A stretch of DNA of 64,000 nt from positions 186,001 to 250,000 of the forward strand of contig SOEU01000002.1 of NCBI GenBank assembly GCA_021646415.1. Direction: 5' to 3'. Position 1 is the stretch's first letter. Each line of letters starts with the position of its first letter. Positions 1 to 64,000 of this stretch are shown here, in pieces. The translations under genes were made by a program, and so were the position numbers. Below the pieces are notes generated by a model that did not search any database, was not told where the DNA came from, and saw only the letters and a list, made by a program, of their open reading frames with translations. The DNA is from Candidatus Brocadia sp. Lineage in GTDB: Bacteria > Planctomycetota > Brocadiia > Brocadiales > Brocadiaceae.

Positions 1-2
1 TA

Positions 3-149
3 GCCAAGAACCTGAAAGCCGAGATTGATGAAGAAAAAATAGAGGCATTCAGAGGAACCGTATCTTTGCCTTTTATCCCGGGCAAGGCAGTGGCAGTGAA
101 GATTATTGATGCAAGGGGGATTGAGAGTTTAAAGATTATCCGCCCCTGA
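3..149 (+). CDS. C-terminal end of an adenine-specific DNA methyltransferase (partial)
   Basis: An open frame enters from the left edge and runs 48 codons to a TGA at 147-149, ending SLKIIRP. The tail contains GTVSLPF, a lysine-rich turn and AVKIIDARGIESL. This resembles the C-terminus of site-specific DNA methyltransferases that are encoded just upstream of a helicase-type restriction subunit. A relic of such a subunit starts at 710 and a complete one at 4426, which supports the reading. The catalytic domain lies outside the window, so the call rests on a short tail and on context. Confidence 0.5.
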   Translation, partial: AKNLKAEIDEEKIEAFRGTVSLPFIPGKAVAVKIIDARGIESLKIIRP

Positions 150-190
150 TGTCCTCCGCTGGCGGAGGTGTCACGAAGTGACGGAGGTGG
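150..190. repeat. GC-rich hairpin repeat copy abutting the methyltransferase stop
   Basis: The copy begins with TGTCC directly after the stop codon at 149. Its core CCTCCGC-TG-GCGGAGG is a perfect 7-bp stem. A second small palindrome, GTCACGAAGTGAC, follows. The layout (TGTCC, stem with a CTGG core, then a G-rich GGAGGTGG end) matches the repeats at 244-275 and, inverted, 664-695. Confidence 0.6.
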
Positions 191-243
191 TGTCACTCCG
201 CAGACGGTAGATGCCAATTTCCCTCATAGTGTGAGAACACGTA

Positions 244-275
244 TGTCCCCCTCTGGAGGGGGGAAGGGGGGGAGG
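244..275. repeat. Left inverted repeat of the DUF559 unit
   Basis: This 32-bp element starts TGTCCCCC, has a hairpin core CCCCCTCTGGAGGGGG and ends GGGGAGG. It matches the reverse complement of 664-695 at 24 of 32 positions by my count. Two of the mismatches are a T-A to G-C exchange on opposite sides of the stem, so the hairpin is kept. It also supplies the purine-rich ribosome-binding stretch for the gene starting at 279. Confidence 0.7.
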
Positions 276-278
276 ACA

Positions 279-704
279 ATGAAAGCCGACGAAACCAACA
301 ATTACACCTACAATAAAAATCTGCAGCCTTTCGCAAACAGATTACGTACAGAAATGACAAAGGCTGAGGCATGTTTGTGGAAATATGTACTAAGGGCAAG
401 GCAAATGAAAGGGTATCAATTCAGAAGACAAAGACCAGTTATGAACTACATAGCTGATTTTATGTGCAAAAAATTGAAACTGATAATCGAAGTGGACGGA
501 TCAACGCATCATTGGGAAGAAACGGCTGTAAAAGATTTGAAGAAGGAAAAAGATCTGATAGATGCAGGATTTAAGGTGTTACGGTTTACAGACGAAGAAG
601 TATTAAAGTGCATTGAAGGTGTGAGAGAAAGTATTGCTTCATCTGTTCAGGAAATAGAGCAATCCACCCCCTTACTCCCCCGCCAGCGGGGGACAACTGA
701 GTAA
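279..704 (+). CDS. DUF559 family endonuclease-like protein
   Basis: The protein has 141 residues. After a short lead it shows the DUF559 pattern: LRTEMTKAEACLW, then YQFRRQRP, YIADFMC, LIIEVDGSTHH and VLRFTDEEV. DUF559 belongs to the PD-(D/E)xK/Vsr-like nuclease superfamily, and the acidic EVDG-x-H motif is intact, so it is probably a DNA endonuclease. An ATG upstream at 168 is in frame, but that lead is only the translated repeat, and GGAGG at 271-275 points to the ATG at 279. The last residues (STPLLPRQRG) are encoded by the right inverted repeat, so the gene is bounded exactly by repeats. It separates the methyltransferase tail from a restriction-subunit relic. Substrate and role are unknown. 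Start confidence is moderate. Confidence 0.75.
   Translation: MKADETNNYTYNKNLQPFANRLRTEMTKAEACLWKYVLRARQMKGYQFRRQRPVMNYIADFMCKKLKLIIEVDGSTHHWEETAVKDLKKEKDLIDAGFKVLRFTDEEVLKCIEGVRESIASSVQEIEQSTPLLPRQRGTTE
664..695. repeat. Right inverted repeat of the DUF559 unit
   Basis: This 32-bp element is the inverted partner of 244-275. It reads CCACCCCC, then the core CCCCCGCCAGCGGGGG (a perfect 7-bp stem around CA), then ACA. It lies inside the 3' end of the DUF559 frame and is translated as part of its tail. Confidence 0.7.
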
Positions 705-709
705 GAACC

Positions 710-763
710 ATGAAAAATATTGACAATCTCATCATCAATTCCCCTTATGAAGAACCACAGCAG
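710..763 (+). pseudogene. Relic of a restriction-subunit N-terminus
   Basis: The first 18 codons (MKNIDNLIINSPYEEPQQ) match the first 18 of the complete subunit at 4426 (MKTIDKLIINSPYEEPKQ) at roughly 80% of bases. The resemblance then stops abruptly. The open frame continues to 955, but the rest looks like no protein I know. This is therefore the surviving 5' end of a second, divergent helicase-nuclease subunit that once followed the methyltransferase. Confidence 0.7.
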
Positions 764-920
764 TGCGGTTGGGTCAAGCGCAACGGACTCAACACATATC
801 TTTTAATTATGATGGAAGAGGACAAATGGAAGATAGAAGGGCTGGGGGAGAGGTTCTGTAGGGACGGGGGAAGAGGAATAATGATAAAAATATCAAAAAC
901 AAGACCCTGCCCCCGTTCTG

Positions 921-1058
921 GAAGCCTATTCCGATCTTGGGGTTGCCTATTATGATAAAGGTAATAAGGGGAGGGCAATCTCTAATTTTCAAAAGGCTTG
1001 CGATATGAGATATGAATCAGGCTGTAGGAATTTGCAAAAGGCTTTAGAAAACCGGTAG
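921..1058 (+). pseudogene. Fragment of a TPR/Sel1-like repeat protein
   Basis: A frame with no start codon, opened by a stop at 885-887, reads EAYSDLGVAYYDKGN, then AISNFQKACDM and CRNLQKALENR, and ends at TAG 1056-1058. The spacing of A, Y, G and A residues is that of a tetratricopeptide or Sel1-like helix pair. With no start codon and only about one repeat left, it is best read as a broken gene end carried in with the island. Confidence 0.45.
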
Positions 1059-1164
1059 CGGTGTGAATTTCTTTAAGGTTTACCTATTCGGCTTTAATTT
1101 GAGAATTTGTAAAAGGTTTTTAAAAACAGCATTACTTGCATTACGGAGACCAGTAATTAATAAA

Positions 1165-2097
1165 ATGCCATCTTATCGCTGGAGAACAAGGCTGAAAATT
1201 CGGCCTTCACTGCGCTCACCAGAAATAATCAATGGCTACAACTTTGAAGTTCAGAATGGGGAGACATTCGTTACTATTGAATATGAAACTCCATCATTTG
1301 ACTCAAAACTACCGGATAGTCGTAGCGATGAATACGCTGATCAAACTATAGCAAGGCAACATGCAGACAGAATTCGGAACATGATGTTGGCTCGTATGAT
1401 TTATATGCGTGTACCGGAGATTCTCCGAATAGATATAGTCTCAAGTCCTGAGCTACTCACTCGCGATGAAGTTGTTGCTGCCGGCGTTCACAAGCGTCGC
1501 CCTGTAGCAAAATCCTTTGATTATAGTTGGGCAATACTTGATGTCGGGCAAACGTTATCAGAGAGCCAGATTTTCTGGAGTACAGGCTTCACCAAAAAGA
1601 GCGCTAAACACGAAGAAGACTTACTACGCATTGCGGATTGGGCAGTAAGAGCCGAGGAGGAATCCTCGCATTATAAGAGATTCATCATGAGATGGATTGC
1701 GTTCAACGGTTTGTATGGATTGTATGATGCTATAAATGGCAGATTGCAGGCAAAGGAAAAGGAGAAATTTGAAAAGATGCTTGACGGATTGCTTGCTAAT
1801 AATGCCGATGCGATAGTTCGTGGGCTTGGTAATAAGCTTGATTCTCTTGAAACATACGGTATTACATCCGTATCAGGTCAGACTAATTATAGCTCGAACC
1901 TTGCTCAAGAAAGAAGAAAACCAGCCCCAAATCCACTCGAAGTGATAAAACTTGCCACATTATGTATTTATGGGATTCGGAAAGAAGTTTTTCACGAAGC
2001 TCCTGAGCCTGATGATATCGAGGCGCGATGCAAGACTGCCGACCATGTGCTGAGCCAGATTGTAATGACCTGTTTGAAGAATTTTGTTAATTATTGA
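1165..2097 (+). CDS. HEPN-like domain protein
   Basis: The protein has 310 residues from the ATG at 1165. A GTG at 1063 would add 34 residues of doubtful quality, and neither start has a clear ribosome-binding site. I recognise no named family for the N-terminal half. The C-terminal half has RWIAFNGLYGLYD, a W-x-x-FN-x-LY pattern seen in HEPN-type helical domains. Near the end comes IYGIRKEVFHEA, which gives R272 and H277, the RxxxxH signature of HEPN ribonucleases. HEPN proteins usually act as RNA-cleaving toxins or defence effectors. That function is inferred from the motif and from the island context (a second HEPN protein and MNT antitoxins downstream). No partner gene overlaps it. Confidence 0.6.
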   Translation: MPSYRWRTRLKIRPSLRSPEIINGYNFEVQNGETFVTIEYETPSFDSKLPDSRSDEYADQTIARQHADRIRNMMLARMIYMRVPEILRIDIVSSPELLTRDEVVAAGVHKRRPVAKSFDYSWAILDVGQTLSESQIFWSTGFTKKSAKHEEDLLRIADWAVRAEEESSHYKRFIMRWIAFNGLYGLYDAINGRLQAKEKEKFEKMLDGLLANNADAIVRGLGNKLDSLETYGITSVSGQTNYSSNLAQERRKPAPNPLEVIKLATLCIYGIRKEVFHEAPEPDDIEARCKTADHVLSQIVMTCLKNFVNY

Positions 2098-2174
2098 ACA
2101 AGGGAATATCTAGGAAATAAAAGGGAGAAGCAGCTTTTTTCTAAATGAAGGCGAAAAAATGACATTGGGAAATT

Positions 2175-2879
2175 ATGGAAAAGAAGATAACGATAAAAGA
2201 AAGTAAAGATAGATGCGGGTTTGTGTCTCCACTTGAGTTTAGTGATGATTTTTCAGAAGTTGAAAAGACAAATATATTAAATCTCTATTTTCAGGAAATG
2301 GTTCGTGCCTTGATAGAAAATAAAAGCGAGAAGGAATTTTTTGAATCTATCAAGAACATATTGAGGTCAAGCAAGTATACCGTCATGCAGTCCGTGAGCG
2401 TAACACTCTCATATAGTTGGAATATACTTGGCCCTTTACCTGAAATGATGATGTATAGTGCTTCAGAACTTCTCAAAGAAAATTATGTTTGGCCCCCAAA
2501 CTTGGCGGCTGCAATAATATTTTGCATAAATGCACTTGAGATATCTGTAAATATAAAGTTAATCAGTAGATTTAATGCAATGGGTAGAGCAGATAAGGTA
2601 AAATTGGTTGAGGATGATAGAAGCCTGTCTTTGGAAGATAAGTTTTCTTGGCTTTTAACTGATGCCTTTAATTCCTCTTTAAAAGGACAAAGTACATTAT
2701 GGCAGTGGTTTCATAATATTAAAATAATGAGAAATGAAATTATACATCGAAAGAAAGATTCAGATGGAACAGACATGGTTTTAAAAAAGGGTAATGTCGT
2801 ACATAGACTTGATGAGGTATTTGTTAAAAATGCTATAGAGAATACTCAAAAAATATTGACCTTTTTAGAAAAGTTATAA
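2175..2879 (+). CDS. HEPN-like domain protein
   Basis: The protein has 234 residues and starts with ATG at 2175. A helical stretch (roughly residues 95-235) contains NALEISVNIKL and then IKIMRNEIIHRKK, giving R186-N187 and H191, the RNxxxH form of the HEPN ribonuclease motif. The N-terminal part is not recognised. The gene is about 80 bp downstream of the other HEPN-type gene and in the same orientation, so the two may be one transcription unit. Base composition is more AT-rich than in the restriction subunit nearby, which is compatible with separate acquisition. The RNase/toxin role is inferred. Confidence 0.55.
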   Translation: MEKKITIKESKDRCGFVSPLEFSDDFSEVEKTNILNLYFQEMVRALIENKSEKEFFESIKNILRSSKYTVMQSVSVTLSYSWNILGPLPEMMMYSASELLKENYVWPPNLAAAIIFCINALEISVNIKLISRFNAMGRADKVKLVEDDRSLSLEDKFSWLLTDAFNSSLKGQSTLWQWFHNIKIMRNEIIHRKKDSDGTDMVLKKGNVVHRLDEVFVKNAIENTQKILTFLEKL

Positions 2880-3129
2880 ATCACAGTTATAGATGTTTTC
2901 GAAATGAGAGCAATCGGGGACGGGTTCAGATATTTTTTTAGGTGAAGAAAATAGAATCATAGAAAGTGGGGTTTCATGTCAGAAGACAAGGTTATGCATG
3001 GTTAAACGGGACGGTTCCATTTGCTAGGCTGCTGCACCATTGAAAGCTGCTTTGAAGCATTGAACGTTATGCTCGTTGTAGGAATGGAAGGAACGGATGG
3101 GAACAGTGAAAAAAATAACAGAGGTGATT

Positions 3130-3234
3130 ATGGAAACAAGGACTGAATATGAAAAGATGATTCTTAAGGAAGTTCGGGAAATGCCTGGCGAGGTGCTTAT
3201 GGGTTTTATAACCGAAGATACCAGGTCACAATAA
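3130..3234 (+). pseudogene. Truncated copy of the VapB-like antitoxin
   Basis: The first 23 codons, METRTEYEKM through MPGEV, are nearly identical to the intact gene at 4034. The frame then runs into unrelated sequence and stops at 3232-3234. The copy lies about 900 bp upstream of the intact one. It has lost the middle and the C-terminal toxin-binding part, so it should be inactive. Confidence 0.65.
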
Positions 3235-3241
3235 TCTTATG

Positions 3242-3310
3242 GGAAGGGAGAAATAGCTGATGGGAAGAAAAAGCCATATAGAATTGCCAAAAGACAAGAT
3301 TGCCGATTTT
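3242..3310 (+). repeat. Direct repeat, copy 1 (leader and 5' end of MNT gene)
   Basis: The ribosome-binding leader GGAAGGGAGAAATAG and the first 17 codons of the MNT gene recur at 3660-3728 with only a few changes. The offset is 418 bp. The coding sequences diverge after this block. Confidence 0.7.
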
Positions 3311-3580
3311 TGCAGGAAATGGAAGATTCGGGCATTTTCCATTTTTGGGTCGGTATTGAGGGAGGACTTCCGTCCGGACAGTGATATTGATGTGCTTGTA
3401 ACCCTCTCGGAAGAGGCAAACAATACCCTGTTTGACCTTGTTCATATGAAAGAAGAACTTGAGCAGATTTTGGGAAGAGGGGTTGATTTGGTCAGCCGCC
3501 GGGGCATAGAATCCAGCAGAAACTATCTCCGCAAAGAGGCTATTTTAGGAACAGCAGAGACCATATATGCAGAGAGATAG
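3260..3580 (+). CDS. MNT-domain nucleotidyltransferase, MntA-type antitoxin
   Basis: The protein has 106 residues, about the usual length for the family. It shows the nucleotidyltransferase signature GSVLREDFRPDSDID with G30-S31 and D42-x-D44, which fits the GSx10DxD motif. MntA proteins of this family inactivate a partner HEPN ribonuclease (HepT) by adding AMP to a tyrosine near its active site. Here the expected HepT gene does start at 3567, overlapping the end of this gene, but it is internally deleted, so this antitoxin has no cognate toxin beside it. GAAGGGAG upstream is a good ribosome-binding site. Confidence 0.85.
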   Translation: MGRKSHIELPKDKIADFCRKWKIRAFSIFGSVLREDFRPDSDIDVLVTLSEEANNTLFDLVHMKEELEQILGRGVDLVSRRGIESSRNYLRKEAILGTAETIYAER

Positions 3581-3657
3581 GGCCTACATGCTCGATATCA
3601 TTGAGGCAGCAAAACTTGCCATCGTTGGTCAAATCCCTTGAAGAAATTATAAAATAA
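3567..3657 (+). pseudogene. Internally deleted HepT (DUF86) toxin gene
   Basis: Two ends of one gene are fused out of frame. From 3567 the reading MQRDRAYMLDIIEAAKLA is the typical HepT N-terminus. From 3616, in another frame, LPSLVKSLEEIIK followed by TAA at 3655-3657 is a typical HepT C-terminus. Most of the middle, including the RxxxxxH ribonuclease motif, is missing. In the first frame translation ends at TGA 3639-3641 after 24 residues. The toxin is therefore dead while its antitoxin at 3260 is intact. Confidence 0.7.
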
Positions 3658-3659
3658 TT

Positions 3660-3728
3660 GGAAGGGAGAAATAGCAGATGGGAAGGAAAAGTCATATAGA
3701 ATTGCCGAAAGACAAGATTGCCGAATTC
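3660..3728 (+). repeat. Direct repeat, copy 2 (leader and 5' end of MNT gene)
   Basis: This is the second copy of the block at 3242-3310. It begins directly after the HepT relic and includes the ribosome-binding site and first codons of the gene at 3678. Confidence 0.7.
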
Positions 3729-3983
3729 TGTAAGCGGCACCATATACGCAAGCTGTCGCTGTTCGGTTCCTGCCTGCATGGCGATTTTGGGCCGGATAGC
3801 GATATAGACCTTCTCGTTGAGTTTGAGCCGGACCATATTCCAGGTCTCATAACCTTATCAGGCATGGAGATTGAATTAAGTGAAATCATCGGACGCAAAG
3901 TAGACTTGAGGACACCGGAAGATTTAAGCCGCTATTTCCGCAAGGAGGTAGTCGAATCGGCAGAGGTGCAATATGTGCAGTAA
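3678..3983 (+). CDS. MNT-domain nucleotidyltransferase, MntA-type antitoxin (second copy)
   Basis: The protein has 101 residues. Its first 17 are almost the same as in the gene at 3260 ([15 protein letters not shown]), after which the two differ strongly. The nucleotidyltransferase motif is [15 protein letters not shown], with G30-S31 and D42-x-D44 intact. Its C-terminus ends ESAEVQYVQ. No HepT partner follows: the next real gene is a VapB-like antitoxin. It is therefore an orphan antitoxin, or it acts on another HEPN protein such as those at 1165 or 2175. That second option is speculation. Confidence 0.8.
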
Positions 3984-4033
3984 AGAAGATATTGTGCGAA
4001 TCAACAAGAGAACTTAGGACAATGGAGGAAATT

Positions 4034-4291
4034 ATGGAAACAAGGACTGAATATGAGAAGATGATCATTAAGGAAGTCCGGGAAATGCCTGGAGAGGTAC
4101 TTCCTCAGGTTGTGAAGATTATTCACTCCTTAAAGGAGAGTGTTCTTTCTGTAAAAATGCCTCATAAAAAGGGTAAGGCCAAAGGAAGCGGTCTCTGCGG
4201 TATTTGGAAGGATGAGCGCTCGGCGGCAGAGATAATTAAGGATATCCGTTTGCGCAGGACAGGATTCGGCGGTAGAAAGGTGGCACTGTGA
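4034..4291 (+). CDS. VapB-like antitoxin
   Basis: The protein has 85 residues from METRTEYEKM. GGAGG at 4023-4027 places the start at 4034; an upstream in-frame ATG at 3992 lacks such a site. The C-terminal part, SGLCGIWKDERSAAEI then IRLRRTGFGGR, resembles the toxin-binding tail of antitoxins paired with PIN-domain toxins. Its stop overlaps the GTG start of a VapC frame at 4288, the usual antitoxin-toxin coupling. That toxin is truncated. A broken copy of this gene lies at 3130. DNA binding and autoregulation are expected of the family but no operator is evident. Confidence 0.7.
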   Translation: METRTEYEKMIIKEVREMPGEVLPQVVKIIHSLKESVLSVKMPHKKGKAKGSGLCGIWKDERSAAEIIKDIRLRRTGFGGRKVAL

Positions 4292-4416
4292 ACTATCTCC
4301 TGGATACCGATACCTGCATATACTGGCTTAAAGGCAATGAAGATATTGAAGAAAGGGCATTAAAGGTCGGCCTTTCGAAAATATTCATCTCTTTCATCAC
4401 CTTAAGCGAACTCTAA
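4288..4416 (+). pseudogene. Truncated VapC (PIN-domain) toxin
   Basis: The frame of 42 codons starts GTG and reads VNYLLDTDTCIYWLKG, the first strand of a PIN domain with its conserved aspartates. It continues to FISFITLSEL and then a TAA at 4414-4416. VapC proteins are about 130 residues, so the frame ends right at the second conserved acidic position (the E of SEL). The two later acidic residues are lost. Ten bases later the restriction subunit begins, so the cut marks the right edge of the inserted island. Confidence 0.75.
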
Positions 4417-4425
4417 AGAATATCC

Positions 4426-7251
4426 GTGAAAACTATAGATAAGCTCATCATCAATTCCCCTTACGAAGAACCAAAGCAGTATTGGGAATACATAAGAGAT
4501 ACACGGGAATTCGTCAAGCAGGACGGCAGAAGGCCCGCTGGGTATATTGTGGCTTCCGAAAGTTCCAGATCGTTTGATGACCCCGGAACTTTTATTGAAA
4601 TTAAGTTGGTCAATACAATTCGCCCGAGGGTGAAGAAGTGGAGAGAAGACGGCTATCCAGGAGTTACGGGGATTACAAAGAGGCTGCTGCAACACTGGCA
4701 AGACCCGGAAGAACGTAAAGACCGGAGGTTTTTCTTTTGTCAGTTAGAGGCCATTGAAACACTGATATGGCTTACTGAAGCGCCGGAAGCAGACCGCACG
4801 GGCATTGACATCCCAGGTGACGGTGGGGCATTTTCGCGATGGTGCAGCAAGATGGCTACGGGTTCTGGTAAAACGATTGTCATGAGTATGCTTATTGCGT
4901 GGCAAGTCCTGAATAAAGTAGCTAATAGTAAAGACCCACGTTTCTCTAAAAATATTTTGGTTGTTGCACCGGGTTTGACAGTTCGTAATCGTTTATCGGT
5001 ATTGAATCCCTTCGACAAGCAAAATTACTTTGAAGATTTTAATATCATTCCATCGGGTTTGATGGAAGCACTCCGGCAGGGAAAGGTAAAAATCATTAAC
5101 TGGCACACCCTTGCCTGGGAGAGTGAAGAAAGATTGGCAAAGAAGAAGACCGTTGACAAACGGGGCGCCAAAAGTGACGAGGCATATGTGCGGGATGTGC
5201 TGGAAGATATGGCAAATGCAACAAAGCTTGTCGTTATCAATGATGAAGCACACCATGCCTGGCGTATTCCGGCAGAAAGTAAAATTAAAGGCGTAAAGAA
5301 AGAAGATATTGAAGAAAGCACTGTTTGGGTAGGTGGACTGGACAGGATTCACAGGGCAAGGGGAATCATCCGGTGTTTTGACTTATCGGCAACACCATTT
5401 GCCCCATCAGGCAAAAAAGCAACTGAAGAGGCATTGTTTCCCTGGATTGTCAGCGATTTCGGTTTGAATGATGCGATTGAGTCAGGCCTGGTAAAAACGC
5501 CGAGGGTTGTAATCCGTGATGATGCCAATGTAGATGCGAATCTGCGTTCACGGCTCTATCACATTTACATGGATGCTACGGTAAAAGATGACATTAACCA
5601 AAAGGCAGAAGAAAACGTGCCTCTTCCTGACCTCATCAAAAATGCCTATCTGCTTTTAGGTAAAGACTGGAAGGCCGCTAAAGACGGTTGGGAAAAGGCT
5701 GGGCATAAAATTCCACCGGTGATGATAACCGTAGCAAACACCACGTACACATCAGCCCGCATCAAATATGCCTTTGATCACGATGCCTTTTTACTATCCG
5801 TTGCCGGGTTGGGAGATTTGTGCGATCAAGAGAAAACATTGCAGATTGACAGCAGGATTCTTGATAAAGCAGAAGCTGAAACAGAATCTATAGATGTCAT
5901 TCCGAGCGAAAGCGAGGAATCTCAGGATGAAGATTCTTCGGCTATGCTTCAGAATGACAAAAAGAAATCAACCAAAAAACAACAGGCTGAATTATTAAGA
6001 AAAACGGTTGATACCGTTGGCAAGATCGGAGAACCCGGTGAGCAAAAACAAAATGTGATTTCCGTAGGTATGCTCAGCGAAGGTTGGGATGCTAAAACAG
6101 TTACTCACATCATGGGCTTACGGGCATTTAGCAGCCAGCTATTGTGCGAACAGGTGGTAGGCCGTGGTTTGCGGAGAACTTCTTACGATGTAGGAAAGGA
6201 CGGTTTATTTGAGCCTGAGTATGTGAATATCTTCGGTGTGCCTTTCACATTCATACCTCATGAGGGAACCGACGGGCCTCCCCCACCGCCTCCACCCCCA
6301 AAAACCAGGATTGAACCTGTTAAAGAAAAAGCGGAACACAAAATTTCATTCCCTAACATCCTGAGGATTGACCATGTTTACAAACCGCAACTCTCTCTTA
6401 ACCTGGAAAAGGTCAAACCGCTTGAACTTGATCCATATGAATCAATCACAGAGGCAGAGTTGGCAGCAATTATCGTGGGGAAACCAAATCCTGCGGCGCT
6501 TACAGAGATTGATTTGAAAGAAATCGGTGAAAAATTCCGTATGCAGTCCATCATTTTCAGAATTGCATCCTCGATTTACAACTCAGAGAAGAAACCAGAC
6601 TGGAAAGGAAGCAAGGAAACGTTTTTGATTCAACTTATTGGAATTATTGGGCGATTCATTTATTCGGATAAAATCAGGATAAAAAATCCATTATTCAATG
6701 AGGATGAAGTAAGAAAGAGAATCCTGATTATGCTTAATATGAACAAGGTCATTCAACATATCTGGAATGAACTACGTGCAGAGAATACGACACAACTCAC
6801 ACCGGTTTTTGACAAGGAACATCCCATCCGTTCGACTGCTGATGTACGCACATGGTGGACAAGCAAACCGTGTGAGGATTTTGAGAAAACCCATATCAAC
6901 TTTACCGTTGTTGACAGTAAAATGGAATTTCTTGAGGCAAGAACCATCAACGATTGCGAGTTTGTAGAATCATTCGTAAAGAACGACCATTTAGGTTTCA
7001 CCATTCTTTACAACTACCAGGGAATTATCAGAAGATATTTTCCAGACTTTATTATCAAATTGAAGAATGGAGAACGTCTCATCCTTGAAACCAAAGGACA
7101 AGATAGCGAACAGAATAAAACCAAGAGGGCATTTTTAGATGAATGGTGCAGAGCAGTGAATCATCATGGTGGTTTTGGCAAATGGATTGGGGCAGTATCA
7201 TTTGACCCGAATGACCTTAATAAGATCATAAGCGATGCTGTAAGTAAATGA
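4426..7251 (+). CDS. Helicase-nuclease restriction subunit (type III Res-like, DEAD/DEAH family)
   Basis: The protein has 941 residues. Superfamily 2 helicase motifs are complete: MATGSGKT (GSGKT at 146-150), NDEAHHAW (DEAH at 273-276), LSATPF (SATPF at 321-325) and VVGRGLRRT (GRGLRR near 579-584). The C-terminal region has YFPDFIIKLKNG near 872 and LILETKGQD near 888, a PD-(D/E)xK nuclease signature. It should translocate on DNA and cut it as the restriction partner of an adenine methyltransferase; the tail of a candidate partner lies at 3-149. The start is GTG with a poor ribosome-binding site, but the relic at 710 begins at the same point with ATG, which supports it. Two oddities: residues about 490-511 come from a palindromic repeat inserted in frame, and a run of eight prolines follows near residue 620. 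Confidence 0.85.
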   Translation: MKTIDKLIINSPYEEPKQYWEYIRDTREFVKQDGRRPAGYIVASESSRSFDDPGTFIEIKLVNTIRPRVKKWREDGYPGVTGITKRLLQHWQDPEERKDRRFFFCQLEAIETLIWLTEAPEADRTGIDIPGDGGAFSRWCSKMATGSGKTIVMSMLIAWQVLNKVANSKDPRFSKNILVVAPGLTVRNRLSVLNPFDKQNYFEDFNIIPSGLMEALRQGKVKIINWHTLAWESEERLAKKKTVDKRGAKSDEAYVRDVLEDMANATKLVVINDEAHHAWRIPAESKIKGVKKEDIEESTVWVGGLDRIHRARGIIRCFDLSATPFAPSGKKATEEALFPWIVSDFGLNDAIESGLVKTPRVVIRDDANVDANLRSRLYHIYMDATVKDDINQKAEENVPLPDLIKNAYLLLGKDWKAAKDGWEKAGHKIPPVMITVANTTYTSARIKYAFDHDAFLLSVAGLGDLCDQEKTLQIDSRILDKAEAETESIDVIPSESEESQDEDSSAMLQNDKKKSTKKQQAELLRKTVDTVGKIGEPGEQKQNVISVGMLSEGWDAKTVTHIMGLRAFSSQLLCEQVVGRGLRRTSYDVGKDGLFEPEYVNIFGVPFTFIPHEGTDGPPPPPPPPKTRIEPVKEKAEHKISFPNILRIDHVYKPQLSLNLEKVKPLELDPYESITEAELAAIIVGKPNPAALTEIDLKEIGEKFRMQSIIFRIASSIYNSEKKPDWKGSKETFLIQLIGIIGRFIYSDKIRIKNPLFNEDEVRKRILIMLNMNKVIQHIWNELRAENTTQLTPVFDKEHPIRSTADVRTWWTSKPCEDFEKTHINFTVVDSKMEFLEARTINDCEFVESFVKNDHLGFTILYNYQGIIRRYFPDFIIKLKNGERLILETKGQDSEQNKTKRAFLDEWCRAVNHHGGFGKWIGAVSFDPNDLNKIISDAVSK
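5895..5959. repeat. Palindromic repeat inserted in frame in the restriction subunit
   Basis: This 65-bp imperfect inverted repeat runs from TGTCATTCCGAGCG to GCTTCAGAATGACA. Its arms pair over about 28 bp with some mismatches. It is translated as DVIPSESEESQDEDSSAMLQ plus NDK and keeps the helicase frame open. The same kind of palindrome (TGTCATTC...GAATGACA) is a widespread dispersed repeat in bacterial genomes, usually between genes. Confidence 0.8.
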
Positions 7252-7352
7252 AAAAAGGCGAAATGGACAAGGTATTAGCCCAGCATTAGGGCTTTACCAA
7301 GGAAGAATCGAACTTTATCATTAATTACACATTGAATATAGCGCGGATTTAG
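7248..7352 (+). pseudogene. Possible relic of a DNA methylase C-terminus
   Basis: A frame starting with ATG at 7248, overlapping the stop of the restriction subunit, reads MKKGEMDKVLAQH, a stop, then GFTKEESNFIINYTLNIARI and another stop. The second piece resembles the C-terminal GFT-x-EE-x-x-FIINYD pattern of Eco57I-like methylases. It is very short and interrupted, so this is a weak call. The rest of 7353-7464 shows nothing. Confidence 0.3.
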
Positions 7353-7464
7353 AATAAGGCGCTGAGGAATCAAATTTTTAAAATAATAGAAAAAAGTAGC
7401 TGGAGAGATAACTATAATAATTTGAAAATTAGAGGTATGAACCATGAATGCAATAAAAGGCATA

Positions 7465-8544
7465 TTAAATAATCATCATGCAATCACCATAACTAAAAAA
7501 ACGGTAGCCTTTATTTTTGGCTATTTCGTAAGCATTCATGATATTTTCCCTTCCCGCAAAGGCGCAAACCAGCATGAGCAGCGTGGTCTTGGGAAGGTGA
7601 AAATTCGTGAGCAGGACATCGACATATTTAAAATTGTAAGGAGGATAGATAAATAAATTTGCCCAACCAGAAAATCGTGGTGTTTTATCAGTCTTGGCGA
7701 TTGTCTCAAGAACACGGCAGGAAGTGCTTCCTACAGCGACTACACGCCCGTTTTGTTCCCTGGTCTTTTGTATTCTTTGAATGATTTCATGGGGGCATTC
7801 ATAATATTCTTTATGCATGCGGTGGTCCCGGATATCGTCTGTTTTGACAGGTAAAAATGTACCTGTTCCCACATGTAAGGTAACAAATTCTATTTCTATT
7901 CCGTTTTGCTTTATCTTCTCAAGGATGTTTTGACTAAAGTGCAAACCAGCCGTAGGGGCGGCAATCGCCCCTTCTTTTTGAGCAAACACAGTCTGATATC
8001 GTTCTCTATCTGAATCTGACGGGGATGAATCTTCGTGCTTATTGCGTTTTATATAGGGTGGTAATGGCATTTTCCCGATTCGACCCAGGAGCTCTTTTAT
8101 GGCATATTTTCTGTCAAATTCAATAAGCCACGAACCATCTTCTGCTTTATCGAGCAGCTTTGCAAGGATTATGTTATTCCCAATATAAATCTCTTCGCCT
8201 ATTTTTAATTTAGCATTTGATTTAATTAGTGCCTTCCATTGGTTTTTTCCTATCTCCTCAGTAAGTAATAATTCAAGAAAAGCACCACTGATTTTTTTCC
8301 CTGTTATAAGTGCAGGTATTACCTTTGTATTGTTCAGGACTAATAAATCTCCAGGGTAAAGATATTCGGTAATTTCGCGAAATTTACGATGCTCAACCTT
8401 GCCGGTATTTTTATGCAATATCAGCAGTCTCGCATCTTCACGGTTTCCCGATGGTTGCTGCGCGATTAATTCCCAAGGAAGATGGTAATTGTAGTCAGAT
8501 ATTTTGGTAGAAAATTTAACTGGTTTAGATACGGTAACATTCAT
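7465..8544 (-). CDS. queA: tRNA preQ1(34) S-adenosylmethionine ribosyltransferase-isomerase QueA
   Basis: The protein has 359 residues. It transfers and rearranges the ribose of S-adenosylmethionine onto preQ1 at the wobble position of tRNA, giving epoxyqueuosine, the penultimate step in queuosine synthesis. Family blocks seen are DYNYHLPWELIAQQP, LLVLNNTKVIPA, RYQTVFAQKEGAIAAPTAG and FVTLHVGTGTF, with LLTNFHLPKTTLLMLV near the C-terminus. About six extra residues (SSPSDS) sit just before RYQTVF compared with the family pattern I know. It is divergently placed from mraZ, with a shared intergenic region of about 290 bp, and stands alone on this strand. Confidence 0.97.
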   Translation of the reverse strand: MNVTVSKPVKFSTKISDYNYHLPWELIAQQPSGNREDARLLILHKNTGKVEHRKFREITEYLYPGDLLVLNNTKVIPALITGKKISGAFLELLLTEEIGKNQWKALIKSNAKLKIGEEIYIGNNIILAKLLDKAEDGSWLIEFDRKYAIKELLGRIGKMPLPPYIKRNKHEDSSPSDSDRERYQTVFAQKEGAIAAPTAGLHFSQNILEKIKQNGIEIEFVTLHVGTGTFLPVKTDDIRDHRMHKEYYECPHEIIQRIQKTREQNGRVVAVGSTSCRVLETIAKTDKTPRFSGWANLFIYPPYNFKYVDVLLTNFHLPKTTLLMLVCAFAGRENIMNAYEIAKNKGYRFFSYGDCMMII

Positions 8545-8621
8545 TCGCTTGTCTGAAAGATCATAACATGTTTTGGAAATATAATCAAGTTGTATAAATG
8601 TTATAAATTGAAAAATAGTAT

Positions 8622-8645
8622 TCTAAAATATTTACATATTTTAGA
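8622..8645. repeat. Perfect AT-rich inverted repeat between queA and mraZ
   Basis: TCTAAAATAT and ATATTTTAGA form a perfect 10-bp stem around TTAC. It lies about 80 bp upstream of the queA start and 190 bp upstream of mraZ. It could be an operator for either gene. It lacks a GC stem, so it is a poor terminator. Confidence 0.5.
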
Positions 8646-8764
8646 GAAAAGTCTTCCGGGGATCACAGCACCATATATGGTATTCTTTCGTTGAAATGTT
8701 ACAATAATTTGGATACTAAGGATATACCGTTAACTGTGATTAAAAAGGGCAATAAAAATATTTC

Positions 8765-8792
8765 TTGACAATTTAATAAAAAAGTTTATTGT
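8765..8792 (+). promoter_or_regulatory. Candidate sigma-70-like promoter of the dcw cluster
   Basis: TTGACA at 8765-8770 is a perfect -35 box. TATTGT at 8787-8792 is a fair -10 box, with a 16-bp spacer. Transcription would start near 8799, directly in front of the MraZ-like boxes. Confidence 0.55.
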
Positions 8793-8802
8793 CATAGCCG
8801 AT

Positions 8803-8827
8803 AGTGGTATCGAGTGGTGAAAAGTGG
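8803..8827 (+). promoter_or_regulatory. Candidate MraZ operator (three AGTGG boxes, 10-bp period)
   Basis: AGTGG occurs at 8803, 8813 and 8823, exactly 10 bp apart, just ahead of mraZ. MraZ is known to bind TGGGN-type direct repeats with 10-bp spacing upstream of its own gene. The third box (AGTGGGGA) is closest to that consensus and is also where the ribosome would bind, so autorepression could act at more than one level. Confidence 0.6.
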
Positions 8828-8836
8828 GGAATCAAA

Positions 8837-9325
8837 ATGTTCACCGGTGAGTACCATCATACGATTGATGACAAGAATAGACTGGCCATACCAGCCTCTC
8901 TTCGTGATAGCATTGATATGGAGAAGGAAGGTAAGGGGTTTTTCATAACTCGAGGACTCGATACATGTCTGTTCATGTACACACCCAAGGTATGGCAGAG
9001 TGTCGTCTTTAGGATTGAACAACTCTCTTTTACGAATAAAAAGGCGCGGCAGTTCCAGCGCCTTTTCTTTTCCAAAGCACAGAAAATTCCCGATTGTGAC
9101 CAGCAAGGACGTATACTGATCCCGCAGTATTTAAAAGAAATTGCCAAGATCCAAAAGAATGTGGTGATTGTAGGAGTAAGTAGCCGGATTGAGATCTGGG
9201 ATGAAAAAGCCTGGAAAGACTTTGAGTCTGAACATAACAAGGGATTCGAAGAGATCGCAGAAGATTTGTTCCAATTGGGTTTCCCTTCCACTGAGGTAGG
9301 GCAAATACAGCCTCCGCCGTTATAA
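8837..9325 (+). CDS. mraZ: Transcriptional regulator MraZ
   Basis: The protein has 162 residues from MFTGEYHHTIDDKNRLAIP. This is the first of two AbrB-like MraZ repeats; the second is around DQQGRILIPQYL. The frame is open further upstream to 8804, but that part covers the operator boxes, and the family always starts at M-F-x-G-x-Y/H. GTGGGGA before the ATG serves as the ribosome-binding site. MraZ heads the division/cell-wall cluster in most bacteria and represses it in E. coli. The C-terminal tail after about residue 140 is longer than usual and ends in PPPL. Confidence 0.95.
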   Translation: MFTGEYHHTIDDKNRLAIPASLRDSIDMEKEGKGFFITRGLDTCLFMYTPKVWQSVVFRIEQLSFTNKKARQFQRLFFSKAQKIPDCDQQGRILIPQYLKEIAKIQKNVVIVGVSSRIEIWDEKAWKDFESEHNKGFEEIAEDLFQLGFPSTEVGQIQPPPL

Positions 9326-9337
9326 AAGTTAGGTGAA

Positions 9338-10237
9338 ATGGATAATACGATAAATAACCTTCTTCACGAACCTGTGATGGTTGAAGAAGTGTTAGATTAC
9401 CTGTGTCCGCAACCGGGACAAATCATTCTAGATGGTACTGTGGGAAACGGAGGGCACGCAAGCAGAATTATGAACAAAATAAGCCCGGATGGCTTGTTAA
9501 TTGGCATTGATAAGGACATGGAAATTTTGCAGATAGCAAAACAATATTTATCGAAAAGAGAATGTTCTTTTAAACTCTACCATGCGGATTATTCCGATGT
9601 TGACGAAGTGTTGCGGCAGGCAGGTGTTGATATGGTTCATGGTGTGTTACTTGATTTGGGAGCATCTTCTTTGCAGTTTGATCAGGCGGATCGGGGTTTC
9701 AGTTTCTCAAAAGAGGGTCCGCTGGATATGAGAATGGACCGATCTCGGGCGGGTACTGCTCAAGATTTAATCCAGAGACTTTCTGAAAAGGGATTGGAAG
9801 AATTATTGAAAAGATATGGGGAAGAGAGGTGGTCAAGAAGGATTGCACGGGCTATACGAAAAGAAGTAGAGGCGGTAGGCATTACTTCGACGAGACAACT
9901 GGCTTCTGTAATTGAACGGGTTGTCCCGAGAGGGAAAAGCAAAATTCATCCTGCAACAAGGGTATTCCAGGCGCTGAGGATAGCTGTAAATAAGGAGATG
10001 GAAGGTTTAGAGGTTTTTTTGGATAAGATTCATCACTACATGATAGTGGGTGCTCGTATTGTGATTATAAGTTTTCATTCTCTTGAGGACCGGATCGTAA
10101 AGAATAAATTTGTAGAAAGGGCGAACCAGAAGATATTCAAGATACTCACGAAAAAGCCTGTAACTCCCACTGTGGTTGAGATAGAAAGAAATGTTCGGTG
10201 CAGGAGCGCAAAACTAAGATCAGCAGAAAGGATTTAA
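9338..10237 (+). CDS. rsmH: 16S rRNA (cytosine1402-N4)-methyltransferase RsmH
   Basis: The protein has 299 residues. It N4-methylates C1402 of 16S rRNA in the ribosomal P site. Visible motifs are the HEPVMVEEVLDYL start, the SAM-binding DGTVGNGGHA, LLDLGASSLQFD, GFSFSKEGPLDMRMD and the C-terminal SFHSLEDRIVK. It starts 12 bp after mraZ with AGGTGA as ribosome-binding site and ends one base before ftsL, so it is translated as part of the cluster. Confidence 0.97.
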   Translation: MDNTINNLLHEPVMVEEVLDYLCPQPGQIILDGTVGNGGHASRIMNKISPDGLLIGIDKDMEILQIAKQYLSKRECSFKLYHADYSDVDEVLRQAGVDMVHGVLLDLGASSLQFDQADRGFSFSKEGPLDMRMDRSRAGTAQDLIQRLSEKGLEELLKRYGEERWSRRIARAIRKEVEAVGITSTRQLASVIERVVPRGKSKIHPATRVFQALRIAVNKEMEGLEVFLDKIHHYMIVGARIVIISFHSLEDRIVKNKFVERANQKIFKILTKKPVTPTVVEIERNVRCRSAKLRSAERI

Positions 10238-10238
10238 T

Positions 10239-10601
10239 ATGGGTGTGTCGAGGATATTGGTAATGTTTGTCATTGCAATTGCAATGGCCGTGTTTGTGGT
10301 GTGGGAGAGAAATAAGATTATAGAGATAGGGTACCAGGTGGCTAAACTGCAAAGGAATTGTGATGAGTTATCGGAAACGAATAGAAAACTGAACTATTAT
10401 GTCGGTCGGTTAAAAAAGCCTGAAAATATTGTCTCTAAGGTGCAGTCATTAAAGCTACCTCTTATTCTTCAAGAGGATTTATCAGGAACAATGGTGGCTG
10501 GTCAAATAAAACTGAAAGAGAAGACGATGAAGGGGAACCAGAATAAGGATTTATATACCCAAAAGAGACCGTTATTAAATTGTTGCTCGCTGCATTATTA
10601 A
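10239..10601 (+). CDS. ftsL: FtsL-like division protein
   Basis: The protein has 120 residues and the right shape and position for FtsL. There is a short N-terminus, one membrane segment (about residues 5-22, ILVMFVIAIAMAVFVVW), then a coiled-coil stretch rich in L, R and N up to about 70. FtsL normally joins FtsB and FtsQ to activate septal wall synthesis by FtsW-FtsI. Sequence identity in this family is always low, so position between rsmH and ftsI carries the call. The last residues (RPLLNCCSLHY) look atypical and lead into an unusual 248-bp gap before ftsI. Confidence 0.75.
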   Translation: MGVSRILVMFVIAIAMAVFVVWERNKIIEIGYQVAKLQRNCDELSETNRKLNYYVGRLKKPENIVSKVQSLKLPLILQEDLSGTMVAGQIKLKEKTMKGNQNKDLYTQKRPLLNCCSLHY

Positions 10602-10687
10602 ATTTCTCCGTATCCAGGCAGCTAAAAGCCATCTCCTGCTGATGACAGTTATCTAAGGAGTCTGCCCCCTAACTGCAATATGAAAGG

Positions 10688-10720
10688 TTGCTTTTCATGC
10701 ATTGTAAAGCAATTGTTTTT
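10688..10720 (+). terminator. Terminator-like hairpin inside the dcw cluster
   Basis: TTGCTTT at 10688-10694 pairs perfectly with AAAGCAA at 10706-10712 and is followed by TTGTTTTTT. The stem is short and AT-rich, so it may be a weak terminator or attenuator between ftsL and ftsI. Confidence 0.35.
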
Positions 10721-10744
10721 TCCGGTTCTGTTAAGCCCTCCTCC

Positions 10745-10788
10745 CGGATGCTTTCGGGGCAAAGATGTTTTTGTCTCGAAAGCGTCCG
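10745..10788. repeat. Long hairpin between ftsL and ftsI
   Basis: The 15-base arms CGGATGCTTTCGGGG (10745-10759) and TCTCGAAAGCGTCCG (10774-10788) pair at about 12 positions plus wobbles, around a 14-base loop. No T-run follows, so it is not a simple terminator. It may be an RNA element or a dispersed repeat. Confidence 0.5.
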
Positions 10789-10849
10789 TAAAAATTTGTT
10801 TGTTAAATGATTATAGGGGTTTCATAAATACCTTTATGGAATTGTCAAC

Positions 10850-12568
10850 GTGATGCCTTTAAAAAAACACAAATTTTGGGCGAATATAACAGGCATTTTT
10901 CTCATTGGAATTTTTATCGCGCTAGCTGTTCATCTAGGGCGTATTCAGCTCGTTGAACATGACAAATACCTTAAACTTGCGAAAGTGCAACAATGCAAAA
11001 AAATTGAATTGCCTGCGAGAAGAGGTGCCATCTTAGACAGGAATGGAAGCAAGCTCGCCGAATCTTTGCAAGTTGGTTCTGTTTATGCCGACCCCGCTGA
11101 AATTGAAGATGCCTCTTCGGTAGCATATCATTTGAGCAAGGTACTGAAACTTAACTCATCAAAAATAGTCAAACTGCTGAGTAAAGATAAACGGTTTGTT
11201 TGGATTAAACGGAAGGTTAGTGATGAAGAACTTGGTGCGGTTGCAAAATTGTCTTTAAAAGGGGTTTACATAAAACATGAGTATCACCGTTTTTATCCCA
11301 ATGAACAGCTAGGCAGTCATATTCTTGGATTTACCAACATTGACGAGAGGGGACTCGAGGGGATCGAACGGTCGTTTGATAATATACTGTCCGGGAAATC
11401 AGGATATAAATTGATTGCTCAGGATGCATTGCAACGCCAGATTATAACGCCGGATGCAGAAGTACAATTGCCACGTCATGGGAATAATGTTGTATTGACG
11501 ATTGATGCTAATATTCAGCATATTACTGAGGAAGAATTGGAAATTGCCCGGAAAAAATGGAAACCCTTCTCCGCAACGGCGATTGTTATGGATCCAATGA
11601 CAGGTGAAGTATTGGCCATGGCCAACTATCCTACGTTTGATCCGAATCATTTCAAAAAATATTCTCCAAATGCCAGAAGAAACCTAGCTATTACCGATTA
11701 TTATGAGCCTGGTTCGTTAATGAAACCCCTTGTGATTTCAGGTGCGTTTGAGCATGGTCTGGCAAGACCAGATGATGTGTTTTTTTGCGAAAATGGTTGT
11801 GGTAAAATAGAAGGGAGAATACTGCATGATACCCATAAATATGGGAATCTTACTGCTTCTGAAATTGTTGCTCATTCGAGTAATATAGGAATGGCCAAGA
11901 TTGGTATACTTATGGGGAATGAAAAGATGCACCAATATCTTCGGCAATTCAATTTTGGAGAAAGAACAGGAATAGAATTGCCGGGGGAGATAGGTGGTAT
12001 CTTTCGTCCTTTGAAACAGTGGTCAAGAAAATACTCCCTGATATCTGTTTCCATAGGTCACGAGATAGCAGTTACCCCCCTCCAGTTTATTACGGCTTTT
12101 TGTAGCATTCCAAATGGTGGACTGTTGCTCAGACCAAAAATTGTAAAATCAATAATAAAAAATGGAAATCAAACAGGAGAAGAACTTCAGTCTCTGCAAC
12201 TAGTCAGGCGTGTAATGAGTGCAAACGTTGCGCGAAATATAATGAATCCCATACTGATGAAGGTTATTACAGAAGGCACAGGGAGAAATGCAAACCTGTT
12301 GGAATACGATGTTGCTGGAAAAACGGGTACGTCACAGAAGATTCATGGTGAAGGGGGACGATACTCCCATGAAAAATATGTGGGCTCTTTTATTGCCTAT
12401 GCTCCAGCAGAGCGCCCCCGTCTCTGTGTGTTAGTTATGATTAATGAACCACAGAATGGTGAATATTATGGCGGCACTGTAGCAGCCCCCGTTGTAGGAG
12501 AAATCATGAGACGATCCCTAGTTTATCTTGGTGTGGAACCCTCGGGATTTAAAATGGCAATGCAATAG
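10850..12568 (+). CDS. ftsI: Peptidoglycan D,D-transpeptidase FtsI (class B PBP)
   Basis: The protein has 572 residues. One N-terminal membrane anchor (about residues 10-30) is followed by the class B dimerisation domain (RRGAILDRNG near 57-66) and the transpeptidase domain. Catalytic motifs are complete: SLMK (S289-K292), SSN (343-345) and KTGT (491-494). It cross-links septal peptidoglycan and should work with FtsW, encoded further down. The usual phenylalanine of STFK is replaced, giving SLMK. The frame opens with GTG at 10850 and has an ATG one codon later; neither has a clear ribosome-binding site. It follows a structured 248-bp gap that may hold its own promoter or a regulatory RNA element. 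Confidence 0.95.
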   Translation: MMPLKKHKFWANITGIFLIGIFIALAVHLGRIQLVEHDKYLKLAKVQQCKKIELPARRGAILDRNGSKLAESLQVGSVYADPAEIEDASSVAYHLSKVLKLNSSKIVKLLSKDKRFVWIKRKVSDEELGAVAKLSLKGVYIKHEYHRFYPNEQLGSHILGFTNIDERGLEGIERSFDNILSGKSGYKLIAQDALQRQIITPDAEVQLPRHGNNVVLTIDANIQHITEEELEIARKKWKPFSATAIVMDPMTGEVLAMANYPTFDPNHFKKYSPNARRNLAITDYYEPGSLMKPLVISGAFEHGLARPDDVFFCENGCGKIEGRILHDTHKYGNLTASEIVAHSSNIGMAKIGILMGNEKMHQYLRQFNFGERTGIELPGEIGGIFRPLKQWSRKYSLISVSIGHEIAVTPLQFITAFCSIPNGGLLLRPKIVKSIIKNGNQTGEELQSLQLVRRVMSANVARNIMNPILMKVITEGTGRNANLLEYDVAGKTGTSQKIHGEGGRYSHEKYVGSFIAYAPAERPRLCVLVMINEPQNGEYYGGTVAAPVVGEIMRRSLVYLGVEPSGFKMAMQ

Positions 12569-12694
12569 TTGTATCTTATGGATATTCTACGGAAAGGAGG
12601 TTAATAGTACCTCGATGGCTTGAAAAAACATGAGATTGTGTGATAAAGTATTTTCATGTCCTGCTATGTTATGGGCAGAGTTGAGGAGGGAAAG

Positions 12695-12940
12695 ATGACA
12701 CAAAAAGAAATTGAAAAACAGAATTTCATCTTGTGGTACAGTTTGTATGCTACTGAAAAAGAGCTTGAAATGGCCCGAACTCATAATCGGGAAATCCTGG
12801 ATAGGCTTTTAAAGGAATATGCTGAGGAAGTAGATAAGGTTAACAGAACGAGGCATTTATACGAACGGATTGTCCAAGCAAAAGGGAAGAAAACGCAGGG
12901 CTTTGATGCGACACTGAAAATAAACTGTTTTTCACGTTAG
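12695..12940 (+). CDS. Small charged helical protein in the dcw cluster
   Basis: The protein has 81 residues from MTQKEIEKQNFILWYSLYATEKELEM. GAGGAGG directly upstream fixes the start at 12695 rather than at an in-frame ATG at 12656. It is rich in K and E and predicted to be helical, probably coiled coil, with no membrane segment or signal peptide. I do not recognise a family. It sits in the gap between ftsI and murE where no gene is expected, co-oriented and with good translation signals, so it is probably expressed with the wall genes. Confidence 0.65.
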   Translation: MTQKEIEKQNFILWYSLYATEKELEMARTHNREILDRLLKEYAEEVDKVNRTRHLYERIVQAKGKKTQGFDATLKINCFSR

Positions 12941-12979
12941 AAAAGCAAGGGGATTTTACAGAAAGCAAAGAAACGGTCT

Positions 12980-14449
12980 ATGAAATTGAGTGAACTCTGT
13001 TCTTGTTTGAAAGATCAGCAATATTGTGATTTTGTGGAAAAGGAAGTGTGTGGGATAACACATGATTCACGCAAAATAAAAAGGGGTTATCTGTTTGTTG
13101 CCATTAAAGGTCATAGGGTGGACGGACATGATTTTATTATCGGCGCAATAGAGAAAGGAGCTGTCGCCCTTGTTGTAGGGGAAAAAATCGATCTGACTTC
13201 ACGAATACCCCAGATCATTGTGTCAAATACACGCTATGCCCTTGCGGCACTGAGTTGCCGTTTTTATGGCGAACCTTCTTCCCACATGACAGTGGTCGGT
13301 ATTACTGGAACAAACGGTAAAACAACCACTTCGTATCTTACGAAATCAATCATTGAGGCTTCTGGGAATAAGGCGGGACTGATTGGCACAATTCAATACC
13401 AGATAGGGGAAAGGGTTTTGCCGGCACAGGAAACAACTCCTGAGTCAGTTGAAATACAGAGTTATCTCTGTGAAATGCTTAAATCCGGTATAAAATACGC
13501 AATAATAGAAGCATCCTCACACGCCCTCTCTCAGCACCGATTGGATGGGGTTCGTTTTAGTTCCGCAATCTTCACGAATTTATCCATCGAGCATCTTGAC
13601 TATCATGTAAATATAAGGAATTATAGAACAGAAAAATTGAAACTAATAAAAGGATTAGGTGCACAGGCGTTTGCCATCCTGAATGCCGATCACAATGCGA
13701 GTAAGCATTTTGCCGAGCGCACAAAGTCACAAGTGGTTTGGTATGGTATAAAGAAAAAAAATGCGGATGTGACAGCCGAAATAATACATATGGATGCAGA
13801 TGTAACAAGACTTTTACTTAATTCCCCCTGGGGGAAAATATTTATTAACATAAAATTGGCAGGTAAACATAATATTTATAATGTGTTGGCAGCGGCTGCA
13901 AATGCTTTGGCACTGGGCTTAAAAATTGACACAATAAAAATGGGTATTGAATCGCTAAGTGTAGTACCTGGTCGTCTGGAAAAAATTGACTGTGGACAGG
14001 ATTTTCATATCTATATTGACTTTGCCCACACACATCAAGCGTTGCAGGTTGTTCTGAGCACCCTGCGGGAGATAACGGCAGGGCGTATTATACTGGTCTT
14101 TGGATGTGGCGGAGACAGGGATAGAAAAAAAAGACCCAAGATGGGGCATATTGCAGAGAAATACTCAGACCTTTTCTGGATAACAAGTGATAATCCCCGT
14201 TCCGAAGACCCTCATAGTATTATACAGGAAATTCAAAAAGGCATAAGGAAGCAAGGTTGTTTCCGGGTGCAGGCCGATAGGAAAATTGCCATCGGAGAGG
14301 CTGTTTCAGAAGCAAAAAAGGGTGACGTTGTAATTATTGCAGGAAAAGGTCACGAACAATATCAGATATCAAAAGGTACCATAATTCCCTTTGACGACCG
14401 TGAGATTGTAAGGCAAATCTTACAAGACAATATGGTATCACATATTTAA
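12980..14449 (+). CDS. murE: UDP-MurNAc-tripeptide synthetase MurE (meso-diaminopimelate-adding type)
   Basis: The protein has 489 residues, the normal length. It adds the third amino acid to UDP-MurNAc-L-Ala-D-Glu using ATP in the cytoplasm. The ATP loop is GTNGKTT at 110-116; HDSRKI and the C-terminal KGHEQYQ are typical of the family. The DNPR motif at 404-407 is the one that binds meso-diaminopimelate, so this organism should make DAP-type peptidoglycan rather than the lysine type. Confidence 0.97.
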   Translation: MKLSELCSCLKDQQYCDFVEKEVCGITHDSRKIKRGYLFVAIKGHRVDGHDFIIGAIEKGAVALVVGEKIDLTSRIPQIIVSNTRYALAALSCRFYGEPSSHMTVVGITGTNGKTTTSYLTKSIIEASGNKAGLIGTIQYQIGERVLPAQETTPESVEIQSYLCEMLKSGIKYAIIEASSHALSQHRLDGVRFSSAIFTNLSIEHLDYHVNIRNYRTEKLKLIKGLGAQAFAILNADHNASKHFAERTKSQVVWYGIKKKNADVTAEIIHMDADVTRLLLNSPWGKIFINIKLAGKHNIYNVLAAAANALALGLKIDTIKMGIESLSVVPGRLEKIDCGQDFHIYIDFAHTHQALQVVLSTLREITAGRIILVFGCGGDRDRKKRPKMGHIAEKYSDLFWITSDNPRSEDPHSIIQEIQKGIRKQGCFRVQADRKIAIGEAVSEAKKGDVVIIAGKGHEQYQISKGTIIPFDDREIVRQILQDNMVSHI

Positions 14450-14466
14450 ATGGGTAAAACAACAGA

Positions 14467-15843
14467 ATGGAAGTGTTATCTCTTGCTGAAGTGGTAAATG
14501 CGGTCTGCGGGCATATAGTATGCGCCGATAAAAGTACAAAGGTAAAAGGTATATCCACTGATAGCCGAAATATCCAGAAAGGCGATTTGTTTTTTGCGCT
14601 CAAAGGAGAGCGGTTTGATGGTCATCAGTTTATTACGCAGGCAATGAATGCCGGAGCAATAGGCGCAGTTATTTCAAGTGAAATGAAACTGGATTTTGGA
14701 CGCGAGAATATTCCAATAATTCGGGTAAAGGACGTAGTAACGGCTTTGGGTGACCTGGCAAAGTATTATCGCCAAAAATTGGAAACGAAAATTATCGGGA
14801 TTACGGGGAGTAATGGCAAGACTACTACGAAAGAGATGACATATCACTTATTGTCTCGTTTTGGTTCTGCAGTAAAATCACAAAAAAGTTTTAATAATTT
14901 TATTGGGGTACCGGTAACGATATTTGAAATAGAAAATAGACATCGATACGGCGTGCTTGAAATGGGTACAAATGCCCTTGGAGAAATTCGGCGTTTATCT
15001 GAAATTGGTGTCCCTGATGTTGCTGTAATTGTTAATGTTTCAAAAACGCATCTTGAAGGTCTTGGAAGTATTGAAGGGGTTGCTTTGGCAAAGGGGGAAA
15101 TAGTAAAAAATCTCCGGAAAGACGGAGTATTCGTGTATAACGCTGATAATCCATGGTGTGTTAAGATTGCCAGCGGATTCGGGGGGAATGCGGTAAGTTT
15201 TGGTTTTAATCCTCAAGCATCTGTACGCTGTACTGACGTAAAGAAAAAATACAGGGGTTATGTTTTCGTAATTAATGGAAACCTTGAGATTTATTTTCCA
15301 ATTCCGGGGTATCATAATATTCATAACTGTTTAGCATCATTTGCGGTGTGCCATGCACTGGGGCATAACATTTACGACCTAAAAGATGCCTTTTTTTCCT
15401 TCATACTACCCCAAATGAGGATTGAGCAACAGCGCATTGGAAATATTACATTCATTAACGATGCGTACAATGCAAATCCTGCGTCTGTGCATGCGGCCCT
15501 GGAATATCTGAATGAAATTGATACAACGGGGAGAAAGGTGTTTATTTGTGGAGATATGCTGGAGTTAGGAGATGAGTCTTTTCTGTTACACAGAGAAATT
15601 GGGGAAACAGTGGCTCATCACAATATTGATTTGTTATGGACGGTAGGAGAACGTGCATCTGAAATTGCAAAGGCTGCAAAATTGTCAGGGATGCCTGAAA
15701 AACGAGTCGTTAGCTTCAAGGATGTTACGGACATTACAGTATCCGAAATGCATGAACTGCGAGAAAATGATATGGTATTAATCAAAGGTTCCAGAGGTAT
15801 GCATATGGAAAATATTATTGAGAAGTTCAGGAAATTTTCATAA
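14467..15843 (+). CDS. murF: UDP-MurNAc-tripeptide:D-Ala-D-Ala ligase MurF
   Basis: The protein has 458 residues. It adds D-Ala-D-Ala to the UDP-MurNAc-tripeptide. The ATP loop is GSNGKTT at 114-120, with STDSRNIQKGDLFFAL in the N-terminal domain and FINDAYNANPASVHAAL in the C-terminal half, both diagnostic of MurF. It starts 17 bp after murE. Its D-Ala-D-Ala substrate would come from the ddl product encoded in the same cluster. Confidence 0.97.
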   Translation: MEVLSLAEVVNAVCGHIVCADKSTKVKGISTDSRNIQKGDLFFALKGERFDGHQFITQAMNAGAIGAVISSEMKLDFGRENIPIIRVKDVVTALGDLAKYYRQKLETKIIGITGSNGKTTTKEMTYHLLSRFGSAVKSQKSFNNFIGVPVTIFEIENRHRYGVLEMGTNALGEIRRLSEIGVPDVAVIVNVSKTHLEGLGSIEGVALAKGEIVKNLRKDGVFVYNADNPWCVKIASGFGGNAVSFGFNPQASVRCTDVKKKYRGYVFVINGNLEIYFPIPGYHNIHNCLASFAVCHALGHNIYDLKDAFFSFILPQMRIEQQRIGNITFINDAYNANPASVHAALEYLNEIDTTGRKVFICGDMLELGDESFLLHREIGETVAHHNIDLLWTVGERASEIAKAAKLSGMPEKRVVSFKDVTDITVSEMHELRENDMVLIKGSRGMHMENIIEKFRKFS

Positions 15844-15884
15844 AGCGTTTATGAATCCATAGTTGTTTTTGATAAGGAAACAAT

Positions 15885-17606
15885 ATGATGGATAAACGGA
15901 AAAGGGTGTTGTTGGTAGAAAGAGATAATATCCTTTCTTACAGCATACGAAATATACTAAAAAAAGATATATATGATGTGGATTTTGCTTTTGATGCTAA
16001 AGAAGCACTTGCAAAAATTCAAAATACTATAACAGATCTGGTCTTATTTGATTGCGATTCTTTAGGGGTAAAGATATCTGAATTCATTTCTTTAATGAGA
16101 GTCTCTGCCGGTAACATACCGGGTATGATGGCAGTGATAAATAGTACGGATGGCTTCTGTTGCCTCAATTATACCCGGCTGGCAGTAGATGATGTGATCA
16201 CCAAACCACTGAATTTGAGTGAATTACAATACCGTGTCTATCGAATTCTTGAGCAGAAGAGTGGTGTAAGATTATTCGATACAAACAAATCTGACTCTGA
16301 AACGATTCTGGAAATGTTAAAAACCGCATCCTCTACGCAAAGTAGCAAGGAAATTCTGCATACCATTGTTAAAAAAATTGCTGTCCTTACGGATGCTACT
16401 TGTTGTTCTGTCTTCCGTGTGGCTTGTACTGAGAAATTTGCCAGGTTAATAGCTTCTCATAATGTCCGGGACATACATTCCGAAATAATGCTCGACAATT
16501 ATCCAGAGATAAGGAAAGCATTGGAAATTAAAGATACAGTAATTGTCCGCTCTATTTTTCATAATCCAGTAATGAAGAACGCACAGGAGCAAATAAAGTC
16601 TCTGAAGGATAACACAAGTATTGCTATTCCTATTCTATTGAAAGAAAATGTCATCGGAATCCTTTTCTTAAGAAGTATTCGAGAGGATAAATTCTTCAAT
16701 GAAAGTACACTAAAGTTTTTGAAAGCGGTGGCATATATTATTGCGAATATCCTCGATAATGCCTTTCTTTCTGAAAATTTAGAGTCTACGAGATTGCAAT
16801 TGACGCAATCTGAAAAATTAAGGACAGTGGTTGAATTAGCTACTGGTGTAGTACACAATTTTAATAATGTACTGAGCGGTATTCTCGGTCATATCCAAAT
16901 GTTACTTTCCCGGAATGTCGATGCTGCAATTTGTGAACGTTTGCAAACTATTGAAAAACTGGTATTAGACGGAAGCGATGCCGTGAGAAGGGTCCAGGAA
17001 TTTACAGGAATTTGTACTTCAAAGGATTTTACCACAATCAATATCAACGAGATTGTAAATGATGTCGTTAGAATGACGGAGCCAAAATGGTCTGGAGGCT
17101 CAAATAATACTGGAATAACGTTACGGCTTGACATTGATTCTGCAAAAACTCCTATGGTAGAAGGAAACGTTTCGGAATTAAGAGAGGTTTTTACCAATAT
17201 CCTGTTTAACGCTGTTGATGCCATGCCCAATGGAGGAAAACTCACGATTCAAACAAGGACGAATAGGGGGCGCGTTTCTGTTTGTTTCTTTGATACGGGT
17301 GAAGGTATGTCTAAAGAAACAAAGAAGAAGGTATTTGACCCGTTTTTTACGACAAAAGGATCCAAGGGTATGGGATTGGGGATGAGTGTTGCATATGAAA
17401 TAATTAATAGACACAACGGTCAAATTATTATTGATAGCGAGCTTGGTGTTGGCACTATTGTTACGGTGCAATTTCCCGTATCCAAAAAACTCATGAGGAA
17501 AACGGAGAATACATCCTATCTTAAAAAGGGTGGAAAAACAAAGATACTTCTCCCGGAAAATAATGTGGTTGCTGTGGATGCTCTGGCTGAGAATTTCGTA
17601 AATTAA
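15885..17606 (+). CDS. Hybrid sensor histidine kinase (receiver-GAF-kinase)
   Basis: The protein has 573 residues with no membrane segment, so it is probably cytoplasmic. An N-terminal receiver domain (about 1-125) keeps a phospho-acceptor aspartate (D56 in LVLFDCD) and the lysine of ITKPLNL. A GAF-like sensor domain follows (about 150-300), then a HisKA box with H324 in VVHNFNN, and an ATP-binding domain with NAVDAMPNGG, FDTGEGM, FDPFFTTKG and MGLGMSV. All kinase motifs are present. Its place between murF and mraY, in line and with short gaps, is unusual for a dcw cluster. It may sense wall or cell-cycle state, but nothing in the sequence shows its signal or its output partner. Confidence 0.88.
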   Translation: MMDKRKRVLLVERDNILSYSIRNILKKDIYDVDFAFDAKEALAKIQNTITDLVLFDCDSLGVKISEFISLMRVSAGNIPGMMAVINSTDGFCCLNYTRLAVDDVITKPLNLSELQYRVYRILEQKSGVRLFDTNKSDSETILEMLKTASSTQSSKEILHTIVKKIAVLTDATCCSVFRVACTEKFARLIASHNVRDIHSEIMLDNYPEIRKALEIKDTVIVRSIFHNPVMKNAQEQIKSLKDNTSIAIPILLKENVIGILFLRSIREDKFFNESTLKFLKAVAYIIANILDNAFLSENLESTRLQLTQSEKLRTVVELATGVVHNFNNVLSGILGHIQMLLSRNVDAAICERLQTIEKLVLDGSDAVRRVQEFTGICTSKDFTTININEIVNDVVRMTEPKWSGGSNNTGITLRLDIDSAKTPMVEGNVSELREVFTNILFNAVDAMPNGGKLTIQTRTNRGRVSVCFFDTGEGMSKETKKKVFDPFFTTKGSKGMGLGMSVAYEIINRHNGQIIIDSELGVGTIVTVQFPVSKKLMRKTENTSYLKKGGKTKILLPENNVVAVDALAENFVN

Positions 17607-17634
17607 AGACTATTAAAAAGAGGTTAAAAGGGTT

Positions 17635-18711
17635 TTGCTCTATAATTTGTTTTCTTCGATACATTCGCTGGAAATATTTAAATACATATCCTCACGTTCA
17701 TGTCTGGCTGCTTTTACTGCTTTTTTTATCAGTATACTTTTTGGTCGCTGGTTTATCAAGAAACTGAGGGCGTTGAAGGTCGGTGAGGATACAACAAAGA
17801 AAGATTCTGAAGAACTCAAGCGTATGCATTTTGACAAAAAGAATACGCCAACGATGGGGGGAATTATCGTAATTGTCTCTATCTTAATTTCCACGCTGCT
17901 TTGGTGTAATATCTATAATGAATATGTTCTCTTATTAATGTTTACGTTAATATGGTTTGGTGTGCTTGGATTTATTGATGATTATATCAAACTTACGCAG
18001 AAAAATGTGCCGGGGTTAACTGATGTGTCGAAGCTGTTGTTTCAATCAGCGTTGGGGCTTATTTTGGGATTGATATTGTATTTTCATTTTACCAAGTTTA
18101 CGTGGGGTACACAATTGGCAATTCCTTTTATTAAGGATTTTAAACCCGATGTAGGGCCTTTCTATATATTGATTGCAGCCTTTTTCGTTGTGGGAATGTC
18201 AAATGCTGTTAATCTTACGGATGGCCTGGATGGTTTAGCAATAGGGTGCAGCATTATAGCGGGAATTGCTTTTGCGGTTGTTGCCTATATTTCAGGGAGG
18301 GTTGATTTTAGTAACTATTTAAGGATTCCGTACATTCCGGGAAGCGGGGAATTGAGTGTTTTTTGCGCAGCACTTGCGGGAGGGAGTTTGGGATTCTTAT
18401 GGTACAATTGTTTTCCCGCGCAGGTTTTTATGGGGGATACAGGATCATTAACATTGGGAGGCATATTAGGACTCATTGCCATTATAGTAAAACAAGAGAT
18501 GTTAATGATTATTATAGGGGGCGTCTTTATTGCAGAGGCAGTTTCTGTCCTTATGCAGGTTTCTTTCTATAAAATGACAAAGAAAAGGATTTTTCGTTGC
18601 GCACCCCTGCACCACCATTTCCAGTTTAAGGGATGGCCTGAGGCGAAGATCACCCTCAGATTTTGGATAGTCGCAGCCCTGTTGGCAGTATTCGGTTTCG
18701 TCTTATTATAA
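17635..18711 (+). CDS. mraY: Phospho-MurNAc-pentapeptide translocase MraY
   Basis: The protein has 358 residues with about ten hydrophobic segments. It joins the MurNAc-pentapeptide to undecaprenyl phosphate at the inner face of the membrane, making lipid I. Family motifs are present: NTPTMGG, GFIDDYIKL, NAVNLTDGLDGLA and the C-terminal HHHFQFKGWPE. The start is TTG. The first residues MLYNLFSS fit the usual beginning of MraY, which supports it over later starts. murD, which usually follows mraY, is missing, and ftsW comes next. Confidence 0.95.
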   Translation: MLYNLFSSIHSLEIFKYISSRSCLAAFTAFFISILFGRWFIKKLRALKVGEDTTKKDSEELKRMHFDKKNTPTMGGIIVIVSILISTLLWCNIYNEYVLLLMFTLIWFGVLGFIDDYIKLTQKNVPGLTDVSKLLFQSALGLILGLILYFHFTKFTWGTQLAIPFIKDFKPDVGPFYILIAAFFVVGMSNAVNLTDGLDGLAIGCSIIAGIAFAVVAYISGRVDFSNYLRIPYIPGSGELSVFCAALAGGSLGFLWYNCFPAQVFMGDTGSLTLGGILGLIAIIVKQEMLMIIIGGVFIAEAVSVLMQVSFYKMTKKRIFRCAPLHHHFQFKGWPEAKITLRFWIVAALLAVFGFVLL

Positions 18712-18724
18712 AGGGGATTTATTC

Positions 18725-19927
18725 GTGAAACCATGGCATTTTGTTATCTATGTTGTCGTTGTCCTGTTGGGATTTAGTATTGTTGCGGTGTATAGTACAG
18801 ATATGACAACTGTAGGATCAGGTGGAAATGGTTATCAATTCATGAAGCATCTTTTGTGGATACTCGTAGGCTCTGTGTTGTTGATGGCAATGTCAATGGT
18901 GGACTATCATTATTTACAGAAATTGAGTATTCCCATACTTGTTATCTCCCTCATCCTTCTTTTGGCTGTGTTATTACCAGGAATAGGCACGGTTACCAAT
19001 GGCGCCCGCAGGTGGATTCGGCTCAATCATATTTTGGGTATTCAGCCCTCTGAATTAGCAAAGTTGGCGGTTATCATATTTATTTCGAGTTACATTGCAA
19101 AAAATCATAGTCGCATGTCTGAATTCAAGTGTGGCTTCATAGTGCCCATCGGTGTTATAGCGTTAACAAGTGCTCTCGTGATGAAGGAACCAGATTTCGG
19201 AACTGCTGCATTTATTGCAATACTGTCTTTAATTATGTTGATTATTGGGGGAACCAGAATTATTTTTGTTTGTTTTACTTCCATAGCTTTTGCGCCATTT
19301 ATACACAAAACCTTATTTGAAGTTTCGTACAGAAAGGATAGATTGACGGCCTTTCTCGACCCTTGGAAAGACCCCTCCGGAACAGGGTATCATATAATTC
19401 AGTCGTGGATTGCCCTTGGGTCTGGTGGTTTGACAGGATTAGGGATTGGGAGCAGTAAACAAAAACTCTTTTTTTTACCGGAAAGCAATAGTGATTTTAT
19501 ATTTACCATTTTGGGTGAAGAGTTTGGTTTTCTTGGAGCGATAGTTATTATAACACTCTTTTTGTTATTACTATGGCAGGGGCTAAAAATTGTACATAGA
19601 ACTAAAGATGTGTTTGGGTTTTTTTTGGGGCTTGGGATTACAGTAATGTTTGGATTACAGGCAATTATTAACATTGCGGTTGTCTCTGGCATTGTGCCAA
19701 CAAAGGGTATTCCTTTACCTTTTGTTAGTTCGGGGGGATCTTCGTTGTTATTCTCAATGATAGGAATTGGTATTTTGGTTAATGTTGCAAGACAGTCTGT
19801 AACAGGAGAAATTTCCAGTTTACCAATTGATAAAGCAGAGGCCTCGGAAGATACAATGGATGGTCTCTCACTTGTGAGGATTTGGCATAAGATTACATCG
19901 AGTATAGCCAGTTTTTCCTGGCGATAG
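18725..19927 (+). CDS. ftsW: FtsW-type SEDS glycosyltransferase
   Basis: The protein has 400 residues and about ten membrane segments. SEDS proteins polymerise lipid II into glycan strands, and FtsW works with FtsI at the division site. Motifs seen are GARRWIRL, QPSELAKLA, the KEPDFGTA loop, GLTGLGIGSSKQK and the C-terminal PFVSSGGSSLL. The start is GTG, 13 bp after mraY. A RodA function cannot be excluded from sequence, but its location between mraY and murG fits FtsW. Confidence 0.92.
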   Translation: MKPWHFVIYVVVVLLGFSIVAVYSTDMTTVGSGGNGYQFMKHLLWILVGSVLLMAMSMVDYHYLQKLSIPILVISLILLLAVLLPGIGTVTNGARRWIRLNHILGIQPSELAKLAVIIFISSYIAKNHSRMSEFKCGFIVPIGVIALTSALVMKEPDFGTAAFIAILSLIMLIIGGTRIIFVCFTSIAFAPFIHKTLFEVSYRKDRLTAFLDPWKDPSGTGYHIIQSWIALGSGGLTGLGIGSSKQKLFFLPESNSDFIFTILGEEFGFLGAIVIITLFLLLLWQGLKIVHRTKDVFGFFLGLGITVMFGLQAIINIAVVSGIVPTKGIPLPFVSSGGSSLLFSMIGIGILVNVARQSVTGEISSLPIDKAEASEDTMDGLSLVRIWHKITSSIASFSWR

Positions 19928-20048
19928 CAGTGATAGTTTGAATAAGTTATGGCGTGTGTGAATCTTAAACACGAGATGATCTTGTAACTGTCATTTGTGT
20001 TTAATTTTTTAACTAGCGTTATTTTGCGATGAAAAGGGGAATAAAAAA

Positions 20049-21173
20049 ATGAAAGTAATTTTTGCAGGGGGTGGCACCGGTGGGCATTTAATGGTGGGGC
20101 TGAGTACGGCAGAAGAAATTCATTCCAGATTTCATGAGGCAGAAATTATTTTTTTGGGGACGGACAAGAAATTTGAAAAGCGTTGCGTAGAACAGAAAGG
20201 ATTTCAGTATCGGCAGATACGTGCGAAAAAATGGGGGAAATCATGCAAACACATCTTTCCTTTTATAGGTACAATGTTTGCTGGTATTGTTGAATCCTTC
20301 TTTGTGATGAGAAAATGTAACCCTGATATTGTGGTTGGTTTAGGAGGATACGCATCTGTTGCTCCCGTTATTGTTGCGAAATTGCTTGGTGTTCCATCAG
20401 TGTTACTTGAACAAAATGTAATCCCGGGGAAGGCAAATCGGTTTTTAGCAAGATTGGTTGATGAGGTATATTGTCATTGGCGGGGACCTATCAAATGGTT
20501 TAACAAAGCAAAGGTTGTCCGTGTAACAGGGACACCAATTCGGAAGGATATTTTATTTAGTCAAAGAAGTCGATCTGCTGAAAAATTCGGGTTAAGTCCT
20601 TCTAAAAAAACATTACTAATCACTGGTGGAAGTCAAGGGGCACAAGCGATTAATGAGACTATATTAAAATGTTTACCTAAATTAGAAGCATTGTCTAACG
20701 ACTTACAAATAATTCACTGTACAGGTGAATACGGGTATGAGGTCGCAAAAGCTGCATATGCACAAACGAAGATCGATGCATTCGTTTGTAGTTTTTTGGA
20801 TGATATGGGTGCTGCCTTTAGTATGGCAGATATAATTATTTGTAGGGCAGGTGCAACAACAATTGCGGAAATTACCGCAATTGGTATTCCCGCCATACTG
20901 GTACCATATCCACATGCAGCGGATAATCATCAATACTGGAATGCAATGGAATTGGTAAGCAATGGGGGAGGGTATTTACTACCGCAGCTTGATTTGACAC
21001 CTGAAAAAATTGTAGAGCTTGTTGCCGATCTTTTTCATAATAAAGAGAAGTATGACAGGATGAAGATGCTTAGCCGGGGAATGGGGGTTCCGAATGCAGC
21101 CGTAAATGTTGTTGATAATATATGCAGGGTGATTGGTCTTAAAAGTACTCAATTTGCGCTGATTGTTGGCTAA
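20049..21173 (+). CDS. murG: UDP-GlcNAc:lipid I N-acetylglucosaminyltransferase MurG
   Basis: The protein has 374 residues. It adds GlcNAc to lipid I at the cytoplasmic membrane face, making lipid II. Family motifs are GGGTGGHL at the N-terminus, VGLGGYAS, LLEQNVIPGKANR, ITGGSQGAQAIN and the donor-binding IICRAGATTIAE. A good AAAAGGGGA site lies 8 bases upstream of the ATG. Gaps of 121 and 132 bp flank the gene, larger than elsewhere in the cluster, and I see no regulatory element in them. Confidence 0.97.
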   Translation: MKVIFAGGGTGGHLMVGLSTAEEIHSRFHEAEIIFLGTDKKFEKRCVEQKGFQYRQIRAKKWGKSCKHIFPFIGTMFAGIVESFFVMRKCNPDIVVGLGGYASVAPVIVAKLLGVPSVLLEQNVIPGKANRFLARLVDEVYCHWRGPIKWFNKAKVVRVTGTPIRKDILFSQRSRSAEKFGLSPSKKTLLITGGSQGAQAINETILKCLPKLEALSNDLQIIHCTGEYGYEVAKAAYAQTKIDAFVCSFLDDMGAAFSMADIIICRAGATTIAEITAIGIPAILVPYPHAADNHQYWNAMELVSNGGGYLLPQLDLTPEKIVELVADLFHNKEKYDRMKMLSRGMGVPNAAVNVVDNICRVIGLKSTQFALIVG

Positions 21174-21305
21174 CTTTCTGTTTCACAATGAGACCTCTGT
21201 GAACCATCAATTTGCTAAAGAATATGGAAATGGACTTGGAGTGATATTGGGCAAAAGATAAATCTCGATTAATACAGATTTTTATGCAAAAGAGGGAGCA
21301 ATGCT

Positions 21306-22748
21306 ATGGATTTTTCAGAAGGTATGGACAGGATGCAGGCGTCCAAGGTATCATTAGAAAAACAGTTTAATTGTCGACCTTTACGTGGGCATTGCGTATA
21401 CTTTATTGGTATTGGTGGTGTTGGAATGAGTGCCATTGCTCGTATTCTTATAAAGGAAGGTTGTATCGTAGCAGGTTCTGATGTACAGACGTCTTCTCTG
21501 ATTTCCACGCTGGAAGAAATGGGGGCCAAGATTAATACAAAGCAGGATGGAAGTTTGATGCCGGCAGAAACAGACATGGTGGTTGTATCTGCGTCGATTT
21601 CTGAAGATAATCCAGACCTTAAAACTGCCCGTAAAATGGGCATAAAGGTAGTAAAGTATTCTCAAATACTTGGTTCATTAATGAAAGAAAAACATGGTAT
21701 TGCAATCAGTGGTACTCACGGGAAGACGACTACAAGTGCAATGATCTCAACGATATTAAAAACAGCAGGGCTGGATCCGACATTTGTCATAGGGGGGGAG
21801 GTGCCGGACATTGGTGGCAATGCACATCTGGGAAAGGGGAATTTATTTGTAGCAGAGGCATGTGAATATGACCGGTCGTTTTTAAATCTTGCCCCGCAAG
21901 TGGGTGTAATTACCAATATTGAAGAAGATCATTTAGACTATTATGAAAATATTGAAAAAATAATAAATGCCTTTGGTGATTTTGCATCTTCAATTTCAAA
22001 AGATGGCTTGTTGGTTATAAATAATCGGGATGATAATATAGCTGTTGCAGTGAAAAGGGCACATTGTAAGGTAGAAACATATTCTCTTGATGTCTCCTCG
22101 GATTGGCGGGGTGAAATCATTTCGGGAGGTAGTGATATAAACAGGTTTAAAGTTTTTAAAAACGGCAAATTTTTTGATGACTTTCTGTTAAAAATGCCAG
22201 GGGCGCATAATGTGTTAAATGCACTGGCAGCAACTGCCGTATGTACATTTATAGGAGTGGATAGAGATTCCATCAAAGCTGCATTAGCATCCTTTACTGG
22301 AGCGAATAGGAGGTTTCAAATTATTGGTGTTAAAAATGACATTACGATAATCGATGATTATGCTCATCATCCTACAGAGATACGCGTTACATTGAAGGCG
22401 GCGCGGGAACTTTATCCCGAAAAGAGGATATGGTGCGTATTTCAACCCCATCAATATAGCAGAACACGCCATTTGTTGACGGGATTCACAAAATCTTTTC
22501 AAAATGCCGACAAAGTAATCCTTGCGGATATCTACGCTGCACGTGATAATGATTATGAAAAAACTGCAATGAATTCAGTGAAGTTATATGAAGAGACCCG
22601 TAATGCAGGTGTGGATATCCGATATATTCCGCAATTGTGCGATATTGTGCATGTTCTTTCTTCAAGTGTGAAACGCGGAGATGTTGTTGTGACTATGGGT
22701 GCTGGTGATGTGTGGAAAGTTGCTTACGATTTAGCTTCAAGATTTTAA
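21306..22748 (+). CDS. murC: UDP-MurNAc:L-alanine ligase MurC
   Basis: The protein has 480 residues. It attaches L-alanine to UDP-MurNAc, the first step of stem peptide synthesis. Motifs are YFIGIGGVGMSAIA near residue 34, the ATP loop SGTHGKTTTSAM near 138, EACEYDRSF, and IIDDYAHHPTEI. The N-terminus carries about 30 residues before the Rossmann motif, somewhat more than usual, but the ATG has an AGAGGGAG site. murB, which often follows murC, is absent here. Confidence 0.97.
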   Translation: MDFSEGMDRMQASKVSLEKQFNCRPLRGHCVYFIGIGGVGMSAIARILIKEGCIVAGSDVQTSSLISTLEEMGAKINTKQDGSLMPAETDMVVVSASISEDNPDLKTARKMGIKVVKYSQILGSLMKEKHGIAISGTHGKTTTSAMISTILKTAGLDPTFVIGGEVPDIGGNAHLGKGNLFVAEACEYDRSFLNLAPQVGVITNIEEDHLDYYENIEKIINAFGDFASSISKDGLLVINNRDDNIAVAVKRAHCKVETYSLDVSSDWRGEIISGGSDINRFKVFKNGKFFDDFLLKMPGAHNVLNALAATAVCTFIGVDRDSIKAALASFTGANRRFQIIGVKNDITIIDDYAHHPTEIRVTLKAARELYPEKRIWCVFQPHQYSRTRHLLTGFTKSFQNADKVILADIYAARDNDYEKTAMNSVKLYEETRNAGVDIRYIPQLCDIVHVLSSSVKRGDVVVTMGAGDVWKVAYDLASRF

Positions 22749-22764
22749 AAAAGGAGAGTGTGAG

Positions 22765-23769
22765 ATGAAACCCAAAAATGTTGCTGTTTTGATGGGGGGA
22801 GTATCTCCTGAACGTGAAATTTCATTGCGTTCTGGTAATGCAGTGGCAAAGGCATTAGTGGATGCAGGGTTTAATGTTTCCTGCATTGATGTGAAAGACG
22901 AGAAGATTGAGGAATTAGATCACAAAGAAATAGATGTTGCTTTTATTGCTTTACATGGATATTTCGGTGAGGACGGGGGAGTACAACAACTTTTGGAATT
23001 AAAAGGGATTCCATACACAGGTTCCGGTGTCAACGCCAGTAAGCTTGCCATGGATAAATTAGCAACAAAAAAATGTTTTATCGACGCGGGTCTTAGAACG
23101 CCAGAGTATATTACTGTAACAGAATTCCGGGAATCGATTGAGATACAGCACGAAGTAATGAGACTCGGGTTACCATTAGTGTTAAAACCCACAAGGAATG
23201 GCTCCAGCATAGGCATAACACTTGTGAAAGATATTAACAATCTTCAAGCAGCTTTAGAAAAGGCATTCGAATTTGGATATGAGGTGATTATAGAGAAATA
23301 CGTAAAAGGGAGGGAATTCACTGTTGGTATATTAGATGACAAGCCATTGCCCATTATTGAGATCAAACCGGCAATGGAATTTTTTAATTATGATGCGAAA
23401 TACAAGGATACTAGAACAGAATACCTGATTGTAAAAATAACCCCAGGAGAGAATAGTGATGAGGCTGATAACACCTTCCGTAATATCGGGTTTCTCCTGC
23501 CTTCCCAGTACGACGAAGCACAAGAACTGGCTTTAAATGCGCATAAGATACTTGGTTGCAGAGGTTTTTCGAGGGTTGACATGCTATTAGGCGACCAAAA
23601 TAAGTTCTCTTTATTAGAAGTGAATACAATTCCTGGTTTTACTAAAAAAAGCTTGCTGCCCAAGGCTGCGAGGGCGGCAGGTATATCCTTCTCTTCTTTA
23701 TGTGAAAAAATTGTGGATCTTGCTTTCCGGAGTACACTGGTAAGTGTCGATGAAGCAATACAAAATTAA
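22765..23769 (+). CDS. ddl: D-alanine:D-alanine ligase Ddl
   Basis: The protein has 334 residues with the ATP-grasp fold. It makes D-Ala-D-Ala, the substrate of MurF. Motifs are VLMGGVSPEREISLRSG at the N-terminus, ALHGYFGEDGGVQ, LPLVLKPTRNGSSIG, the YDAKY loop and EVNTIPGFT. The insert between YDAKYKDTRTEY and PSQYDEA is about 20 residues longer than the usual pattern. AAAGGAGAG is a strong ribosome-binding site. The gene overlaps the start of ftsQ, so translation is probably coupled. Confidence 0.96.
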   Translation: MKPKNVAVLMGGVSPEREISLRSGNAVAKALVDAGFNVSCIDVKDEKIEELDHKEIDVAFIALHGYFGEDGGVQQLLELKGIPYTGSGVNASKLAMDKLATKKCFIDAGLRTPEYITVTEFRESIEIQHEVMRLGLPLVLKPTRNGSSIGITLVKDINNLQAALEKAFEFGYEVIIEKYVKGREFTVGILDDKPLPIIEIKPAMEFFNYDAKYKDTRTEYLIVKITPGENSDEADNTFRNIGFLLPSQYDEAQELALNAHKILGCRGFSRVDMLLGDQNKFSLLEVNTIPGFTKKSLLPKAARAAGISFSSLCEKIVDLAFRSTLVSVDEAIQN

Positions 23770-24688
23770 CCAAAAGAATATATTTCATCTCAAGGCTTTT
23801 GTAAACATCTTTTCCACTAAATTAGGAGAATTGAAAAAGGTGCTCTATTCCCTTTTTTTACGATTTGGGATATTTGTCTGTATAATAGTTTTTGCGATAT
23901 GGGGAATAAAAAGGATATGGTGTTCTCTAACAGATTTAAATATTTTTAAAGTCAGTCCTTCTGCGTTTTCTTTTAACACACCTTCCTGGGTTAATGATCA
24001 TTTTTCTGAAGATATAAAACATATAGAAACTTTGAATGAACAGTACGGCATGTACGAATACAACTTAACCCAAAAAATAGCAAACGTTTATGGAGGAATC
24101 GTTGTTGTTAAGAAAGTGGACTTGATCAAAAGAGTGTTCCCCAATACACTCAATGTCAAACTTGTGCTACGCAAGCCTGTTGCTCTAGTTAAAAACGGGA
24201 GTAATGCCTATCTCGTAGATGATGAGTGTGTCTTGTTGCCAAAAGAATATTACAAATTACAAAATGTAGAGTATGATAGTCCCTGTATCCAAAGTAATAA
24301 ACTCGCCAGATTGCCTCTTTATGGAAGTAAATGGAATGATAAAGGCGTTGAAGCAGGGATAGAGTTGGTAAAATTTCTCAGGGCAAATAATATCCATAAT
24401 CTTTTTAAAGTTGTAGCAGTTGATGTATCAAATGTGGGTAGGAGACGGTTTGCGGGCAAGAGTGATATTATTTTGTGGACAGAAAACAATACACAAATAC
24501 GGTGGGGGTGCTCTTCCTTGTGTAACGAACCCAATGAACTTTCTGATGAAGAGAAGCTGCAAAACCTTCTCAGTATTGCAAGAATTGAAGGAACGAATTT
24601 GAAACAGATGGAATATGTGGATGTTCGTTGGAAGAAACCGCTAGGTAAACGATGGGTAAAGGTAGGAGATTCAACGGAAGAACGTTGA
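23750..24688 (+). CDS. ftsQ: FtsQ-like division protein
   Basis: The protein has 312 residues from the ATG at 23750 (GTG at 23744 is an alternative). One membrane segment (about residues 35-55, FGIFVCIIVFAIWGI) is followed by a periplasmic region with a POTRA-like part (FPNTLNVKLVLRKPVALV) and an FtsQ-type domain with the pattern YLVDDECVLLP. It overlaps ddl by 20 bases, the classical position of ftsQ. It should link FtsL to the wall-synthesis complex. The cluster ends here: no ftsA or ftsZ follows, and the next gene is on the other strand. Confidence 0.82.
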   Translation: MKQYKINQKNIFHLKAFVNIFSTKLGELKKVLYSLFLRFGIFVCIIVFAIWGIKRIWCSLTDLNIFKVSPSAFSFNTPSWVNDHFSEDIKHIETLNEQYGMYEYNLTQKIANVYGGIVVVKKVDLIKRVFPNTLNVKLVLRKPVALVKNGSNAYLVDDECVLLPKEYYKLQNVEYDSPCIQSNKLARLPLYGSKWNDKGVEAGIELVKFLRANNIHNLFKVVAVDVSNVGRRRFAGKSDIILWTENNTQIRWGCSSLCNEPNELSDEEKLQNLLSIARIEGTNLKQMEYVDVRWKKPLGKRWVKVGDSTEER

Positions 24689-24694
24689 TAAGAT

Positions 24695-25411
24695 TTATGG
24701 CAAATCGGGATTCTCCGGGTCCCAAATCAACCCTTGTCCTGCCTGCCTGTTGGGCCAACCCTCATTTGTTGTACCATCCGAATTGCCATTCCGTATGCAT
24801 TCTACATGACCGTCTAAGAAAAGAATGTTTGCTGCCTTTGAGTGCCTTTGTGCCACGCTCCCATATGAGCCTTCAAAGTTATCAGCTATTCCAGCGCTAT
24901 TGATGCGACCATCAAAGAGTAATACTGTCTTCGTGGGATTTTCAATGGTTTCAATTGATCTTTGACAGTCAGATGCTGATACAAGATTTTGATTCATCTT
25001 TATTGTGCGGGTATTACCCTGTTCTGAAAGGGGTACAGTTTTGAAGATCGGGTCTTGTTTTATACGTAAAAGGCGTTCTTCAGTCGAAATTTCATCTCTT
25101 TTACTGGGAAGTTGCAATGATATCAAATAATTATCAACTGCCTTAAACCAAACTTCTGCATTACAATTCTGTGAACCGTCTTTGCTTGTGTTGCTGTTAT
25201 TAGAACGTGGGAGTAATCCATTGTTATCAGTTACATATTGTTCGAAAGCAAAAAATAGCTGTCGCATATTGTTGGTGCAGACAATTTGTTGTGCTTTGTG
25301 TCTGACTGTATAAAGAGCCGGAATGATGATGCCAATCATGACAGCAGCAACGCTGATACCAATTAATAACTCAATAACCGTGAAACCTTCTTTTTTTGCA
25401 ACGATGCACAT
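24695..25411 (-). CDS. Type II secretion/pilin-like prepilin with H-x9-DG motif
   Basis: The protein has 238 residues. The N-terminus, KKEGFTVIELLIGISVAAVMIG, is a class III signal peptide: it is cut after G and the following F is methylated, and the hydrophobic helix builds the pseudopilus. The C-terminal ANILFLDGHVECI is the H-x9-DG type motif typical of the large prepilin families of planctomycetes. Its end lies 6 bp from the end of ftsQ on the other strand. It is close to, but divergent from, the gsp operon starting at 25968, and could supply a pseudopilin since no gspG is present here. That link is inference. Confidence 0.8.
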   Translation of the reverse strand: MCIVAKKEGFTVIELLIGISVAAVMIGIIIPALYTVRHKAQQIVCTNNMRQLFFAFEQYVTDNNGLLPRSNNSNTSKDGSQNCNAEVWFKAVDNYLISLQLPSKRDEISTEERLLRIKQDPIFKTVPLSEQGNTRTIKMNQNLVSASDCQRSIETIENPTKTVLLFDGRINSAGIADNFEGSYGSVAQRHSKAANILFLDGHVECIRNGNSDGTTNEGWPNRQAGQGLIWDPENPDLP

Positions 25412-25651
25412 ACATTTTTATAGAATCAAAAAGGGTTACAGAATATTAACATATGGTATGCCAAAAAAGTAATGTAGTGGTTTTTAGAATATTAACTTTA
25501 ATTATATCAGATGGTTGTGGATCATGATGGGTACGAGAATGATGAAACAACAGAGATTTAGAACAACAAAAAATGTGTTTTACTGTACAGAAATGTAAAG
25601 AAATTTGCAAAAATTATGGATAAAAAAATAATAACGTATTTTTAAAAATGT

Positions 25652-25679
25652 TTGACTTTTTATGGTGTAATGTTAGAAT
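25652..25679 (+). promoter_or_regulatory. Candidate promoter of tRNA-Leu
   Basis: TTGACT (25652-25657) and TAGAAT (25674-25679) are separated by 16 bp, about 47 bp upstream of the tRNA. The rest of 25412-25725 is very AT-rich and shows only an AGAATATTAAC direct repeat near 25440 and 25488. Confidence 0.55.
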
Positions 25680-25725
25680 TAGCAAGTAGTTTGCTTTTAA
25701 TCAGATACGATCAATTCTATGCAAT

Positions 25726-25815
25726 GCGGAAGTGGCGGAATCGGCAGACGCGCTAGTTTGAGGGGCTAGTCCCGCTGATACCGGGGTGGGGGTTCAAATC
25801 CCCCCTTCCGCACCA
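25726..25815 (+). tRNA. tRNA-Leu (anticodon GAG)
   Basis: The cloverleaf is complete. The acceptor stem is GCGGAAG with CTTCCGC, the anticodon arm is CTAGT-TTGAGGG-GCTAG with anticodon GAG, a long variable arm is present as expected for leucine, and the T arm is GGGGG-TTCAAAT-CCCCC. The discriminator is A and the CCA end is encoded. Length is 90 bases. Confidence 0.95.
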
Positions 25816-25967
25816 CTTTCTATTTGCCTACCTGTAGTAATTAAAATCAAACGGATAGCGTTACTCGAAACTGTTTTAGTTGCATTTCCCTGTAGTGAAT
25901 GGCATAAATAACACGGAAAAGCGGTAATAATGAATGAAAAGTTCACTCTTTATGGGAGATTTTATTG

Positions 25968-27992
25968 ATGATTAAACGTGCATTCTTAGGCATTACAATT
26001 TTTGTGTTGTTTGCAATTGGTTGTAATGTTACCCAGGTAAAACAATCTGACTTTGTGCCGTTTAAGAAACCTGTTACTCTTTCTACAACAACTGAAGAGG
26101 TAGAAAAAAAACCCTGGGAGTATGAAATTTCAACTAAAAAAGAGGCTATAGAAGAGAAAAAGGAAGGGATACCGGATGAATTTATCTTTAAAGAAGAACA
26201 TAAAAGACCCGAACCTTCACTCCGTAAACCAGAATATACAGGGGAGAAAATCGATATTGCATTTAACTTCGATAATGCAGAAATAAAAGACGTTCTCCAG
26301 ATTATATTGGGTGAGATTCTCAATGTTAATTATATCCTGGATAAACGAGTTGGAGGTACGATTAATCTTCACGCCACCGGACAGGTCTACAAAGAGGAAC
26401 TCCTTTCGATGCTCAATACACTGCTTTATGTCTATGATTTTGCTATAATGAAAGATGGTGATTTATACAGAATACTTCCCAAAGCAGAAACCCGCCCGGA
26501 GACGAATATTGTTATTTATGGAGATAAAATTCCCCCCTGGGATAAAAATATCATGATTCAAATAGTTCCCCTTCAATATGAGAACCCCAAAAACTTAAAT
26601 GCGACTTTAAGGCCATTTATGACAAATGTTGGGAATATTGTTACGCATGGTGACTCACCCTATATAATACTTATTGAAACTGCCTCAAATATGGAAAAAT
26701 TGCTTACCATAATAAAGACCTTTGATGTTCCCTTTTTTGCTGGTAGAGCCATAAAATTTTTTGATTTTAAATATGTCGATGGCAAAAACGTGGCTAAAGA
26801 TCTTACTACCCTTGCTCAATCGTTGGGTGCAAAAGCAGGTGCTGAGGGAGAAATCAGCTTTGTGCCATTTTCTGACTCCAATAAAATGTTGGTTGTTACG
26901 AAGTTACCGGAACTTTTGCCAAAAATCGATCTTTGGATAAAAAATATTGATGTTCCACCGACAGAATTGGAGGAAGAGACGAAGGTGTATGTATATAAAG
27001 TACAACATCAAAAAGCTGAGACGATTGTGCCGGTTCTCACACAAATTTATACTGAAAAGATGGCAGCACAGCCTAAGGTAGTCGGGAAGACACAGCCTGA
27101 AGCTATGAAGATTGTGGCCGATGCGAAGACAAATACCATCGTTATTAAGGCGTTGCCTACTGATTATAAAGCTATAAAAGCGATTGTTGAGGCTATAGAC
27201 GCCACCCCTCAACAAGTATTTATTGAAGCGCTTATTTTAGAAGTCGACCTTATTAGTAGTTTAGACTACGGGACTGAATGGACTTTGGATTCAGGAAATT
27301 TGAAATTATTCCAATTGTTTAGATCGGATACCCTTGCAAGACAGGCCGGTAAACCAACCCTGATGTATTCCAAAGGCAACTTTGAACTCCTGATGGATAT
27401 CCTTGCAACAAGAAGCAATGCAAGGGTATTATCAGCGCCTCATATCCTGATACGCGACGAACAGCCGGCAAGTATACAAGTCGGCAGCGAAGTGCCTATT
27501 CTTACAAGCACTAGTCAGACTACGGGTACCACTGTTTCGTTTGAGCAGATACAGTATCGTGATACCGGTATCATTCTTACCGTGACTCCTCACATTGCAG
27601 AAAATGATTTTATTACATTGGATATAAAACAGGAAGTGAGCAATGTTGCAGAAGGGGCAGGCGTCCGTGATTCACCTATATTTTCTACCCGTCAGGCAGA
27701 AACCTCCTTAGTAATAAAGAGTGGGCATACGATAACTTTAGGAGGTATAATCGAACAGAAAGATAGCAAAAGTGTAAGGAAGGTACCCCTCCTGGGGGAT
27801 ATTCCTTATTTGGGTAATTTATTTAAAACTACAGAAATTGATAATAGTAGGACCGAGTTGATCATGTTAATAACCCCCTACATTGCAAATAATGCGGAAG
27901 AAGCAGATTCATTGACCAATGCCTTCCAGAAAAAATTAAAAGAAATAGAACCGTTAATAACACAAAGTGTAACCGAAAGTGAGAAATACTAA
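25968..27992 (+). CDS. gspD: Type II secretion outer-membrane secretin GspD
   Basis: The protein has 674 residues from ATG 25968 (TTG one codon earlier is possible). The N-terminal signal ends in LFAIGC, a lipobox with Cys19, so it is probably a lipoprotein anchored in the outer membrane. N-domains follow (FDNAEIKDVLQIILGEILNV near 90, then repeated KH-like N1-N3 modules with TNTIVIKALPTDY). The secretin core has PQQVFIEALILEV, VLSAPHILIRDE, VGSEVPILTS and VPLLGDIPYLGNLFK. It forms the export pore. The gene heads a tightly packed operon (I-J-K-L-M-C-F) with overlaps or gaps of at most 18 bp. Confidence 0.93.
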   Translation: MIKRAFLGITIFVLFAIGCNVTQVKQSDFVPFKKPVTLSTTTEEVEKKPWEYEISTKKEAIEEKKEGIPDEFIFKEEHKRPEPSLRKPEYTGEKIDIAFNFDNAEIKDVLQIILGEILNVNYILDKRVGGTINLHATGQVYKEELLSMLNTLLYVYDFAIMKDGDLYRILPKAETRPETNIVIYGDKIPPWDKNIMIQIVPLQYENPKNLNATLRPFMTNVGNIVTHGDSPYIILIETASNMEKLLTIIKTFDVPFFAGRAIKFFDFKYVDGKNVAKDLTTLAQSLGAKAGAEGEISFVPFSDSNKMLVVTKLPELLPKIDLWIKNIDVPPTELEEETKVYVYKVQHQKAETIVPVLTQIYTEKMAAQPKVVGKTQPEAMKIVADAKTNTIVIKALPTDYKAIKAIVEAIDATPQQVFIEALILEVDLISSLDYGTEWTLDSGNLKLFQLFRSDTLARQAGKPTLMYSKGNFELLMDILATRSNARVLSAPHILIRDEQPASIQVGSEVPILTSTSQTTGTTVSFEQIQYRDTGIILTVTPHIAENDFITLDIKQEVSNVAEGAGVRDSPIFSTRQAETSLVIKSGHTITLGGIIEQKDSKSVRKVPLLGDIPYLGNLFKTTEIDNSRTELIMLITPYIANNAEEADSLTNAFQKKLKEIEPLITQSVTESEKY

Positions 27993-28476
27993 AATCAAGA
28001 ATGAAAATGGTTTTACCATCCTTGAAGTTATGGTTGCCTTGGCGATTATGGGGATCTCTATCGGGATTTTTTTTGGTTCGATTGGTAATTCGTCCAGGTT
28101 AAGAGGAAAGATCGACGAACACACAAAATTACTACTTCTTGCGAGAACAAAAATGGAAGAGGCTTTTTTGGGTATACTTGGTAATAAATATATCAAGTTT
28201 AATGAGAAGAAAACTTTTGAAGGTGTCACGAAGGATGGTATTCCATGGAAGGTATCAGAAGTGAATAAATATAAAGAAGCAATGAATAAAATTGATATAA
28301 ATACAACGGTTATTGGGGAAAATTTTATGGAAGAAGTTCCGCCTGAAGGGACCACGTTGCTTAGTACACTCGTGGAAGGAATAAGTATTGAAACGATTTT
28401 TTTCACTGAAGAATCCGAGAAAGGACCCGAAGAGGATGATAACGAGGAGCAGGAGACAGGAACTGAAGAAGACTAG
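27979..28476 (+). CDS. gspI: GspI-like minor pseudopilin
   Basis: The protein has 165 residues. The class III prepilin signal NENGFTILEVMVALAIMGISIG is close to the GspI pattern (GFTLLEVMVALAI). It starts with GTG and overlaps the end of gspD by 14 bases. The C-terminal tail from about residue 145 is almost all acidic (EEDDNEEQETGTEED). Minor pseudopilins I, J and K cap the pseudopilus tip; J and K homologs follow directly. Confidence 0.8.
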   Translation: MRNTKIKNENGFTILEVMVALAIMGISIGIFFGSIGNSSRLRGKIDEHTKLLLLARTKMEEAFLGILGNKYIKFNEKKTFEGVTKDGIPWKVSEVNKYKEAMNKIDINTTVIGENFMEEVPPEGTTLLSTLVEGISIETIFFTEESEKGPEEDDNEEQETGTEED

Positions 28477-28494
28477 GAATCAATTCTTTTTATT

Positions 28495-29286
28495 GTGAAA
28501 ATACTAGTGAAACAAGAAAAGGGTTTCACATTATTTGAACTCCTTATAGCTATTTTTATAGGCACAATATTGATAATGGCTGGCGCCTATGCGGTTCGGG
28601 TCGGTTTGTTTTCTTTGGAAAGAGAGGAGGTTTGGTTTAACGATTCAACCAGGGAAAAGGCCGCTTACGATTTTTTCTGGCAACAGACTTCGTCATTGCG
28701 CATCCAGAAGGTTCCAAATCCAAACAAGGATGTCATGCAAACCGTAGGAGACCAAAAATCCGGAAAAAAGAAAAGCGTTTACTTCATAGGAGAGAAAGAC
28801 TTTCTTTCTTTTGTGTCACCTCTTTCTTTTACAAGACATTACGGTCAGGGATTGGTAATAGCTCATTATAAAGTTAAATTAAATGAAAATGGGTTATCTG
28901 ATCTCGTTTACTCAGAGGTAAGGGTTAGCCCAACGGCATTAATTAAATTATCAGAAGAATCGGAAAGCAGGCTGAGTGCGGACAAAGACTATACGGTATT
29001 TCTCGATAACTGTGATATGATTTCATTTGCTTACCTTGATGCGGCAGATGAGGATGCCGAGAATGAAGGAGGTGCTGTCGGAGAAGAACGGGCAAATAAT
29101 GCAGCAGACGCTCGCGCAAGGGTTCAAGGCGCTGATGTTATAGAAGGTACTGATTTAAAATGGAAAGAAAAAACGAAGGAGAAAGTTCCCCTGGCAATAA
29201 AATTGTTCGTGTCAAAGCACGGAAAGGAACAAGAGCTTATATCTCCAATCATGGCTATGTACTCATTTTCAGCCTCTGGGCGATAG
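28495..29286 (+). CDS. gspJ: GspJ-like minor pseudopilin
   Basis: The protein has 263 residues with the prepilin signal KQEKGFTLFELLIAIFIGTILI. GspJ fits from its order between I and K and from the F-E-L-L-I-A-I motif. The middle of the C-terminal half has a low-complexity acidic and alanine-rich stretch (AADEDAENEGGAVGEERANN). It starts with GTG 18 bp after gspI. Its last 127 bases overlap gspK in another frame, an unusually long overlap. Confidence 0.75.
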   Translation: MKILVKQEKGFTLFELLIAIFIGTILIMAGAYAVRVGLFSLEREEVWFNDSTREKAAYDFFWQQTSSLRIQKVPNPNKDVMQTVGDQKSGKKKSVYFIGEKDFLSFVSPLSFTRHYGQGLVIAHYKVKLNENGLSDLVYSEVRVSPTALIKLSEESESRLSADKDYTVFLDNCDMISFAYLDAADEDAENEGGAVGEERANNAADARARVQGADVIEGTDLKWKEKTKEKVPLAIKLFVSKHGKEQELISPIMAMYSFSASGR

Positions 29287-30221
29287 TCGTTTTTGGATTT
29301 ATAGCAGTAAGTTTTACGCGGAATACGAGTATTGCCATAAAAACAGAAATTGCTTTTACAGAACGTGTTAAAAATATTTATGCAGCACGAGGCGCCTGTA
29401 TTTATGCGATACAGAAGCTGTTAGTATCGAAGAAACAAGGAAAAAACAGGGTAAGTAGCAGGGTTGAAAAATTAAAAAAAAACAGGGGTACGGATGTCAG
29501 TAAAAAAAACAGAAACAGCGGCTCCTGGATGCCAAGTAATAGTCCGTATTCAACACAAATAGGAGACAGGGATTGTGAAGTGCAAATTAGCGATGAAAGC
29601 GGAAAAATAAATGTAAATAAAATAACAGATGATTCGAGAGCGGGCTTTATTAAATTCCTTACCGCTTATAAGATGGAAGAGCTTGTTGCAGAAACCATAA
29701 CGGATTCGATACTGGATTGGCTGGATGAAGATGATTTACATCATATCAATGGAGCGGAAAAAGACTTTTATGCGACATTGCCAGAGCCGTATGAACCAAA
29801 AAATGGGCCGTTCGAATCCATTGAGGAATTGACCTTAGTGAAAGGAATTACTCCACAAATATTTGAATTGTTACGGGATCACCTGACTATTTACGGATCG
29901 GGTAAAATCAACATCAATTTCGCATCTAAAGAAGTCCTTCTTTTTGTACCCACAATGACCCAGGAAATGGTTGAGACAATAGTCCAATTGAGAAAAAAAA
30001 AGGGGAAAATTAAAAAACTCAGTACTTTAAAGGAAATATTCAGGCATTTTGGTATTATTGGCAAGGATTATCTAAAAATCATGGATTATTTAACGATAGA
30101 TGATTCAAATTATATAACAATCAATTCGGTCGCTTCTTCAGGGAAAATAAAAAATTCATATAAATTTCTTGTTTTAAAAAGTGTAGGGCATTGTAAAATC
30201 ATTGCAGCGTATCCAGAATAG
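29160..30221 (+). CDS. gspK: GspK-like minor pseudopilin
   Basis: The protein has 353 residues. A hydrophobic segment GYVLIFSLWAIVVFGFIAVSF (about 36-56) is followed by a large domain with SGKINVNKIT, DSILDWLDEDD, PFESIEELTLVKGIT, and two helix-hairpin-helix-like repeats (INFASKEVLLFVPTM). This is the GspK layout. The only start in frame upstream of the signal is ATG 29160, which lies well inside gspJ. The lead of about 35 residues before the membrane segment is long, so a non-ATG start nearer 29260 is possible. Confidence 0.8.
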   Translation: MERKNEGESSPGNKIVRVKARKGTRAYISNHGYVLIFSLWAIVVFGFIAVSFTRNTSIAIKTEIAFTERVKNIYAARGACIYAIQKLLVSKKQGKNRVSSRVEKLKKNRGTDVSKKNRNSGSWMPSNSPYSTQIGDRDCEVQISDESGKINVNKITDDSRAGFIKFLTAYKMEELVAETITDSILDWLDEDDLHHINGAEKDFYATLPEPYEPKNGPFESIEELTLVKGITPQIFELLRDHLTIYGSGKININFASKEVLLFVPTMTQEMVETIVQLRKKKGKIKKLSTLKEIFRHFGIIGKDYLKIMDYLTIDDSNYITINSVASSGKIKNSYKFLVLKSVGHCKIIAAYPE

Positions 30222-30235
30222 TATTTAAAAATTCT

Positions 30236-31507
30236 ATGGTTATGAAAAAAATACCTTTCATCAATATGTTTTCCCAGAGTGCAATCGGATTATCTATCTG
30301 TGGAAATGATCTGATTGTGACGACCATTTGTAAAAAACTGGTTAAATATTCGCATGAATCATTCAAGATCAGAGATTTTATGCTCAAGGATATCCAGCAA
30401 TTAAAACACGCATTACTGCAGAGAAGAAATTTTACGGGAGAAATTATTCTTTCCTTGCCGAGGGAGCTTACCATTATCAGAGAAATAGACTATCCACACG
30501 CAAACCTGAAGGAGTTAAGGGAAGCACTTGCGTATCAACTGGATAGTTTTATTCCTTTTAGCAATGAGGATGTTTATTTTGATATTCATTCATTATCTCA
30601 GAACAGACACGATACGAAGGTACTCATTGTTGCGGTAAAAAAAATGGAATTGGATAATATATTATCCAGGTTGCAGGCCGTTGAGATTAGTCCTTCCCGG
30701 GTTATTATTTCGCCGTTTGCCTTCCTTCCTATTCTGGGAGAAAGAAAGGGTTCCATTGTTTTCGTCAGTAAAAATGTAAAAAATTATAGCTATAATCTGT
30801 TTGAAAATAATAATTTGGTTTTATCTTCAGTCGTAAAAACAGAGGTTGAATTAGCCAACCAGATTAAAGCGAATCTTCCGGATGAAATATTGTTGACAAA
30901 TGTTAGTGATGAGTTCTTATCAAATGAATACAAAATTCCTTCTCAAGTATTGGATGAATATACAGAATCATATGGCGCTGCACTGTATGGTTTATCAGAC
31001 TACCCATGCAATCTGAGTCTTGTTAGTTCGGCCAGGAAGCGATTAAATTCTCAGACGGTATTCATGTGTTTTTTGATAGGTTTTTTGATAGGTTTTGCAT
31101 TCCTTATCCCTTATATGCAAAAGATCAATAATCTGGCAATACTAAAAACGGTAAATGCCCAGATGAAATCAATTAAAAAAGACGTTTCAGTTGTTGAGAA
31201 ACTGCAAGAACGTATTGCAATCCTCGATAAAGCTGTCAATAAGGTCAATGAAATAAAAGGAAACTATATTCCAAGGATCGATGTTATTTTGGAATTGGCA
31301 AAGAGACTGCCCAATGATGCATGGGCAAAGGCCATAACAATCGTGGATAATTCTTTTGAGGTAGAAGGTGATGCGGTATCATCAACAAATTTGATACCGA
31401 TACTGGAAAATTCACCACTTTTTTCAGGTGTAGGTTTAGCTTCCCCGGTTACAAAGACACAGAGTGGCAGGGAAAAATTCCGAATAAAAGGGAATATTGA
31501 AAAATAA
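30236..31507 (+). CDS. gspL: GspL/PilM-N-like assembly protein
   Basis: The protein has 423 residues. The N-terminal two thirds look like the actin-like cytoplasmic domain of PilM/GspL (IILSLPRELTIIREIDYP, LREALAYQLDSFIPF). A membrane segment follows near residue 283 (FMCFLIGFLIGFAFLIPY), then a coiled-coil and a periplasmic PilN-like domain. GspL links the cytoplasmic ATPase GspE to the inner-membrane platform. No gspE lies in this window, so its partner must be encoded elsewhere. Confidence 0.75.
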   Translation: MVMKKIPFINMFSQSAIGLSICGNDLIVTTICKKLVKYSHESFKIRDFMLKDIQQLKHALLQRRNFTGEIILSLPRELTIIREIDYPHANLKELREALAYQLDSFIPFSNEDVYFDIHSLSQNRHDTKVLIVAVKKMELDNILSRLQAVEISPSRVIISPFAFLPILGERKGSIVFVSKNVKNYSYNLFENNNLVLSSVVKTEVELANQIKANLPDEILLTNVSDEFLSNEYKIPSQVLDEYTESYGAALYGLSDYPCNLSLVSSARKRLNSQTVFMCFLIGFLIGFAFLIPYMQKINNLAILKTVNAQMKSIKKDVSVVEKLQERIAILDKAVNKVNEIKGNYIPRIDVILELAKRLPNDAWAKAITIVDNSFEVEGDAVSSTNLIPILENSPLFSGVGLASPVTKTQSGREKFRIKGNIEK

Positions 31508-31513
31508 TAGAAT

Positions 31514-32116
31514 ATGGGAAGATTCTTAGAACTATTTAGAAAATTTAAGTTAAGAGAAAGGGTGTTCTTGATTGTTGCCCTTGTTATTCTCTTTTATATC
31601 AGTATTGACAGAATAGTGATCACTCCTTTTTTTAAATCAATTAATGAAACGAAAGAGAGGTTAGAAACTCAGGAGCGACTCCTGAAAAAATACTATTCGT
31701 TTGCCGCCAATAAAAAACACTATGAAACGAGATTAAACGATCTGGAACAATATTATACGAAATTCCAGGAGAAATTTTTGTCAGAAGAAACGGAAGAGCT
31801 TGCCTCTGCTAAATTACAGGAAATAATAAATAATCTGGCTACCAGGAATGGGCTCGTTGTATCCAGGAGTACGGCGTTAAAAAAAGAGGTTATTAACAAA
31901 AATCCGTATCTCATTGTGCTATCGATCAATTTCGAAATAACCGATTTAGATAATTCTCAGAAATTACAGAAATTTTTATACGATATAGAGTATAATAATG
32001 ATAAGCTGCTTTTTATTGATAATTTAAGAATAAAAACCCTCGGTTTAAATGTTGTAAAAGGTGCAACTGTTTCTTCTACCTTGATGGCCATTGCCTCAAT
32101 AGGCAAGAAGTCGTGA
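31514..32116 (+). CDS. gspM: GspM/PilO-like assembly protein
   Basis: The protein has 200 residues. A short basic N-terminus and one membrane segment (about 17-36, VFLIVALVILFYISIDRI) are followed by a coiled coil (NETKERLETQERLLKKYY) and a ferredoxin-like periplasmic domain. This is the PilO/GspM layout, and it directly follows the gspL-like gene. Sequence conservation in this family is low, so order and topology carry the call. The last four bases overlap the next gene. Confidence 0.7.
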   Translation: MGRFLELFRKFKLRERVFLIVALVILFYISIDRIVITPFFKSINETKERLETQERLLKKYYSFAANKKHYETRLNDLEQYYTKFQEKFLSEETEELASAKLQEIINNLATRNGLVVSRSTALKKEVINKNPYLIVLSINFEITDLDNSQKLQKFLYDIEYNNDKLLFIDNLRIKTLGLNVVKGATVSSTLMAIASIGKKS

Positions 32117-32745
32117 CGTCTATGAAGTCTTTCCATGTTAATACAAAATCATTATGGCTTATTTTAGAAACCTTTGTCAAAAAGGGAAAACAGTGGAAAC
32201 ATTATCTACCTGTCATCAATCTTGTTCTGCTTATAGGGGTTATCAGCCTTACCGTTGTTTGTGTGCTGTTTGTTTATTACACCCCTGAAAATACCTTGAA
32301 ATTAGAAAAGTATCGGGAGGAAATTCCGGCGAAGAACAATCCTTTGCCTCCCTTGGATATGGGTACTAAACCGATAGATCACTATGAACTTATCTTGTCA
32401 AATAACCCATTCTCACCTAATCGCACTGCCTGGAACCCGCCGGAGACAAAAAAAGATTCCAAACGTGAAGAGGGGGTGGCACAGGTACAACCTATAGAAA
32501 ACCAACAAAAACCTAGAGGGGCACCGAAAAAGATCACCTTGCGGGGAATCCTGATTCTTGGAAACACCAGGAAAGCTTTGATAGAGAATCCGGATCAGAC
32601 GACAAATAAAAAACCTTTTATCTTCATTGAAGAAGGGGAAGAGGTTGCAGAATACAAGGTAAAAAACATAGAACCGGATCAGATCAGACTTGATTGGTAT
32701 GGCGAAGAACAGATTGTTGTAATGAGATCGAATATTAAAAAATAG
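32113..32745 (+). CDS. gspC: GspC/PilP-like protein
   Basis: The protein has 210 residues. A membrane segment lies near residues 35-56 (INLVLLIGVISLTVVCVLFVYY). A proline-rich linker follows, then a small beta domain with KKITLRGILILGN, KALIENP and DQIRLDWYGEEQIVVM, the HR-domain pattern of GspC. GspC joins the inner-membrane platform to the secretin. It starts GTG at 32113, overlapping gspM by four bases; an ATG at 32122 is an alternative. Confidence 0.7.
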   Translation: MTSMKSFHVNTKSLWLILETFVKKGKQWKHYLPVINLVLLIGVISLTVVCVLFVYYTPENTLKLEKYREEIPAKNNPLPPLDMGTKPIDHYELILSNNPFSPNRTAWNPPETKKDSKREEGVAQVQPIENQQKPRGAPKKITLRGILILGNTRKALIENPDQTTNKKPFIFIEEGEEVAEYKVKNIEPDQIRLDWYGEEQIVVMRSNIKK

Positions 32746-32751
32746 CTGTTT

Positions 32752-33954
32752 ATGAGCACATTTAAATACAAATTATTAACGACCTCAAGTGGTATTATAG
32801 AAGGGGAAAAAGATGCGCTGAGTAAGGCAGACCTCATTAATGATCTGCGCAAATCAGGCCATATCATTTTAAATATTCAACAAGCGGATAAGAATAAAAA
32901 GTTTGGATTTTTTCTCAACCGCTCAAATAAGAAAGCTGTTTTGCCTTTTACCCAGGAGCTTGCAACATTACTCGAAGGAGGTATTCCTATCGACAAAAGC
33001 CTGTCTATTTTGTTGTCAGGGCAGGATAATAATACCATTAAAGACGTTATTGAAGATTTACTGAATGGGATTAAATCTGGAAAGTCCTTTGCTGAAGCAC
33101 TCATAAACCATGTCAAACTATTTTCCGGCGTCTATATAAATATGATACGCGCAGGCGAAGAAGGAGGGGTGTTACCTCAGGTACTTAAGAGGTTGGGGTC
33201 GTTTCAGGAAAGGCTGCAGAAAGTTAGGAATGAAATTATTTCCGCAATGATTTATCCCCTCTTGCTGAGCTGCACCGGTCTCGTGTGTGTAGGGGCGCTT
33301 ATCGTTTATGTTATTCCCAAGTTTTCTCAGATCTTCGAGGGAATGGGGATTTCTCTTCCTTTTTCGACGATGATACTCATGGGTATGAGCCAATATTCTA
33401 TTCGATATGGTTGGGTTTTCATTATTGCTGCCATGGTCGCGTTGTTTTTTTATAAAAGAGCGATGAAAGACAAAAAGACATCGATAAAAATAGACCAAAA
33501 AAAGTTAAAATTACCGCTCCTTGGCAATCTTTTATGGAAAATGCAGATAGCCAGATTTGCCAGAACGCTTGGCACATTACTGGAAAATGGAGTACCGCTG
33601 CTGAAATCAATGGATATTGTTAAAGATGTACTATCCAATCAATATCTTGCTGACATTCTGGAAAACGTAAAAGTTAATGTAAAAGAGGGCGCCGGTCTTA
33701 CCGTATCGCTTGCAAAAAGGGGCTTTCTGCCAGAAATTGCCGTCCATTTGCTGAAGGTGGGTGAAGAAACCGGGAATTTGGATCAAATGCTTCTTAAAGT
33801 TGCAGATAATTTTGATGCCGACGTAGAGCAGCGGATGAAGAGGCTTGTAACGATGGTTGAACCTGTACTTATATTACTTATGGGGGCTGTTATCGGTGTA
33901 ATTGTAATTTCTATGCTAACGGCAATCCTCAGTGTGAATGATTTAAGGTTTTAA
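32752..33954 (+). CDS. gspF: Type II secretion inner-membrane platform protein GspF
   Basis: The protein has 400 residues with two GspF domains (about 65-190 and 270-390) and three strong membrane segments. Motifs are FTQELATLLEGGIPIDKSL, IRAGEEGGVLP and, in the second half, FARTLGTLLENGVPLLKSM, VGEETGNLDQML and the C-terminal EPVLILLMGAVIG. It forms the rotating platform at the base of the pseudopilus. It ends 12 bp before the glycosyltransferase at 33967. Confidence 0.93.
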   Translation: MSTFKYKLLTTSSGIIEGEKDALSKADLINDLRKSGHIILNIQQADKNKKFGFFLNRSNKKAVLPFTQELATLLEGGIPIDKSLSILLSGQDNNTIKDVIEDLLNGIKSGKSFAEALINHVKLFSGVYINMIRAGEEGGVLPQVLKRLGSFQERLQKVRNEIISAMIYPLLLSCTGLVCVGALIVYVIPKFSQIFEGMGISLPFSTMILMGMSQYSIRYGWVFIIAAMVALFFYKRAMKDKKTSIKIDQKKLKLPLLGNLLWKMQIARFARTLGTLLENGVPLLKSMDIVKDVLSNQYLADILENVKVNVKEGAGLTVSLAKRGFLPEIAVHLLKVGEETGNLDQMLLKVADNFDADVEQRMKRLVTMVEPVLILLMGAVIGVIVISMLTAILSVNDLRF

Positions 33955-33966
33955 TTTGATTCATAG

Positions 33967-34695
33967 ATGAAAGAATGTTTCCTATCCATAATAATCCCTG
34001 CTTATAACGAGGAAAAGAGGTTACTGCCTACCCTTGGCAAAATTTGTGCATATCTTTCCAATCAAGGCTTTCCTTATGAAATAATTGTTGTGGATGATGG
34101 CTCTACGGATAATACCTTGCACGTGGTAAGAAATTTTGCGTGTTCAGACAAAAATATCGTTGTCTTAGCAAATGAACAGAATAGTGGTAAGGGTTATTCA
34201 GTGAAAAAAGGCATGTTGTCTGCAAGAGGTGAATATATCTTTTTTACTGATGCTGACCTTTCTACTCCTATTGAGGAAATAGAAAAGTGCTTGCCGTATC
34301 TTGCCAATGGTTACGATGTGGTAATCGGGTCGCGAAGTATGCCGGAATCCAATATCACGATTCATCAACCCTGGTACAGAGAGAAGATGGGAAAGATCTT
34401 TAATTTCATGGTAAACATGGTGCTGATAAAAGGAATTATAGATACGCAATGTGGATTTAAAGGATTCAAAAAGGAGGTTGTTAAAACCGTCTTTAGCAGG
34501 TGTAGTGTCGATGGTTTTTCCTTTGATGTGGAAGCCCTTTATTTGTCACGAAAATTTAATTTTAAGATAAAGGAAATTCCAATTCGGTGGGAAAATTCTA
34601 CATTGAGTAAGGTGAATCCAGTCAGACATTCCCTTCAGATGTTCAGGGACCTGTTCAGGATAAAAATAAACGATTTTAAAGGATGTTATCGGTAA
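33967..34695 (+). CDS. Family 2 glycosyltransferase (dolichyl/polyprenyl-phosphate sugar synthase type)
   Basis: The protein has 242 residues with no membrane segment. The GT-A fold motifs are SIIIPAYNEEKRLLPTL, IIVVDDGSTDNT, GKGYSVKKGM, FFTDADLSTP and DTQCGFKGF. The last motif is typical of dolichyl-phosphate glucose or mannose synthases, which load a sugar onto a lipid phosphate. The lipid-linked sugar would be the donor for PMT-like membrane transferases, and four such enzymes follow at 34698-44697. That pairing is inferred. It is the last gene of the gsp transcription unit by spacing. Confidence 0.88.
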   Translation: MKECFLSIIIPAYNEEKRLLPTLGKICAYLSNQGFPYEIIVVDDGSTDNTLHVVRNFACSDKNIVVLANEQNSGKGYSVKKGMLSARGEYIFFTDADLSTPIEEIEKCLPYLANGYDVVIGSRSMPESNITIHQPWYREKMGKIFNFMVNMVLIKGIIDTQCGFKGFKKEVVKTVFSRCSVDGFSFDVEALYLSRKFNFKIKEIPIRWENSTLSKVNPVRHSLQMFRDLFRIKINDFKGCYR

Positions 34696-34697
34696 CA

Positions 34698-36692
34698 TTA
34701 CTTTTTATGAAATAAAACCTGACCTGGAACAAGAGATTCGTTTCCTCCCGGTGGTGTCCACAGAAATTTCATGATAGCACCACCTCCTCCATCAAAATAT
34801 TTTATCCGCACATGATGAAATCCCTCATCAAGAGGTACAGCACCGGAAATGTACCTTATTGCATGAATATCGTCGTTATCGACGACCATATTCCCATCAA
34901 TGTAAACCACAGAACCATCATCTGAATTTGTCGCAAACTGATAGATACCTTTTTGCGTAATGGACAGATACCCCTCCCATTCGATACCAAAAGGAGATCT
35001 GTAAGGTTTTTTCGTCTCGTCATTATAGGTAAAAGAAATGGAATCTTTTTCCACCCTTGATAAAAAAGGTGTTCCGATACATTCTATATTATAGTAATAT
35101 TTTGCGTTTAATCCCTGTTCCAGTTCCTCCTTTGAAATTTTAGCAACTGGCTGAATAATTGTCTTTGTTGTCGCTCCTTTATCAAACTCAATCTCGTAGA
35201 GACCCTGCTGTATATATGCTGAGAGCCAAACACCCGGTCTCAGTACAAAACGTTCCTTCTTGTAATCTCCCTTTAATTTCTTCTTTAGTTCTGCTTCTCC
35301 GTTCTTATCAACGATGATAACGGGGGCGTTTGGGTTAGTAATAACGTTACCCCAGAATTTTGCATTTTTGTATTCCCTGAGGTACCATGGTAACGGCCAG
35401 TATTCTCTTGAAACGATATTGATGGTCATGTTTTTCCCGCATTTGTTCGAGAGGGATTCTATTCTGCCCAATAAATTATAAATGTCCCGCTTGGTCTGAA
35501 CATACACAAGTTCGTATCGTTCGTCATCGTAATTTTTAAAATTCAGCATAATGGACTGATAACAAGAAAAACCAAAGATGCAAACGTATATGGGATAAAA
35601 GATTGCATAATGCCATCTTCTTTTTGTCATACTGAAGATATTATTTACAAAAATCCCTCCTATGATAGAAAGTGGGAGTAAAATATTTAAAATCAGCCAG
35701 GGCGTTTTGTAAGGTATAAAGGAATAGATTACGTAGACGATAATAGCCCATGATGCTACAAAAACAGTAAATTTGTTTCCACGCCGAAATGAATAGTAAA
35801 ATCCAGCAATTCCCAAGACCAGTATGGGGAGTTCAAATTTGTAAAGTATTCTAAAATAGTAAAAAAACGGTTTGGCATGCCCACCGGTATGCGTACCAGT
35901 TTTTGTCCATATCTTGAGGGTAGTTAAGATGCCCTTGATACCAGCATAATAGGTAAAAAATGACGAATAAAACAAGAAGTTGACAAGTAAAAATATTCCT
36001 AAACTGATACCTATGGCATATTTGTTTTTCCTGCAATCAACTGCAAATGTGGTAAAGACGTCTTTAAGGTATTGAAATCTGGCACTGTTGGATAAGAAAA
36101 CCATTTCATAACAATAGGCTATAGCTAGAGACAATGCGTACACGGCAAAAGTCAGTATATAGGTTTCTTTTATGGTAATGACAAAGGCAATGCTTACTGC
36201 TGCAAAATATATGTACCTTGATTTCCTTGTTTCAGAGTAAAGGAAAAAGGAGACCACGACTGCCAGAGAAAAGAAGACTAAGTAAATTTCATGAATAGCG
36301 TCCCTTGAGAAGAATGAAGTGGCAGGAGAAAAGGCAATAAGTAACCCTGCAGTCAGTAAACCCATTTTGCCTAACCTTCTCCGGAGCGGATACAATAAGG
36401 CGACAACCATAATACCAAACAGAGCGGGCATGAATCGGAATGCAAAATCGGTAAGACCTAAAACATAAAATGGGATTAAACCAATGTAATAGAGAAAAGG
36501 GCCGTGATAATTGGCAGGGTCATAGTGGTAGTAATTCCTATTGAACAAATTTAACAGGAAAAAACTATTCACACCCTCGTCCGAATGAAAAGGCCTGAGG
36601 CCAAGGTCCCAGAAACGGATCAGAGACGCTATAGTAATGGGTAAGAAAAAAACAATGCTTAATTGTACGATATTTTTTTGTTGTTTATCCAT
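34698..36692 (-). CDS. PMT-like membrane glycosyltransferase with C-terminal PA14 domain
   Basis: The protein has 664 residues. The first 400 or so form a multi-pass membrane domain with FHSDEGVNSFF near residue 37, the acidic loop of the GT39/GT83 protein mannosyltransferase group, and YHGPFLYYIGL. It resembles the TIGR03663-type family. A periplasmic part follows and a PA14 domain ends the protein (about 535-660: SPFGIEWEGYL, NSDDGSVVYIDG, VRIKYFDGGGGAIMKF, TPPGG). PA14 is a beta-barrel carbohydrate-binding domain. It probably transfers a lipid-linked sugar to an exported protein or glycan. It is convergent with the family 2 transferase at 33967. Confidence 0.85.
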   Translation of the reverse strand: MDKQQKNIVQLSIVFFLPITIASLIRFWDLGLRPFHSDEGVNSFFLLNLFNRNYYHYDPANYHGPFLYYIGLIPFYVLGLTDFAFRFMPALFGIMVVALLYPLRRRLGKMGLLTAGLLIAFSPATSFFSRDAIHEIYLVFFSLAVVVSFFLYSETRKSRYIYFAAVSIAFVITIKETYILTFAVYALSLAIAYCYEMVFLSNSARFQYLKDVFTTFAVDCRKNKYAIGISLGIFLLVNFLFYSSFFTYYAGIKGILTTLKIWTKTGTHTGGHAKPFFYYFRILYKFELPILVLGIAGFYYSFRRGNKFTVFVASWAIIVYVIYSFIPYKTPWLILNILLPLSIIGGIFVNNIFSMTKRRWHYAIFYPIYVCIFGFSCYQSIMLNFKNYDDERYELVYVQTKRDIYNLLGRIESLSNKCGKNMTINIVSREYWPLPWYLREYKNAKFWGNVITNPNAPVIIVDKNGEAELKKKLKGDYKKERFVLRPGVWLSAYIQQGLYEIEFDKGATTKTIIQPVAKISKEELEQGLNAKYYYNIECIGTPFLSRVEKDSISFTYNDETKKPYRSPFGIEWEGYLSITQKGIYQFATNSDDGSVVYIDGNMVVDNDDIHAIRYISGAVPLDEGFHHVRIKYFDGGGGAIMKFLWTPPGGNESLVPGQVLFHKK

Positions 36693-37001
36693 TTGTGCAT
36701 AGGTTGAAGATAAAAGATTAAAAGGGAAATTGTACGGTTATTTAGCTTTTGATGCAGTCGCACCAATAATGAGAGTTATTTCTTTTGATTCCTGGATTAA
36801 ACTAAACATTCTTTTAAAATTAGGCCGGGTTTTAAAAGGCAAAACCCAACGACTTTTCATTTTTACCCACCCCTTAACCCCTCCCAGGAGGGGACTTCTA
36901 AAATTCCCCTCTTGAGAGGGGTAGGGGTGTGTTTATTCATTGCTTAACGAAAAAGTTTGAAATTCCTTGTATAATAGGCAATCCCTTTTTTGTTTTTTTC
37001 T
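36693..37001. other. Intergenic region with a hairpin and an orphan GC-rich repeat pair
   Basis: No credible gene is seen. GGGTTTT and AAAACCC at 36827-36847 form a 7-bp stem without a T-run. A GC-rich repeat pair lies at 36868-36931 and is listed separately. Confidence 0.5.
36868..36931. repeat. Orphan double hairpin related to the DUF559 boundary repeats
   Basis: Two inverted units lie back to back. The first is CACCCC then CCCCTCCCAGGAGGGG; the second is CCCCTCTTGAGAGGGG then TAGGGGTGTG, 11 bases later. Each has a perfect 7-bp hairpin, and together they form one large inverted repeat. The first resembles the repeat at 664-695 and the second that at 244-275, but no nuclease gene lies between or near them. 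Confidence 0.65.
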
Positions 37002-39416
37002 TTACTCTTTTATACTCAATCTTTCCCCCGGTATCTTCCCTTCCATCCCCCCTGGTGGTATCCACGATAGCTTAAAAATAGCCCCGCCGCCCCCATCAAA
37101 ATATTTGATCATTATTTTGTGTTTGCCTTTTTCCAATGCATGCTTACCTGTCACAGATCTTATTGCATGATGACCACCATTATCTATTATCAATATATCA
37201 TCGATATAAAGCCAGGAACCATCATCTGACGTTAATTTGAATGTATACGTACCGGGTGTTGGAATATCAATATAACCGTTCCAGATTATGCTAAAAGGAC
37301 TCGATATGGGTTTTTCTCCTTCATAGTCCCAATGAAATTCAATATCTGTATCGATTTTTTCTTGTACAGGCTCATCCTTCCAATCCACGTTGCCATAATA
37401 GCTGGCATATAATCCATATCCCTGGTTGACTAGCTTCTGTTTATCGTCAGCCTGAGACTCTCTGTCTGATGAAACAAGAGGCTGTTGTTTTTTACTCAGA
37501 TCGTAAACGGCATAGTTTTTCGTGGTTATTATTTGCGTATAATGGGTATCAAAAAATTCCTTATTTACGCCAAAATGTTTTTCGTGAGGACCTATCGTTA
37601 TGTAATGGGTTTTATATTTATCTATGAGAGATGCCGCCTCAGGATTACCTTTTAACATCTTTCGAATGTCGTGTTCACGCTTAAATGCATCACTATAGCC
37701 ATGACTCCATACATGACCAGGAAACCCCATCAATGACTTCCTGCCGGAAAGGAATACGAGGTGGTTGTGTATGGGTGCATTGAGAAAGATTGCATCAGCA
37801 GGGGTTTCATTGGAAATACGTCCGGCAAGTTCCATTTCTTCCGTGCTAAATTCCTTCCATCCGGTAACAGGGGCTATGGCATACCTGAAAACGTCGATAC
37901 TTCCTGCAACGGTGAGAAAAAACATGATAATGAAAAAGCCTACTCGTGAAAGAACTTTGTAATGTGTATTTTCATATAAACGGGCCATTGCAAAGGCTGC
38001 AATAGGGGTAGTTCCTAAAAACCAGTAAATGAATATTTTTATATTATCCCAATTCCAGGGTGCGAAGAGTACCAGATTTGGTACCAGGAAAAGTATCAAA
38101 AATGGCAAAGAATATAACCCGGGATGTGCAGGGACACGGTGATCCGCGCCCTTACGAAAAGAGAAAATTATTGTGAATCCAGCGATCATCAAAGGCCAGA
38201 AAAGTCCGGTATTTTTTAACCAGAACCAGAGGAAATTTTCCTTACCCGCCATCCAGCCAAAATTTGGTTTAAAAAAACTTCCTCCACCCACGTGTCCGGA
38301 AAGATAAAGCACCTGCGGCAGTGACAGTATAAAGGCGGGCATGAAGAACAGAAACCACTTTCGCCAGTCCCAGAATATGAGACCCAATGGTATGGTGACC
38401 ATCAGCATGGCCAGGAAACTGTGTGAGTGAAAGAAAGGCAATGCACCGGCAAGGATGCCGGCAAAGAGGAATTCTCTCCATTTCTTATGTTCGATGCCAA
38501 TGTAGAGAAGGGAAAAGATTAACATGGTGATCGGGAAACCGAAGAGAAAAGCCCGTTGCGGTACATTGAGGCATGTCAACGGCGTAATCCAGTGGTAGTT
38601 TAGCCGTTCAATTTTCGTGTAATCCCGCGGCAGATGCATAAGAAATGACCAGAAATTTTTAGGTGTATTTGCAATGTCCTGGAAGAAATAGTAAAAACCG
38701 AATCCTCCTGCGAAAAAAAAGATGAACAGAGAAATAATCGCCGCCAGCCTTTTTTTCGTGAGACGGTAAGTAAAGTAGTAAAGGATACCGTAAAAGGCAA
38801 CGGTCAATAATAGACCTGGGATGAACAACATGCCTTTAAAACTTAACCCTAACGTAAGAAAAATGGCAGATAGGAAATCGGACAGAAATGGATAGACCAG
38901 TTTCTCACCGGCGAAAGACGGATCCTGGGGTGGAATATTATTCCCCCATACAAAAGAGGTGATATAGGCCATATGCAGCGGCAAATCACCATAATTGTTT
39001 GTTAAGCCAACATACAATCCATCATTTTTCAAAAGGATTGTTCTGGAAAACAAACACCAGAATATTGTTGTAAAGAATGAAAATACTGCAAAATGTGCAA
39101 AATAGGACAACTTGCGGAGAAGAAAATCGTCTCTTATTTCTCTTGTTTCATTCAGGATCTTTTCTTTTAAAGATGTCCATTTTGTTCCTAGAAATATTGA
39201 ACAAAACACGATGAGCAAGCTGGTTGAAAGATAAATGCTTTTGCCAGAAAGTCCCCAGAGTAAGGAAAAAAGATAAACAAGCCAGGTATGCAATCCCAAT
39301 CCTATGGCCACTCCGTAGGTAACTCTTTCAAAGAGTGAATACCTTGATGCCAGAAAATACGTAAGGAAAAATCCGGTAATTACGGAAACAATGATAAATA
39401 GCACAACGTATGTCAT
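37002..39416 (-). CDS. Multi-pass membrane protein with C-terminal PA14 domain (glycosyltransferase-like)
   Basis: The protein has 804 residues with about 13 hydrophobic segments in the first 520. A large periplasmic loop near residues 130-170 contains NYGDLPLHMAYITSF and FAGEKLVYPFLSDFL, a layout seen in uncharacterised membrane glycosyltransferases. After residue 660 comes a PA14 domain (GYGLYASYYGNVDW, SPFSIIWNGYID, SDDGSWLYIDD, DNGGHHAIR, IKYFDGGGGAIFK, WIPPGG). The exact transferase family is not clear to me. The PA14 end is closely related to that of the protein at 34698. Confidence 0.75.
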   Translation of the reverse strand: MTYVVLFIIVSVITGFFLTYFLASRYSLFERVTYGVAIGLGLHTWLVYLFSLLWGLSGKSIYLSTSLLIVFCSIFLGTKWTSLKEKILNETREIRDDFLLRKLSYFAHFAVFSFFTTIFWCLFSRTILLKNDGLYVGLTNNYGDLPLHMAYITSFVWGNNIPPQDPSFAGEKLVYPFLSDFLSAIFLTLGLSFKGMLFIPGLLLTVAFYGILYYFTYRLTKKRLAAIISLFIFFFAGGFGFYYFFQDIANTPKNFWSFLMHLPRDYTKIERLNYHWITPLTCLNVPQRAFLFGFPITMLIFSLLYIGIEHKKWREFLFAGILAGALPFFHSHSFLAMLMVTIPLGLIFWDWRKWFLFFMPAFILSLPQVLYLSGHVGGGSFFKPNFGWMAGKENFLWFWLKNTGLFWPLMIAGFTIIFSFRKGADHRVPAHPGLYSLPFLILFLVPNLVLFAPWNWDNIKIFIYWFLGTTPIAAFAMARLYENTHYKVLSRVGFFIIMFFLTVAGSIDVFRYAIAPVTGWKEFSTEEMELAGRISNETPADAIFLNAPIHNHLVFLSGRKSLMGFPGHVWSHGYSDAFKREHDIRKMLKGNPEAASLIDKYKTHYITIGPHEKHFGVNKEFFDTHYTQIITTKNYAVYDLSKKQQPLVSSDRESQADDKQKLVNQGYGLYASYYGNVDWKDEPVQEKIDTDIEFHWDYEGEKPISSPFSIIWNGYIDIPTPGTYTFKLTSDDGSWLYIDDILIIDNGGHHAIRSVTGKHALEKGKHKIMIKYFDGGGGAIFKLSWIPPGGMEGKIPGERLSIKE

Positions 39417-39940
39417 AAAATATTTTTTAAAAAGCAGCCTTTCTTTTAGCGAATTTCAATTGTTGTCCTAAACTCTTTTTTCATTTTAATCTTTTATATA
39501 ATAAACTCCTTTATCTAAAAAAATATCACCAAAAGAAGTTTATCTTAATGGATGGTGTCCCCATTGTCTACGATAATTCTTTCGTTTTAAATGGACTTGC
39601 GAATCATCATCAGAGCTTGTAGCAAAATTATAAATGCCTTTTTGGTATTTGAGTGTAGTCCATCCATCAATGCTGAATGGTGCTTTATAAGGTTTTCGAT
39701 TCTTTGTCGAAGTTGCAAGAGATACGATCTGGTTCTACTTTTGAAAAAATGGCTTACCCTTGCAATCTGTTCCGTATGATTACGGTGTATTTCTTCACCA
39801 TGCCTTTTAATAGAATTCAATTTTATATGCTCACATAAAAAGATATTATTTTAAAAAATATTTTCCATAAAATATACAAATTGTTTGATTTTTTCAAAAA
39901 TAGTTCTTATAAATGAAGATTAAATAACAATGAGAACTTC
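39417..39940. other. Intergenic region between divergent PA14 proteins
   Basis: This AT-rich region of 524 bp separates the genes at 37002 (minus) and 39941 (plus). Its only recognisable content is the PA14 relic at 39546-39762. I see no clear promoter boxes. Confidence 0.5.
39546..39762 (-). pseudogene. Decayed PA14 domain relic
   Basis: On the minus strand one frame reads GKPFFQK, a stop, then KPYKAPFSIDGWTTLKYQKG and IYNFATSSDDDSQVHLK. A second frame then gives ERIIVDNGDTIH. Together these are the centre of a PA14 domain (compare SPFGIEWEGYL, QKGIYQFATNSDDGS and VVDNDDIHA in the protein at 34698), broken by a stop and a frameshift. Both ends are missing. It shows that at least one more PA14 gene once stood here. 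Confidence 0.75.
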
Positions 39941-42550
39941 ATGTTACTGTCATTCTTTAGGGGAAGAGTAATCTACGCGTCACTACTCTCAAAATCAAAG
40001 GGCCTTTTCATAACCCTTTTCATCATCCTGTTACTAAGTGGTATTTATACAGGCATCCAATTGTTGCTTCCTCAGCATGGACTGACTGGGTACTACTTAT
40101 ATCCTTCTGAAGGAGAAAATGCAGTACTCCATCCCATAGATGTATCATCATCAAAGATACGGTCTGGCCTAAACAAAAAGGTTTACAAGGGAAACCCGAA
40201 GGGGCAACTTGTAGAAGAGAGGATTGAAGATAGACCCATCTATTTCGAATGGCTTTCTGATGCAAAAAAATCTTACAAATCGCCATTTACCATCGAATGG
40301 AATGGCCTTTTAAAAATAGAACGTCGATGTGATTATACCTTTCTATTGGGCTCAGACGATGGATCAGAACTGTTTCTCAATGGCAAATGTATCATTAATA
40401 ATGGGGGTGTTCACGGCCTTGTAGAAAAAAGACAAACGGTATGCCTTGAACCTGGATTTTATCGTATTCATTTGAGGTATTTTGATCAAGGTGGCAAGTC
40501 TATACTGCATCTGAAGTGGAAGTTTTCAAATGAGGATGAAACGGTAATACCTCCATCTCAATTCTATCAGGAAACAAATGTTCAGGATTTACATACGGTC
40601 GACGCTACAATACCTTACACTTTGAGAATTGAACCTGATAGCATCATAAAAGAGACAAACGTTGTGTTCAAAAAAAATGATCCTACCCTCGTATTTAAGA
40701 ATCACGGTATACTGAGAACCTATTATGTAAATTATTGGGATAATCATCGTTTTGACCCACCGACAGAGGTTCCTGCTTACAATATCCTATGGAGGGGATC
40801 TATTTGGATACCAAAGGACGGCACATATACATTTAAATTCAACACAAATGGTGATGCTTTTTTGTTTATTGATTCAAAGCCTATTATAAAATATCGTACT
40901 GGAAGTGATTCAACCGCACAAGTATCTTTGGAGAAGGGTTGGAAATCTATACAAATTAATTATTTTAATCCAAAGAAATATGCTACGTTACATCTGCTTT
41001 GGCAAAGGCCAGATAATAGCAAACTCACAAGTATTTCCTCACGGTATTTAAAGCCTTCCGAGGATACAGGGTTCTTAAGGGGGGCTAGATTATGGTGTGC
41101 GGCAGGATTTATCATTACCTCCGTTTCTATCATCCTTAGTTTCTTCCTGGTGTTAAGGAATACAATCGCAAATCGTATTCAAGGATATCTTGCTTATATA
41201 AAACAAAATTGGTCTATCGTAGCTTTGATTGTTATTGTTATTCTCGGGGCTATTTTAAGGCTTAACAATTATAGTGTAGTTCCACCTCACGGCGATACGA
41301 TGGACCCTTATTCAGAGGCATGGAATGGTTATCATATTCTGCATGGTGATGGACCTAAATCATGGGAACCACCCTATTTTCTGTCAGCCTACAAAGCCGA
41401 AGATATAAAATTTATTCGATGGTTTGGGGACAGTTTTAGGATTGTAAAAGGCTATATTGATCACCCACCATTATTTTCCATTTTTGCAGGCATCCCCCCG
41501 ACAATTTGTGGCGCTAAGGATTATTTAGATTGTCGGTTTACCACGATCAATTTGGCTCCAATATTTTTCTCAACGCTTACCATTGTTCTCGTATTTCTTG
41601 TTTCTTATAATATATACCACTCCAATACACTAGCCATTATTGCAAGCCTGCTTTACGCCACAATTCCACTCTTTGTTGCTGCCGGAAGAATTGCCAAAGG
41701 AGACGGTCTGCTTGCGCTTGTTTTCATTTCGGGAGTATTTTGTGTTTTAAAATATATCGAATCTCAAAAAAAGAGATACATGATTTTTGCCGGGCTCCTG
41801 GCAGGGTTGTCGTTCTGGTGTAAAGAGACAGGTATCTGCGCGATTGTAATTTTTCCCATACTATTGGGCCGAAAGGGCTTTATAAAGGAAGCTGGCATAA
41901 TTGCAGGAATTGGTTTTCCGGTAGCAATAGGCTATTTTCTGTATAATTATTTAATTAATCCAGAGGCATTCTTCAAGATGCTGGCTTTACGCAATGAACA
42001 GCACGTGACTGTGTTCAATATTGTGCTCAAGTATTTAAAGGAACCGAGACTTGCCCAGGTCACTGCAAATTTTGGTATGGGATATTTCTTGTGGTTTTGG
42101 TATGTAATAGTTTATTCGATGGGGAAAAGAGACCAAGTCGTTCCCATAACGACCTTTATTTTTCTCATGTGTCTGTGTGCCGTATCATCGGATATTTATT
42201 CATATGGCTGGTATCTTTTTCCTATGTATCCCTTTATGGCAATTGCGGGTGGATTATTTATGAGGGATTTTATCTCAAAGCCAAATACTGCAAAGGCGCT
42301 CTTAATACTTTTACTACTAATGGCAGTTCCTTTAAAAGAAATCCTTCCGGGAGATTTATCTAAGGCACCGTGGCTGTTCAGATGTTATCTTGCCATTGGC
42401 ATCCTTCCTTTCCTGGCAGTTGATTTTCTGAGAAATCGGATTACTGCCACGATTGCTAAAGCTACCTGTTATACCTATATTTCCCTTTTCATCATGATGA
42501 ATGTCTATATCGTTTATCACTTACAAGACGTCTATGACCCACTGAAATAA
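39941..42550 (+). CDS. Membrane glycosyltransferase with two N-terminal PA14 domains
   Basis: The protein has 869 residues. A signal anchor (about 20-40) is followed by two PA14 domains. The first is at about 48-205 (SPFTIEWNGLLKI, GSDDGSELFLNG, IHLRYFDQGGKS). The second is at about 245-370 and more diverged (YNILWRGSIWI, FKFNTNGDAFLFID). From about 385 on comes a multi-pass transferase domain with VVPPHGDTMDPYSEAWNG, DHPPLFSIFAG and RIAKGDGLLALVF, of the ArnT/PMT (GT83/GT39) type. The order PA14-then-transferase is the reverse of its three neighbours. It is the only one of the four on the plus strand. Confidence 0.82.
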   Translation: MLLSFFRGRVIYASLLSKSKGLFITLFIILLLSGIYTGIQLLLPQHGLTGYYLYPSEGENAVLHPIDVSSSKIRSGLNKKVYKGNPKGQLVEERIEDRPIYFEWLSDAKKSYKSPFTIEWNGLLKIERRCDYTFLLGSDDGSELFLNGKCIINNGGVHGLVEKRQTVCLEPGFYRIHLRYFDQGGKSILHLKWKFSNEDETVIPPSQFYQETNVQDLHTVDATIPYTLRIEPDSIIKETNVVFKKNDPTLVFKNHGILRTYYVNYWDNHRFDPPTEVPAYNILWRGSIWIPKDGTYTFKFNTNGDAFLFIDSKPIIKYRTGSDSTAQVSLEKGWKSIQINYFNPKKYATLHLLWQRPDNSKLTSISSRYLKPSEDTGFLRGARLWCAAGFIITSVSIILSFFLVLRNTIANRIQGYLAYIKQNWSIVALIVIVILGAILRLNNYSVVPPHGDTMDPYSEAWNGYHILHGDGPKSWEPPYFLSAYKAEDIKFIRWFGDSFRIVKGYIDHPPLFSIFAGIPPTICGAKDYLDCRFTTINLAPIFFSTLTIVLVFLVSYNIYHSNTLAIIASLLYATIPLFVAAGRIAKGDGLLALVFISGVFCVLKYIESQKKRYMIFAGLLAGLSFWCKETGICAIVIFPILLGRKGFIKEAGIIAGIGFPVAIGYFLYNYLINPEAFFKMLALRNEQHVTVFNIVLKYLKEPRLAQVTANFGMGYFLWFWYVIVYSMGKRDQVVPITTFIFLMCLCAVSSDIYSYGWYLFPMYPFMAIAGGLFMRDFISKPNTAKALLILLLLMAVPLKEILPGDLSKAPWLFRCYLAIGILPFLAVDFLRNRITATIAKATCYTYISLFIMMNVYIVYHLQDVYDPLK

Positions 42551-42597
42551 ACGAATCCATCAACTCTTTTCTTTGCCTGTGGCTAAACTGTTAAAAA

Positions 42598-44697
42598 TTA
42601 TTTATTGGTGTTATTTAGTATTGCACAATTCATTATATAATTATAAACGTTATCTTCGCCGAGTAGGCACCTCAGTCCATCTGGTATTTCCCAAAATACC
42701 TTAATGTGCCCTTTTCCCATACTATTGTAATATTTGACCTTGATGTCGTAATACCCTTCGGTCAGATACATTGTTCCTTCTTTCGTTCTAATTCCATGGT
42801 CTCCTCCATTATCGACAACCAATTTGTCGTTAATGTATAAAAATGACCCGTCATCCGATTCCGTATAAAATTTATAGAGTCCACTTCGTGGGGCATATAA
42901 TCTGCCATTCCAAATAATGCTATATTGTTTTCCAGAAAAGATTTCGTTAAAGGTATCATCATGAAAAGAAATTCTATTGTCGCAACGGATTAATTTTGGT
43001 TTGCCATCGAATGACTTGTTTTCATAGTACCAGCCTGAAAATCCTGGCTGTGTAATATAGTTACTTTTCTTATTTAAAGTCGTTTCTTCTCTGTCTACAA
43101 ATGCAATGACGATTTGCATAGTTAATATACTGATAAGAAGAATAATTAAGCTTAACTTAAAATATTGTGCATTTTTTTTCAATAGAGCAACTCCCTTATT
43201 TATTTTAGAAATAGACCATGAGCTATGAAAGACATCAGTAGCCTTTAATTCTGCCTTACGACTAAAGCTCATTATTCCAATCATAACAATCAGGTAAAAT
43301 GGTACCAATGATAAAGCATCTGGCAAATGAAGGACGTTGCCTAAATTGAATGAATTGAATGTGTCCCCCAAAAAATTATTTGTGAAAATGGGCATTTTAT
43401 TGAGTGACAGATTTGAATCGAAAAAATTCTTGAAATAGAATTCCATTACAGGATTTCGGTATCTACCAGAAGGAGTTTCTGGTGTGACAGAAACTGCCAT
43501 AAGCATAGAAAAAAATGATGCCAATGTACTACATATCGATATTTTCGGATATTGCTTTATAAAAAAAGAAGATAAGAGAACCGTAAAAGGTATCATCGCC
43601 ACAAGATGCCGAGGCCCCAAAGACCACCCACCGTCCCAATGACGGTAAGAGGCATTAAAAACAAAAAAGTATAGAGTTATTACGGCTGAAATGAGAAATT
43701 CTTTGGAAACACCCTTTTTCTTGAAGAAAAAGTAAATCCCAGGAAAAAGTAAAAAAAGGAACGGGCAATAAAAGAATATACCCCTGTAAGAATCGAAAGA
43801 GATCTTATATAAAGTTGTTATACGAGGAAAGGAAATTGTTTTAACGGTTTCTTTTAAACCAGAATGAATTTCTGCATCTCTAATAAAAAACGAGAAGTAG
43901 CTGAAATGGATAGGATTACCATAACACAAGTAATTATAAAACAACAAGAGTAAGGCTGGAATGGAAGACCCCATTAAGAAATAAATGATGTATTTTCTCT
44001 TTTCCGATGTAATAAAAAATACATAAAGGAATAACATCATCCATACGAAAAAACAGGGATATTCAGTGATTACCGAATATCCCGCTAATAAACCGCTGAA
44101 AAAAAGGCTCGAAAAATAATGTATCTTTTTGTTTTTTAGAACAAAAAGGATGTAAAAGGCGATAAAGGAACATGCGGCGGCGATTTGATGCGCGTATAAG
44201 ATTGTTGAATAAGCAAAAGCTGTTGTTCCAAAGGCATATCCCATAGTTCCAATAAATGCTGCCAAAGTGTGTTGTGTTAAATTGTAAATGAATTTATAGA
44301 GTACAACACATAAAATAGCAGAAATGAAACCAATCGTTAGCCAACTAATAAAATAGCATACAAATAAGTAATAGGTGTCTTCCTTCATGAAATGAAGGAA
44401 GAAATTTTTTAATTGAAACAATACAAAACCGATGGGAACACTAAGAAAGGTCAAGCCAGGGGCCTTGTTAGGAAAGATAAAACCTTTATATACACTTATG
44501 TCGTGGGTATTGTAAGCAAACCTGTTTATTGAAAGTTCACCATATTCAACAACCGATCTGATTTGATCATAAGTAGCATTTTGGTTGGCGCCGCCACCGT
44601 GAAAAAAGTATCCGTAAGAAAAAAAGCATAAAAAGAATAAAGTAATCTCTACTTTGTTGATCTTTACCCATTGCCACATTTTCAAATAGAAAGCCAT
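42598..44697 (-). CDS. Multi-pass membrane glycosyltransferase-like protein with C-terminal PA14 domain
   Basis: The protein has 699 residues. About 11 membrane segments precede residue 540. Periplasmic loop 1 has TYDQIRSVVEYGELSINRFA and the motif FPNKAPGLTFLSVP, common in a family of uncharacterised PMT-like enzymes. RHWDGGWSLGPRHLVAMIPF is another family block. The C-terminal PA14 domain (about 560-690) keeps QYSIIWNGRLYA, SDDGSFLYIND, DNGGDHGIR and IKVFWEIPDG, but the YFDGGGG stretch is changed to YYNSMGKG. Substrate unknown; probably surface glycosylation. Confidence 0.78.
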   Translation of the reverse strand: MAFYLKMWQWVKINKVEITLFFLCFFSYGYFFHGGGANQNATYDQIRSVVEYGELSINRFAYNTHDISVYKGFIFPNKAPGLTFLSVPIGFVLFQLKNFFLHFMKEDTYYLFVCYFISWLTIGFISAILCVVLYKFIYNLTQHTLAAFIGTMGYAFGTTAFAYSTILYAHQIAAACSFIAFYILFVLKNKKIHYFSSLFFSGLLAGYSVITEYPCFFVWMMLFLYVFFITSEKRKYIIYFLMGSSIPALLLLFYNYLCYGNPIHFSYFSFFIRDAEIHSGLKETVKTISFPRITTLYKISFDSYRGIFFYCPFLFLLFPGIYFFFKKKGVSKEFLISAVITLYFFVFNASYRHWDGGWSLGPRHLVAMIPFTVLLSSFFIKQYPKISICSTLASFFSMLMAVSVTPETPSGRYRNPVMEFYFKNFFDSNLSLNKMPIFTNNFLGDTFNSFNLGNVLHLPDALSLVPFYLIVMIGIMSFSRKAELKATDVFHSSWSISKINKGVALLKKNAQYFKLSLIILLISILTMQIVIAFVDREETTLNKKSNYITQPGFSGWYYENKSFDGKPKLIRCDNRISFHDDTFNEIFSGKQYSIIWNGRLYAPRSGLYKFYTESDDGSFLYINDKLVVDNGGDHGIRTKEGTMYLTEGYYDIKVKYYNSMGKGHIKVFWEIPDGLRCLLGEDNVYNYIMNCAILNNTNK

Positions 44698-44826
44698 CGG
44701 TTGTTAAAATATTTTCCTCTAAATAAAATTGTATTATAGCAAACGCCTTAATTCACAACGGGGTATACAAAACAAAGGAAACTTCCACATACCATCCACA
44801 CAGTACTCAGAAGTAAGCTGGCATAT

Positions 44827-45489
44827 TTATTTTCGCCCAACAATTATTTGATTTAATAATAAAAAGTTCAGTCTACATAACTTCGCTACCTTTTCGATCA
44901 TCAATTCAAAGGGTATCCCGATAGGGGAGATCATAAATCGTTCAGCCTGTACGATTTCAAACCCTATTTTTTCGAATAAAAATATGAGTTTACCTAAATT
45001 AATGAGTTCGTTATGTTCCTCTTCTTTTAAATGGCCAATATGCGTAGCAATTCCTTCCCAGAATGGGTGAGGAGTAGTCATGACAAATATGCCATTTATC
45101 CGTAAGACCCGAAAGGCTTCACGGACTAATTGGGTAGGGTCCGTGACGTGTTCAATAATTGCCGTGGCGATCGCAATGTCGAACACATTGTCTTTGAAAG
45201 GCAATACCAGGGCATCTCCCTCTATCAGATAGATAGTTTTACTCTTGCTACAGCTTATCAAATCGCTCGCATATTCAATACCTATGCAGGTCGTATTGGG
45301 AAATGCCTCTTTCAAATTGTTCAGCATGAGGCCATCGGCAGCTCCAATGTCCAGAATTGACCTCGGTTTTTCTGGATGGAATTGTTCTATGCCTTTTAAT
45401 ACTTCAAAGGTTCTTCTCTTCAATCTATAAATATGTGATCGTTTTGTCCGGCGTGCAATGGCATATTCCTTATTTAAAACCCCTTTCAT
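44827..45489 (-). CDS. Class I SAM-dependent methyltransferase
   Basis: The protein has 220 residues. SAM-binding motifs are SILDIGAADGLML near 40 and LIEGDALVLPFKDNVFDIAIATAIIEHV, with REAFRVLRINGIFVMTTPHP after them. It is soluble. The substrate is unknown. It is the third gene of a minus-strand operon and overlaps the radical SAM gene by four bases, so it probably acts in the same pathway. Confidence 0.85.
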   Translation of the reverse strand: MKGVLNKEYAIARRTKRSHIYRLKRRTFEVLKGIEQFHPEKPRSILDIGAADGLMLNNLKEAFPNTTCIGIEYASDLISCSKSKTIYLIEGDALVLPFKDNVFDIAIATAIIEHVTDPTQLVREAFRVLRINGIFVMTTPHPFWEGIATHIGHLKEEEHNELINLGKLIFLFEKIGFEIVQAERFMISPIGIPFELMIEKVAKLCRLNFLLLNQIIVGRK

Positions 45490-46904
45490 GACTGCATCCC
45501 AAAGACCTTCAGTCCAGCCCTTGCCATACGTTTAAATTCTCCGATAGAGCGCACGTGTATCAATCGCTTCAAGATATACCTAGGTCTCGTATAAAAACTC
45601 TTATAGGCATAAACAATTAATTCTTGCAGTTCCTCACGGGTAAAATTTTCTTCCCAACACTGCGGCTGAAAGTTTTTGGTGGGATTTTTGGCAAATTCTC
45701 GCCAGAAATCTTCTTTTATAATGCCGTCTCTCAATCCCATCTTATATATTTCCGTGGCAGGGAATGGTGTAAATATCGTGATATGTACGAAATCGGGCTT
45801 TAACTCCTTGGCGAATGCAATCGTTTCCATGATTTCTTTCCTCGTTTCTTTTGGACATCCGATCATGAAATACGCCAGGACGGATATACCTGCCTCTTTT
45901 GTCTCCTGAAAGGTAGTCCTTACCCTGTCCACAGTAATTCCCTTATTTAATATCTTTAGTATTTCAGGATTGCCCGATTCCACCCCGTAATGGATGCGTT
46001 CGCAGTTTGCCTCTTTCAGTTTTTTTAACAGGTCTTTATCAATATTATTTACCCGTGCCCTTATATCCCATCCGATATTGAGTTTTCTTCTTACAATCTC
46101 ATTGCATACCTCTATTACGCGCTGTCTGTCTATGGTGAAGGTATCATCATAGATCAGGAATTCTCGTATGCCCAGTTTAACGCATTCTTCCATTTCGTTT
46201 ACCACATTCAATGCCGACCTTGCGCGAAAACTTTTACCCAAATGAGGTCGATCGCAGAAAGTGCATCGATACGGACAGCCCCGGCTCGTAAACATCGTGG
46301 TGATAGGCGTTCTCTTTGCCATGAGGGAACTATATTTATGGACAGGGGTCATGTGTCTGGCAGGGAAAGGCAAGTTGTCGAGGTCTTCATTGAGTGGTCG
46401 AGCACCTGTGTTAACAATTCTGCCATCATCTTTAAAAACTAATCCGGGGATATTCCTTAATCGGGTCTTATCGTTTATGTTTTCTACGAGTTCTTTAAAG
46501 GTAATTTCCCCTTCCCCCAGAACAAGAAAATCGACCCCGGGAATATTGATAGTTTCTGCAGGATAAATGTGTACGTGCGGACCTCCCAAAACAACCTTTA
46601 TGTTTGGATGCACGGATTTCACCAGATTTATAACCTTTATGACGTCTATAAGGGTAAAGGTCATGACTGTTATACCGATGACATCCGGTAATTTTGCGCG
46701 AATGATATTGTTTAAACGATCATAGCCAATCTCCTCAGCCTGGGTGTCCAGGACTTCCACATCGAAGTCAGTATGCTTTTCCAGGTAACCGGCAATATAT
46801 AATATTCCAAGAGGTGGATTATAACCTCGTTCCTCTTCGATAATGCTGGGATTGTTTCCCAGCAATTCGTTTTCAGAAGGCGGATTGATTAAAAGTATTT
46901 TCAT
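45486..46904 (-). CDS. B12-binding radical SAM protein
   Basis: The protein has 472 residues. An N-terminal cobalamin-binding-like domain (LLINPPSE, PPLGILYIAGYL, VIGITVMTFT, VVLGGPHVHIYP, VLGEGEITFKELV) is followed by the radical SAM core with CPYRCTFCDRPH (the CxxxCxxC iron-sulfur ligands) near residue 207. The usual B12 ligand DxHxxG is not evident, so cobalamin may be bound without it or lost. Family members methylate or rearrange unreactive carbons in lipids, pigments and sugars. Anammox bacteria carry many such enzymes, and ladderane lipid synthesis has been proposed for some. Nothing here shows that specific role. Confidence 0.88.
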   Translation of the reverse strand: MKILLINPPSENELLGNNPSIIEEERGYNPPLGILYIAGYLEKHTDFDVEVLDTQAEEIGYDRLNNIIRAKLPDVIGITVMTFTLIDVIKVINLVKSVHPNIKVVLGGPHVHIYPAETINIPGVDFLVLGEGEITFKELVENINDKTRLRNIPGLVFKDDGRIVNTGARPLNEDLDNLPFPARHMTPVHKYSSLMAKRTPITTMFTSRGCPYRCTFCDRPHLGKSFRARSALNVVNEMEECVKLGIREFLIYDDTFTIDRQRVIEVCNEIVRRKLNIGWDIRARVNNIDKDLLKKLKEANCERIHYGVESGNPEILKILNKGITVDRVRTTFQETKEAGISVLAYFMIGCPKETRKEIMETIAFAKELKPDFVHITIFTPFPATEIYKMGLRDGIIKEDFWREFAKNPTKNFQPQCWEENFTREELQELIVYAYKSFYTRPRYILKRLIHVRSIGEFKRMARAGLKVFGMQS

Positions 46905-47767
46905 AATCGGCTTCTTTTATCTATAAGGTCTGCAATCATCCCAATGGCAAGAATTTGTACTCCGGAGATAAAAAGTATGACGGTGGTAATATCCATGACC
47001 TTGGGGGTGAATAAATAACTCAGTACAAGGACAGCAATACTGGAGATGAAGAAAAATGCGCTGATAGGTAAAAAAATCTTGAGCGGGTCGAAATATAAAA
47101 CTGTCCGGATAATGAGCTGAAGAAAGTTCAGGGTATCCCGAATAGGGCGTATTTTTGACCTTCCCGAACGCATTTTATATTCGATAGGAACAAAATCAAC
47201 AGCGTAATCGTTGGTGAGCATAGCGAGTGTGATCGTTGTCGTGAAGGAAAAACCATCGGGGAGCAAATGGATAAATTTCATCACAACGTCTTTTTTCATT
47301 GCGCGTAAGCCAGAGTTTAAATCAGGAATCCTTATTCCCGTCAAATAATTGGCCAGTTTATTGAGCACCCATTTTGCAGGTTTTCTCATGAAAGGAATGT
47401 TTGAATTGCTGATTCCTCTGGCCCCAACAACCATCTCACTCTTTGATAATTGAGCAAGCAGTTTGGGAATATCCTGCACGGGGTATGTCCCGTCTGCATC
47501 TGATATAATAAGCGTGTTATATTTTGCGTGCCTGATACCTGTTTTAATGGCAGCCCCATAACCCCGATTGAAGGGATGCCGGATCAATACAACATCCCGG
47601 GTGTTTTGCATCGTTTCAGGTGTACCATCGGTAGAGCCATCGTCTACAATGATAATCTCCCATCGATTGCCATATCTTTTTTTTAATGATTGCAATGACT
47701 CAATTACTTGTGATATTCCTTCCCTTTCATTGTAAGCGGGAATGATAATGCTTGCTTCTTCTAACAT
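46901..47767 (-). CDS. Family 2 glycosyltransferase with C-terminal membrane segments
   Basis: The protein has 288 residues. GT-A motifs are SIIIPAYNEREGISQVIE, IIIVDDGSTDGTP, NRGYGAAIKTGI, IISDADGTYP and DLNSGLRAMKK. Two membrane segments lie near the C-terminus (LPISAFFFISSIAVLVLSYL, VILFISGVQILAIGM). This is the layout of polyprenyl-phosphate sugar transferases (ArnC/DPM1-like). It is the first gene of a three-gene minus-strand operon and overlaps the radical SAM gene by four bases (ATGA). Confidence 0.88.
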   Translation of the reverse strand: MLEEASIIIPAYNEREGISQVIESLQSLKKRYGNRWEIIIVDDGSTDGTPETMQNTRDVVLIRHPFNRGYGAAIKTGIRHAKYNTLIISDADGTYPVQDIPKLLAQLSKSEMVVGARGISNSNIPFMRKPAKWVLNKLANYLTGIRIPDLNSGLRAMKKDVVMKFIHLLPDGFSFTTTITLAMLTNDYAVDFVPIEYKMRSGRSKIRPIRDTLNFLQLIIRTVLYFDPLKIFLPISAFFFISSIAVLVLSYLFTPKVMDITTVILFISGVQILAIGMIADLIDKRSRL

Positions 47768-48157
47768 GTATCGCCTTTGTTTTGTAATTTTGCCGGCTGC
47801 GAAACAAAATGGCTGAATAGTAATGAAAATGATTATAATTCATGCGTGTAATATTCTCAATCTTTTTTAATCTCAGCTTGAATATAAGGGTTATACGGAA
47901 ATCAATATTAAAAAATGTTATTGATTTTGACTAAAATTATCTGTATACATATCGTATATTTTTAGTTAATATGGCCGTAATCAAACAATTTCTCCCTTTG
48001 TGTTACCGCTTGCAAACTAATAATAAAGGGTGGCATGGACTTCGTCGTGATGGTTCGACACGCTCACCATGCACAGTGCTGCGCACTGAGACTGTCGAAG
48101 GGTCAGTCGAACGATAAACTTATTTGTCCGTGTTTAACTGATTAGAGATAAATAACT
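47768..48157. other. Intergenic region between divergent units, with a dispersed repeat
   Basis: No gene is seen in these 390 bp. AATCAATA (47900-47907) and TATTGATT (47919-47926) form an 8-bp inverted repeat. A dispersed repeat follows at 48050-48115. Confidence 0.5.
48050..48115. repeat. Dispersed palindromic repeat (GTTCGAC...GTCGAAC type)
   Basis: The stretch starts TGGTTCGACACGCTCACC and ends GGGTCAGTCGAACGA. The ends are partly complementary (GTTCGAC with GTCGAAC), and AGTGCTGCGCACT forms a second small palindrome in the middle. This matches a type of intergenic repeat common in many bacterial genomes. Confidence 0.6.
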
Positions 48158-48646
48158 ATGAAAAAACCGAATGCAAAACAAATGTCTGATCCGTCAAAGG
48201 CAGTGGTAGCAATAGATAAAGGATTGAAAGATTTTGACAAACAATTCAAGGCCTTGACAACGGGTTTTTCCTCTATGATGAAGTCCTTTGACGCTGTTAC
48301 AAAAAAGATAGACGCCTTTGGAAAACGTATAGAAATTCTGGAAAAATTGTCGGCTTCATCCGGAAAAGCCCTGGAGTCAAATAAAAAACAAATGGAGTCT
48401 GTGCTAAAAAATTTTCTTGAAGTAGGGAAAAGAATAGAATCCGGGATAAAAGAGCTCGTGACAAAAGATAAGGGAATGGAAGATATGGCAAAAAAAGTAA
48501 ATAGCATTGAAAAGAACCTTGAACTGTTAAAATCCAGCATTGAGACGATGGAAGATGCTATTGGTGATATGGAAGACAACAATGAAGAGGTATTGGATAT
48601 TGCGCAAGAGATACATGATTCTTTAGAAGAGGATGAAATGCATTAA
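48158..48646 (+). CDS. Long coiled-coil protein
   Basis: The protein has 162 residues, very rich in K, E, S and M, and almost wholly heptad-like (ALTTGFSSMMKSFDAVTKKI, RIEILEKLSASSGKALESNK, KKVNSIEKNLELLKSSIETM). There is no signal peptide or membrane segment. The C-terminal 25 residues are strongly acidic (EDAIGDMEDNNEEVLD). I recognise no family. A small basic protein follows 52 bp downstream in the same direction. A structural or scaffolding role is only a guess. Confidence 0.65.
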   Translation: MKKPNAKQMSDPSKAVVAIDKGLKDFDKQFKALTTGFSSMMKSFDAVTKKIDAFGKRIEILEKLSASSGKALESNKKQMESVLKNFLEVGKRIESGIKELVTKDKGMEDMAKKVNSIEKNLELLKSSIETMEDAIGDMEDNNEEVLDIAQEIHDSLEEDEMH

Positions 48647-48698
48647 GAAATAATTATTTCACTAGGGGGTCTCGTTTATATTATGAGGAGTAGGAATT

Positions 48699-48995
48699 AT
48701 GAGCGAAGAAAAAAATACAACTGCTGAGGGTCGATCTTCAAAGAGATCTGTATCTAGTCAAAAACCTTCCACCAAAAAACCTCAAAAAGAAAGAGTAGTA
48801 TCTGATGTCCAGACAAAACCTGTTGGTGAAGTGAAGCCTGTTGTGTCGCTTGCAAAGAAAATCGACGACATTGTGGAGGAGATAGAAAACAAACCCATAA
48901 AATCTTTTGAAAAAAAGGAGCAGGAAAAGCTTCTCCAATCGTATGAAAAATTAATATCTAAAATGGTACGGGAGATTAATAATTCGAGATGGTAA
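48699..48995 (+). CDS. Small basic protein of unknown function
   Basis: The protein has 98 residues. The first 45 are low-complexity and rich in K, S, P and T (SSKRSVSSQKPSTKKPQKE), followed by two charged helices (AKKIDDIVEEIENKP, SYEKLISKMVREINNS). GAGGAG lies about 10 bases before the ATG. No family is recognised. It may form a pair with the coiled-coil protein at 48158, since one is basic at its end and the other acidic. Confidence 0.55.
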   Translation: MSEEKNTTAEGRSSKRSVSSQKPSTKKPQKERVVSDVQTKPVGEVKPVVSLAKKIDDIVEEIENKPIKSFEKKEQEKLLQSYEKLISKMVREINNSRW

Positions 48996-49077
48996 TTTTC
49001 TTGAAATAGTTTAGATCTAAAAGATTTATGATCTCAGGGTGCTGTAATCGTCACGGCGGTATGATGGCTGTAATGAA

Positions 49078-49620
49078 TTACTTACCTTTTCTTAAATCCA
49101 TTACATAGCTGTTAATAAAGGCTATTATCCTATTTGCAACATCATTTTGGGATAGACAGGCTGTGTTTATCACAAAATCTGCAACCCTGTCATAAAGCGG
49201 CCTTCTGTATGCCAAAAGATATTCAATTTCCTCGTGTTTACCACGATTCGTAAGGCTTGGTCTTCTCTGCTGTGTTTGTGTATCTTCGTGGATTCTCTTG
49301 TAGATGGTATCCACGTCAGCATCCAGATAGATTACGATCCCGTTTTTCTTAAGCTTCCTTATATTTTCTTCCCTCAGGATTGCACCTCCGCCCGTGGCAA
49401 TGACCTTGTTGTCGAGAATACATAACTCCGAAATGATTTGCGCCTCGATTTCCCGGAATAATTTTTCTCCACCAACTGCAAAAATGTTTTTAATGGTCTT
49501 TCCTTCTTTTTGTTCCAGGTACTCATCGGCATCGATAAATTCTTTGCCAAGCCGTTGAGCAATCTTTCTCCCTATGGTTGTTTTGCCGGTTCCGCGAAAA
49601 CCAATCAAGACAATATTCAA
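49078..49620 (-). CDS. aroK: Shikimate kinase
   Basis: The protein has 180 residues. It phosphorylates shikimate at O3 with ATP. Motifs are the P-loop GFRGTGKTT at 7-15, the shikimate-binding FIDADEYLE, ATGGGAILREEN, and RRPSLTNRG in the lid with YLLAYRRPLYDRVAD after it. The start is TTG. It follows aroDE by 21 bp on the same strand, so three consecutive steps of the shikimate pathway are encoded together. Confidence 0.95.
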   Translation of the reverse strand: MNIVLIGFRGTGKTTIGRKIAQRLGKEFIDADEYLEQKEGKTIKNIFAVGGEKLFREIEAQIISELCILDNKVIATGGGAILREENIRKLKKNGIVIYLDADVDTIYKRIHEDTQTQQRRPSLTNRGKHEEIEYLLAYRRPLYDRVADFVINTACLSQNDVANRIIAFINSYVMDLRKGK

Positions 49621-49641
49621 TTGTGATAAAAGTGATCTCTG

Positions 49642-51138
49642 TCACTCTCCAAGTAATTTTTTATAAGCAATATTTTCAATTAGTGTAAGTGGTGGTTTCA
49701 GGTCTGTCCACAGTTCAAATTGTGCCGCTGCCTGGTTTACGAACATCGGCAAACCGCCGGCAATTTTACAACCCTGAGCTTTGGCTTCACGCAATAGTCT
49801 TGTTTCTATCGGATTATAGATAGTATCAAAAACGATCATGCCGGGTTTTAGTTGATTCTTATCGATCGGAGTTTCATTGATCGTGGGAAACATGCCCACA
49901 GGGGTAGCATTAATCAGGATATCTGTTTGAATTAAAGGCAGATCATTGACTTTTTTGGATAGACAGCCAACATCGCTGGCGAGTGACTGTGCCCGCTCAG
50001 AATTCCTGTTTACAATCGTTACCTGTGCTCCACGCTCCTGCAATCCAAAGGCGATTGCCCGGGCGGCGCCACCGGCGCCTAACAAGGTAACGCGTCTTCC
50101 TTTTAAGCGATCGTTTTTTGTGTCTGTTAGAGATACTTGATTCATATCTTCCAATGCTTGAATGGCCGCCTTACAGTCTGTATTAAAACCGACTAACTGG
50201 CCACCTTTGTTCACAATGGTATTTACTGCACCAATCTTTTTTGCTATTGGGTCTATTGCATCCAGGTGATTTATTACCGATTCTTTATGAGGAATTGTTA
50301 CGCTGTAACCTTTTACATCCAATCCTCTAAACTCTCTGATAAAGTCATCGATTTTATCTACCTTAAAAGGAACGTAAACGTTATTCAAATTCATTTCCTT
50401 GAAGAGCGTGTTATGGATAATTGGACTGATGCTGTGAGAGACCGGGTTTCCAATCAATCCGTAGATTGCCGTATTTTTGCCTTGCCTCTGCGCCTGATAG
50501 GTATGTAAAAGTTCTTGAATACTGATTTGTCCAGGGGCAGATTCCTTCCCCTTCTGGAGAGACGCAAATGTCAGATAACTGCCAAATTTTTTATATAAGA
50601 TACGGCTGATGATGCCATACTCACCCATACAAAACGAGATTAATGGCGCCCGTGCTTGTTGGAGTAATCGATATATTTTGATGTTATCCGTAATATTGTT
50701 TGCATAAGTGACAATTTTTACAATATCGGCGCCATACTGGCTAAGTTTCTGATAAATGGCGGTTAAATCACCGGGTGTTTCACGAAAATTGTGGTAGGAA
50801 ATGATGAGTTTCGTTTTATTCGTAGGGACACGGAGCTCCGTGTCCCTACTTATATATTGAATACTGTCATGTTCGACATCGACGAAATCAGCTTGTAACT
50901 GGATAGCGAGTTTTAGGAGTGCAATCCTTTCTTCTTCACTTCCATCGAATCTGCCACCTTCTCTGACGGGCCTGTTTGTAACAATCACAGGCTTTGTACG
51001 CCTTTCAAATATCCGCTTCAGATCTGGATTTTTTATGTAGTCAAGGCGTAATTCGATAATGTCTGCTGTCTGTGATGCCTCTGCCATATCCCGGAGAACA
51101 TCATCAATGTTGTTTGCGATGATTGGTATGCAGATCAT
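49642..51138 (-). CDS. aroDE: Bifunctional 3-dehydroquinate dehydratase (type I) / shikimate dehydrogenase
   Basis: The protein has 498 residues made of two enzymes. Residues 1-220 are a type I dehydroquinase: ELRLDYIKNPD, FVDVEHD, LIISYHNFRETP (the catalytic His lies in SYHNF) and VKIVTYAN with the Schiff-base lysine. From about 225 on comes shikimate dehydrogenase: LIGNPVSHSISPIIHN, GYSVTIPHKE, AVNTIV, FNTDCKAA and the NADP loop LLGAGGAARAIAF. The fusion is known from other bacteria and plants. A 28-bp perfect palindrome sits in frame in the dehydratase part (translated around SRDTELRVPTN), in a loop just before the catalytic strand. Confidence 0.95.
   Translation of the reverse strand: MICIPIIANNIDDVLRDMAEASQTADIIELRLDYIKNPDLKRIFERRTKPVIVTNRPVREGGRFDGSEEERIALLKLAIQLQADFVDVEHDSIQYISRDTELRVPTNKTKLIISYHNFRETPGDLTAIYQKLSQYGADIVKIVTYANNITDNIKIYRLLQQARAPLISFCMGEYGIISRILYKKFGSYLTFASLQKGKESAPGQISIQELLHTYQAQRQGKNTAIYGLIGNPVSHSISPIIHNTLFKEMNLNNVYVPFKVDKIDDFIREFRGLDVKGYSVTIPHKESVINHLDAIDPIAKKIGAVNTIVNKGGQLVGFNTDCKAAIQALEDMNQVSLTDTKNDRLKGRRVTLLGAGGAARAIAFGLQERGAQVTIVNRNSERAQSLASDVGCLSKKVNDLPLIQTDILINATPVGMFPTINETPIDKNQLKPGMIVFDTIYNPIETRLLREAKAQGCKIAGGLPMFVNQAAAQFELWTDLKPPLTLIENIAYKKLLGE
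50822..50849. repeat. Perfect 28-bp palindrome inserted in frame in aroDE
   Basis: GTAGGGACACGGAG and its exact reverse complement CTCCGTGTCCCTAC abut with no spacer. It adds about nine codons to the dehydratase domain without breaking the frame. Similar GTAGGGAC...GTCCCTAC palindromes occur as dispersed repeats in many bacteria. Confidence 0.8.
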
Positions 51139-51194
51139 GTGTTTGTTTGAGAGATATTTGGTTTGGATTTTTAACTTTTATTAGTTACAGGTAA

Positions 51195-52715
51195 CTACTT
51201 TCGTTTCATTGCAGCCACCTTGTTGATGGCGTTTAAGTATGCCTTTGCGCTGGCCTCAATGATATCCGTACTTACCGCACGTCCCCCTACGGTCTTACCA
51301 TCCACATCGAGATTCACATAGACCTCACCCATTGCGTCTTTTCCACTGGTAACAGCGCGGATGTTATAATCTTGTAACTTGCCAGGGATGCCTGTTGACA
51401 GATCAATCGCCTTAAAAAGGGCATCGATGGGACCATCACCAATGGTAGTATTATCCACCAGACGACCATCCTGTAATTTTAGTCTCACCCCGGCTGTTGG
51501 TACCATATTGGGTCCACAACTGATACTGAGGCTTTCTAATTGAAAGATGTTGGGGACATCCATTTTTTCTATGCCGATAATGGCCTCGATATCCTCATCA
51601 AAAATCTCTTTCTTTTTATCGGCAATATGCTTAAATTCCTCAAAAGCCCGTTCAAATTCTTTTTCAGATAATTCGTATCCCAGTTCCTTGATGCGTGTTT
51701 TAAAGGCATTCCTCCCGGATAATTTTCCGAGCACAAGCCTGGTCTTTAAATACCCGACGTCTTCAGGTTTCATAATCTCGTAGGTAGTACGTTCCTTGAT
51801 TACCCCGTCCTGGTGTACCCCTGACTGGTGTGCAAATGCATTTTCACCGACGATGGCCTTATTCCTCTGGACGCGCAGTCCCGTCAGAGTGCTTACCAGT
51901 CTGCTTGTGGCAATCAATTCCTTTGTGACAATACGAGTAGAACGTTGGTAAAAATCATGACGTGTCTTAATGGCCATAACGATCTCTTCCAGTGCTGCGT
52001 TCCCTGCCCGTTCTCCGATACCATTGATGGTACATTCGACCTGTTGTGCACCAGCCTTTACTGCGGCAAGGGAATTAGCCACGGCAAGCCCCAGGTCGTT
52101 GTGACAATGTACGCTAATTATTGCTTTATCAATATTTTTAACGTTTTCTTTTAATCCGCGGATAATGGATGCATATTGATCGGGCGTGGCATAACCTACG
52201 GTATCGGGAATATTGACAGTCTTTGCACCGGCATCAATAACGGCCTCAACAACCTGAATGAGAAAGTCTAGTTCCGTTCTGGAGGCGTCTTCCGGAGAAA
52301 ATTCTACGTCATCTACATATTTTAAGGCATGTGTAACCCCTTTAACGGCCAAATGAAGGATTTCTTCCTTTGCCTTGAGGAGTTTGTATTTTCTGTGTAT
52401 TTCAGAGGTGGCAAGAAAGACATGTATTCGTGGTTTTTCTGCCTTTTCCAGTGCCCTGGCAGCACTGTCAATGTCCTTTTCAACAGCACGGGCAAGACCT
52501 GCTACGGAAACCCCCCGAATTTCCTGGGCAACTCTACTTACTGATTCGAAATCACCCGGTGACGAGACGGGAAATCCTGCCTCAATAACGTCCACATTCA
52601 ATAGCGCCAATTGTCGTGCAATCTGGACCTTCTCATTAATATCCAGACTGGCGCCCGGAGACTGTTCTCCGTCTCGTAGTGTAGTATCAAAAATAATGAT
52701 GTTATTATTGGTCAC
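51195..52715 (-). CDS. leuA: 2-isopropylmalate synthase
   Basis: The protein has 506 residues, the size of the standard bacterial LeuA. It condenses acetyl-CoA with 2-oxoisovalerate, the first step of leucine synthesis. Motifs are [13 protein letters not shown] at the N-terminus, [34 protein letters not shown] and [12 protein letters not shown]. The C-terminal leucine-binding domain (about 365-506) ends with [19 protein letters not shown]. The start is GTG. It is 56 bp upstream of aroDE on the same strand and may be cotranscribed with the shikimate genes. I see no leader peptide or T-box in front of it. Confidence 0.96.
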
Positions 52716-53115
52716 GAATATTTTTTTCTCTTATTCCCAAAATCAAATAAAGTACCGTCATGATAGGATAATTGCAAAATTTTACTACATGTGGTGAATA
52801 CATTCAATACCTATTTAAAATTAAGGGATTGATAAGTTATATCGCGTCTCATTGATAAATATTGCTAATAAACTTCACTTTGTTGCAGAATTGGGTGAAA
52901 AAAGGTAGAATTTCCAAGGGAGTTGAGACATGAGTATATTGTGAAGAGGGTGTTGATATGTTCTCTATCTATTTTGTTACTATTCCGTTCTCGATCTCTG
53001 TGATTTTAATGCTTCAGAGATATGATAAAAAGGCCGATATTTGTGTCACAAAAATCGATTGTAAAATTCGGGTTTTTTTCTAATAAAGTCTTAGATTTTA
53101 TAAAAGGGGGGAAAA
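52716..53115. other. Intergenic region between leuA and the octaheme cytochrome gene
   Basis: The region is AT-rich. A perfect palindrome TTTGTG-T-CACAAA lies at 53040-53052, about 65 bp before the cytochrome start, and could be a regulator site. A short frame at 52958-53083 (41 codons, starting MFSIYFVTIPFSISVILML, with GAGGG upstream) could encode a small membrane peptide, but I do not trust it enough to call a gene. Confidence 0.4.
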
Positions 53116-54480
53116 ATGCCTTACTCGTTAAGATGTTTTATAAATAGATCTCTGAAATATTTTACCATGATGGTGTTTTTTGCGGAATTCCTTTTTCTTG
53201 CCAGTTGTATGACTCAAAAGAAAACAACAATTACCCCGAAAACCGTAATCACCCCTCCCGGAGAAATTACCATTACCAAAGCAGAAGAAGCGGCAACAAG
53301 TGCAAAAGAGGAGAAAGGAATTACTGAAGAATCCTTGAAATGCATAACATGTCACGAGGAACGTGGGGTGACACATGGCTGGGTTGCCGATTGGCAGGGT
53401 AGCAAGCATGCAAGAAAGGGTGTGGGATGCGAGGCATGCCACATTAGCTCAAATGCAGAACTCGTAATGAAGGAAATGACAGAATTGGAATATCTCAGCA
53501 TGAATGGGAACAGTTGCGATGACACTAGGGTTCAGCGCAAGGTTACTGCCAGCAATTGTGGCAAATGCCACAGAAAAGAATACAAGGAATTTATGAAGAG
53601 TCGCCACTCCATTGGCTGGCAAAGGGTGATGGAGTGCGAGAAACTTATGGAAATTTCTAAAGACACCCGTTCAGAAAAGTGTGAGCAGTGTCATAATATC
53701 CAATTTAAATGCGATTCATGTCACACGCGGCATACCTTCAATACCCTTGAGGCTAAAACGCCCGAGGCATGCAGGACGTGCCACATGGGTTCAGATCATC
53801 CCCATCACGATGCATACATCTCTTCCAAGCACGGGACTGTTTATACGGCAAGTCAATCGGCCATATTAAAAGAATCTCAATCTATTCAATCCTTGCGTTC
53901 GCCTGTATGTGTTACCTGCCATATGCCCCAGGGTAATCATGATATGAGTTTCGGACTTACCTGTGGCCCTGTTGCAGGAAGTAGACTGTCTTACATAGAC
54001 AGGAATGGCGCTGCCATAGATGAAATTGAATTAGCAAAAAAACGTGAAGAAATGCTGTCTGTCTGTAATACATGCCATTCCTTACGCTTTGCAAAGAATG
54101 CATTAACGAGGGCTGATGATATATATAAAAATATTGAGGCTGTAATAAAAGAGGCGAAGGATATTGTTATTGGTTTAGAAAAGGAAAAGATTTTGATTCC
54201 ACCAATTGGTGGAGTAGTGCAAATTTCTTTGCCTGGTCATGCCTTCATTGACGGAAACCTGCAATCCTATACAAATAAATCCAAAATAGAGCGTCTTTTT
54301 ATCAAATTAACATACAGTGCTGCTGTTACATGGAAAGGGGCTTATCATGAAAACCCGGGCTATACACACGTATATGGGTGGGCAAAACTCCAGGAAGATT
54401 TGAGCGATATGAAAGAAGAAGTGAAAAAATTACGGGAAGAAGCAGAACTCAGAAGGAAGATGAAAATGAAGCTGCGATAA
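53116..54480 (+). CDS. Octaheme c-type cytochrome, hydroxylamine-oxidoreductase-like
   Basis: The protein has 454 residues. The signal peptide ends in FLASC (lipobox, C31), so it is probably a lipoprotein outside the cytoplasmic membrane. Eight CxxCH haem sites occur: C76-H80, C105-H109, C148-H152, C189-H193, C199-H203, C219-H223, C265-H269 and C317-H321. Number, spacing and the C-terminal GYTHVYGWAKLQEDL followed by a coiled-coil tail match the HAO-like octaheme family, abundant in anammox bacteria and used for hydroxylamine, NO or nitrite chemistry. Whether it has the tyrosine that cross-links the P460 haem cannot be decided here, so oxidative or reductive function is open. AGGGGGG precedes the ATG. 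The gene ends 2 bp from a convergent tRNA. Confidence 0.85.
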   Translation: MPYSLRCFINRSLKYFTMMVFFAEFLFLASCMTQKKTTITPKTVITPPGEITITKAEEAATSAKEEKGITEESLKCITCHEERGVTHGWVADWQGSKHARKGVGCEACHISSNAELVMKEMTELEYLSMNGNSCDDTRVQRKVTASNCGKCHRKEYKEFMKSRHSIGWQRVMECEKLMEISKDTRSEKCEQCHNIQFKCDSCHTRHTFNTLEAKTPEACRTCHMGSDHPHHDAYISSKHGTVYTASQSAILKESQSIQSLRSPVCVTCHMPQGNHDMSFGLTCGPVAGSRLSYIDRNGAAIDEIELAKKREEMLSVCNTCHSLRFAKNALTRADDIYKNIEAVIKEAKDIVIGLEKEKILIPPIGGVVQISLPGHAFIDGNLQSYTNKSKIERLFIKLTYSAAVTWKGAYHENPGYTHVYGWAKLQEDLSDMKEEVKKLREEAELRRKMKMKLR

Positions 54481-54482
54481 AA

Positions 54483-54566
54483 TGCCGAAGCAGGGAGTTG
54501 AACCCTGACCCCGTTGCCGGGACTAGACCCTGAATCTAGCGCGTCTGCCAATTCCGCCACTTCGGC
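54483..54566 (-). tRNA. tRNA-Leu (anticodon CAG)
   Basis: Read on the minus strand: acceptor stem GCCGAAG with CTTCGGC, anticodon arm CTAGA-TTCAGGG-TCTAG with anticodon CAG, a long variable arm with CCCGGCAACGGGG, a T arm and discriminator A. The CCA end is not encoded, unlike the tRNA-Leu at 25726. Length is 84 bases. Its 3' end lies 2 bp from the stop of the convergent cytochrome gene. Confidence 0.94.
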
Positions 54567-54716
54567 CTATAAGAAATTTGAATAACTGATTGTAAAAAAT
54601 AAAAATAACCAAGTCAAAGGAATTTTAATAAATTGGTCTTGCATTGCTATTGGCAATCTGTTACGATTTTAATCATTTTTAATAATTCGATAATTATTTA
54701 TGAGTTGCAATTGCTG

Positions 54717-55154
54717 ATGGAAATTATAGCGAAGAATAGAAAAGCGTATTTCCAATATGAAATCCTGGAAAAGTTTGAAGCGGGCATTGTGCTCACTGGA
54801 ACAGAAGTTAAATCGATTCGGAATAAAGATGTAAGTATCAACGAAAGTTTTGCTCATATCGATAATGGAGAAGTTTTTATTCACGAAATGCATATTGGAC
54901 AATATAAACAGGGAAATAGACAAAATCATGAGCCCAAAAGGGTAAGAAAGCTTCTTTTGCACAAAAAAGAAATCAGCAAGATAGTTGGTAAAGTCAAACA
55001 AAAGGGATATACGATGGTTCCCTTAACTTTATATTTTAAGGAAGGTTTTGTAAAGGTGGAGCTTGCCCTTGTGAGAGGAAAGACGACTATAGATAAGCGG
55101 GAAGATATCAAAAAACGAACCATTGAGAGGGAAATACAGAGAGCCATGAGATAA
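54717..55154 (+). CDS. smpB: SsrA-binding protein SmpB
   Basis: The protein has 145 residues from MEIIAKNRKAYFQYEI. The frame is open upstream to 54633, but that lead is not conserved in the family. SmpB binds tmRNA and brings it to stalled ribosomes. Motifs are NRKAYFQYEILEKFEAGI, LTGTEVKSIR, NESFAHIDNGEVFI and the C-terminal LVRGKTTIDKREDIKKR. No tmRNA gene is seen in the window. Confidence 0.96.
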   Translation: MEIIAKNRKAYFQYEILEKFEAGIVLTGTEVKSIRNKDVSINESFAHIDNGEVFIHEMHIGQYKQGNRQNHEPKRVRKLLLHKKEISKIVGKVKQKGYTMVPLTLYFKEGFVKVELALVRGKTTIDKREDIKKRTIEREIQRAMR

Positions 55155-55203
55155 TTTGGAAATTCTTTATGGCAAATCCACTAAAGAAAGTGAAAAGGAG
55201 AAT

Positions 55204-55623
55204 ATGCCTCCTGTAAGGATATTAATCGTAGAAGATGAACGTCAAACAGTTGATGCGTTAAGGGATTTGTTTGAACAGAATGGCTACGAAACAGAAGTTG
55301 CCCTTAATAAACAAGTGGCTTTAGCCATACTCCAGGAGAGAAAAATGGATCTTGTGATCGTAAGCACAATGGTTCAGGAGATTTCTGGCCTGGAAATACT
55401 ATACGAAATGAAAAAAATAATTCCCAATATACCTATTATTGTGATCAGTAACCAAAAATCAAAACGTATTGAATCTTCTTTCACGAAAGCAGGTGCAAAC
55501 GTTTTTATTGTAAAGCCTCTAGAAGCATCGTTTGTCTTGCAAACGATCGAGAATTTATTAGAAGCTCGATTTGTCATTGCTGCACCCAAAAAAACAAAGT
55601 CGTACTCAAAAAGCAAGAAATAA
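55204..55623 (+). CDS. Pseudo-receiver domain protein
   Basis: The protein has 139 residues: one receiver domain and a basic tail (PKKTKSYSKSKK). AAAAGGAG favours the ATG at 55204, although the frame is open back to a TTG at 55156, just after smpB. The fold is clear (RILIVEDERQTVDALRDLF, SGLEILYEMKK, FIVKPLEASF) and the ED pair and lysine are kept. The phospho-acceptor aspartate is replaced by serine (S54 in LVIVSTMV). It therefore cannot be phosphorylated in the usual way and probably works by protein contact. The lysine-rich tail could bind nucleic acid; that is a guess. Confidence 0.8.
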   Translation: MPPVRILIVEDERQTVDALRDLFEQNGYETEVALNKQVALAILQERKMDLVIVSTMVQEISGLEILYEMKKIIPNIPIIVISNQKSKRIESSFTKAGANVFIVKPLEASFVLQTIENLLEARFVIAAPKKTKSYSKSKK

Positions 55624-55647
55624 TTTCTTTCCCGTATTGCAAGATTT

Positions 55648-57138
55648 ATGCATTGTCTCAGGTTAAACTTAAGGGTGTGTTTTCATACCTTTGCATTTTT
55701 CTTAATGTTTGGTGCGTTTTTTGTCACCTTTCTTGAAGCAAAAATAATAAATCCGAATAATCTCAACAAACGCCTCCAGCATATATTAAATAATCCATCT
55801 CTCAAAAACGTGTCGTACGGTATTAGTATTGTATCAGCAAAAAAGAACTCTTCCCTGTTCAGTTACCGAAGTAATGATTTATTCAGTGTTGCTTCCAATA
55901 TGAAACTGCTTACCACGTCAGCTGCCCTGGACTATCTGGGACCAGATTTCGAGTATAAAACAATTATTAAAACCAATGGTATAATAGCGGCTTCAGGGGA
56001 ACTTAATGGGGACGTTATTATCAAAGGAAGCGGTGATCCGAATATTTCGGGGAGATTTTATCAAGAGAATATCTTAGCTATTCCGGAATTCTGGGCACAA
56101 GCTATAAGAAACCGGGGTATTTGTGCAATCGCGGGAGATATCATAGCGGATGACACTATATTCGATCGTATGTATGTTAATCCTGATTGGCCGCAAAACC
56201 AATTGTCTGAATGGTATTGTGCCCCAAGTTGTGGGTTATCCTTTAATGATAATTGTGTCGATATCACAGTCATTCCCGACAAAAGGCCGGGAAGCGCTGT
56301 AACACTTTTAATAGACCCGGATACGTCATATTTCACAATCTTTAATAACTGTGTTTATACAACCGACAAAAAGAAGCACGCATATTCTATCCATCGGAAA
56401 CCGGGCACTAATCAGATATTTATTAAGGGAATGTTCTACGTCAATGCATCTCCTGAAAAGAAGTGGGTAAGTGTACATAATCCGGCACTTTATCTTGCAA
56501 CTGTCTTTAAAGAAATTCTCGAAAAGAATGGTATTGCAGTGCATGGGAATGCTCGATTAATTGATAAGGGTGATTCTATCAAATCTGATTTGGAAGTGAT
56601 TACACAAACTACCTCTACAATGGAACAGACCATCCTTGTAACAAATAAACAAAGCCAAAACTTTTATGCCGAACAAATAATTAAAACCCTGGGGGCGCAG
56701 ATTAAGGGCAGAGGAACTTTAGAGGCTGGGATAGAGGTTATACAGGATTTTATGGCAAAATTAGGTTTTCAACCTGAGGAATATCAAATTAATGATGGAT
56801 GCGGTTTGTCAAAAAGTAACCGACTTTCACCCAAAATGATAACTACTCTTCTTGCGTATATGAGGAAACATCCACATGCAAAGGTACTGTGGGATTCTTT
56901 GCCTACTTCAGGAACAGACGGAGGGCTGCGTCGGCGAATGATTTCTCCACGATACAAAGATAAAATACGTGCGAAAACCGGGTATATTGCAAAGACATCA
57001 ACACTTTCTGGATATGTCGATACTCCTCATGGAGATGTACTTGTCTTTTCAATTCTTATGAACAATTTCAAAAATCTCAGTAAGATTATGAAACTCCAGG
57101 ATGATATTTGTAAAACTTTAGTAGATTGTTATAATTAA
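55648..57138 (+). CDS. dacB: D-Ala-D-Ala carboxypeptidase/endopeptidase, PBP4 type (family S13)
   Basis: The protein has 496 residues with an N-terminal signal peptide (about 1-31, ending FLEA). Catalytic motifs are SNMK (S83-K86), GCGLSKSNRLSP near 390 and KTG (443-445). IKGSGDPNIS and LPTSGTDGGLRRRM are also typical of the family. It trims or opens peptidoglycan cross-links in the periplasm. It adds a wall-remodelling enzyme to the synthesis genes of the dcw cluster, further support for real peptidoglycan in this organism. Confidence 0.93.
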   Translation: MHCLRLNLRVCFHTFAFFLMFGAFFVTFLEAKIINPNNLNKRLQHILNNPSLKNVSYGISIVSAKKNSSLFSYRSNDLFSVASNMKLLTTSAALDYLGPDFEYKTIIKTNGIIAASGELNGDVIIKGSGDPNISGRFYQENILAIPEFWAQAIRNRGICAIAGDIIADDTIFDRMYVNPDWPQNQLSEWYCAPSCGLSFNDNCVDITVIPDKRPGSAVTLLIDPDTSYFTIFNNCVYTTDKKKHAYSIHRKPGTNQIFIKGMFYVNASPEKKWVSVHNPALYLATVFKEILEKNGIAVHGNARLIDKGDSIKSDLEVITQTTSTMEQTILVTNKQSQNFYAEQIIKTLGAQIKGRGTLEAGIEVIQDFMAKLGFQPEEYQINDGCGLSKSNRLSPKMITTLLAYMRKHPHAKVLWDSLPTSGTDGGLRRRMISPRYKDKIRAKTGYIAKTSTLSGYVDTPHGDVLVFSILMNNFKNLSKIMKLQDDICKTLVDCYN

Positions 57139-57145
57139 AAATCAT

Positions 57146-57760
57146 ATGAGTGAACATATTAAAAAAGTATACTCTTTCTATTCATGGATTTATGATGCCT
57201 TTTTTGGAAAAATTTTTGAGCATGGAAGATATTCCGCCTTTCATATGATGAACGTAAAGCCCAACGAAACTATACTTGAAGTTGGCGTGGGAACTGGATT
57301 GTCATTACCTTTATATCCAAAGGATGCCAGGGTGGTTGGAATAGATATCAGTCAGGAGATGTTGGATAAGGCAGAGTCGAAAAAACAATACTACCATTTA
57401 TCCAATGTTAACCTCTATGTCATGGATGCATCATCTATGACATTTGCGGATAATAGTTTTGATAAAGTCATTGCCTCTCATGTAATCACGGTGGTGCCTG
57501 ACCCTTTGCATACTTTAAAAGAGATAAAAAGGGTATGCAAAAAGGGCGGAGAAATTTTTATATTGAATTATACAGGGTGCAATAACAAACTTATCTCACG
57601 TTTTGAAAAATTCATTTCTCCATTCCGGGATAAGGTAGGTTTAGGGAAACACATTGATCTGGATGAACTGTTGCTGGATACGCGCCTCTCTATACTCTGC
57701 GAACAGAGAGTTAATTTCTGGGGGATGTGCCGGCTGATAAAATGTAAAAACAGCTATTAG
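57146..57760 (+). CDS. Class I methyltransferase, UbiE/PmtA-like
   Basis: The protein has 204 residues. It begins VYSFYSWIYDAFFGKIFEHGR, the pattern of phosphatidylethanolamine N-methyltransferases and UbiE-like enzymes. The SAM motifs are ILEVGVGTGLSLPLYP, VVGIDISQEMLDKA and VMDASSMTFADNSFDKVIAS. It could methylate phosphatidylethanolamine (towards phosphatidylcholine) or a quinone; the sequence alone does not decide. It follows the PBP4 gene by 7 bp and is probably cotranscribed. Confidence 0.8.
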   Translation: MSEHIKKVYSFYSWIYDAFFGKIFEHGRYSAFHMMNVKPNETILEVGVGTGLSLPLYPKDARVVGIDISQEMLDKAESKKQYYHLSNVNLYVMDASSMTFADNSFDKVIASHVITVVPDPLHTLKEIKRVCKKGGEIFILNYTGCNNKLISRFEKFISPFRDKVGLGKHIDLDELLLDTRLSILCEQRVNFWGMCRLIKCKNSY

Positions 57761-57773
57761 CTGGCCTAAGTAT

Positions 57774-59078
57774 CTAACGTTTTCGGCCAACACAGATATA
57801 ATTAAATCCCAGTTTCTTCACCTCGTCTGGTTCGTATATATTTCTGCCGTCGATTATATTCGGATGCTTTATTAATTGCTTGACTCTTTTTAGGTCAAGG
57901 TCTCTAAACTCATTCCACTCTGTCACGATAACCAGTGCATCACATCCTTTCACTGCGAAATATGGGTCGTCGCAGTATGTTACGTCTTGTAAAATCTTCT
58001 TCGCAGTTTCCTGTGCCTCGGGATCGAATGCCTTTATCTTCGCACCCAGCTCTTGCAGTTGCTGAATGATTGAGATGGAGGGTGCTTCCCTCATATCATC
58101 CGTCTTCGGCTTAAAAGCGAGTCCCCATATGGCTATATTTTTGCCTTTCAACACTGGCACGAGTTTCTTGATTTTTTCAATAAGAGACCTCTTTTGCAGC
58201 TCGTTTACTTCATCTACGGCAGTTAATATTTTTGCCTCTACGCCATTTGATTTCATGATCTCAATAAGGGCTTTGACATCTTTGGGAAAACAAGAACCGC
58301 CATATCCAGCACCTGCTTGCAGAAATCGGGGGCCTATTCTAGAGTCCAATCCGATTCCCTTTGCGATGGCCTTTATGTCACCTCCCACCTTTTCACAAAG
58401 TTGTGCCATCTCGTTCATAAAGGAAATTCGTGTTGCAAGCATTGCATTACTGGCATATTTAATTAATTCGGCACTACGAATGTCAGTAAACATAATGGGC
58501 TTGTCTGCCCTTGCAATGCCGCTATAGATTGATGTCATAATACGCTTTGCTTTTTCACTCTGCAACCCAATCACAATCCGGTCAGGATTCGTGAAATCCT
58601 TGATTGCTTCCCCTTCTCTCATAAATTCAGGATTAGAAACAAGATCGTATTTTATACGTTTATTTTGGAATGATTTTATCACCTTTCCGATTTTTTCTAA
58701 CGTTCCTACAGGAGCAGTACTCTTGTTCACAATAACTTTATATCCACCCATATGCCTTCCAATATTCTCTGCAACGGAGATAATGGCGGAGGTGTCTGCA
58801 CAATTATTAGCGTCTGGCGGTGTTCCCACGGCAATAAAAATAACTTCCGAATTTTGAATCCCTTCTTTGATATTTGTTGAAAAGGCAATCCTTTTTTCTC
58901 TTGCATTCCTATCTAGCATATCTTTCAAACCGGGTTCGTAGATAGGTATAATGCCTTTTTTCAAACTAGTTATCTTGTTTTTATCCACATCAATGCAAAT
59001 TACATCATTACCCATGTCCGAAAGGCATGTACCTGCAACAAGTCCCACATAACCACAGCCAATGCAACAGATTTTCAC
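57774..59078 (-). CDS. ugd: UDP-glucose 6-dehydrogenase
   Basis: The protein has 434 residues. It oxidises UDP-glucose to UDP-glucuronate with two NAD. Motifs are the NAD loop GCGYVGLVAGTCLSDMG, AVGTPP, VNKSTAPVGT, NPEFMREGEAI, the catalytic cysteine in GGSCFPKD, and AFKPKTDDMREAPS. The start is GTG with a perfect AAGGAGG 5 bases upstream. The product feeds polysaccharide or glycoprotein sugar synthesis and so fits the surface-glycan theme of the window. Confidence 0.96.
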   Translation of the reverse strand: MKICCIGCGYVGLVAGTCLSDMGNDVICIDVDKNKITSLKKGIIPIYEPGLKDMLDRNAREKRIAFSTNIKEGIQNSEVIFIAVGTPPDANNCADTSAIISVAENIGRHMGGYKVIVNKSTAPVGTLEKIGKVIKSFQNKRIKYDLVSNPEFMREGEAIKDFTNPDRIVIGLQSEKAKRIMTSIYSGIARADKPIMFTDIRSAELIKYASNAMLATRISFMNEMAQLCEKVGGDIKAIAKGIGLDSRIGPRFLQAGAGYGGSCFPKDVKALIEIMKSNGVEAKILTAVDEVNELQKRSLIEKIKKLVPVLKGKNIAIWGLAFKPKTDDMREAPSISIIQQLQELGAKIKAFDPEAQETAKKILQDVTYCDDPYFAVKGCDALVIVTEWNEFRDLDLKRVKQLIKHPNIIDGRNIYEPDEVKKLGFNYICVGRKR

Positions 59079-59119
59079 GTAACCCTCCTTAAATCATGAA
59101 AAGTTTTTCTTATAAAATA

Positions 59120-59167
59120 AAAAAGCAGTAAGAAAAATGAATTGTACATTAATCACTACTGCTTTTT
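59120..59167 (-). terminator. Candidate terminator of the exported protein at 59193
   Basis: On the minus strand AAAAGCAGTA pairs with TACTGCTTTT across a loop of about 27 bases, and the second arm runs into a T-rich stretch. It lies just downstream of the stop at 59193 and upstream of ugd. Confidence 0.5.
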
Positions 59168-59192
59168 AAACTTACAAGAAATTCTTTTTGGT

Positions 59193-59921
59193 TTATTGTA
59201 AAGGATTTTTCACTAACTTTGTACCAAAAGCGTGTGCTGTTTTCCCGATACGATATTCACCATCTACTGCGACGGTAATTTCTTTAACCATGCTATTGAT
59301 TGATACATTTTCAGGTTCACCATCGCTAAGTATGACTTTGTAGGATAAAGACCAATCTTTTATGTCCTTATCTGGATCGACAAACAAGGATCCAATTTTT
59401 TTCGAGAGGTCATTGATCTTTTCCGTTACGAAGATAAGCCGGATGTTATTAAGATTAACCAAACGTTCTTGATAAACCTTGGGACTTTGGTAAGCGGGTT
59501 TAAACTCGGGGATAAATTCAGCAACTCTTCCTAAGGGAATGGGAGCGTCCAAAAACTTTATTGAATATTCCTTTACGCGGTACGTTTTTTTTGCTTCGGA
59601 CAAATCTTCTCCATAATAGAACCGATACTCGAGATTATTACCGTTTCTTGTGAGATAATAGAAATCATGGATTATAACATCATACAAAAAGGTTGCCCTG
59701 AGGATACTTTCCTCTTCTGGTTTTACCATCATATATCGTCTGAAAGGTTCTTCTTCACAATATAAGTAAGTTGGCTCACCAAATTTTTCGTTGATTTCTG
59801 TTTTCGTTGCCCAAAGATAACCGTCATCTAACGTTTCTTTCGCATGTAAAGAACTCGCAGAAAAAAGACCCGCACTAAACAAACCCAAAACAGACAGAAC
59901 AAAACTCAATTTCCTCTTCAT
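59193..59921 (-). CDS. Exported protein of unknown function
   Basis: The protein has 242 residues from MKRKLSFVLSVLGLFSAGLF; the signal peptide probably ends at SLHA-KE. GGAAGG upstream places the start at 59921, although the frame is open to 60035. The mature part shows TEINEKFGEPTYLYCEEEP and alternating strands but no motif I recognise. ATKTEINEKFGEP is reminiscent of short repeats in outer-membrane lipoproteins of the SmpA/BamE type, where a polar helix precedes a G-x-P turn; that resemblance is weak. It stands alone with its own terminator. Confidence 0.65.
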   Translation of the reverse strand: MKRKLSFVLSVLGLFSAGLFSASSLHAKETLDDGYLWATKTEINEKFGEPTYLYCEEEPFRRYMMVKPEEESILRATFLYDVIIHDFYYLTRNGNNLEYRFYYGEDLSEAKKTYRVKEYSIKFLDAPIPLGRVAEFIPEFKPAYQSPKVYQERLVNLNNIRLIFVTEKINDLSKKIGSLFVDPDKDIKDWSLSYKVILSDGEPENVSINSMVKEITVAVDGEYRIGKTAHAFGTKLVKNPLQ

Positions 59922-60111
59922 AAATTCTCGTTCCTTCCCATTATTGCTTAATAGCCACAAGGTTGCACCTAAATCATTACGAAACAGTAAAAATAAAGAA
60001 AAAGTATATAAACAAGTAGTGTATTTGTCAATCAATAAATTGGTAAGTGGCGTTTTGCCTGAACATTATTCCTAAAGTATATCTTTAGTTATTCATAATT
60101 TTTTAAAATGT

Positions 60112-60140
60112 TTGACAATTCTGCCTATAATTGTTACAGA
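60112..60140 (+). promoter_or_regulatory. Candidate promoter of the gene at 60202
   Basis: TTGACA at 60112-60117 and TACAGA at 60135-60140 are separated by 17 bp. A TTGACA here argues against translation starting at the in-frame ATG that overlaps it. Confidence 0.45.
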
Positions 60141-60201
60141 TATAAACTATTGTATATTTACAAAGTATTCGTTAAACCTTATAGATAATGGGAATATAAA
60201 A

Positions 60202-60927
60202 ATGTTCAGAAGATTTTGTGTTTCGATAATTGTCATGCTTCTTACCTTAAAAACCTTACACGCCTTCGAATCCGGTACTATCCGGGGAAGGGTCATTGAT
60301 GGCTTTGGTAAACCTATTCCTTTTGCAGATATCGAGGCGTTGTCTGATGGGTCAAAATCGAAAACCAGTTCAGATCCAACAGGCACTTTTTCTGTTAGTT
60401 ATAATCCCGGCAATGTTAAGCTTACCTTCAGCAGGGAAGGATATGTCCCGGCATATATACCATTATCGTTTGAGGAAAAAACAGATCTTTCGATAGATGA
60501 CATTACCCTATGGAAGATACCACCTAAAGGTGGTCTCTTTGTTGTAGGTGACAGTGACTATATAGGAATTAATAACGGTGAATACTATTCTGAAAGCAGT
60601 AGTAAGGAAAGACGCTTTTATGTAAAAGGTTCACCAACGGTGATTAAAGGCCAAAATCTGAGGATTATTGATTTCCAAACAGATAATCCTTTGGTGATAG
60701 GGAAGACGCTTTATCGTGTGGATTCACAAGGTTCAGTTGGAAGTATAGTCTTTTATCCTTCGCAAAAATATGTTTTGAATAAAGAAGAGGATTCCTATAC
60801 GAAGATTGCCGATAATGTTGGTATGAGGAAAACGGATTTACCTCCGGGCCGGTATTTTTATTGTACAGGGGAGATTACCATACGGTCAAAGACCGGGTTT
60901 GGGTTCTTTTTCGAGATATCCTCTTAA
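60202..60927 (+). CDS. Exported protein with carboxypeptidase-regulatory-like domain
   Basis: The protein has 241 residues from MFRRFCVSIIVMLLTLKTLHA, a signal peptide. Next comes a beta-sandwich module (about 22-95) with GTIRGRVIDGFGKPIPFADI, DPTGTFSVSYNPG and LTFSREGYVPAYIPL, the CarboxypepD_reg-like pattern seen in many surface proteins. The C-terminal half is not recognised. The frame extends upstream to 60112, but that part overlaps the promoter. Probably a periplasmic or surface protein. Its last four bases overlap the end of ftsH on the other strand. Confidence 0.75.
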   Translation: MFRRFCVSIIVMLLTLKTLHAFESGTIRGRVIDGFGKPIPFADIEALSDGSKSKTSSDPTGTFSVSYNPGNVKLTFSREGYVPAYIPLSFEEKTDLSIDDITLWKIPPKGGLFVVGDSDYIGINNGEYYSESSSKERRFYVKGSPTVIKGQNLRIIDFQTDNPLVIGKTLYRVDSQGSVGSIVFYPSQKYVLNKEEDSYTKIADNVGMRKTDLPPGRYFYCTGEITIRSKTGFGFFFEISS

Positions 60928-62747
60928 ACAGAAGGTGTTTTTTTGTGGCCAGGTGCAGTCTCAGATATAATCTTCCTGAGTTCTTCGCCTTCGATAACTT
61001 CTTTTTCCAAAAGGAGTTTTGCGAGAATTTCTAAACGGTCTTTATTTTCTTCGAGGATACCCCTTACCCTTGCGTGAGTATCGAAGATGAGCCTCTTAAC
61101 CTCAGTATCAATATCCTTTGAAACTTCTTCACTCAGTTCTCGACTTGTGCGAAATCCCAGATCGAGGAATTGCGATCTTCTGCCGTTTTGGAATGTCATG
61201 GGACCCAATTTATCACTCATACCGTATTCCCTGACCATGCTCATTGCTATATCTGTTGCTCGTTCCAGGTCGTTCTGTGCCCCCGTGGAGACCTCATTAA
61301 ATTTAATTTCTTCTGCTACCCTGCCACCCAAAAGGACAGCAAGTCTGTCCAATAATTCTGACCGCGTCAATAAATAACGGTCCTCAGTCGGCAATTGTAA
61401 GGTATATCCAAGTGCAGAAATTCCCCGTGGAATAATGGAAATCCTGTGGACTTTATCGGCGCCAGGAACTGTTTCAGCCACTAAGGCATGGCCCGACTCA
61501 TGGTAGGCAATAATCTCCTGTTCCTTTTTGCTCATGACCTTTTTTTTCTTTTCTAGTCCGGCAATTACCCTGTTTATGGCTTCTTCAAAACTGTCCATTC
61601 CGACAGCCTCCTTACCTACCCTTGCGGCAAGAAGCGCTGCCTCATTGACTACGTTGGCCAGATCTGCACCAACAAATCCTGGCGTCCTTGCTGCAATGAT
61701 TTTTATGTCTACGTCCTTGCCAAGCTTTACATTTTTGCAGTGTACCTTTAATATCTCTTCCCGCCCTTTGATATCTGGTCTATCCACCAGAATATGTCTG
61801 TCGAATCTCCCAGGCCTCAATAAAGCAGGATCCAGTATCTCAGGTCTGTTGGTCGCTGCCATAAGAATAACACCTTTCCTTGTGTCAAATCCATCCATCT
61901 CGAGGAGAAGTTGATTCAGGGTGTTTTCACGTTCCTCGTGGCCGCCCGATATAGGTGCTGCTGCCCGCACTTTTCCCAGGGCATCAATTTCATCTATGAA
62001 TATAATACAAGGGGCTTTTTCTTGTGCCTGTGCAAATAAATCACGTACACGTGCGGCGCCGACTCCTACAAACATCTCAACAAATCCCGATCCTCCAATG
62101 GAAAAAAATGGTACTTTTGCTTCCCCTGCAACTGCCTTGGCGAGCAAGGTCTTTCCTGTCCCTGTGGGGCCAACCAGTAATACCCCTTTGGGAATCTTTC
62201 CGCCCAATCTTTGGTATTTTTGCGGGTTTTTAAGATAGTCTATGACCTCTTTCAATTCTTCCTTCGCCTCATCTACTCCCGCTACGTCGTCAAAAGTAAC
62301 ACCCGTATCCTTATCGATGTAAAGATTTGCCCTGCTCTTACCAATGGACATGAGTCCGGCCCCCGTTGCCCCACGCCTCATGCGCGACATCAGTATTAAA
62401 AATATTATCATGGGTATAAACCAAATAAAAAAAAGGCTTTGACCCCATCCGCCATTCGTTGTAGCAGAGAATTTTACATTATGCGCTATCAATTCCTTAA
62501 TCAGGTCTGGATCTTCTATCTTTACCGTTGTTACAATTTTTTTCGCCTTCTGTCCCTCTTCAGGTTTTAAAATCCCTTTAATAGTGGTGGAATCTATAAT
62601 TACCTCTTCCAGCTTATTTGCTTGAATCAGCTTCTTAAAATCGCTGTAAGGAATCTTTTCTGTTACTGAGAACGCAATACGGGGAACTGTTACTATAGCC
62701 AGAAAGAGGAAAATTACAAAGAGGCTAGGAAAAAATCTTTTCGTCAT
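60924..62747 (-). CDS. ftsH: ATP-dependent zinc metalloprotease FtsH
   Basis: The protein has 607 residues. Two membrane segments (about 5-25 and 105-122) flank a short periplasmic domain. The AAA domain has [28 protein letters not shown] and [19 protein letters not shown]. The protease site is HESGH (416-420) with the third zinc ligand expected in the later NDLERAT region. It degrades membrane and some soluble proteins. The periplasmic domain contains [20 protein letters not shown], somewhat longer than in E. coli. Planctomycetes often have several FtsH copies; this one is not next to hpt or folP. Confidence 0.96.
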
Positions 62748-63011
62748 TTTACCAGTTCCTACAATTGCACTTTTTGAAAAGTAAAATTTATTCTATCGAA
62801 CAAACAACGGCAATAATAAAATATATCAAATTATATACTTTTTTGGCAACTTATAATTTTATCTGGCTTATTCTTGCCGGTGTTATTTTGTGATATGTCA
62901 TTTGTTGTTGACTCATATAATAATAAGCCATACAATTAATTTAATAACACTTACATTGAAGATTAAAATGTGAAAACAAAAAATTTTTATGTCATTACAT
63001 ATTAAGTATTT

Positions 63012-63917
63012 ATGTTCATACCAAGTTATATAAATTTGTACAGGACGGGCAAACTTGATGAGAGGATTGTAAAGGCACGAAAATTATTAAAAGAGTGCCA
63101 GATATGTCCAAGACGATGCAAGGTCAACCGACTTGAAAATAAATTGGGGGTGTGTAAGGTAGGTAAATTGATGAAGGTTTCAAGTTATAACCCGCACTTT
63201 GGTGAAGAATCACCATTGGTCGGTACACATGGTTCCGGAACTATCTTTATTACCTCGTGCAGTCTAGGCTGCGTATTTTGTCAAAATTACGATATCAGCC
63301 ATCTCGGAGAAGGATATGAAGTTTCTTTTGAGCGATTCGCACAAATGATGGTCGAATTACAAAATATGGGCTGCCATAATATTAATTTTGTCACGCCCAC
63401 CCATGTCGTACCTCAGATACTCGAAGCGCTTCCCATTGCCATCAGGGACGGTTTGAACATACCCTTAGTTTATAACACCGGCGGGTATGATCTTGTGGAG
63501 ACCTTGCAACTCTTGGAAGGGGTCTTCGATATCTATATGCCCGATTTCAAGTTTTCCGACAACGATGTTGCAGCCAAATTTTGCAAGGCCGGAGACTATC
63601 CACAGGTGGCCATGAAAGCAATTAAGGAGATGCATAAGCAGGTAGGCGACCTTGTTGTAAACGACCGCGGTATTGCAGAGAGGGGGCTCATTGTCCGGCA
63701 TCTTGTTATGCCCAATGGATTGGCCGGGACGCACAAGGTCATGCAGTTCCTGGCCAAAGAAATTTCGCTAAATACCTATGTAAATATAATGGATCAATAT
63801 CATCCCTATGGTATTGCCCACAAATATCCGGAGATCAATCGGCGTATCAGCTTTGATGAATTCGGGGATGCCCTTCAAATAGCACAAGAAGAAGGTATCA
63901 CCAGGTTAGCCGATTAA
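63012..63917 (+). CDS. Radical SAM protein, PflA-like (COG1313 type)
   Basis: The protein has 301 residues. A first cysteine cluster, CQICPRRCKVNR and LGVCKVG, precedes the radical SAM motif CSLGCVFCQN (CxxxCxxC) near residue 84. Further blocks are NINFVTPTHVVPQI, YNTGGYDLVE, IYMPDFKFSD and RGLIVRHLVMPN. This is the uncharacterised PflA-related family, likely activating enzymes or modifiers of unknown target. The ATG has no strong ribosome-binding site. The 264 bp before it are AT-rich without clear elements, and nothing is seen in 63918-64000. Confidence 0.88.
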   Translation: MFIPSYINLYRTGKLDERIVKARKLLKECQICPRRCKVNRLENKLGVCKVGKLMKVSSYNPHFGEESPLVGTHGSGTIFITSCSLGCVFCQNYDISHLGEGYEVSFERFAQMMVELQNMGCHNINFVTPTHVVPQILEALPIAIRDGLNIPLVYNTGGYDLVETLQLLEGVFDIYMPDFKFSDNDVAAKFCKAGDYPQVAMKAIKEMHKQVGDLVVNDRGIAERGLIVRHLVMPNGLAGTHKVMQFLAKEISLNTYVNIMDQYHPYGIAHKYPEINRRISFDEFGDALQIAQEEGITRLAD

Positions 63918-64000
63918 GCTGCTTCATAGCATTATTGCAAAAACATCTTTTTGAAATTATTTAGCTTGCTTGTTTCAGTTGACAGTTGACGGTAAGCAGT

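Follow-up and report, generated by a model that had tools for sequence, protein, structure and literature searches.

DUF559 nuclease genes lie between inverted intrastrand triplex motifs: a candidate family of nuclease-driven mobile elements

The window, which denotes here the whole 64,000-nucleotide stretch of Candidatus Brocadia sp. that was analyzed, carries near its start a small gene for a free-standing DUF559 nuclease, located between the end of a methylase gene and the relic of a restriction subunit (Table 1). An alternative start at the upstream GTG 168 would yield a protein of 178 residues. The gene is bounded by inverted hairpin repeats, and a related third copy is found further upstream. 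This arrangement, together with the nature of the two neighbors and the compensatory changes among the three stems, had been proposed in a preliminary description made from the sequence alone, and it was confirmed on every point. The third strand of the left repeat occupies the position expected for a ribosome-binding site, directly 5' of the ATG, while the plus strand of the right repeat forms the final codons of the gene. The outer copy belongs to a left module common to the window and genome G005 (locus L024). In a scan of all 64 kb, the motif detector retrieved only the two ends of the DUF559 unit, one solo pair of motifs and one spurious A/T-rich hairpin. Elsewhere in the window (3260-3983), adjacent nucleotidyltransferase (MNT-like) genes have identical first 15 residues, indicating a local duplication.

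Table 1. Positions of the DUF559 unit, its neighbors and the comparison sites in the window
Feature	Position	Strand	Details
C-terminus of N6/N4 DNA methylase	1..149	+	PF01555
Outer third copy of the repeat	150..190	+	Stem CCTCCGC/GCGGAGG, third strand GGAGGTGG at 183-190
Left end, triplex motif	244..276	+	Stem CCCCCTC/GAGGGGG, linker, third strand GGGGGAG(GA); detector score 14
DUF559 nuclease gene	279..704	+	141 residues from ATG 279; PF04480, E = 2e-32
Right end, triplex motif	664..696	-	Stem CCCCCGC/GCGGGGG, linker, third strand GGGGGTGGA; detector score 15.5
Relic that begins like a type III restriction subunit (MKNIDNLIINSPYEEP...)	710..955	+	Aligned to the intact paralog (4426) and to L024
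Intact paralogous restriction subunit without DUF559 element in front	4426..7251	+	PF04851; alignment; comparison site
Solo triplex-motif pair without nuclease, third strands outward	36867..36930		CACCCCTTAACCCCTCCCAGGAGGGG...CCCCTCTTGAGAGGGGTAGGGGTGTG; motif detector

Each repeat is tripartite: a pyrimidine arm pairs with a purine arm, and a second run of purines repeats the latter in mirror image. The second purine runs, which the preliminary description had overlooked, are GGGGGAGG on the left, GGGGGTGG on the right and GGAGGTGG in the outer copy. They mirror the 3' arm of the stem and change with it, as GAGGGGG is matched by GGGGGAG on the left, GCGGGGG by GGGGGTGG on the right and GCGGAGG by GGAGGTGG in the outer copy. 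Stem and third run covary already within the window, with A kept as A and C replaced by T. The general rule relating the 3' arm of the hairpin to the second purine run is A to A or T, and C to T, with a linker of usually 2-5 nt between the hairpin and the third purine strand. As read from the sequence, this build has the layout of a purine triplex of the antiparallel kind: the purine run would fold back onto the 3' arm, in antiparallel orientation, and add a third strand.

The mirror rule was evaluated on hairpins picked by their stem alone, by comparing each end's own tail with the tails of other ends. The third-strand mirror score was 6.30, versus 4.85 ± 0.12 with permuted tails (maximum of 5.23 in 1000 permutations); this permutation gives no strict probability since related rows are not independent, although the rows do span many phyla. 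A direct-copy rule for the tails gave almost no excess in the same permutation. Counted in this manner, the compensatory changes speak in favor of the structured element first proposed, and the third strand is, judging by these comparisons, real in evolution.

The match between the left and right repeats of the window has a score of 32, when random windows have a 99th percentile of 26 and a maximum of 36. By itself it is just modestly above chance; the significance of the repeats comes from the loci of relatives. Matched inverted ends scoring at least 28, above the random 99th percentile, were found at 60 of the 76 DUF559 loci of the order, and matched inverted ends scoring at least 30 at 19 of 22 DUF559 loci of the wider phylum. 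Hairpin repeats flank both sides at all seven DUF559 places of the Brocadia genome. The comparison also covered 80 named species of Nitrospirota, Spirochaetota, Desulfobacterota, Planctomycetota, Omnitrophota, Proteobacteria, candidate phyla and others. There, the triplex motif is present within 180 bp of small DUF559 genes in 86% of cases on the left, 84% on the right, 92.5% on either side and 77.5% on both, as against 1.2% of control windows from the same contigs (n = 570). DUF559 homologs do have repeats at their borders, and these repeats are not equally common at random genes, two points on which the preliminary description could have failed.

The association has a regular layout. Among the 80 species, the motifs are oriented inward in 69 cases on the left and 67 on the right, and outward in 14 and 12, respectively. 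The median distance from the motif to the conserved domain is 25 nt on the left and 20 nt on the right. The third strand ends at a median of 4 nt from the start codon, and the reading frame enters or crosses the right motif in 54 of 67 cases. Related hairpins accompany DUF559 loci on plasmids of Pseudanabaena, Picosynechococcus, Deinococcus, Neisseria, Azospirillum and Sinorhizobium, with third strands that are weaker or otherwise oriented. Hairpins with other tails, for example TCTCCCCC...GGGGGAGA and TCCGCCCCC...GGGGGCGGA, were noticed at alphaproteobacterial DUF559 loci (L145 and L289-L303) located on a Sinorhizobium plasmid and on small viral contigs, for which this host group is a guess. 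They are perhaps a variant without triplex. A phage origin of the unit was considered and rejected, as phage matches are few and most of them have no good triplex ends.

A tree was built with 62 nucleases from 31 genomes. Mapping the type of end onto it required 7 changes, for a minimum of 6 and a mean of 39 when shuffled, whereas the host genome required 53. From this mapping, the motif type tracks the nuclease clade and not the host genome, so that one genome contains nucleases of several clades, and each clade has an end type to itself.

Several comparisons bear on mobility. Pairs of elements with the same type of end generally have no similarity beyond the ends. This was the case for 21 of 21 CTTA-type pairs on the left and 20 of 21 on the right, for 48 and 44 of 55 GCTGGC-type pairs, and for 25 of 28 TYGATGGG-type pairs on each side. 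The LTTGGGAG type differs in that one upstream flank is mostly retained (32 of 45 pairs), indicating that it is inherited in place. The flanks of L021 and L028 were dropped from the unrelated ones, as both loci lie within a larger genus-specific repeat. Sites without the element were found as well. At one conserved gene pair, the DUF559 element lies between the genes in G003 and G007 and is missing in G004 and G005. Two more sites display such presence and absence, and the restriction gene at 4426 of the window is free of the element, unlike its relatives at 710 and in G005 (L024). The search for empty sites suggested by the preliminary description is thus in its favor.

Smaller derivatives are also found. 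Inverted motif pairs about 190 bp apart have the same ends as complete elements, and several enclose remains of a DUF559 gene, as expected of deletion derivatives. The upstream methylase gene contains in-frame solo triplex motifs (L003, 369-440, 610-642 and 974-1006), which are translated into peptides such as LSPSGGGRGEE. At one site of this gene, orthologs have no motif (L307, L313), one (L309, L320, L326), two (L312, L318) or a motif of a different type (L308). These solo in-frame insertions in the methylase orthologs measure 30-33 bp. The Brocadia genome as a whole has 509 overlapping matches to the pattern, versus 28 for a reversed-pattern control, and over the phylum sample the excess of the pattern accompanies the presence of DUF559 (p = 2e-4). 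No target-site duplication was found at the compared sites, where the right edges are precise. The genome comparisons did not resolve a recent DUF559 insertion to its exact junction; two genomes of 96% identity, compared over 200 kb, had composite intergenic indels with no clean junction. From the sequence comparisons taken together, the unit is counted as mobile.

Motifs also occur apart from the nuclease. One motif type occurs 132 times in the relative G030, where no DUF559 match was found; motif pairs with a fixed short spacer lie there inside a repeat with GTAACTATTCAGCG ends (L280-L286). Some members of the genus retain GCTGGC motifs without the GCTGGC nuclease clade. By comparison, some GCTGGC elements of the genus were found nested in a bigger repeat with CATACGTGTTAAG ends, so that another transposase could carry them. 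A genus-specific composite repeat with CATACGTGTTAAGTTAAG ends, in which some GCTGGC units are nested, was observed at L021, at L274-L279 and in the flanks of L028 and L103. The right flank of L103 contains in addition a high-copy repeat of roughly 97 bp.

The AF2 model of the DUF559 protein of the window has a pLDDT of 86.9. The protein matches the homing endonuclease I-Bth0305I (3r3p), with a profile E-value of 7e-6, a Foldseek E-value of 4e-4 and a TM-score of 0.80 of the target. In DUF559, the E, D, E-x-D, H and D positions vary little or not at all. With EDxHD/Vsr-like homing endonucleases such as I-Bth0305I, DUF559 shares the nuclease fold, the core acidic and histidine residues and the existence as free-standing selfish genes. 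It differs in that neither an intron nor an intein nor one conserved target gene is involved, and in that the ends are repeats that travel with the gene. Insertion at a conserved target site was not observed for DUF559, as most copies of the same type are in unrelated flanks, with the exception of the LTTGGGAG type. The nearest solved structure is 3hrl (NGO0050, Neisseria gonorrhoeae), with 42% identity in the fold match, an entry labeled as a putative endonuclease-like protein. The N. gonorrhoeae DUF559 locus L138, which we take from the species alone to be NGO0050 and probably the source family of 3hrl, likewise has related repeats on both sides. The gene lies between two repeats of about 100 bp, each holding a triplex-like motif, but these are in direct orientation.

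The three-part build of the ends, with a pyrimidine arm, a purine arm, a third purine strand and short loops, is identical to that of the intrastrand triplex motifs (TM, or PIT) described by Holder et al. in 2015 (PMC4666352), where earlier work by Hoyne and Maher is cited. The available portion of that article reports triplex formation in solution (CD and NMR, limited to the E. coli motif), and finds no support for stable triplexes in vivo by footprinting. It counts 23 copies in E. coli MG1655, with TM-bearing loci more rearranged than controls; no mobility gene was found near them and their origin was called unclear. The same portion states that close inverted pairs of E. coli TMs always combine one motif of the TTA-linker type with one of the CCG-linker type. 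The published E. coli consensus, CCCTCNCCC N3-6 GGGNGAGGG N3 GGGNGAGGG, is followed at the ends of L194, L199 and L212; in L194 and L212, a left TTA linker is combined with a right CCG linker, as in the inverted pairs of E. coli types A and B. As far as the sequences go, this likeness is a match of form and no proof of descent. Unlike those of the article, the motifs described here delimit a nuclease gene and come in many stem types. Judged from the sequences, the ends match the known class of intrastrand triplex motifs, and this assignment, like the pairing of end type with nuclease clade, goes beyond the preliminary description.

The word nuclease is absent from the available portion of the triplex article (PMC4666352), the available portions of two DUF559 articles (PMC9403480, PMC12308824) do not mention these repeats, and a literature search pairing DUF559 with REP terms returned no paper connecting them. 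E. coli itself has a DUF559 gene, ycjD, the right motif of which is decayed, with a complete motif about 170 bp downstream; the right motif is better preserved in strain KE47. A query spanning sapF-fabI was matched over at least 80% of its length at one place in 3333 of 5426 genomes. The gene is missing in many strains, but ycjD was rejected as a case of a clean empty site because a TetR regulator and an efflux gene are found instead, upstream of fabI, in two strains (region of L137, L262 and L263).

The preliminary description had likened the unit to REP sequences and their RAYT transposases (TnpA_REP). Both indeed have one small nuclease gene enclosed by inverted hairpin repeats, a cognate pairing, and numerous solo copies and pairs (REPINs). 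Here, however, the enzyme is a DUF559/EDxHD nuclease and not an HUH Y1 protein, and the repeat has a mirror third strand. No GTAG or CGTC tag was conserved at the foot of the hairpins when the end sequences were read by eye. The Brocadia genome has Y1_Tnp at 12 places, and none of the 8 loci checked had a triplex motif. An origin of the repeats from RAYT was rejected, as these Y1 loci have no motif and the element encodes DUF559. The motifs of the upstream methylase gene resemble in form the Rickettsia palindromic elements, which are likewise small and interrupt genes without breaking the reading frame.

The unit at about 244-696 is best read as a small mobile element made of a free-standing gene for an EDxHD/Vsr-like nuclease and, as its ends, intrastrand triplex motifs, with the nuclease driving the movement; we give this reading a probability of roughly 0.6. 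The sequences establish its anatomy, the association across phyla, the covariation, the cognate pairing, the unrelated flanks, the presence and absence at sites, the deletion derivatives and the solo insertions. From these we infer that the spread is driven by the nuclease working on its own ends, that the triplex rather than the hairpin alone is what it reads, and a route of copying. The nuclease would recognize its own type of end in single-stranded or extruded DNA, during replication or repair, and would nick or cut beside it. Repair would then copy the ends, with or without the gene, to new places. Solo motifs and motif pairs would be non-autonomous offspring, as are the REPs and REPINs of RAYT transposases. 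The nuclease-borne REP-like element of the preliminary description is in this sense supported by the association, the covariation, the clade-specific ends and the empty sites, its propulsion by the nuclease being still presumed. Against this reading stand the 132 motifs of G030 without DUF559, the GCTGGC motifs without their nuclease clade, the nesting in bigger repeats, the lack of target-site duplication, the LTTGGGAG type that stays in place, the viral hairpins without a good third strand, and the in vivo footprinting.

Some of these observations would suit a homing endonuclease. The motif pair would be the target that a free-standing DUF559 enzyme cuts and into which its gene is copied by repair, the motifs having spread otherwise. 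I-Bth0305I is the closest characterized structural relative, a DUF559 gene has once been placed in the EDxHD homing family (available portion of PMC9403480), motif pairs without gene exist in many genomes, and G030 carries motifs but not the gene. One end type per clade fits a target too, yet the motifs face inward and the gene fills the gap exactly. Since the flanks are also mostly unrelated, unlike in classical homing to one conserved site, we consider homing unlikely. The unit might also be a mere passenger of larger repeats moved by DDE transposases, the nuclease having another job, as GCTGGC units are often nested in CATACGTGTTAAGTTAAG-ended repeats within the genus and the G030 motif pairs in GTAACTATTCAGCG-ended ones. 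This is improbable, for the shared feature examined over the 80 species is the motif itself, other nuclease types in the same genomes have no similarity beyond the motifs, and the bare 30-33 bp motifs of the methylase gene lack such outer ends. Finally, the proximity of the third strand to the start codon and the frequent translation of the right motif as C-terminus could denote a ribosome-binding site, an attenuator or a terminator rather than transposon ends, and the adjacency of the window unit and several others to methylase or restriction genes could denote marks read in defense. Such roles have very little probability when hundreds of solo copies lie away from any nuclease, the motifs are inverted on both sides, and an RNA hairpin has no need for third-strand covariation.

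The pairing with DUF559 points for the first time to a possible origin of bacterial DNA repeats that are widespread and have lacked an explanation, and the presence of matching motif copies around a nuclease family makes the origin of triplex repeats directly testable. More broadly, and as a tentative proposal only, DUF559 nucleases could be the missing mobilizers of bacterial intrastrand triplex repeats, including those of E. coli. They would then define a new type of mobile element, each with a PD-(D/E)XK/EDxHD-type nuclease that recognizes its own ends by their three-stranded fold. The proposal would give a role to a domain whose function is unknown, a second type of enzyme would be capable of running a REP-like system, and the findings would suggest that a three-stranded DNA fold may be an object of selection.

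Two further loci deserve mention. The same 1360 bp are present in G007 and G022, which belong to different genera (L074 and L075), by recent transfer or assembly contamination. On a plasmid of Synechocystis sp. B12 (L147), a DUF559 gene with its motif lies within an apparently split BREX pglX methylase gene.
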